Source: a virus
IMG/VR virus record: IMGVR_UViG_3300033388_002944
Coordinates: 1 to 23,252 of that record
Length of the DNA stretch: 23,252 nucleotides
Direction: 5' to 3' (one strand)
Position numbers and translations under genes: made by a program. The notes under the pieces are model-generated. The model saw only the letters and a program-made list of their open reading frames with translations, made no database searches and was not told the DNA's origin. This document shows, one piece after another, positions 1 through 23,252 of this stretch; the first letter of the stretch is position 1; every line of letters starts with the position of its first letter.

Positions 1-2
1 AA

Positions 3-83
3 TTAAAACGATATAATGTCGAAGTCGTGAAAAAAGAGATGGGTGTTACAGTAGTTATATTTAATAAAAAGGAGACAGAATAA
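3..83 (+). CDS. C-terminal end of an upstream gene (partial)
   Basis: An open frame enters at the left edge and stops with TAA at 81-83, leaving about 26 residues ending in VTVVIFNKKETE. The stop overlaps the next start as TAATG, the same coupling used at many junctions in this window, which supports real coding. No family can be assigned from so short a tail. It is probably the last gene before the virion module. Confidence 0.5.
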   Translation, partial: LKRYNVEVVKKEMGVTVVIFNKKETE

Positions 84-379
84 TGGCAGCATTTACAAGT
101 ATTGCAATAGGGGTGTTAGCAGCAACAGCAGTTGGAACAGCAGTCGTTTCAGCACAAGCAGCAAAAGATGCAAAACAAGAAGCAGCAAAAGAGCAAAAGA
201 GGCAAGAAGTCTTAGCAGCAGAAGCACAAAGGGAGACTGATAGAACAGCAGAGATTGCGGGTGCTCAAGAGAAAAGAACAGATGTAAAAACTAGAGCACG
301 AAGAGTTCGTTCTGCAGGTGGTGGTGGTTTACTAACAGGCGGTGACACTGGGTTGATGAAAACCAAGCTAGGAGAATAA
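83..379 (+). CDS. Small Gly-rich phage protein, possibly a T7 gp7.3-like virion component
   Basis: The 98-aa product has a hydrophobic, Ala-rich N-terminus (about residues 4-25), a charged central helix rich in Ala, Glu, Gln and Lys (about 26-65), and a basic then glycine-rich C-terminus containing RARRVRSAGGGG followed by LLTGGDTGL. Small proteins with a helical body and a basic Gly-rich tail lie just upstream of the portal in T7-type phages, where T7 gp7.3 is a virion protein needed for tail assembly and adsorption. The similarity is one of position and composition, not a proven family match. The start overlaps the preceding stop (TAATG), with GGAGA at 71-75 as the ribosome binding site. 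It could instead be a small membrane-associated protein. Confidence 0.55.
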   Translation: MAAFTSIAIGVLAATAVGTAVVSAQAAKDAKQEAAKEQKRQEVLAAEAQRETDRTAEIAGAQEKRTDVKTRARRVRSAGGGGLLTGGDTGLMKTKLGE

Positions 380-380
380 T

Positions 381-590
381 ATGAGATTTGAAGTAAGTTC
401 AAATAGTGATGTTAAGTGTGTAGGATGTGGTGGCTTGACTAGAGTTGTAACTGGTAAAATTTACAATACAGATGATTTGGCATGTAACTGTATTCCTCCA
501 TCTGCAGCAACAAAATTTGAGAAGCAAGCAGAAGTAAAAAGTCAAGGCTTTAAAATGTTTGCAACTTGGGTTAGAGGATTGTTCAAATGA
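381..590 (+). CDS. Small zinc-ribbon protein (first of a tandem pair)
   Basis: A 69-aa protein with cysteines at residues 13, 16, 35 and 37 (CxxC, then CxC), consistent with one zinc-binding ribbon. The next gene repeats the same frame: C13/C16/C35/C37, the CGG.TRV block and the YNTDDL block all sit at identical residue numbers. The two therefore appear to be tandem duplicates. After the ribbon this copy has only a short basic, aromatic tail. AGGAGA at 370-375 precedes the ATG. The stop overlaps the next start as ATGA. The function is unknown; its position before the portal suggests a head or packaging accessory role. Confidence 0.75.
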   Translation: MRFEVSSNSDVKCVGCGGLTRVVTGKIYNTDDLACNCIPPSAATKFEKQAEVKSQGFKMFATWVRGLFK

Positions 591-1018
591 AATTCTCAGT
601 AAATATGGTAAACAATATTATATGTGAGGGATGTGGTGGTACTACTCGTGTTGCTCCATCAAAGGTATATAATACTGATGACCTGACATGTAATTGTGCA
701 GATACAATAGGTGATGAATTTCCTCTTGAGGTTATTCTTGCTGCTGTAAAAGTTATTGATGAACAGCCAAGTATAGAGGATAAAAAAGAAGTTAAGCCTC
801 GTGAACATCCAAATCAAAAGAAGTTCTTTGAGGATGACCCTGAACATGTAGTCAATCCTGATGAAGTCATGGAAGAGTCTGAGGTAAGAGAATATCTTGA
901 GGGTCTTAAATGGCAGGAACTATTAACTGCTGCTAAAAATAATGGTGTGACAAAACCTCCATCAACAAAAGCAGATGGGTTGATAGAACTAATAATAGCA
1001 AAGGTTTTCCATGAGTAA
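587..1018 (+). CDS. Zinc-ribbon protein with C-terminal SAP/HeH-like domain
   Basis: A 143-aa paralogue of the preceding gene. The N-terminal ribbon (C13, C16, C35, C37) is followed by an acidic, Pro-rich linker (about 55-95) and a C-terminal block of about 45 residues containing WQELLTAAKNNG, then TKADGLIELI. That pattern of two short helices around a G-V turn resembles the HeH/SAP/Rho-N helix-extension-helix fold, which often binds nucleic acid in phage head proteins. Its last 8 bases overlap the portal start (ATGAGTAA), so the two are probably translationally coupled. The domain call is from pattern only. A DNA-contacting head accessory role is inferred. Confidence 0.7.
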   Translation: MKFSVNMVNNIICEGCGGTTRVAPSKVYNTDDLTCNCADTIGDEFPLEVILAAVKVIDEQPSIEDKKEVKPREHPNQKKFFEDDPEHVVNPDEVMEESEVREYLEGLKWQELLTAAKNNGVTKPPSTKADGLIELIIAKVFHE

Positions 1019-2555
1019 GTATGCAAAATTATATAAAAGATTTACCAAAGCAAAGAGTGAAAAAGACTCGCTGCAGGAGAGGATGAAAGAAGCATATCGT
1101 TATAGTCTGCCAAGTGCAGATGTTGATGGTACTGACAATGATTCTTGGGATGAGAGATCTGAGGTATATGATGATACTGCTGTAATAGCTTTACAAAAAT
1201 ATGCCAATCGTTTACAGTCTCAACTGACTCCATCTTGGAAAACATGGGCTATGCTTAAAGCAGGAAGTGAAATAGATGAAGAGAGCAAAGAGGAAACTGA
1301 TTCAGCTCTTGAAGAGGTAACAGAAATTATCTTTGACCACATACATCATTCTAACTTTACATCTCAAGCACATGAGTCATTCCAAGATTTAGGCATCTCA
1401 ACTGGTGCTTTAATATGTGAAGAGGGTGATGGTATAAACTCATCACTAAGATTTAGAGCTATTCCTATGATGGAATTAGTACCTGAAAGGTCAAGCTATG
1501 GTGGAATCAAAACAAATTGGAGAGAGTTCAAGATTGAGGCGAATAGGATTCAGGAGCTATACCCTAAAGCTTCCATAAATGAGTCTATTGAGAAAATCAT
1601 AATAGATACACCAAATCTAATGCTAGATATGATTGAGGGAGTAGTGTATAATGAGAAACAGCTAGACTATAATCATGTTCTTCTGTATCCAAAAACAAAA
1701 GATACTTTACTGGATGAAATGTCTGAGTCTAGTCCATATATAGTATTTCGTGAGCAAGTATCACCAAATAAAGCATTTGGATTTGGTAGGATTTTACAGC
1801 TACTTCCTACTATCTTGAAACTAAATAACTTGAGCTATTATGAAGATATATCGGTTGGTATAAATGCTGCAGGTGTTTACACTGTAGCTTCTGATGATAT
1901 TATGTCACCTGACAACATTCGTATAGAACCATTTGCTCTTATACCAGTGGATAGTAATGATTCACAAAATCGGACTATAGCACCATTGGATATTGGAACT
2001 AATTTTAATGTCACTGATGTTAAGATTAAAGAGAACCAAGCAAAGATAAATGAGCTTATGACAGCTCAGAGTTTTGGGAATGTTGAAGAGACTCCAGTAA
2101 GAACAGCTTATGAGGTTAGTGTGAGAGAGAACTCATTGCAACAAAATTCTCATAGTGCATTTGGTAGACTTCAAACTGAGTTTCTTGAGACTCTTCTTGC
2201 TCGTATAACATTTGTGTTATCTGAGGCAGGCAAGATACCTCCACTTAGAATAAACGGTAAAGAGGTAACTATAAAGTTTACTTCACCATCAGCTAGGATT
2301 CAAGATGTTGAGGAGCTTCAATCTCTTCAAGAGTTTAGACTTCATACAGAGGGTTTACCTCAGGAGATAATCAGTGCTAAATTTAAGATAGAGGAGATAC
2401 CTAAGTTTGTTGCAGAGAGAACAGGTCTGCCTGCTTCAATGATGAGAAACAAAGCTGAGGAAGATGAGGCTGTTAAAGGTATGCAAAATGCAGCCATAGC
2501 AGGAGCACAGGCTCAGACTGATGCACAGCAGCCAAATGTAGCACCTATGCAATAA
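1011..2555 (+). CDS. Portal protein (head-to-tail connector, T7 gp8 type)
   Basis: The 514-aa length fits podovirus connectors (T7 gp8 is 536 aa). The N-terminal region has the family pattern: a Tyr/Leu-Pro segment near residues 29-34 and RLQSQLTPSWKTW at 67-79, matching the conserved L-P/W block of T7-type portals. The C-terminus is an Ala/Gln-rich acidic helix, as expected for the crown or tail of the connector. Twelve copies of this family form the ring through which DNA is packaged and ejected, and the ring also seeds capsid assembly. It starts inside the preceding gene with only a weak ribosome binding site (AAAGG), suggesting coupling. The scaffold and capsid genes follow in the usual order. 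Confidence 0.92.
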   Translation: MSKYAKLYKRFTKAKSEKDSLQERMKEAYRYSLPSADVDGTDNDSWDERSEVYDDTAVIALQKYANRLQSQLTPSWKTWAMLKAGSEIDEESKEETDSALEEVTEIIFDHIHHSNFTSQAHESFQDLGISTGALICEEGDGINSSLRFRAIPMMELVPERSSYGGIKTNWREFKIEANRIQELYPKASINESIEKIIIDTPNLMLDMIEGVVYNEKQLDYNHVLLYPKTKDTLLDEMSESSPYIVFREQVSPNKAFGFGRILQLLPTILKLNNLSYYEDISVGINAAGVYTVASDDIMSPDNIRIEPFALIPVDSNDSQNRTIAPLDIGTNFNVTDVKIKENQAKINELMTAQSFGNVEETPVRTAYEVSVRENSLQQNSHSAFGRLQTEFLETLLARITFVLSEAGKIPPLRINGKEVTIKFTSPSARIQDVEELQSLQEFRLHTEGLPQEIISAKFKIEEIPKFVAERTGLPASMMRNKAEEDEAVKGMQNAAIAGAQAQTDAQQPNVAPMQ

Positions 2556-2576
2556 CTATATAATTTACTATATAGT
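2555..2576 (+). other. Perfect AT-rich hairpin just after the portal stop
   Basis: ACTATATA (2555-2562) and TATATAGT (2569-2576) form an 8-bp perfect stem with a 6-base loop, starting on the last base of the portal stop codon. There is no following T-run, so it is a poor terminator. It could protect the portal mRNA 3' end or be a processing site. It sits directly upstream of the predicted pseudoknot. Confidence 0.5.
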
Positions 2577-2581
2577 AATCT

Positions 2582-2630
2582 TGCCGACCTTAGACCTTAA
2601 CTCTTTGGTTGGCACTACTGGTTAAGGAGG
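2582..2630 (+). promoter_or_regulatory. Potential H-type pseudoknot covering the ribosome binding site of the next gene
   Basis: Stem 1 pairs 2582-2589 (TGCCGACC) with 2607-2614 (GGTTGGCA), with one G-U pair. Its loop contains CCTTAAC (2595-2601), which is the exact complement of GTTAAGG (2621-2627) downstream of stem 1. Because the second pairing uses the loop of the first, the fold is a pseudoknot. The loops would be about 5, 5 and 6 bases. Stem 2 covers AAGG of the Shine-Dalgarno AAGGAGG (2624-2630) that serves the ATG at 2636. The pairing is read directly from the sequence; a translational switch is inferred. Confidence 0.5.
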
Positions 2631-2635
2631 TAGAA

Positions 2636-2944
2636 ATGGGTGAAGAAAAATCAAACACCAAAGAAACAAGAGCTTATATTCCTTTACATAAAAGAATACA
2701 AGACAGTGAAAAAGTTGGAAAAAAAGAGTGGCAACTTTTTAAGAAAAAAGATGAAGAACTAAATGATATATACAGAGCTGTATTTGAGACAGATGAGGGT
2801 CAAAGGTTACTCTCACATTTGGTTAGTCAATATATTGGTCATATTCCTATGGCTAATGCTACACCAAATGAGATTATGTTTATGCATGGTCAGAACTACA
2901 TAGTACACGATATTTTAAAACGAATTAAAAGAGGAGAAAAGTAG
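2636..2944 (+). CDS. Bbp19-like small phage protein upstream of scaffold
   Basis: A 102-aa basic protein. The ATG at 2636 is chosen because a strong AAGGAGG lies 5 bases upstream; an in-frame TTG at 2609 lies inside the predicted pseudoknot and lacks a binding site. The C-terminal half (VFETDEGQRLLSHLV, then a helix with HGQNYIVHDILKRI) fits the small Bbp19-like phage domain that sits between portal and scaffold in many podoviruses. The biochemical role of that family is not established; a head assembly role is inferred from position. The stop directly precedes the scaffold start. Confidence 0.6.
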   Translation: MGEEKSNTKETRAYIPLHKRIQDSEKVGKKEWQLFKKKDEELNDIYRAVFETDEGQRLLSHLVSQYIGHIPMANATPNEIMFMHGQNYIVHDILKRIKRGEK

Positions 2945-3718
2945 ATGAAAAATAGATATATATTAATGGATGAAGCAAATGATGGTGCACAGGGTGCAGG
3001 CGGTGGAGCAGGAGATGCTGCTGCAGGTGGTGAAAATGGCTCAGGTGGAGCTGTGATTGAATTTGGTGCTGATGGTTATAAGTATGCAGATAAGTATGAC
3101 AGTCCTCAAGACCTTGAAAAAGGATATACTGAGTCTGTGACTATGCACACAAACAAGATGACTGAGATGAATGATAAGCTCAAGGGTTTTGTAGGTGCTC
3201 CTGAAGATGGTAAATATCAAGTTCCTGAGGGTACAAATGCATACTCAGACCCTGTTATGGCAAGTCTTGACAAATGGGGTTCTGAAAATGGTCTTAGTCA
3301 AGAAGCTTATGACTCATTGCTATCTGCTGTGATGGAGGGAGAGACTGCAAATCTTGAGGCATTTAAAACTGAGCAGATGAGTTTGCTTGGTTCTAATGCT
3401 GAGGCTCGTATTCAAAATGCAAATGATAAATGGACTGCTCAATTTGGTGCTGAGGCTACAGAGTGGATGAACTCTAAAGCTCAATCAGCTCAGGATGTTG
3501 AGATGTTTGAAAGCATATTGGCAAGCACTGCAGCTTCAACAGTTAATCCAAATGGTACATCTCCTCAAGGTGAGATGAAAATTACTCATGAGCAACTTAG
3601 TGAAGCAATGTTTGCAAAAAATTCTGCAGGTGGTCTAAAAATGCAAACAGACCCTGAGTATAAGGCATCAGTTGATGAGATGACTGCTAAATACAACAAA
3701 CAAAAAGCAAAGTCTTAA
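2945..3718 (+). CDS. Capsid scaffolding (assembly) protein
   Basis: A 257-aa acidic protein. The N-terminus (about 8-45) is a low-complexity Gly/Ala/Asp segment. A conserved SPQDLEKGY and FVGAPEDGKYQVPEG block follows (about 53-100), typical of T7 gp9-type scaffolds, then Ala/Glu/Gln-rich helices. A C-terminal helical basic segment (about 210-257, ending NKQKAKS) probably contacts the capsid protein. Scaffolds direct procapsid assembly and then leave the shell. GAGGAG precedes the ATG at 2945. A second ATG at 2966 has no binding site. The location immediately before the capsid gene supports the call. Confidence 0.88.
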   Translation: MKNRYILMDEANDGAQGAGGGAGDAAAGGENGSGGAVIEFGADGYKYADKYDSPQDLEKGYTESVTMHTNKMTEMNDKLKGFVGAPEDGKYQVPEGTNAYSDPVMASLDKWGSENGLSQEAYDSLLSAVMEGETANLEAFKTEQMSLLGSNAEARIQNANDKWTAQFGAEATEWMNSKAQSAQDVEMFESILASTAASTVNPNGTSPQGEMKITHEQLSEAMFAKNSAGGLKMQTDPEYKASVDEMTAKYNKQKAKS

Positions 3719-3900
3719 GCAAACTTTTATATAAAGTTATGGTATCATTTCTGTATCGTTTCTTTAAACAAGCAAAGAACACCCTCTATAAAAGAGGCTC
3801 AGAGCAGGTTTTAAGCAAGTCGTTAGACTTTAGCTTGGACTTCCTGAGTCCAAATACCAAACAGTCGAAACAAAAAAAATCTTAAAAAAAGGACATAAAT
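3719..3900 (+). promoter_or_regulatory. Structured 182-base leader of the major capsid gene
   Basis: This is one of the two longest non-coding gaps in the window and has several local stems. AACTTT/AAAGTT pair at 3722-3727/3733-3738, TTCTTT/AAAGAA at 3760-3765/3774-3779, and CCTCT/AGAGG at 3783-3787/3793-3797. AAGC+AAGTC (3813-3821) pairs with GACTT (3826-3830) and GCTT (3833-3836) around a GTTA loop. TTGGACT (3835-3841) pairs with AGTCCAA (3847-3853). A poly-A stretch and AAGGA at 3889-3893 then precede the ATG. No T-run follows any stem, so simple termination is unlikely. TGGTATCAT near 3741-3749 resembles an extended -10 element but lacks a clear -35. The leader may stabilise or control the capsid mRNA. 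Confidence 0.5.
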
Positions 3901-4755
3901 ATGTCAAGACATTTAAATGAAGTTGCTGTAACACAGTTTGATACTTCAACAAAACATGAGTACCAAAGTATGGGTTCTCTTAGAGGTTGTTTCCGTACTC
4001 GTAATGGTGTGACAGGTGATACTGCTACATTCAATAACATGGGTTCAGGTCAAGCTCACAAAAGAGGTGCTGCTAGTTCTGATGTAGTTCCAATGGGTAT
4101 TGGTCATGGTTATGAGACAGCTAATCTTGAAGATTATGAAGCTCCTGAGTATACTGATATTTTTGGTAAAAAAGAGGTTCTAATTGACGAAGTTAATGAA
4201 CTTGCAACAACTACAAAAGGTGCTATAGGTCGTTTAAGAGACCAAATCGCAATCGACCAAATGGCAGCAGCTCCTATTGGTGACTTGCTTGGTGGTGCTT
4301 TAATTGGTTCTGCTATTGCTCAGATGAGTCTAGCTACTCTTATTGAACTAAGAGAGCTTATGGATGACCAAGAGATTCCTGATGACAGAAGATTTATCGC
4401 TATGACTCCTGCAGGTTTTTCAGGTCTTTTAAAAGAGGTTGAAGTTACTTCTGCTGATTATGCATCTGTAAAAGCTCTTGAGCAAGGTGAAATCAATAAA
4501 TTTATGAGATTCAACTTTAAACGCATTGGCTCTAAAAGAAGTGAGGGCGGTCTTGCTCTTGTATCTGCAGGTGTTCAATCAGCTTATGCATGGGATGCTC
4601 AGGCAATCGGTGAAGCAGTTGGTTATGAAGTTGAAACATCAGTTGAGTGGTCGGTTGATAAACAATCATGGTTAAGTATGGGTAAATTCAAAGGTGGAGC
4701 ATGTGTTGCTGACCCTCTAGGTTTAATCCGTTTTCAATATAAAATTACAGCTTAA
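3901..4755 (+). CDS. Major capsid protein (T7 gp10 type, HK97 fold expected)
   Basis: A 284-aa protein between scaffold and tail genes. The N-terminal pattern (LNEVAVTQFD, then KHEYQ, then LRGCFR), the central DIFGKKEVLIDEV and RLRDQIAIDQM segment, and the C-terminal ACVADPLGLIRFQYK are the arrangement seen in podovirus capsid proteins. It is somewhat shorter than T7 gp10A (345 aa) but complete by pattern. It assembles the icosahedral shell. A strong AAGGA and an A-rich tract precede the start, and the long structured leader upstream fits a highly expressed gene. No productive frameshift to a gp10B-like form was seen. Confidence 0.9.
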   Translation: MSRHLNEVAVTQFDTSTKHEYQSMGSLRGCFRTRNGVTGDTATFNNMGSGQAHKRGAASSDVVPMGIGHGYETANLEDYEAPEYTDIFGKKEVLIDEVNELATTTKGAIGRLRDQIAIDQMAAAPIGDLLGGALIGSAIAQMSLATLIELRELMDDQEIPDDRRFIAMTPAGFSGLLKEVEVTSADYASVKALEQGEINKFMRFNFKRIGSKRSEGGLALVSAGVQSAYAWDAQAIGEAVGYEVETSVEWSVDKQSWLSMGKFKGGACVADPLGLIRFQYKITA

Positions 4756-4765
4756 GGGAGATTAG

Positions 4766-5032
4766 ATGGCTTTTAAAAGAGATGATTTTTCAAACACAAG
4801 TGCTACAGGTAATGATGTAAATGTTTTTACTTATGGTATGAATGAGGTTTCAGGGTCTGCAGTAGATGATACTGCAGCAATGCAAGCATCAGGCTTCTTC
4901 AATGAAGCTGTAGATGTTCTTAAAAAAGGTAACATAATCATGTTATCTGATGGCGTAACTCCAAATGTTGTAACTGTAACAAGTGAAACAGGTGCTACAC
5001 CAGTAACAGTAACTAAGCTTCCAATAGTTTAG
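4766..5032 (+). CDS. Small protein after the capsid gene, possible head decoration
   Basis: An 88-aa protein starting MAFKRDDFSNTS, with a Ser/Thr/Val-rich, beta-strand-like sequence ending in VTVTKLPIV. A FFNEAVDVLKKGN segment lies near 46-58 and an IIMLSD strand follows. Small proteins of this size and style follow the capsid gene in many phages and are often decoration or head-fibre components, but no specific family is recognised here. GGGAG lies just upstream of the start, 10 bases after the capsid stop. It ends directly before a GC-rich hairpin. Confidence 0.6.
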   Translation: MAFKRDDFSNTSATGNDVNVFTYGMNEVSGSAVDDTAAMQASGFFNEAVDVLKKGNIIMLSDGVTPNVVTVTSETGATPVTVTKLPIV

Positions 5033-5034
5033 TT

Positions 5035-5069
5035 AAAGCTTTGCCTCCTATTGCAGGAGGTATTGCTTT
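5035..5069 (+). terminator. Hairpin between head genes, terminator-like or RNA-processing
   Basis: AAAGC (5035-5039) pairs with GCTTT (5065-5069), and CCTCCT (5044-5049) with AGGAGG (5055-5060) around the loop ATTGC. A two-base-pair bridge and a small internal loop lie between them. The 3' side is GCTTTATCT, a weak U-run only. It could attenuate transcription after the capsid genes or serve as an RNase III type processing site. The arm contains AGGAGG, a perfect Shine-Dalgarno, but it is 28 bases from the next ATG and does not serve it. Confidence 0.5.
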
Positions 5070-5087
5070 ATCTATAAGGGGAACTTC

Positions 5088-6104
5088 ATGGCGGTACTTT
5101 CAAAAGAACAAATGGCTTTATTGTTAGCTGACAACACAGCAGGAGATATATCTGCTGCAGATATGAGAGATATAGTAGCAGGTTTATTTGGACTGGTTAC
5201 AGCTCCTCCTGCATATAATGAGGGAGAGTCTTATTATCATAGTGGTGTTGTCAATGTCATGGGAGAGTATTCTGATGTAATACTTCAAGTAGGTAGAGAG
5301 ATGCACATGAAAGTTGTAAATAATACTGGAGTAACTATTAGCAACGGAATGATAGTTAGACACAATGGTGTTGTGGGTGGAATACCACAAATCGCATTAG
5401 CAATAGCGGATACATTTGATAATGCTAGAATACTTGGAATGACAACACATAGTATAGCTGATGGTCAAGAGGGTGTTATCACTACATTTGGAGAAGTTGG
5501 TAGTTTAGACACATCAGGTTTTTCAGATGGTGTTCCATTATATTTGAGTGATGTCAATGCAGGAGAATTTACAGAAACTGCACCTGCTATTGTTTCTAGG
5601 ATAGGTGGCATAACAGTATCTCATGCAACAGCAGGTAAGCTTTTTGTATATATTATCAATAACAAAAATCTTCCTAGTGTCTTTGGTGGGATGTTAGGTC
5701 AGACTACAGGAAATGAAACATATAGCTTAACTACCACAGCTCAAGATATTATAAATTATAATACAAAAAGAGAAATAGTAGTTACTGCAGATTTGGTTAC
5801 TGGGAAAATAACCTTACCAAATGATGGTGAATATCGTATGCATTTTACATCAGCTATATTATTTTCATCTTCTACAAGTACGAGAAGTGTAACTCTTGAA
5901 TTATATGACGAGACAGGTGTAGTGATACATTTTCCTTATGTAAAAAATATACCAAGAGATGCAACAGAGGATTCATTAAGTTTTAGTTTTCCTATTGATG
6001 AAGTAGCAGGCAATGTTCATAAGATGAGGATTAAAGCCAGTGTAAATATGGATGTGACTTTTGATGAAATATCATTTGATATTCAATCAGTAAATATAGA
6101 CTAA
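5088..6104 (+). CDS. Head fibre or tail-fibre-like structural protein
   Basis: A 338-aa protein. The N-terminal segment has DNTAGDISAADMRDIVAGLF (about 14-33), a short helix pattern common at the start of phage fibre and head-fibre proteins. The middle (about 85-195) has the fibre-type repeat style ISNGMIV, then ILGMTTHSI, then GVPLYLSD, then IGGITV. The C-terminal 120 residues read as a beta-sandwich (GEYRMHFTSAILF, LELYDETG, MRIKASV) resembling a C1q/TNF-type tip. Such proteins adorn heads or tails and may bind receptors or glycans. The position between capsid and tail tubular A favours a head or collar fibre. AAGGGGA precedes the ATG. Confidence 0.6.
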   Translation: MAVLSKEQMALLLADNTAGDISAADMRDIVAGLFGLVTAPPAYNEGESYYHSGVVNVMGEYSDVILQVGREMHMKVVNNTGVTISNGMIVRHNGVVGGIPQIALAIADTFDNARILGMTTHSIADGQEGVITTFGEVGSLDTSGFSDGVPLYLSDVNAGEFTETAPAIVSRIGGITVSHATAGKLFVYIINNKNLPSVFGGMLGQTTGNETYSLTTTAQDIINYNTKREIVVTADLVTGKITLPNDGEYRMHFTSAILFSSSTSTRSVTLELYDETGVVIHFPYVKNIPRDATEDSLSFSFPIDEVAGNVHKMRIKASVNMDVTFDEISFDIQSVNID

Positions 6105-6114
6105 GGAGCTACAC

Positions 6115-6708
6115 ATGAATACAACAGCAGCTATCAGCATTTGTTCTAATGCTTTGGTCTTGATAGGTGACAATCCTATCTCAAGTTTTGATGAAGAGGG
6201 TACTGGTGCAAAAGTAGCAAACAACTTTTATGAAACATCACTCAAAGCCAAGCTCGGAGAATATACATGGAATTTTGCAACAAAGCAAAAAAAGCTTACC
6301 AAGCTATCTGAGACACCTCTTAATAAATGGGATTATATGTATCAGTTACCATCTGACCACATAAGGACTATTACAGTGTATCCTCATTCAGATTATGAGA
6401 TACTTGAGGATAAGATATATTCCAGTACAGATGATTTAGAACTGGATTATATATATCGTGTTGATGAGTCTTTCTTCCCTCCTCTTTTTAGAGAGATGCT
6501 TGAGTTATATTTAGCTGCTAAGTGGGCTATTCCTGTTACGGAAAATGCCACAAACGCAGCAACATATTTAGACTTCCACATGAAAGCACTAAAGAAAGCA
6601 AAGACAGTAGATTCTTTAGAGAAACCAAATAGAGGTTCAGTAGATGCAGCGGTCTTGCCATTACGCATGAGAAATGCAGGAAGAGGACATAGAGTAGGGA
6701 GAAGATAA
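6115..6708 (+). CDS. Tail tubular protein A (adaptor, T7 gp11 type)
   Basis: A 197-aa protein, the same size as T7 gp11 (196 aa). It shows the family signature ICSNALVLIGDNPISSF near residues 9-25, then the ANNFYE and WNFATKQKKL block, and a PPLFREMLELYLAAKWA helix around 122-138. The C-terminus is basic and Arg/Gly-rich (RNAGRGHRVGRR). Twelve copies form the ring joining the portal to the nozzle. AAGGAG lies upstream of the ATG. The stop is immediately followed by the ATG of tail tubular B. Confidence 0.9.
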   Translation: MNTTAAISICSNALVLIGDNPISSFDEEGTGAKVANNFYETSLKAKLGEYTWNFATKQKKLTKLSETPLNKWDYMYQLPSDHIRTITVYPHSDYEILEDKIYSSTDDLELDYIYRVDESFFPPLFREMLELYLAAKWAIPVTENATNAATYLDFHMKALKKAKTVDSLEKPNRGSVDAAVLPLRMRNAGRGHRVGRR

Positions 6709-8928
6709 ATGCCTAAGTCACAAGTCTTACAAAGCTCATTTACCACAGGTGTTCTTTCACCAACAGTACAGGGTCGTGTGGATATTGCAAAATACTATAA
6801 TGGCTTAGATATTGGTGAAAATGTAACACTCATGCCTCATGGTGGTCTAAAAAGAAGAGCAGGCTCAGTTCCAATACTCAAAAGCACTGACAGCTCTCTT
6901 GGTTATGCTGCTCAAGAGATATACTTTACAAACAAAGTAAAGTTTGTACCATTTGTGTTTAACATAGACCAAAAGTATCTTATAGTATTTGATTTAGATA
7001 AAATCTACATCATAAAAGATAGATTATATCTAACTGAGATAGTTACATCAGAGCAGTTAGGTTCAGCGTTTAGCACAGCATTTAGCACAGCATTTGGTAC
7101 TAGACTAGATGCATTTACTCCAACTCAGTTGGCAGAGATGGATGTTACACAATATGCTGATACCATGATAATAGTCCATCCTGATTTTGCACCATTAAAG
7201 CTAGTGAGGGGAGTTACTGAGCTTGACTGGACTCTTGAAGCTATAACATTTAAAAATGTTCCACTTTATGATTTTACAAATCAGTATCTTGGCAAAAAAG
7301 AGATATTTAACGGTGATGGAACTACTACTGCTTTTGTACTAATATACACTATTCCAAGCTTTTCAGTATATTTGGATGGTGTAAAGACAACAGCATATAC
7401 TTACGATAGGGAAGTTGGGAAGATAACATTTACCACAGCACCTACAAGCACTGAGATTATTGAAGTAATCTCAGGCGCAGGTGTATCTGAGATGGATGCA
7501 AACCACACCTATGAGGATGTATGGTCTGCTACTCGTGGGTATCCAAAGTCTGTTACTATTTTTCAAGGAAGATTGTATTTTGGTGGTACTTACAGCAAGC
7601 CTGTGACAGTGATGGGTAGTGTTATTAATGATTACTTTGATTTTAATCTTGGTGATGGTGATGCAGATATGGGTATCTTTGATACAATATCATCAGGAAC
7701 ATTTGATGATATTACTGTAATCACATCAGCTCGTACTTTGCAGGTCATGACAGAGAGCGGTGAGTATTATAATCCTGCAAGCCCAATAACTCCTGCAACT
7801 TCTGCATGGAAGAGACAGACAGGGTACGGAGCTGCTAGAAGTGATACTATATCTATTGATGGAGCTACATATTTTGTAGACAGTAGCAGAAATGCTATAA
7901 GACAGTTTATATATTCTCTTGATGAAGATGCTTATATCTCACCAAACATCTCTTTGTTATCTGATCATTTGGTATATGATGTTGAGAGAATGGCGGTGAT
8001 AAAAGGAACTGGTAGTGATATTGCAAATCTAGTGTATGTGTTAAACGGTGATGGTTCTCTGGCTGTTCTAAATACTATGAGACTTGAAAACATACAGGGT
8101 TGGAGCAGATGGACTACACAGGGAATATACAGTGATATATGTGCTGTTGATGATGATTTATATACCCTTGTAGCTCGTGGATATACAGACTTTGATGAGA
8201 TTAAATACTATATAGAGATGGTAGATGACACAGTATTGTTAGACCATTACCACACTCAAGGAGAGGGAATAGATACTTTTAGAGGGGATAGTGTCACTAA
8301 AGTATTTTATCTTGAGAACTCAACTGATGGAGAGTTTCAGGTGTCGGTTGATGATGTTGTGGCAGTTCCTCAGCCAGTTTGGAATGTTGTAAATAACTAT
8401 ATAACTTTTTTAGTAGCTCCTGATGATGATACTGAGATAGTGGTGAATCCAACAGCAGGAAATAATGAGGACATGATACTTCCTACATCTGCTGCAAAAG
8501 GGTTTAGAACACTTAGTAAAAAAGGAAATCTATTTTATGAGGGTGATGATGAGCCAGTTGAGGATACAGGAAAGTTGCTATTGACTTTTGATGAGTATCA
8601 TTCATTCTTAGAAGCAGGATTTAATTTTATACCAAAGGTGAGAACAGTAAATCTAAACAAAGATACACAGGCAGGTCAGCTTGTAAATCGCAAAAAAAGG
8701 TTAGTCAGAGTTAAAGTAAATGTTTATGAAACTTTAGGTATAAAGATAGAGAACTACAGAGTGGCAGATAAACAATTTATAATGAGTTTTGACAAACAAT
8801 ATCAGCCATTTACAGGTGTAAAAGAAGTGTATCTTTTAGGGTATGCAGACCATAATGCCATTGAAATAACTCAGGATATTCCAATGCCATTTACATTGTT
8901 ACAAATCGAAACAGAAATTAAATTTTAG
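6709..8928 (+). CDS. Tail tubular protein B (nozzle, T7 gp12 type)
   Basis: A 739-aa protein, close to T7 gp12 (794 aa). The N-terminus carries the family motif: SSFTTGVLSP, then GRVDIAKYYNGLD, then N.TLMPHGGLKRRAGS (about 9-52). The body is beta-rich, including ATYFVDSSRNAIRQF in mid-protein. In T7 six copies form the tail tip that binds the fibres and gates DNA exit. It begins directly after the adaptor stop, with GGGAGAAG as binding site. A 12-base tandem microrepeat at 7066-7100 encodes AFSTAFSTAFGT, a local oddity in the N-terminal third. Confidence 0.9.
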   Translation: MPKSQVLQSSFTTGVLSPTVQGRVDIAKYYNGLDIGENVTLMPHGGLKRRAGSVPILKSTDSSLGYAAQEIYFTNKVKFVPFVFNIDQKYLIVFDLDKIYIIKDRLYLTEIVTSEQLGSAFSTAFSTAFGTRLDAFTPTQLAEMDVTQYADTMIIVHPDFAPLKLVRGVTELDWTLEAITFKNVPLYDFTNQYLGKKEIFNGDGTTTAFVLIYTIPSFSVYLDGVKTTAYTYDREVGKITFTTAPTSTEIIEVISGAGVSEMDANHTYEDVWSATRGYPKSVTIFQGRLYFGGTYSKPVTVMGSVINDYFDFNLGDGDADMGIFDTISSGTFDDITVITSARTLQVMTESGEYYNPASPITPATSAWKRQTGYGAARSDTISIDGATYFVDSSRNAIRQFIYSLDEDAYISPNISLLSDHLVYDVERMAVIKGTGSDIANLVYVLNGDGSLAVLNTMRLENIQGWSRWTTQGIYSDICAVDDDLYTLVARGYTDFDEIKYYIEMVDDTVLLDHYHTQGEGIDTFRGDSVTKVFYLENSTDGEFQVSVDDVVAVPQPVWNVVNNYITFLVAPDDDTEIVVNPTAGNNEDMILPTSAAKGFRTLSKKGNLFYEGDDEPVEDTGKLLLTFDEYHSFLEAGFNFIPKVRTVNLNKDTQAGQLVNRKKRLVRVKVNVYETLGIKIENYRVADKQFIMSFDKQYQPFTGVKEVYLLGYADHNAIEITQDIPMPFTLLQIETEIKF

Positions 8929-8936
8929 GAGTTATT

Positions 8937-9470
8937 ATGGCAGAGAATCTAACAGGGTATCAATGGTACGGTCTTGTAGGTCAAACTACTTCTCAAGTCT
9001 CATCATCTCTTATACAGGGATTTGGTGCTGCTGCAATCGGTGATATAGAAGCAGGAAGCTATGGAGCAAGTGCTGAGATGTTGGATGTGAGAGCAGAGCA
9101 AGAGATTGTAAATGCACAGCTGCAAGCAAATGCAAGAATGATACAGTTTAAAAAGACTGAGGCATCAAATGTTGCTCTTTTATCTGCAATGGGTAAGACT
9201 GCTGAAAACACTACTATCTCTGATGCAAACCTTGAAGCTGCTTTTAAAGATGCCAGTCTTATGAAAAGACAAGGCAAGCTCAAAAGCATATCTGCTAAGA
9301 GTGGTGCATCTGCAGCAAGAAGTGGAGCTAAACAATCCAAGATAGCAGGCAAAGCTGCATCAATTACAGGAATATTGGGAGCTATTGGAAGTGTTGCAGG
9401 TGCAGCAGGAGCATACTCTATGTTAGGGGGAGCTTCTGCACCTAAAGTTGCACCTACAGGTACAGCATAA
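8937..9470 (+). CDS. Small internal virion protein (T7 gp14 type, likely outer-membrane pore component)
   Basis: A 177-aa protein, close to T7 gp14 (196 aa), in the same gene position after the nozzle gene. It is Ala/Ser/Gly-rich and helical: a GYQWYGLVGQ start, an N-terminal amphipathic part, a long helix with VRAEQEIVNAQLQANARMI (about 51-69), a basic Ser/Ala/Lys segment, then a hydrophobic C-terminal stretch (ITGILGAIGSVAGAAGAY). T7 gp14 leaves the head and forms a channel in the outer membrane during DNA ejection. Assignment is by position, size and composition. AGGAG precedes the ATG, and the stop overlaps the next start (TAATG). Confidence 0.75.
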   Translation: MAENLTGYQWYGLVGQTTSQVSSSLIQGFGAAAIGDIEAGSYGASAEMLDVRAEQEIVNAQLQANARMIQFKKTEASNVALLSAMGKTAENTTISDANLEAAFKDASLMKRQGKLKSISAKSGASAARSGAKQSKIAGKAASITGILGAIGSVAGAAGAYSMLGGASAPKVAPTGTA

Positions 9471-11149
9471 TGCCTTTAATTCAAGAGGGTAGGAAAACTA
9501 CAGGAGCTGTTGAAGCAGCTAGACTAGATACAACTACAGCACCACAGGCAGCAAGCAAGACCATACAGAGAACTCAGCAAATGGGTTTATCTTTGATGGA
9601 TAGATTGAACCAGTTTAGTGGTAAAGCCTTAGAACTCGGCACTAAAGAGATGGTTTTAAATGCTAAGAAAAAGGCAGTAGTTGATGTTCAGAGTGGTAAG
9701 TTTGAAGAGTTTGGACTACATGATAACGGTTCTGTTTATGGAATGGCTTATGATGGTTCAGGTGAGACAGCATATATATCTCAGACAAATACTGAGGCTC
9801 AAGCTGCAGCCAAAAGAGTAGCTGCTGAGAATAAATACAATCCTGATGGCTTTATGAAAGCTTGGGAGAGCCATAAAAAAGAGATAAGCAAAAACTCAAA
9901 GAAAATCAGTCCTTATGTTGATGCAGTTACTGCTGATGTCGCAGAACAATATGGAGATGCTGCTTATGCAGGGATAGCAAGTAATCTTGCTACTATACAA
10001 TTTGACCTAGCTAAAAAAGAAAATACTGAGGCTCTTACTCTTTATGAAGATGCGTTTATATCAGCTAAGATAGCAGGTAATGATAATGCTGCTCAGACTG
10101 CTCTAATCAACAGAAACAAAACTTTAGAGTCAATGCAAAGAATATTTCAGATTAGTGAGAGGGGTATTGCTGCAGCAAATACATTATTCCAAAAAAGTGT
10201 AGTAGTATCTCAAGTTAAAAACAGATTTTTAACAGCTATGCAAGAGGGTGAAAGTGCTCAGTTCTTAGCTGAGTTTAGAGATGTAACTAAAAAAGATGAA
10301 AACTTTGCAGCATTTACTCCTGATGAGATACAGGGAATAATTGATGATATGCACAAGACAATCAAGAGCGAGAACTCTTTACAGACTAGCATACTAAAAC
10401 AGGAAGAGACCAGAAAAAAAGTGATACATGATGATGTTGTAAACACATTTGACAATGCTTGGCTGACAGGAGACCTATCTCAGAGTGATATAGATTTGGC
10501 ACTAAAGACTGATACTATAGACCAAACTGAGCATAAGTTTTACTCTATTAAAGTAAACGATACAGGTGCAAGATTTACAAACACTGCAACTGAATTGAGA
10601 GTATCTATGAACCTGCCTGCTCTGACAAACAATGATATTATGAATCTACATGATATGAGAAATGTAGACAAGATGAAATACATCAAACAGCTTAAAGATT
10701 ATAGAGACTCTGAGGGTGGTAAATGGACTTCAACAGTTCAAGGTAGAGCAGCACTAGACTTGCTTAAAAACAAGTATAATATTATCGGTGCTGATATGAT
10801 GGCTAAGTATAATAAAGATACTGATATAGCAGATTATGGTAGACTTTACCAGTCGTTTATCTTGGAGATGGAAAAACTGCCTCCTGAAATCAGAGAGTCA
10901 AGGTCTATGCACTTTGCTCAGGCTGCTATAGATGTTCAAGATGCTGCCAAGATTGAAGCAGGAACATCATCAGCTACAAACACCATAGAAACTCAAAGAA
11001 AAAATCTTGAGACTAGGATGCAATCTTATCAAAGAAGAATTGGTAAGACTAAATCTCAGTCTTATGTGAAAGGTCTTGCTGAATTTCAGGATGACTTTGG
11101 AACTACTGGTGATATAGATTTTAGCATCAGAAAAGAGTGGAGAAAATAA
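9470..11149 (+). CDS. Internal virion protein (T7 gp15-like core/ejection protein)
   Basis: A 559-aa, almost wholly helical protein with alternating Lys/Glu and Ala segments and no obvious membrane span. It has the expected position of T7 gp15 (747 aa), between the gp14-like and gp16-like genes, and starts with a disordered Thr/Ala-rich stretch. gp15 forms the periplasmic tube and helps DNA translocate. It is shorter than T7 gp15. The start overlaps the upstream stop as TAATG, and its own stop overlaps the next ATG as TAATG, so the ejection proteins are likely coupled. No enzymatic motif was recognised. Confidence 0.7.
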   Translation: MPLIQEGRKTTGAVEAARLDTTTAPQAASKTIQRTQQMGLSLMDRLNQFSGKALELGTKEMVLNAKKKAVVDVQSGKFEEFGLHDNGSVYGMAYDGSGETAYISQTNTEAQAAAKRVAAENKYNPDGFMKAWESHKKEISKNSKKISPYVDAVTADVAEQYGDAAYAGIASNLATIQFDLAKKENTEALTLYEDAFISAKIAGNDNAAQTALINRNKTLESMQRIFQISERGIAAANTLFQKSVVVSQVKNRFLTAMQEGESAQFLAEFRDVTKKDENFAAFTPDEIQGIIDDMHKTIKSENSLQTSILKQEETRKKVIHDDVVNTFDNAWLTGDLSQSDIDLALKTDTIDQTEHKFYSIKVNDTGARFTNTATELRVSMNLPALTNNDIMNLHDMRNVDKMKYIKQLKDYRDSEGGKWTSTVQGRAALDLLKNKYNIIGADMMAKYNKDTDIADYGRLYQSFILEMEKLPPEIRESRSMHFAQAAIDVQDAAKIEAGTSSATNTIETQRKNLETRMQSYQRRIGKTKSQSYVKGLAEFQDDFGTTGDIDFSIRKEWRK

Positions 11150-14100
11150 TGGCAAATGAAAACAATACACCTACAATAGAAGTAGCAAAAAAAGCAGGTT
11201 CTGACTTACCTCCTGAGAGTGAGATGATTACCAGTGATAGTAAAAAGGCTATCATCAGCACATACGACAAGTCAGGCAGTGCAGCAGTTATGGATAACAC
11301 AGTCACAAGAGAGGTAGTTCCTACAAATACACTTCCTCTTGATTACCAGTATGATGAGAAGCAGATGATGGCAAATATGTCTGTTGCTATAAATGCTGAT
11401 ATAGAAGATATGACTGAGACTGAATTACTTTCAGATGAGACTTTCGGATATGCTTCAAAGAAGATGTTTAGAGCACTTCGTGGTGAAGATTTCAGAGGTA
11501 CAGATAAAGAGGCTACACAGTATGGTATAGACCTGATGAGAAAAGTAGAGAATAATCTTGTAAGTCTTGGAGATTTTGCAGTTCAGACTCAAGAAATGAC
11601 TCAAGAAGATGCTAAGACAGCACTTTATATGATGGATATGTTTGAAGCTAAAGAGTTTACAGGTCGTGGTTTTGTGGAAGCTATGGGATATATGGGTATA
11701 GACCCTACTACATATCTTGGTATTGGTACTTTAGGGTATGGATTTGCAGGTAGAGAAGTCGCAAAAACAGCTACTAAAAAAGGTATAAGAAGTATGCTTC
11801 AAAAAGTAGCATACTCTCCAACTGCTATAGGTGCTGTAGAGGGTGGTGCATTTGTTGGTGCATTTGAGCATGGAAAACAGACTGTATCTGAGGCTGCAGG
11901 TGAGGGGTATGATTCAGGTTCACTTGGATTAAATATGGCTGTTGGTACAGGCTTTGGAGCTGTTGCAGGCAAATATTTGCCTGAGTTGTTTGGCTATGCA
12001 GGTGCAAAAGTATCTAAATGGGCTATTGCTAAAAACTTCAAAAAAGAAGTACAGTTAGCTGCTGATGCAGGAGATGCAGATGCAATTCAGGTCTTGGCTG
12101 ACATGGAGTTGCTTGACAATTATTTTGATGCAGATGGATTTATGAGAAGAAAACTTGATGAGTTTGAACAGACTAGAATTGGTCAAGCTGTTACAGGTGT
12201 TCAGAGAATAGTTCCTGAGGATAGAAAACCAGTTGATGAGATTATACTTGAGTCTGCAGGACTAAATGCTAAACAAAGAAAACAAAAACTATCTGCTGCT
12301 ATGAGAGATGCTTCACCTGAGGACAGAGAGAAGCTTATAGCTGAAATGAGAAAAGAGACTAAAGCTCCAAAAGCTAAGACTGAAAAGCAAAAAGAGGTCA
12401 TCTTGGAACAGGAGGAGTTTAATGCTTCTTTTTACTCTAAGCTTGAGCATGAGGTAAATAAACTGCCTGATGATATGGTGTTTCAAAATGGTCAAGAACT
12501 TGTGGACTATATGAGAAAACAAGGTGTTAAACAGGATGAGATAGATGCTACTGGCTTTGATATAGCTGAGGGTGGATTGATTACTGGTGCAAATGTTAAA
12601 AGCTCTTTACCATTTAGAAAAGATACCATCACAAAAAGAACTTATGATGAGTCCACTGAAACTCCTGCTCTTGATAGAGAGGATTGGGAAAGTGAGTGGG
12701 TGAGAATAGATGAGCAAACTGATGTTTCTGTTGGAGAGGCAGGATTTGGTGCTCGTGTAACTGATGACAGCACAGGTCTTGATAGAGAAATCGGTATTGT
12801 TTATGATGATGAAGTATATGTAGATGACTCAGGATATGAGTATGATTATGACAGTATGCTAAATGATTACAAAGACAACTATTATGATGGTAAATATGAT
12901 GATGATGCAGCTCAAGCTGTGGCTGATGGTGAGATAGATGAGGATGATATAGATAGTTATGTCATAGAGCAAATCACTGACAATAGAGAGTATTATGACC
13001 ACTATAGTTCAAAAATTCTTTATGAAAATACAAATGGAGATAAGTTTGATGATATGCAACAGGCAATAGATGATGAGCTTGATTATATGCACGAAAATTA
13101 TACTCAGTATATGGGAGAGGAAGCATCAGGTGGTCAAATCTTTGAAGAATACACTGTAGATGGTGGAGATGATTATAGACTCGAGGTCTATCAGATGGAA
13201 GAGTTTGAAGCACCTGCAGGAAAACGAGAAGCTCAAGAACCTCACTTTGGTGGACTAGAGCATGGTACTGATAATGTTCAGGTTCATGCTCGTATGAAAA
13301 CTAGAGAGGATGCTGATGGAAATACAGGTACTGTGCTAGAGGAAATCCAGTCTCAGTGGGAACAGGATTGGAGAGCAGCAGGTGGTGATCAGAAGCCTCC
13401 AACTGAGGAGCAAGTCAAGACTGCTCAAAAAAGAATAGATGACATCAAAGTTGAGTATGATGTTCTAAGAAAAGAAAAAGCTGAAGTTGTAGAGAAAATA
13501 GGAGATGCAAGAGCAAGAGAAAAAGATGCAACAGATGAGATAAATTACATAGCCAAAGAGACAGATATGGCAGCTACTGATGAAGCTAAATTTATATCTG
13601 AAACTGAAAGACTTATGAAAGTAGAAAAAGAGGCTATGCTAGATAAAGTTGGCTTTGATAGAGATATGAGAGCTATAAGTGATAAAATAAGCGTTCTTAA
13701 TGATGAGGGTAAAAAACTTGACAAAGAAGTTATAAACTGGAAAGAACCATCTATAGCAACTCCTCCTATTAAAAACAGAACTCAGTATACAAAACTGGCT
13801 ATGTTAGATAACCTTTTAAATTCTCTTGATGATGGAGAGAACTTCTTTGGTTGGATAAATGGTCATATTCAAAATGGTGGAAACATAAAAACCACTCAAG
13901 GTATGAGTCAAGCTTATGATATTGAGATGCCTCGTATCATCCAAAAAGCTACAGGTGAGACACCTTATATGGCAAGTTTTGAAGATGGAAGAGCTATAGG
14001 GCAGAAAGATATTTATGATAAAGCTAAGATATATTGGGATAGTAAAAATGCTCAAGACTTGGAATATTATGACAATCTAGCAAAAGAAGAATCAGATGTA

Positions 14101-14244
14101 AAATGGTACTGGAAAATAGATTATACAGATGCTCTTAAAGCTAAGTTAAAAGATGCTAAAATCCAAATGTATGGAGTTGGCGGTGTTGCATTTGTTGGTG
14201 CAAATGGTGAGAGTTTAGAGGGAGAAGAAAATGGCAATCAATAA
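11149..14244 (+). CDS. Large internal virion protein with polyvalent-type EIQS domain and acidic tract (gp16-like part 1)
   Basis: A 1031-aa protein. The ATG at 11149 overlaps the upstream stop (TAATG) and is preferred over an in-frame ATG at 11137. The N-terminus (TPTIEVAK) matches the next gene. A Gly-rich hydrophobic region (about 181-281, GIDPTTYLGIGTLGYGF) could insert in membranes. About 547-607 is densely Asp/Tyr/Glu-rich. Near residue 730, VHARMKTREDADGN then LEEIQSQWEQDWR fits the EIQSDW-type domain of phage and plasmid polyvalent proteins. A long coiled-coil-like stretch follows, and a conserved C-terminal part has PIKNRTQYTKLAM near 873. The catalytic role of the EIQS domain is not established. 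No lytic transglycosylase motif was recognised. Probably ejected with the DNA. Confidence 0.72.
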   Translation: MANENNTPTIEVAKKAGSDLPPESEMITSDSKKAIISTYDKSGSAAVMDNTVTREVVPTNTLPLDYQYDEKQMMANMSVAINADIEDMTETELLSDETFGYASKKMFRALRGEDFRGTDKEATQYGIDLMRKVENNLVSLGDFAVQTQEMTQEDAKTALYMMDMFEAKEFTGRGFVEAMGYMGIDPTTYLGIGTLGYGFAGREVAKTATKKGIRSMLQKVAYSPTAIGAVEGGAFVGAFEHGKQTVSEAAGEGYDSGSLGLNMAVGTGFGAVAGKYLPELFGYAGAKVSKWAIAKNFKKEVQLAADAGDADAIQVLADMELLDNYFDADGFMRRKLDEFEQTRIGQAVTGVQRIVPEDRKPVDEIILESAGLNAKQRKQKLSAAMRDASPEDREKLIAEMRKETKAPKAKTEKQKEVILEQEEFNASFYSKLEHEVNKLPDDMVFQNGQELVDYMRKQGVKQDEIDATGFDIAEGGLITGANVKSSLPFRKDTITKRTYDESTETPALDREDWESEWVRIDEQTDVSVGEAGFGARVTDDSTGLDREIGIVYDDEVYVDDSGYEYDYDSMLNDYKDNYYDGKYDDDAAQAVADGEIDEDDIDSYVIEQITDNREYYDHYSSKILYENTNGDKFDDMQQAIDDELDYMHENYTQYMGEEASGGQIFEEYTVDGGDDYRLEVYQMEEFEAPAGKREAQEPHFGGLEHGTDNVQVHARMKTREDADGNTGTVLEEIQSQWEQDWRAAGGDQKPPTEEQVKTAQKRIDDIKVEYDVLRKEKAEVVEKIGDARAREKDATDEINYIAKETDMAATDEAKFISETERLMKVEKEAMLDKVGFDRDMRAISDKISVLNDEGKKLDKEVINWKEPSIATPPIKNRTQYTKLAMLDNLLNSLDDGENFFGWINGHIQNGGNIKTTQGMSQAYDIEMPRIIQKATGETPYMASFEDGRAIGQKDIYDKAKIYWDSKNAQDLEYYDNLAKEESDVKWYWKIDYTDALKAKLKDAKIQMYGVGGVAFVGANGESLEGEENGNQ

Positions 14245-17098
14245 TCAAGGTGATACAACACCTACAATAGAAGTAGCTAAATCACCTGCAGGTATTGCTC
14301 CTGCAGATGTGAGTGAAGTTCAAGATACTGCAGGTGCTCAACTGAGTACATTTTCTCAAGAGGGTCAAGGTGTTCAGGTAGATATAGATGAGACTCAGCA
14401 ACTTCAAGATGTAGCAGCTCTACAGACTGGTCTTGAGACAGCTCAAGTTCCTGCACTTCCTGAGGATATGTTAGCAGGTAAGATACCTGCAGGCATGGCA
14501 AGAGGACTTCTTAAGTTTTTAAGAGATGATGCCAAACCAAAAAAGACTTTCAGTGTTGGCGAGGAAGCTCCTATAGATTCAAACAAAGAGTATGAGCAAG
14601 TGAGTCTTGTGGAAGCTACAAGTTTAGTTGGTCAGACTACTGCTAATTATAAAACTGATGATTTATGGCAGACTAACTTTAACCAGTTGGAAAATGATGA
14701 AGATGTGAATGGTCTCATAGCTGCAGTCTCTGAAAACATGAAAGATGAAATCATGGAGAAGAGGGGCGGTATCAGAAAAGATGAAGAGATAATTAAGCTT
14801 GCTGAGGATTTAGGAACAGACCCTGAGTTTGTGCATGAGTTTGTGTATTCCAAAGAGAGCGACTTTGTATCTCCTGAAAAGATTTTAGCAGCTCGTAAAG
14901 TGTTAAACAAATCAGCAGGATATTTACATGACCTTGCAGTTTTAGTAACATCAGGCAAAGCAAACAATGAACAAAAGTTAGCATTTAAAAAACAGTTTGC
15001 TTTTCATCAGCAGTTTATGGGTCAGTTCATGGCAAAGAGAGCAAATATTGGTCGTGCTTTGAGAGCTTATGGTTTGCCTGCAGGAATAGGCGATGCTCAA
15101 GCTGACCACATCCAAGAGATGCTGCACAGAGTTCATGGTGGACTTGACATAGACAAAGCAGCAGAACAGATAGCAACAGCTCCAAATGCAAAAGCTATTC
15201 ATGGTGTTGTTGATGCTCAAGACTCACTTATGAGAAAATTTGGAAATGTGTTTATAGAAAACTTTGTAAATTCAATCCTTTCAGGTGTCAAGACTCACAT
15301 TATAAACACTACAGGTTCAGCTCTAATGATTGGTATGAGAACTTTAGATACTGCACTTGCTGCTAGACTTGGTACTCCTGTAGATGACTTAGCTATGAAA
15401 GCGGATAAAGATGAGTGGAAAGCAGGTGTATTTGGTATGATGAACGGTGCTCAGGATGCCTTTGCTACTATGTGGCAAGTGATGAAATCTGCTGAGGCTT
15501 ATGGTGGAGTGAGTAAGATTGAGAATACTGGTCGTGCTTATATATCTGCAGAGTATCTTGGAGTAAAAGGTGCTGCAGGAACTATAGTGGATGGTATTGG
15601 TCATGTGATAAGAGCACCGACTGAGAGGCTTATGGGTGGTGTAGATGGCTTTATGAAAGTAATAGCTGAGAGACAGTCTTTGGCAGCTACTGCATACAGA
15701 ATAGTAAATGCTGAGGCAGAAGCTAACAACTGGACTCAAGAGCAGACACTAAAAAGACTTGGTGAGTTGGTTCAAAATCCTACACCTGAGATGATACAGG
15801 AGGCAAATGAAAATGCTTTACATGTAACTTTTCAGACTCCTCTTGGAGATTGGGGTAAGACTGTTCAAAAAGCTGCAGGTGCAAATCCGTTCACTCAGTT
15901 CTTTATGCCATTTGTAAAGACTCCTGCAAACCTTATGAAACAGGGATTTTTGGAGAGAACTCCTTTGGCTATGATTACTGACAAGTATCAAAAAGATGTA
16001 GCTGCAGGTGGAGCTAGAGCACAGATGGCTAAAGCTAGGATGTATATAGGTACTTCATTTGTCATGGCTGCAGGAGCTATGGCTGCAACTGGTCAGATAA
16101 CTGGTGCAGGTTCTAATAACTTTAAAGTAAAGAAAGCTCAGATGGATTCAGGATGGAGACCATATAGTTTTGTGGTGACAGATAAAGATGGTAAAAAGAC
16201 TTATGTATCATATCAAAGAACTGAACCACTTAGTTATATCTTCTCTACCATAGCAGACTTCCACGATACAATGAAATTACAGCAAGGTATAGGGGTGAGT
16301 GACGAGAAGCAAGCAGAAGTGTTTGTAGGTGCTCTAATCACTGCAATGAGTCATGCCACTCTTGACAGGTCTTTTATGACAGGTCTTGAGAGTGTGATGG
16401 ACTTGATGAGTAATCCAAATGCAACTAAGGTAAACTCTTGGGTTAAGAGAACTGTAAATGCTCAGATACCATTTTCAGGATTAAGAAGAGATGTGACTAG
16501 AGTGTTTGATGATAGCAAGAAGATGACCGATAGCATTTTTACAGAGATGCAAGCAAACATCCCTTACTATTCTCAGTCGTTGCCAAACAGACTGGACTCT
16601 TTAGGTCTACCTGTAAAATATGACAATGTGTTGAATCCACTACCTGTAGTGGGAGAGAGAAACAATATGATACTTGATGAGGCTGTTAGACTTGGGATGA
16701 TTGTAAATAAAAATCCTATATCTCTTCCTCAGGGTCTTATAAACGGAGTGAGACTTAGTGCTCAACAGTACCATGATTATGTGAAATTTTCTCGTGATAC
16801 TAAGCATAGAGGTAAGTCATGGAAAGATATTATGACTAGGACTTTAAACTCAAGTGAGTATAAGTTTGCAACTGATGACCAAAAATATGAGTGGCTTAGA
16901 AGCATCACGACTGACTTTAATAATATGGGTCAGACTATGCTATTTGCTCAAGATAAAGAACTGTTTATGAAAACAAAACAGAGAGAGTTGGAGCAAGCTT
17001 CTGATGCACTAAAAGCCAAAACTGGTGAGGATGCTAAGACAACTTTAGAGAGACTAAAACTAAAAATAGGAAATGCTTATGATAGAGCATTTAATTAA
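14231..17098 (+). CDS. Large internal virion protein (gp16-like part 2, ejection protein)
   Basis: A 955-aa protein overlapping the preceding gene by 14 bases, with GGGAGAAG just upstream. Residues 1-55 resemble the N-terminus of the previous protein (TPTIEVAK, then ST.F/Y and G...V). The second half carries the pattern of podovirus internal virion and polyvalent C-terminal regions: NSILSGVKTHIINTTGSALM near 344, PTERLMGGVDGFMKVIAERQ near 463, NPFTQFFMPFVKTPANLM near 552, and a hydrophobic segment MYIGTSFVMAAGAMAATGQI near 603-622. Such proteins enter the cell with the genome and span the inner membrane. Together with the previous gene it may replace the single T7 gp16 (1318 aa). The tail fibre gene follows. 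Confidence 0.75.
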   Translation: MAINNQGDTTPTIEVAKSPAGIAPADVSEVQDTAGAQLSTFSQEGQGVQVDIDETQQLQDVAALQTGLETAQVPALPEDMLAGKIPAGMARGLLKFLRDDAKPKKTFSVGEEAPIDSNKEYEQVSLVEATSLVGQTTANYKTDDLWQTNFNQLENDEDVNGLIAAVSENMKDEIMEKRGGIRKDEEIIKLAEDLGTDPEFVHEFVYSKESDFVSPEKILAARKVLNKSAGYLHDLAVLVTSGKANNEQKLAFKKQFAFHQQFMGQFMAKRANIGRALRAYGLPAGIGDAQADHIQEMLHRVHGGLDIDKAAEQIATAPNAKAIHGVVDAQDSLMRKFGNVFIENFVNSILSGVKTHIINTTGSALMIGMRTLDTALAARLGTPVDDLAMKADKDEWKAGVFGMMNGAQDAFATMWQVMKSAEAYGGVSKIENTGRAYISAEYLGVKGAAGTIVDGIGHVIRAPTERLMGGVDGFMKVIAERQSLAATAYRIVNAEAEANNWTQEQTLKRLGELVQNPTPEMIQEANENALHVTFQTPLGDWGKTVQKAAGANPFTQFFMPFVKTPANLMKQGFLERTPLAMITDKYQKDVAAGGARAQMAKARMYIGTSFVMAAGAMAATGQITGAGSNNFKVKKAQMDSGWRPYSFVVTDKDGKKTYVSYQRTEPLSYIFSTIADFHDTMKLQQGIGVSDEKQAEVFVGALITAMSHATLDRSFMTGLESVMDLMSNPNATKVNSWVKRTVNAQIPFSGLRRDVTRVFDDSKKMTDSIFTEMQANIPYYSQSLPNRLDSLGLPVKYDNVLNPLPVVGERNNMILDEAVRLGMIVNKNPISLPQGLINGVRLSAQQYHDYVKFSRDTKHRGKSWKDIMTRTLNSSEYKFATDDQKYEWLRSITTDFNNMGQTMLFAQDKELFMKTKQRELEQASDALKAKTGEDAKTTLERLKLKIGNAYDRAFN

Positions 17099-17109
17099 GG
17101 GAGGATGAT

Positions 17110-18660
17110 ATGAGTTTTAATACAGCAGATGGTAGAGCTGAGTATACAGCTACAGCAGCACAGGAAGATTTTGATTTTGTGTTCAAAATCTATGAGACAA
17201 GTGATTTAAAAGTATGGCTTACACCAGTTGGAGATGTGGCTGATGATGAGCTTGATGTACTAACAGAGGATGTGGACTACACAGTAAGTATAAACGGTGA
17301 TGATGGTGGAACTTTAACACTATTATCTGCAGCTACTGCAGGTGATTATGTAACTCTTGTCAGGGATTTACCTGCTGTTAGAGAAACAGAGTATCAGTTT
17401 GCAGGAGACCTTAGACCTGAGGTGCTTAATGCAGACCAAAATTATCAGACATATTTATCTGCAGACCAAAAAGTAGCATTTGATAAAGTTGTAAAACTTC
17501 CTGAGAGTTCTCAAAATGTGAGTGGGGATTTACCTGCTGCTGTTAGTGATGCTTACCTGAAATGGAATGCGGATGCAGATGCACTTGAGAATGATGTGAC
17601 TATCCCACAGGCAGTTATTGATAGTGCGGAAAGTGCAGCAGAAGCTGAACTAAGAGCTTGGGAAGCAGAAGCAGATGCACTGACAGCAGTAAGCTATGCT
17701 GTAGAAGCAGAAGATGTGCTTGTTAATGTAGTGACTTCTGATGATGATGGTAATTTTACTTATGCTCCTCAAACAGGTGTCTATAGTTCTCTTCATTGGG
17801 CTACTAAATCTGCTGTATTTAATCCTGCTTTATATGCTCTTTTAACAGGTGCTATATTTACAGGTCAAGTTAAAGGTATAACACCTGTGTCTGCAGAAGA
17901 TTTAGTAAGAAAAGATTATGCGGATACTAAGTCAGCTATTGTTATTGATGTTAATTTTTCAGGTGATGTTGATACTCTATTAGATGCTGGTAATTATCAA
18001 GTAAATCCTGCGGGTTCAACAAATCTTCCAACAGCAGAAGCAGGTCAATTTTGGGCTTTAAATATTTACGGGGATGATTCAGGTTGTTTAACTCAACAGT
18101 TCACAAGGGCAACAAGTAACGATACTTATATCAGGGTATATAACGGCTCAAGTTTTAGTGCCTATTTACAAGTTGGTACTGGTGGCGGAGCATCTGGTGC
18201 ATTAACAACAGATGATTATTTCCACGCAAGAGAAGAGCAAACAGCAGGAACAGATGGCGGTACTAATGTTGTAGGTAGGCAAGTTAGAACATTAAATACT
18301 GTTAAAAAAAACACAATGGCTAGTGCAAGTTTGTCATCCGACAAGGTGTCACTATCAGCGGGTACTTATTATGCAAGAGCCTCCGCACCATCAAGAGAAA
18401 CAGATAGTTCTAGGCTTATATGTAGAAACGAAACAGATGGTGCAGATTTGCTTCTCGGACAATCTGCTAATGTAAATGCGACTGATAGTGATACTGCAAT
18501 GCTTGACTTTAAGGGTGTGTTTACATTAACAGCAACAAAAAACATATCAGTAACACAATACACTCAAACATTACTAGCATCAAGAGGACTTGGTAGGTCA
18601 GCACTAGCTTCTGGGGATGTAGAAGTTTATGCTGAAATAGAAATTTGGAAGGTAGGATAA
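17110..18660 (+). CDS. Tail fibre protein with T7-type N-terminal attachment domain
   Basis: A 516-aa protein. Residues 1-150 match the T7 gp17-type tail-attachment domain (FKIYETSDLKVWLTP, VDYTVSINGDDGGTLTL, VTLVRDLPAVRETEYQ). A helical Ala/Glu stretch (about 170-200) is followed by a typical fibre shaft region (LHWATKSA, then VRKDYADTK). Residues about 275-355 resemble a pyocin-knob-like module: DTLLDAGNYQV, NLPTAEAGQFWALNI, RVYNGSSFSAYLQV. The C-terminal 150 residues are beta-rich, probably the receptor-binding tip. It binds the host surface. Strong AAGGGAGGA upstream. The tip half uses codons rather differently from the N-terminal half (CAA for Gln, more GGC/GCG), which may mark a swapped module. 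Confidence 0.88.
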   Translation: MSFNTADGRAEYTATAAQEDFDFVFKIYETSDLKVWLTPVGDVADDELDVLTEDVDYTVSINGDDGGTLTLLSAATAGDYVTLVRDLPAVRETEYQFAGDLRPEVLNADQNYQTYLSADQKVAFDKVVKLPESSQNVSGDLPAAVSDAYLKWNADADALENDVTIPQAVIDSAESAAEAELRAWEAEADALTAVSYAVEAEDVLVNVVTSDDDGNFTYAPQTGVYSSLHWATKSAVFNPALYALLTGAIFTGQVKGITPVSAEDLVRKDYADTKSAIVIDVNFSGDVDTLLDAGNYQVNPAGSTNLPTAEAGQFWALNIYGDDSGCLTQQFTRATSNDTYIRVYNGSSFSAYLQVGTGGGASGALTTDDYFHAREEQTAGTDGGTNVVGRQVRTLNTVKKNTMASASLSSDKVSLSAGTYYARASAPSRETDSSRLICRNETDGADLLLGQSANVNATDSDTAMLDFKGVFTLTATKNISVTQYTQTLLASRGLGRSALASGDVEVYAEIEIWKVG

Positions 18661-18661
18661 T

Positions 18662-19018
18662 ATGAAACACGCAAAAATAATTGACAATATTGTAATTCAA
18701 ATACAGCCAATAAAATATGATGATAAAGATAAAGCTATTCTCGTTGTTGGTTTTGTTGAAGTAGCTGATAGTGTGATTTGTGGAATGATTGATAATGGAA
18801 ATGGAACTTTCAGTGTTGTTCCTAAGCCACAAAGTAAAATTGATGCAGAACGAGTAATAGAGATTGATGCTAAACTAAGAGAAATTGACATTCTAAGCAT
18901 TAGGTCAATGAGAGCAAAGTCAAGAGGTGTGAACAATGCATCTGATGATACAAAACTTGATGATTTGGATACGCAAGCTGATATGCTTAGAACAGAACGA
19001 GCAACATTAAGCGTGTAA
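18662..19018 (+). CDS. Tail fibre accessory/assembly-type protein
   Basis: A 118-aa protein right after the fibre gene. It begins KHAKIIDNIVIQIQP, a short beta-rich N-terminal module. The second half is a helical segment (KLREIDILSIRSMRAK, then TKLDDLDTQADMLRTERATL) of the form seen in many small proteins encoded behind tail fibres, which act as assembly chaperones or caps. The exact family is not certain. AAGGTAGGA lies before the ATG, with one base between the fibre stop and the start. Confidence 0.6.
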   Translation: MKHAKIIDNIVIQIQPIKYDDKDKAILVVGFVEVADSVICGMIDNGNGTFSVVPKPQSKIDAERVIEIDAKLREIDILSIRSMRAKSRGVNNASDDTKLDDLDTQADMLRTERATLSV

Positions 19019-19041
19019 TAAAATTAAAAGAGGAGTAGGCT

Positions 19042-19452
19042 ATGCCTGTAACAACAACAGCAACAACTATAACAATCAAGTCGGTATCATCAGGAGGGTT
19101 AAGCATCTTGCTTATGGCGGCTCTTGATGATGTAGAGTTTGTTGTGTTGTTTACCACAGGTGTATTTGCATCTATAATGAGCTATATTTATGACTGGACT
19201 CATAGAGCTATACCTCTTAGATTTGGTCTTGTGGAAGTTACTGAGTTGTTTAAGTCAATTTTTTATGGCATACCTATGATGTTTCTAGTTTATTATTTTG
19301 GTGTAAACAATACTGGTCATTACATAGATGTTCCAATCACAGTATGGGGATTTATAGCCATGTTAGCAGCAGGTTCTGCAGTCACTATTGTTGAATGGTT
19401 TTCACCTTTGGTAGCGAGATTGATTTCGATAAGAGCAGGAGAAAAAAAATGA
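19042..19452 (+). CDS. Small membrane protein, candidate holin (three spans)
   Basis: A 136-aa protein with about three hydrophobic spans: roughly 19-46 (GLSILLMAALDD, then FVVLFTTGVFASIMSYIY), 73-90 (SIFYGIPMMFLVYYFGV) and 98-122 (VPITVWGFIAMLAAGSAVTIV). The C-terminus is short and basic (RAGEKK). Size, topology and location at the head of a lysis cassette fit a LydA-like phage holin, but the sequence is not diagnostic. GAGGAG precedes the start, and the stop overlaps the next start as ATGA. Holins make the inner-membrane hole that releases or activates the lysozyme. Confidence 0.65.
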   Translation: MPVTTTATTITIKSVSSGGLSILLMAALDDVEFVVLFTTGVFASIMSYIYDWTHRAIPLRFGLVEVTELFKSIFYGIPMMFLVYYFGVNNTGHYIDVPITVWGFIAMLAAGSAVTIVEWFSPLVARLISIRAGEKK

Positions 19453-19733
19453 GTAATTATATTTACTTGTTAGTGCCTTATTTCTCAATGGGAATGTTAG
19501 CATTGTCTATTTTGTTTAAGTTATATAAGAGAAGCATAAGCTCTTTTATGACTTTTATGATGATAGCAGTTGTAAGCAATGCTGTGTACTATGGATATGT
19601 TGAGATTGGTCTTGACATACTGGTGGTGTTTATGGTGTTTTTGATGCTAAGAGCATTAAACAAACCTGATAATGATACTATATATCCAAAGATATATAGA
19701 GGTGAAGAAAAAAGAAATAGGAGAAGAGCATGA
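19449..19733 (+). CDS. Small hydrophobic membrane protein of the lysis cassette
   Basis: A 94-aa protein starting at the ATG at 19449 (ATGA overlap with the preceding stop; AGGAG at 19437-19441). An upstream in-frame ATG at 19395 lies inside the previous gene and has no binding site. It has two or three spans (about 5-23, 32-48, 52-68) and a strongly basic tail (RGEEKRNRRRA). The tail and the location suggest a second holin or antiholin, but it could be a different small membrane factor. It overlaps the next gene as ATGA. Confidence 0.6.
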   Translation: MSNYIYLLVPYFSMGMLALSILFKLYKRSISSFMTFMMIAVVSNAVYYGYVEIGLDILVVFMVFLMLRALNKPDNDTIYPKIYRGEEKRNRRRA

Positions 19734-20110
19734 GTTGGTTGCCAAGTTTTTTTAGTCCTGATATAGTTAATAAAACAGTTGATGCAGTAATAGATGCAGG
19801 AGATGCAATATGGTTTACTGATGAAGAGAAAGCTAAAGCTCATCAAAAAGCAGTGGAGACAAAGATACCTTTGCTTAAAGCATTTGAACCATTTAAACTG
19901 GTTCAGAGATATATAGCTATAGTTTTTACATGGAACTTTATCTTTGCGTTTTGGGTTACAGTAGCTATAGCATTTACTGGAACAGATAAGCACCTTGAGT
20001 TGATGCTCAAGATAATCTCTTCATTTAGTATAGGGTGGATAATGCTCTCAATCGTTGTGTTTTATTTTGGTGGTGGTACTATAAATAGTTTAAGAAAAAA
20101 GGCAAATTGA
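19730..20110 (+). CDS. Holin of the GTA/3TM type
   Basis: A 126-aa protein matching the 3TM phage holin pattern: an N-terminal helix with VDAVIDAGDAIWFTDEEKAKAHQKA (about residues 15-41), the LVQRYIAIVFTWNFIFAFW span (about 57-76), and IGWIMLSIVVFYFGGGTINSL (about 99-119), then a basic end. This family releases endolysins across the inner membrane and commonly lies beside a lysozyme gene. It overlaps its upstream neighbour by ATGA and ends one base into the lysozyme start (TGATG). This is the best-supported holin of the three small membrane proteins. Confidence 0.85.
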   Translation: MSWLPSFFSPDIVNKTVDAVIDAGDAIWFTDEEKAKAHQKAVETKIPLLKAFEPFKLVQRYIAIVFTWNFIFAFWVTVAIAFTGTDKHLELMLKIISSFSIGWIMLSIVVFYFGGGTINSLRKKAN

Positions 20111-20499
20111 TGAGTCTAAAAGAAAAACTCAAAAAGTCAGAGGGATTTAGTGGTACAGTCTACAAAGATACTCTTGGGATAGATACAGTAGGGTATGGTA
20201 CAAAAATGCCACTGAGCGAAGCTGAGGGTCTGTTGCTGTTAGAACATAGACTGCTGCAAAAGCAAATGGAACTTACCAATGCAAAACCTATAGTGGAAGA
20301 GTTGTCAGAAGAGAGGCATGATGTGCTTGATGAGATGGCGTATCAGCTTGGAGTTGGTGGTCTGCTGAGATTTAAAAAGATGTGGTCTGCTATAGAAGAG
20401 GGTGATTTTTTTATAGCCTCTTTAGAAATGTTAAGCAGCAAATGGGCGAGACAAACTCCTCAAAGAGCAAAAAGATTATCTAAAATAATGAAAGGATAA
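20110..20499 (+). CDS. Endolysin, T4-type lysozyme (glycoside hydrolase family 24)
   Basis: A 129-aa muramidase starting at ATG 20110, coupled to the holin by TGATG. The catalytic triad is complete with T4-lysozyme numbering: E11 in KKSEGF, D20 in VYKDTLGIDT, and T26. The following VGYGT (27-31) is the family signature. It is shorter than T4 lysozyme (164 aa), and the C-terminal end (SKWARQTPQRAKRLSKIMKG) keeps the WA..TP.RA element. It cleaves the glycan backbone of peptidoglycan. No signal peptide is present, so it depends on the holin. It is the last gene of the late block. Confidence 0.95.
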   Translation: MSLKEKLKKSEGFSGTVYKDTLGIDTVGYGTKMPLSEAEGLLLLEHRLLQKQMELTNAKPIVEELSEERHDVLDEMAYQLGVGGLLRFKKMWSAIEEGDFFIASLEMLSSKWARQTPQRAKRLSKIMKG

Positions 20500-20505
20500 T
20501 TAACT

Positions 20506-20570
20506 TTTACACAAAATATGTTTACAAATTGTGTATAATTTGTGTATAATATGTCAAACCAAACAAAGGA
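20506..20570 (+). promoter_or_regulatory. Promoter with operator-like repeats upstream of parA
   Basis: A -35-like TTTACA (20521-20526) and a perfect extended -10 (TGTG then TATAAT, 20545-20550) are 18 bases apart. A second TATAAT lies at 20534-20539. TTGTGTA occurs directly at 20529-20535 and 20540-20546, exactly 11 bases apart, and inverted as TACACAA at 20508-20514. The repeats overlap the promoter elements, so a DNA-binding protein would block transcription. AAGGA at 20566-20570 serves the ATG at 20576. Autoregulation by the small protein downstream of ParA is inferred. Confidence 0.75.
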
Positions 20571-20575
20571 ATGAC

Positions 20576-21220
20576 ATGATTATAGTAATCGCAAATCAAA
20601 AAGGAGGGGTGGGGAAGTCCACAATAGCCTCTAACACAGCAGCTATCTTGGCTGCACAAAAGCAGGTCTTACTCATAGACCATGATACATCACATGTATC
20701 TGCAAACTTCCATAAAAGAAGAGAATATTTAATAGATGTTTCAATGTTTACACTTTTTATGCCAAAAGATTTGGATGAGATGACTGAGCTTTTGGAGCTT
20801 CCTAATTATGATGCAGTTATTGTTGATTTAGGAGGTTTTACAGATGACCTTGCAAGAGCAGCATTAGTCTATGCTGACCTGATAGTTATACCTACATCTA
20901 CAAGCACTCAAGATATGGATGGTAATATTCACTTCATGGATACACTGGATAAGCTCAAAGCAGTTGGTGTAAATACTAAAGCAGTCTATGTAGCAAACAA
21001 CACAGACCCTCGAATGAAACAGCCTCGTATAGACTCAGAGCTTGACTACATAACAGACAGAGGCTATAGAGTTGTTGCTACTGTTCCTCACTATGCAGCA
21101 TTTAGTGCTAGTCATGGGGGTGGAATGAGTATCGTTGAGTTTGACTCTGACTGTAAAGCTGCAGCAGCTATGCTGAATTTAGTTGAAAAGATATTAGAGC
21201 AGGCTACAGATGGAAAATAG
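20576..21220 (+). CDS. parA: ParA-family partition ATPase
   Basis: A 214-aa protein with a deviant Walker A KGGVGKST (about residues 9-16), LLIDHDTSHVSANFHKRRE (about 32-50) as the A' region, and Walker B AVIVDLGG (about 76-83). The size fits small plasmid-type (type Ib) ParA proteins without an N-terminal DNA-binding domain. In that family ATP-bound ParA binds DNA non-specifically and moves plasmid copies together with a small centromere-binding protein, here probably the overlapping downstream gene. The usual D-P-Q after the A' aspartate is replaced by D-T-S. ATG at 20576 is preferred over upstream in-frame starts because AAGGA lies next to it. Low-copy maintenance is inferred. Confidence 0.9.
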   Translation: MIIVIANQKGGVGKSTIASNTAAILAAQKQVLLIDHDTSHVSANFHKRREYLIDVSMFTLFMPKDLDEMTELLELPNYDAVIVDLGGFTDDLARAALVYADLIVIPTSTSTQDMDGNIHFMDTLDKLKAVGVNTKAVYVANNTDPRMKQPRIDSELDYITDRGYRVVATVPHYAAFSASHGGGMSIVEFDSDCKAAAAMLNLVEKILEQATDGK

Positions 21221-21404
21221 CAAAAGAGAAATACTCAAAAAAACAATGGGCATAGAAGATGTTAAGAGGTCGGTGGAGAGTCACAAAAGAGAGAGGTTTC
21301 AATCTACTGCCAGTGAAAAGGTCTTGAAGCATCTCAAGAAAAAATATGGAACGGTGGCTAATGGCATTAATGTTTTAACTCTTAAAGATATGGGAGAGCT
21401 GTGA
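21210..21404 (+). CDS. Small basic protein after ParA, candidate ribbon-helix-helix partner
   Basis: A 64-aa basic protein overlapping the parA end by 11 bases. A Lys/Arg-rich N-terminal tail is followed by RERFQSTAS (a possible beta strand), SEKVLKHLKKKYG (helix) and a TVANGINVLTLKDM segment (second helix). That layout fits the ribbon-helix-helix fold of ParG- and omega-like proteins, which bind centromere repeats and also repress the parA promoter. The position right behind parA supports this, but the sequence is not diagnostic. Confidence 0.55.
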   Translation: MENSKREILKKTMGIEDVKRSVESHKRERFQSTASEKVLKHLKKKYGTVANGINVLTLKDMGEL

Positions 21405-21574
21405 TGCTTGAGCAAATTCTTACAATAAAGTTTTTAGAACATGCACTTGCGTTCTTAGCTGTTGTATGTGCGTTTGTTTTTGTATGGCTTGTGATTGATG
21501 GCTTTAAATATTTTATCAAGAAACATAAGAGAAATAAGAAATCTAAGGATGGGGGATTTTTGAGATGGATGTAG
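21404..21574 (+). CDS. Small single-span membrane protein
   Basis: A 56-aa frame from ATG 21404, coupled to the preceding stop by TGATG, to TAG 21572-21574. It has one strong hydrophobic helix (about residues 14-31, ALAFLAVVCAFVFVWLVI) flanked by an acidic N-terminus and a very basic segment (KYFIKKHKRNKKSK), predicting an N-out, C-in orientation. Its function is unknown. It overlaps the next gene by 10 bases. Confidence 0.6.
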   Translation: MLEQILTIKFLEHALAFLAVVCAFVFVWLVIDGFKYFIKKHKRNKKSKDGGFLRWM

Positions 21575-21783
21575 ATGAGAAAAATACTATAACTCTCCCT
21601 GCAGGTACATATTGTGTAGTTGTTGGTGTAGGTGTGTATGATTCTATGAGAGCATTTTGTAATAATAATGTAGATGTTGTTATTGGAAATAATTTATCTA
21701 AGGATTTTCAAAAACCATTTAAAGATTTACCTACTTTTAGAGATATAGAATTTTCAGGCAAGTACAAAAAAGGCAAGAGATGA
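21565..21783 (+). CDS. Hypothetical small protein
   Basis: A 72-aa protein: a beta-like N-terminus (TITLPAGTYCVVVGVGVYD), a central NNNVDVVIGNN segment and a basic C-terminus (SGKYKKGKR). GGGGGA at 21550-21555 precedes the ATG. It ends by overlapping the nuclease start as ATGA. No family recognised. Confidence 0.6.
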   Translation: MDVDEKNTITLPAGTYCVVVGVGVYDSMRAFCNNNVDVVIGNNLSKDFQKPFKDLPTFRDIEFSGKYKKGKR

Positions 21784-22208
21784 AAGAACTTGAACATGAT
21801 GAACAGGTGACTGTAATCTCTTGGGCTGATTCAAATGTATCTAAATACCCTCAGTTAAGATGGCTACATGCTATTCCAAATGGAGGTCACAGGTCAAAGG
21901 CTCAAGCAGGTAAGCTCAAAGCTGAGGGGGTGAAGAGTGGTGTGGCTGATTTATGTTTACCAGTAGCTCGCAGAGGTTACAATGCTCTGTATATAGAGAT
22001 GAAGTATGTAAACAGGTTTAGAGCTACTAAAACCAAAGATACTAGACTCACTGCAGATGAGATTTACATAGTGGCTAGAAAAAATCAAAGTAAGCCTCAG
22101 GGTGAGTTTGAGAAGTTTTGTGATACAGAAAAGAACCTGTATCAGATATGTGGAAATAATGAGAGTGCTATTGCTTTGCTGCAGTGGTATTTGGAAGAGG
22201 AGAAATAG
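21780..22208 (+). CDS. VRR-NUC domain nuclease
   Basis: A 142-aa protein with the VRR-NUC core: E8-Q9 in the first helix, IPNGGHRSKAQAGKLKAEGVKSGVAD (about residues 32-57), D57, and the E73-M-K75 motif of the PD-(D/E)XK fold. This phage nuclease family acts on DNA, often branched or damaged ends. The usual downstream S-x-x-Q element appears only near 104-107 (SKPQ), after a stretch of about 28 residues rich in Lys, Arg and Thr that looks like an insertion. The start overlaps the previous stop (ATGA). It ends AIALLQWYLEE, the normal C-terminal helix. Confidence 0.88.
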   Translation: MKELEHDEQVTVISWADSNVSKYPQLRWLHAIPNGGHRSKAQAGKLKAEGVKSGVADLCLPVARRGYNALYIEMKYVNRFRATKTKDTRLTADEIYIVARKNQSKPQGEFEKFCDTEKNLYQICGNNESAIALLQWYLEEEK

Positions 22209-22210
22209 AT

Positions 22211-22525
22211 ATGAAAGTAGAATGGATAAACATCAAAGATAAAATGCCATCTAGTGGAAAGAGAGTTTTGATTGTATATAAAAATAGTCTAGGTAAAAAC
22301 AGAATTGTAATAGGTCATCATACTGAAAAATTTACAGATGAAAATTATGATATGGATGGAGAATTTTTTGAGTATGATGAAAAAAATGATATGTATTATG
22401 TTCCTAAAGGATGGTATGAAAGTTCTTATTCACATGAAGAATATTATGGGTATTGGTTAGAAAATCAAGATGTACTCTTTTGGGCTGAAGTACCAGAATC
22501 ACCACTAAGCATAAGGGATAAGTGA
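22211..22525 (+). CDS. DUF551 domain protein
   Basis: A 104-aa protein beginning VEWINIKDKMPSSGKRVLIVY, the characteristic start of DUF551 (W.....P..G..VL). It ends in VLFWAEVPESPL, the equivalent of the family's HW.PLP.PP terminus. A loop rich in acidic and aromatic residues fills the middle. The family is common in phage early regions and its function is unknown. The ATG at 22211 follows GAGGAG at the end of the previous gene. It overlaps the next start by TGATG. Confidence 0.8.
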   Translation: MKVEWINIKDKMPSSGKRVLIVYKNSLGKNRIVIGHHTEKFTDENYDMDGEFFEYDEKNDMYYVPKGWYESSYSHEEYYGYWLENQDVLFWAEVPESPLSIRDK

Positions 22526-22767
22526 TGCACAAGCGAACATGGGAAAAAGCTAATACTAAAATATGGGATGAAGATGATGAATATAGATATTTTGCTGTAT
22601 GTTTAAAATGTGGGGTAGATGAAAGCGAAGTGGTAAAGAGTACAGAAATATCAAAGCCCGCTGATGATAAAATAAAACCAAATTGTGCTTACTGCAAAAC
22701 AGATATGAAAGTTATAAGAGTTTGGAAAGGCAAATCTACAACATTTAATATTAAGAAAAATAACTAA
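22525..22767 (+). CDS. Small zinc-ribbon protein
   Basis: An 80-aa protein with CLKC (C26, C29) and CAYC (C54, C57), a four-cysteine zinc ribbon. The ATG at 22525 overlaps the preceding stop (TGATG). The N-terminus is rich in Trp, Glu and Asp, and the C-terminus is basic. Function unknown. It is the last gene before the rho-independent terminator. Confidence 0.7.
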   Translation: MHKRTWEKANTKIWDEDDEYRYFAVCLKCGVDESEVVKSTEISKPADDKIKPNCAYCKTDMKVIRVWKGKSTTFNIKKNN

Positions 22768-22785
22768 TTAAAATCTTTAAGCTTT

Positions 22786-22820
22786 AAAAAGGTGATGCCC
22801 TTGTTTTGGGTATCATTTTT
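22786..22820 (+). terminator. Rho-independent terminator
   Basis: TGATGCCC (22793-22800) pairs with GGGTATCA (22808-22815) with one G-U pair, loop TTGTTTT, followed by five T residues (22816-22820). AAAAA at 22786-22790 lies on the other side, so it could also work from the opposite strand. It closes the parA-to-zinc-ribbon operon. Confidence 0.85.
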
Positions 22821-23029
22821 CGTTTAAGGTTTGAAACTTAAACTTAAACAGATTTAAGGTTCAGAAACTCCCTCCCTCGTTAAAGTCAATAGAACTTCCA
22901 TTATGTAAACCCACACTTTTTAAAGTTGTTACCAACACTCTAGCAAATGCTTTCTTAAAGTATGGGTTTAATCTTGGTTTAATATTATCTTTGTTAAAGT
23001 GTGTGTCAATTCAATATAAAAGGAATGAT
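22821..23029. repeat. Non-coding iteron-like repeat region before the last gene
   Basis: TTAAAGT occurs four times in the same direction (22880, 22920, 22955, 22994), with spacings of 40, 35 and 39 bases. Copies 2-4 form CTTT-(2-3)-AAAG dyads. Upstream are direct copies of TTTAAGGTT (22823, 22853), with two CTTAAAC words (22837, 22843) inverted against GTTTAAG (22822). AAACCCA (22908-22914) also faces TGGGTTT (22963-22969) across the region. There is no open reading frame. It may be an operator array or replication origin. Confidence 0.6.
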
Positions 23030-23252
23030 ATGAAAGAAATGAGTTTAGTAGACTTTTTAAAAAAAGTTGGTGGTAAAGAGAGTGATATTGTTGAGTATGA
23101 TGGAAAAGAGGCTTTAAAAGCTGTTGAGAGTGATGGTGATGCACTGCAATATGTGAAAGAGCAGACTCAAGATGTTTGTTTAAAAGCTGTTGAGAGTGAT
23201 GGTTATGCACTGCAATATGTGAAAGAGCAGACTCAAGATGTTTGTTTAAAAG
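23030..23252 (+). CDS. DUF4116-like repeat protein (partial, runs off the window)
   Basis: The ATG at 23030 has AAAAGGA just upstream. After a 28-residue start (KEMSLVDFLKKVGGKESD, then IVEYDGKEA) it enters near-perfect 22-residue repeats of the form LKAVESDG-x-ALQYVKEQTQ, then DVC. This pattern matches DUF4116-type repeats, which occur in multicopy arrays of unknown function in bacteria, phages and giant viruses. Two full units and the start of a third are visible, and the frame continues beyond the end. It sits alone behind the repeat region, so it probably has its own control. Confidence 0.8.
   Translation, partial: MKEMSLVDFLKKVGGKESDIVEYDGKEALKAVESDGDALQYVKEQTQDVCLKAVESDGYALQYVKEQTQDVCLK
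23113..23252 (+). repeat. 66-base tandem DNA repeats inside the DUF4116-like gene
   Basis: Units at 23113-23178 and 23179-23244 differ at one base (G23138 versus T23204, changing Asp to Tyr), and a third begins at 23245. Since 66 is a multiple of three, copy-number change keeps the reading frame. Confidence 0.95.

Follow-up and report, generated by a model that had tools for sequence, protein, structure and literature searches.

The intergenic stretch between positions 22768 and 23029 (plus strand) of the phage sequence described here is probably a promoter-operator region with sites of the repressor or activator type, which heads a gene block beginning with a DUF4116-like gene. Judged from the sequence, it is most probably a promoter-operator region of an ordinary phage type and not a new kind of system. 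If this reading is right, the stretch would contain a main regulated promoter for a poorly known group of T7-like phages with partition genes, and its sites would make up a short list of testable targets in the search for the switch protein. The whole stretch of DNA analysed, referred to as the window, is an IMG/VR record of 23,252 bp, a fragment from which about a third of the genome is missing, some 11 kb beyond 23252 to judge by relatives of 34 kb.

Genomic context of the control region

The window represents part of a T7-like phage, as it encodes a head-tail adaptor, a major head protein and a lysozyme, which are followed by ParA, then a small protein and a number of other small genes. The ParA-like protein has 214 aa (PF13614/CbiA; phrog_164, E 3e-35), and its gene lies 2.3 kb upstream of the repeat array discussed below. 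No regulator gene is visible within the window. Positions 21780-22208 encode a 142-aa protein of phrog_824 with a weak Holliday-junction-resolvase-like match, relatives of which occur in at least 127 viral-contig stretches.

A single relative with the control region was found, IMGVR_UViG_3300026533_000001 (G006; 34,008 bp). It has matching par genes, with a ParA 52% identical to that of the window, and one further small gene separates these from the control region downstream. Searches with ParA, the phrog_824 protein, and the major head protein found ParA and the control region together in this relative only, and a search of plasmid and phage records with the control region gave no match. Relatives of the head protein were absent from GTDB contigs, and neither they nor the core pattern appeared among 399 genomes from the order to which a Sulfurimonas genome belongs, both searches being run without a positive control. 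Another viral sequence, L131 (G002), is related through its head protein (78%) and lacks a ParA match; its ORF translations suggest instead an early region on the opposite strand with large replication-like genes.

The control region is located between an 81-aa ORF (22522-22767) and the DUF4116-like gene, with no other long intergenic stretch at the right-hand end of the window, and has a GC content of 0.30 versus 0.37 for the window. RNA folding predicts, at 22788-22820 on the plus strand, a 13-bp hairpin ending in TTTTT, a probable terminator of the upstream genes that was not listed by a consensus terminator scan. Around it, the word TTTAAGNTT is found five times within 22776-22861, at 22776, 22823, and 22853 on the plus strand and at 22834 and 22840 on the minus strand. 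The control region thus holds five of the six copies of this word in the window and, in the relative, five of the eight in the stretch compared, a concentration reached in both cases by none of 2,000 shuffles. By comparison of the two phages, TTTAAGNTT is better conserved than the other repeat of the control region, TTAAAGT.

The TTAAAGT array

A preliminary description had reported four TTAAAGT words in this non-coding region, all in the same direction and nearly regularly spaced, three of them extending to CTTT-(2-3)-AAAG dyads. All of this holds: the words begin at 22880, 22920, 22955, and 22994 on the plus strand, at intervals of 40, 35, and 39 bp within one 262-bp intergenic stretch, and the dyads are present at copies 2, 3, and 4. 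An additional dyad of this form, the fourth, lies at 22782, and the dyad count of the control region was reached by none of 2,000 shuffles. TTAAAGT occurs 14 times on both strands of the window (6.8 expected), and the remaining ten copies are all within ORFs, so that the word does not show in other intergenic regions the density which the same description had named as evidence against a function.

None of 5,000 dinucleotide shuffles of 22768-23029 contained four copies of TTAAAGT, the maximum being three, and none of 20,000 shuffles contained any 7-mer four times at a spacing of 30-45 bp; these chance figures are somewhat generous, as the limits of spacing were set after the data had been seen. 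No second 7-mer array of this kind occurs in the real window, and of the 66 arrays in 1.24 Mb of phage and bacterial sequence matched for AT content, none has irregular spacing. The array is therefore real, and not due to chance. Other four-copy TTAAAGT arrays, among the matches listed from 2.9 million viral contigs, are mostly regular repeats with a spacing in multiples of three; a few are irregular (L041, L057), and none of those listed lies beside the conserved promoter described below.

The flanks of the four words are poorly alike when compared in direct register (2-7 of 15 positions identical per side). This feature, together with the absence of the array from the relative, is what would be expected if the words shared no function and had merely coincided in an AT-rich promoter region, an explanation that the shuffles and the AT-matched background render very unlikely. 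The same dissimilarity bears on the proposal that the words form either a repressor array or iterons. The second part of this proposal fares badly, and a regular direct-repeat (iteron) reading of the words was rejected because their flanks are not identical; the first part, operator-like sites, is supported by the element described below.

A longer element containing the words

Copy 2 is closer to copies 3 and 4 when it is read on the opposite strand. The sequence AAAGTGTGGGTTTA (22919-22906, minus strand) and the sequence AAAGTATGGGTTTA (22957-22970, plus strand) are identical in 13 of 14 positions, and a third, partial copy, AAAGTGTGTGTCAA, lies at 22996-23009. TTAAAGT is thus better read, from these alignments, as a portion of a longer element, AAAGTRTGKGTTTA, present in three copies spaced by 51 and 39 bp. 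In this arrangement, copy 2 (22906-22926, minus strand) includes the plus-strand TTAAAGT at 22920-22926 and a perfect dyad, ACTTT-TT-AAAGT; copy 3 corresponds to CTTTCTTAAAGTATGGGTTTA (22950-22970, plus strand); and copy 4 corresponds to CTTTGTTAAAGTGTGTGTCAA (22989-23009, plus strand). Copy 1 (22880-22886, plus strand) has neither the extended element nor the CTTT-(2-3)-AAAG dyad.

The inverted pair with 13 of 14 identities, along with a third partial copy within 170 bp, was found in none of 120 shuffles, and the inverted pair alone in one of 300. With three mismatches allowed, elements of the AAAGTRTGKGTTTA type are no more frequent across the window than expected by chance, so the claim for the element rests on its cluster. 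Part of the similarity between copies 2 and 3 falls in blocks that are kept in the relative (GTAAACC and TATGGGT), and it may reflect the promoter itself.

The predicted promoter and its conservation

A promoter block, TATGGGTTTAATCTTGGTTTAATAT, is located at 22961-22985 (plus strand), between copies 3 and 4, and contains a predicted extended -10, TGG-TTTAAT, at 22975-22983. Its counterpart in the relative, TATGGGTGAAATGATGGTATAATAT, is identical in 20 of 25 positions without gaps, and both fit an extended -10 consensus, TATGGGTnnAATnnTGGTwTAATAT; a consensus promoter scan did not list a promoter at 22961-22985. The position of the extended -10 would set the start of transcription near 22990. 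Such a start would in turn place copy 3 over the -35, with its TTAAAG (22955-22960) in the place of the -35 hexamer and separated by 17 bp from the -10, and copy 4 over the start of the transcript, directly past about 22990. The inverted copy 2 precedes copy 3 by about 50 bp. Repressor sites on regulated phage promoters are arranged as copies 2-4 are here. A promoter-like match in antisense (TTGACA-16/17-TAATAT/AATATT, 10/12) also covers copy 4, at 22981-23009 on the minus strand, with no nearby gene on that strand.

The DUF4116-like gene (23030-23252, plus strand; PF13475, E 6.2e-8) begins 47 nt past the -10 with an ATG at 23030, preceded by an AAGGA ribosome-binding site at 23020-23024, and is truncated by the end of the contig. 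Near-identical (98%) tandem repeats of 66 bp occupy this gene from 23113 to 23252, and the contig ends within them; these repeats may have halted the assembly. An origin, a centromere, and the control region of the DUF4116-like gene had all been considered possible beforehand, and the last is the best supported by the conserved promoter block and by the distance from the -10 to the gene.

Two other features of the control region are conserved. The first is an inverted pair, GTTTAAG and CTTAAACTTAAA (22822-22848, plus strand), with a start-to-start distance of 15 bp, whose sequence and spacing are as in the relative; the best ungapped score of this match is 19, and none of 300 shuffles exceeded 17. 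The second is the block ATTATGTAAACC (22900-22911, plus strand), which is identical in the relative, follows the start of CTTAAACTTAAA at a distance of 63 bp in either phage, and has no other exact copy in the window or in the relative. A search for the promoter block with ATTATGTAAACC nearby returned only these two phages. ATTATGTAAACC and the promoter block are about 40 bp farther apart in the window than in the relative, and these additional bases contain TTAAAGT copies 2 and 3.

Conservation, the lack of which had been named beforehand as evidence against a function, is therefore split: the surrounding control region is conserved, but the TTAAAGT word is missing from the one relative compared, whose control region has neither the array nor the CTTT-N2/3-AAAG dyads. 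This absence, and the fact that copy 1 does not fit, count against operators. However, operators diverge together with their regulators, and the comparison is with one relative only, which keeps the promoter block. The first gene after the promoter in this relative is Arc-like (phrog_3180, 'Arc-like repressor', E 0.0017; phrog_19878, E 1.8e-7), in line with a regulated promoter as far as these profile matches indicate.

Two properties of a multi-operator promoter can be recognized in the window: a predicted promoter with a conserved extended -10 adjoins or overlaps the sites, and several related dyad-like sites occur together beyond chance. According to the model proposed here, the terminator-like hairpin would close the upstream genes, and the extended -10 would initiate transcription near 22990. 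A DNA-binding protein, probably a phage repressor and not an activator, would then occupy cooperatively three operator-like AAAGTRTGKGTTTA sites: an inverted one at 22919-22906, one over the -35 at 22957-22970, and one over the transcript start at 22996-23009. The TTAAAGT words would be the most conspicuous part of these sites, and occupancy by the repressor would block or tune the promoter, which would drive the DUF4116-like gene plus whatever follows.

The inverted elements could also act at the RNA level, with 22906-22970 forming a long hairpin in the transcript, as an attenuator or leader. The stem has 13 of 14 pairs and its fold has a z of -3.3, attained by one of 200 shuffles. Nevertheless, this segment precedes the predicted start and would therefore be outside that transcript, an Rfam search gave nothing near threshold, and in the relative the stem is down to a few pairs with a fold near chance; an RNA element is thus unlikely.

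Replication origin and centromere

The AT-richness of the control region, its two repeat families, the conserved 63-bp spacing of its blocks (about six helical turns), and its position directly following the partition genes would suit a replication origin, in which an initiator of the phage would bind the repeats as iterons and melting would take place in the AT-rich TTTAAG stretch. As in the iteron origins of plasmids and phage-plasmids, the window has short words in the same direction and an AT-rich stretch. Iterons are usually longer and closer-set than these words, which are 7-mers with dissimilar flanks at 35-40 bp, and direct repeats longer than a 7-mer, as an iteron origin would have, were not found. 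Unlike such origins, the stretch 22768-23029 lacks the DnaA box TTWTNCACA, no recognised rep gene is present in the window (which ends at 23252) or among the scanned proteins of the relative, and the array is not conserved in the latter. The GC skew, proposed earlier as a check for an origin, keeps its sign and gives no support. Matches to the DnaA box are found instead upstream of parA, along with the 100-bp segment of highest AT content in the window, so there is only a small chance that the control region is the origin. It is also quite unlikely that a new family of phage-plasmids has its replication control centre here, as an origin combined with a genetic switch. TTAAAGT would then mark initiator-repressor sites, and the combined structure would be built from the conserved TTTAAG/CTTAAA inverted pair, the promoter, and ATTATGTAAACC at its distance of 63 bp from the pair.

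The region upstream of parA, about 2.4 kb from the array, holds a candidate origin or centromere at 20505-20550. It consists of TTTTACACA at 20505 and two copies of TTGTGTATAAT at 20529-20550, with an 11-bp period, which on the minus strand read as the DnaA-box-like TTATACACA. The candidate adjoins the AT-richest segment mentioned above and overlaps a parA promoter that is a strong match (TTTACA-18-TATAAT). The TTGTGTATAAT repeats are kept in the relative, the only sequence returned by a search with their pattern. Like type Ib ParA/parS systems, the window encodes, near the array, a ParA of only 214 aa followed by a small protein, and the proximity of the parA gene to the array had raised the possibility that the array is the centromere (parS) of the phage. 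Nevertheless, in type Ib systems the parS/operator repeats are upstream of parA and over its promoter, a position held by the conserved repeats at 20529-20550 and not by the array, and TTAAAGT is not common to both places. The array is therefore highly improbable as a centromere, and the TTGTGTATAAT repeats appear to be a better candidate for a centromere, operator, or origin.

Comparison with known regulatory sites

The sites of HP1043/HsrA from Helicobacter pylori consist of TTTAAG-5bp-TTTAAG or TTTAAG-5bp-CTTAAA (PMC8345958). Conserved TTTAAG and CTTAAA words are likewise found near the promoter in the window, but their spacer is of 8 bp instead of 5, the comparison being with the consensus of H. 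pylori, which may not be the host of the phage. No exact match with the 5-bp spacing exists in either phage, the best one being TTTAATCTTGGTTTAAT at 22967, with two mismatches.

The promoter-operator arrangement proposed here is closer in layout to lambda OR/OL and to the Arc/Mnt promoters of P22, where several similar sites lie within about 100 bp over the -35 and the start of a promoter heading a gene block. Lambda operators are spaced more narrowly than the 51 and 39 bp of the window and, unlike OR/OL, the window has one inverted site; this comparison is one of layout, and not of operator sequence. The likeness to P22 Arc/Mnt extends to the gene block of the relative, whose first gene resembles Arc.
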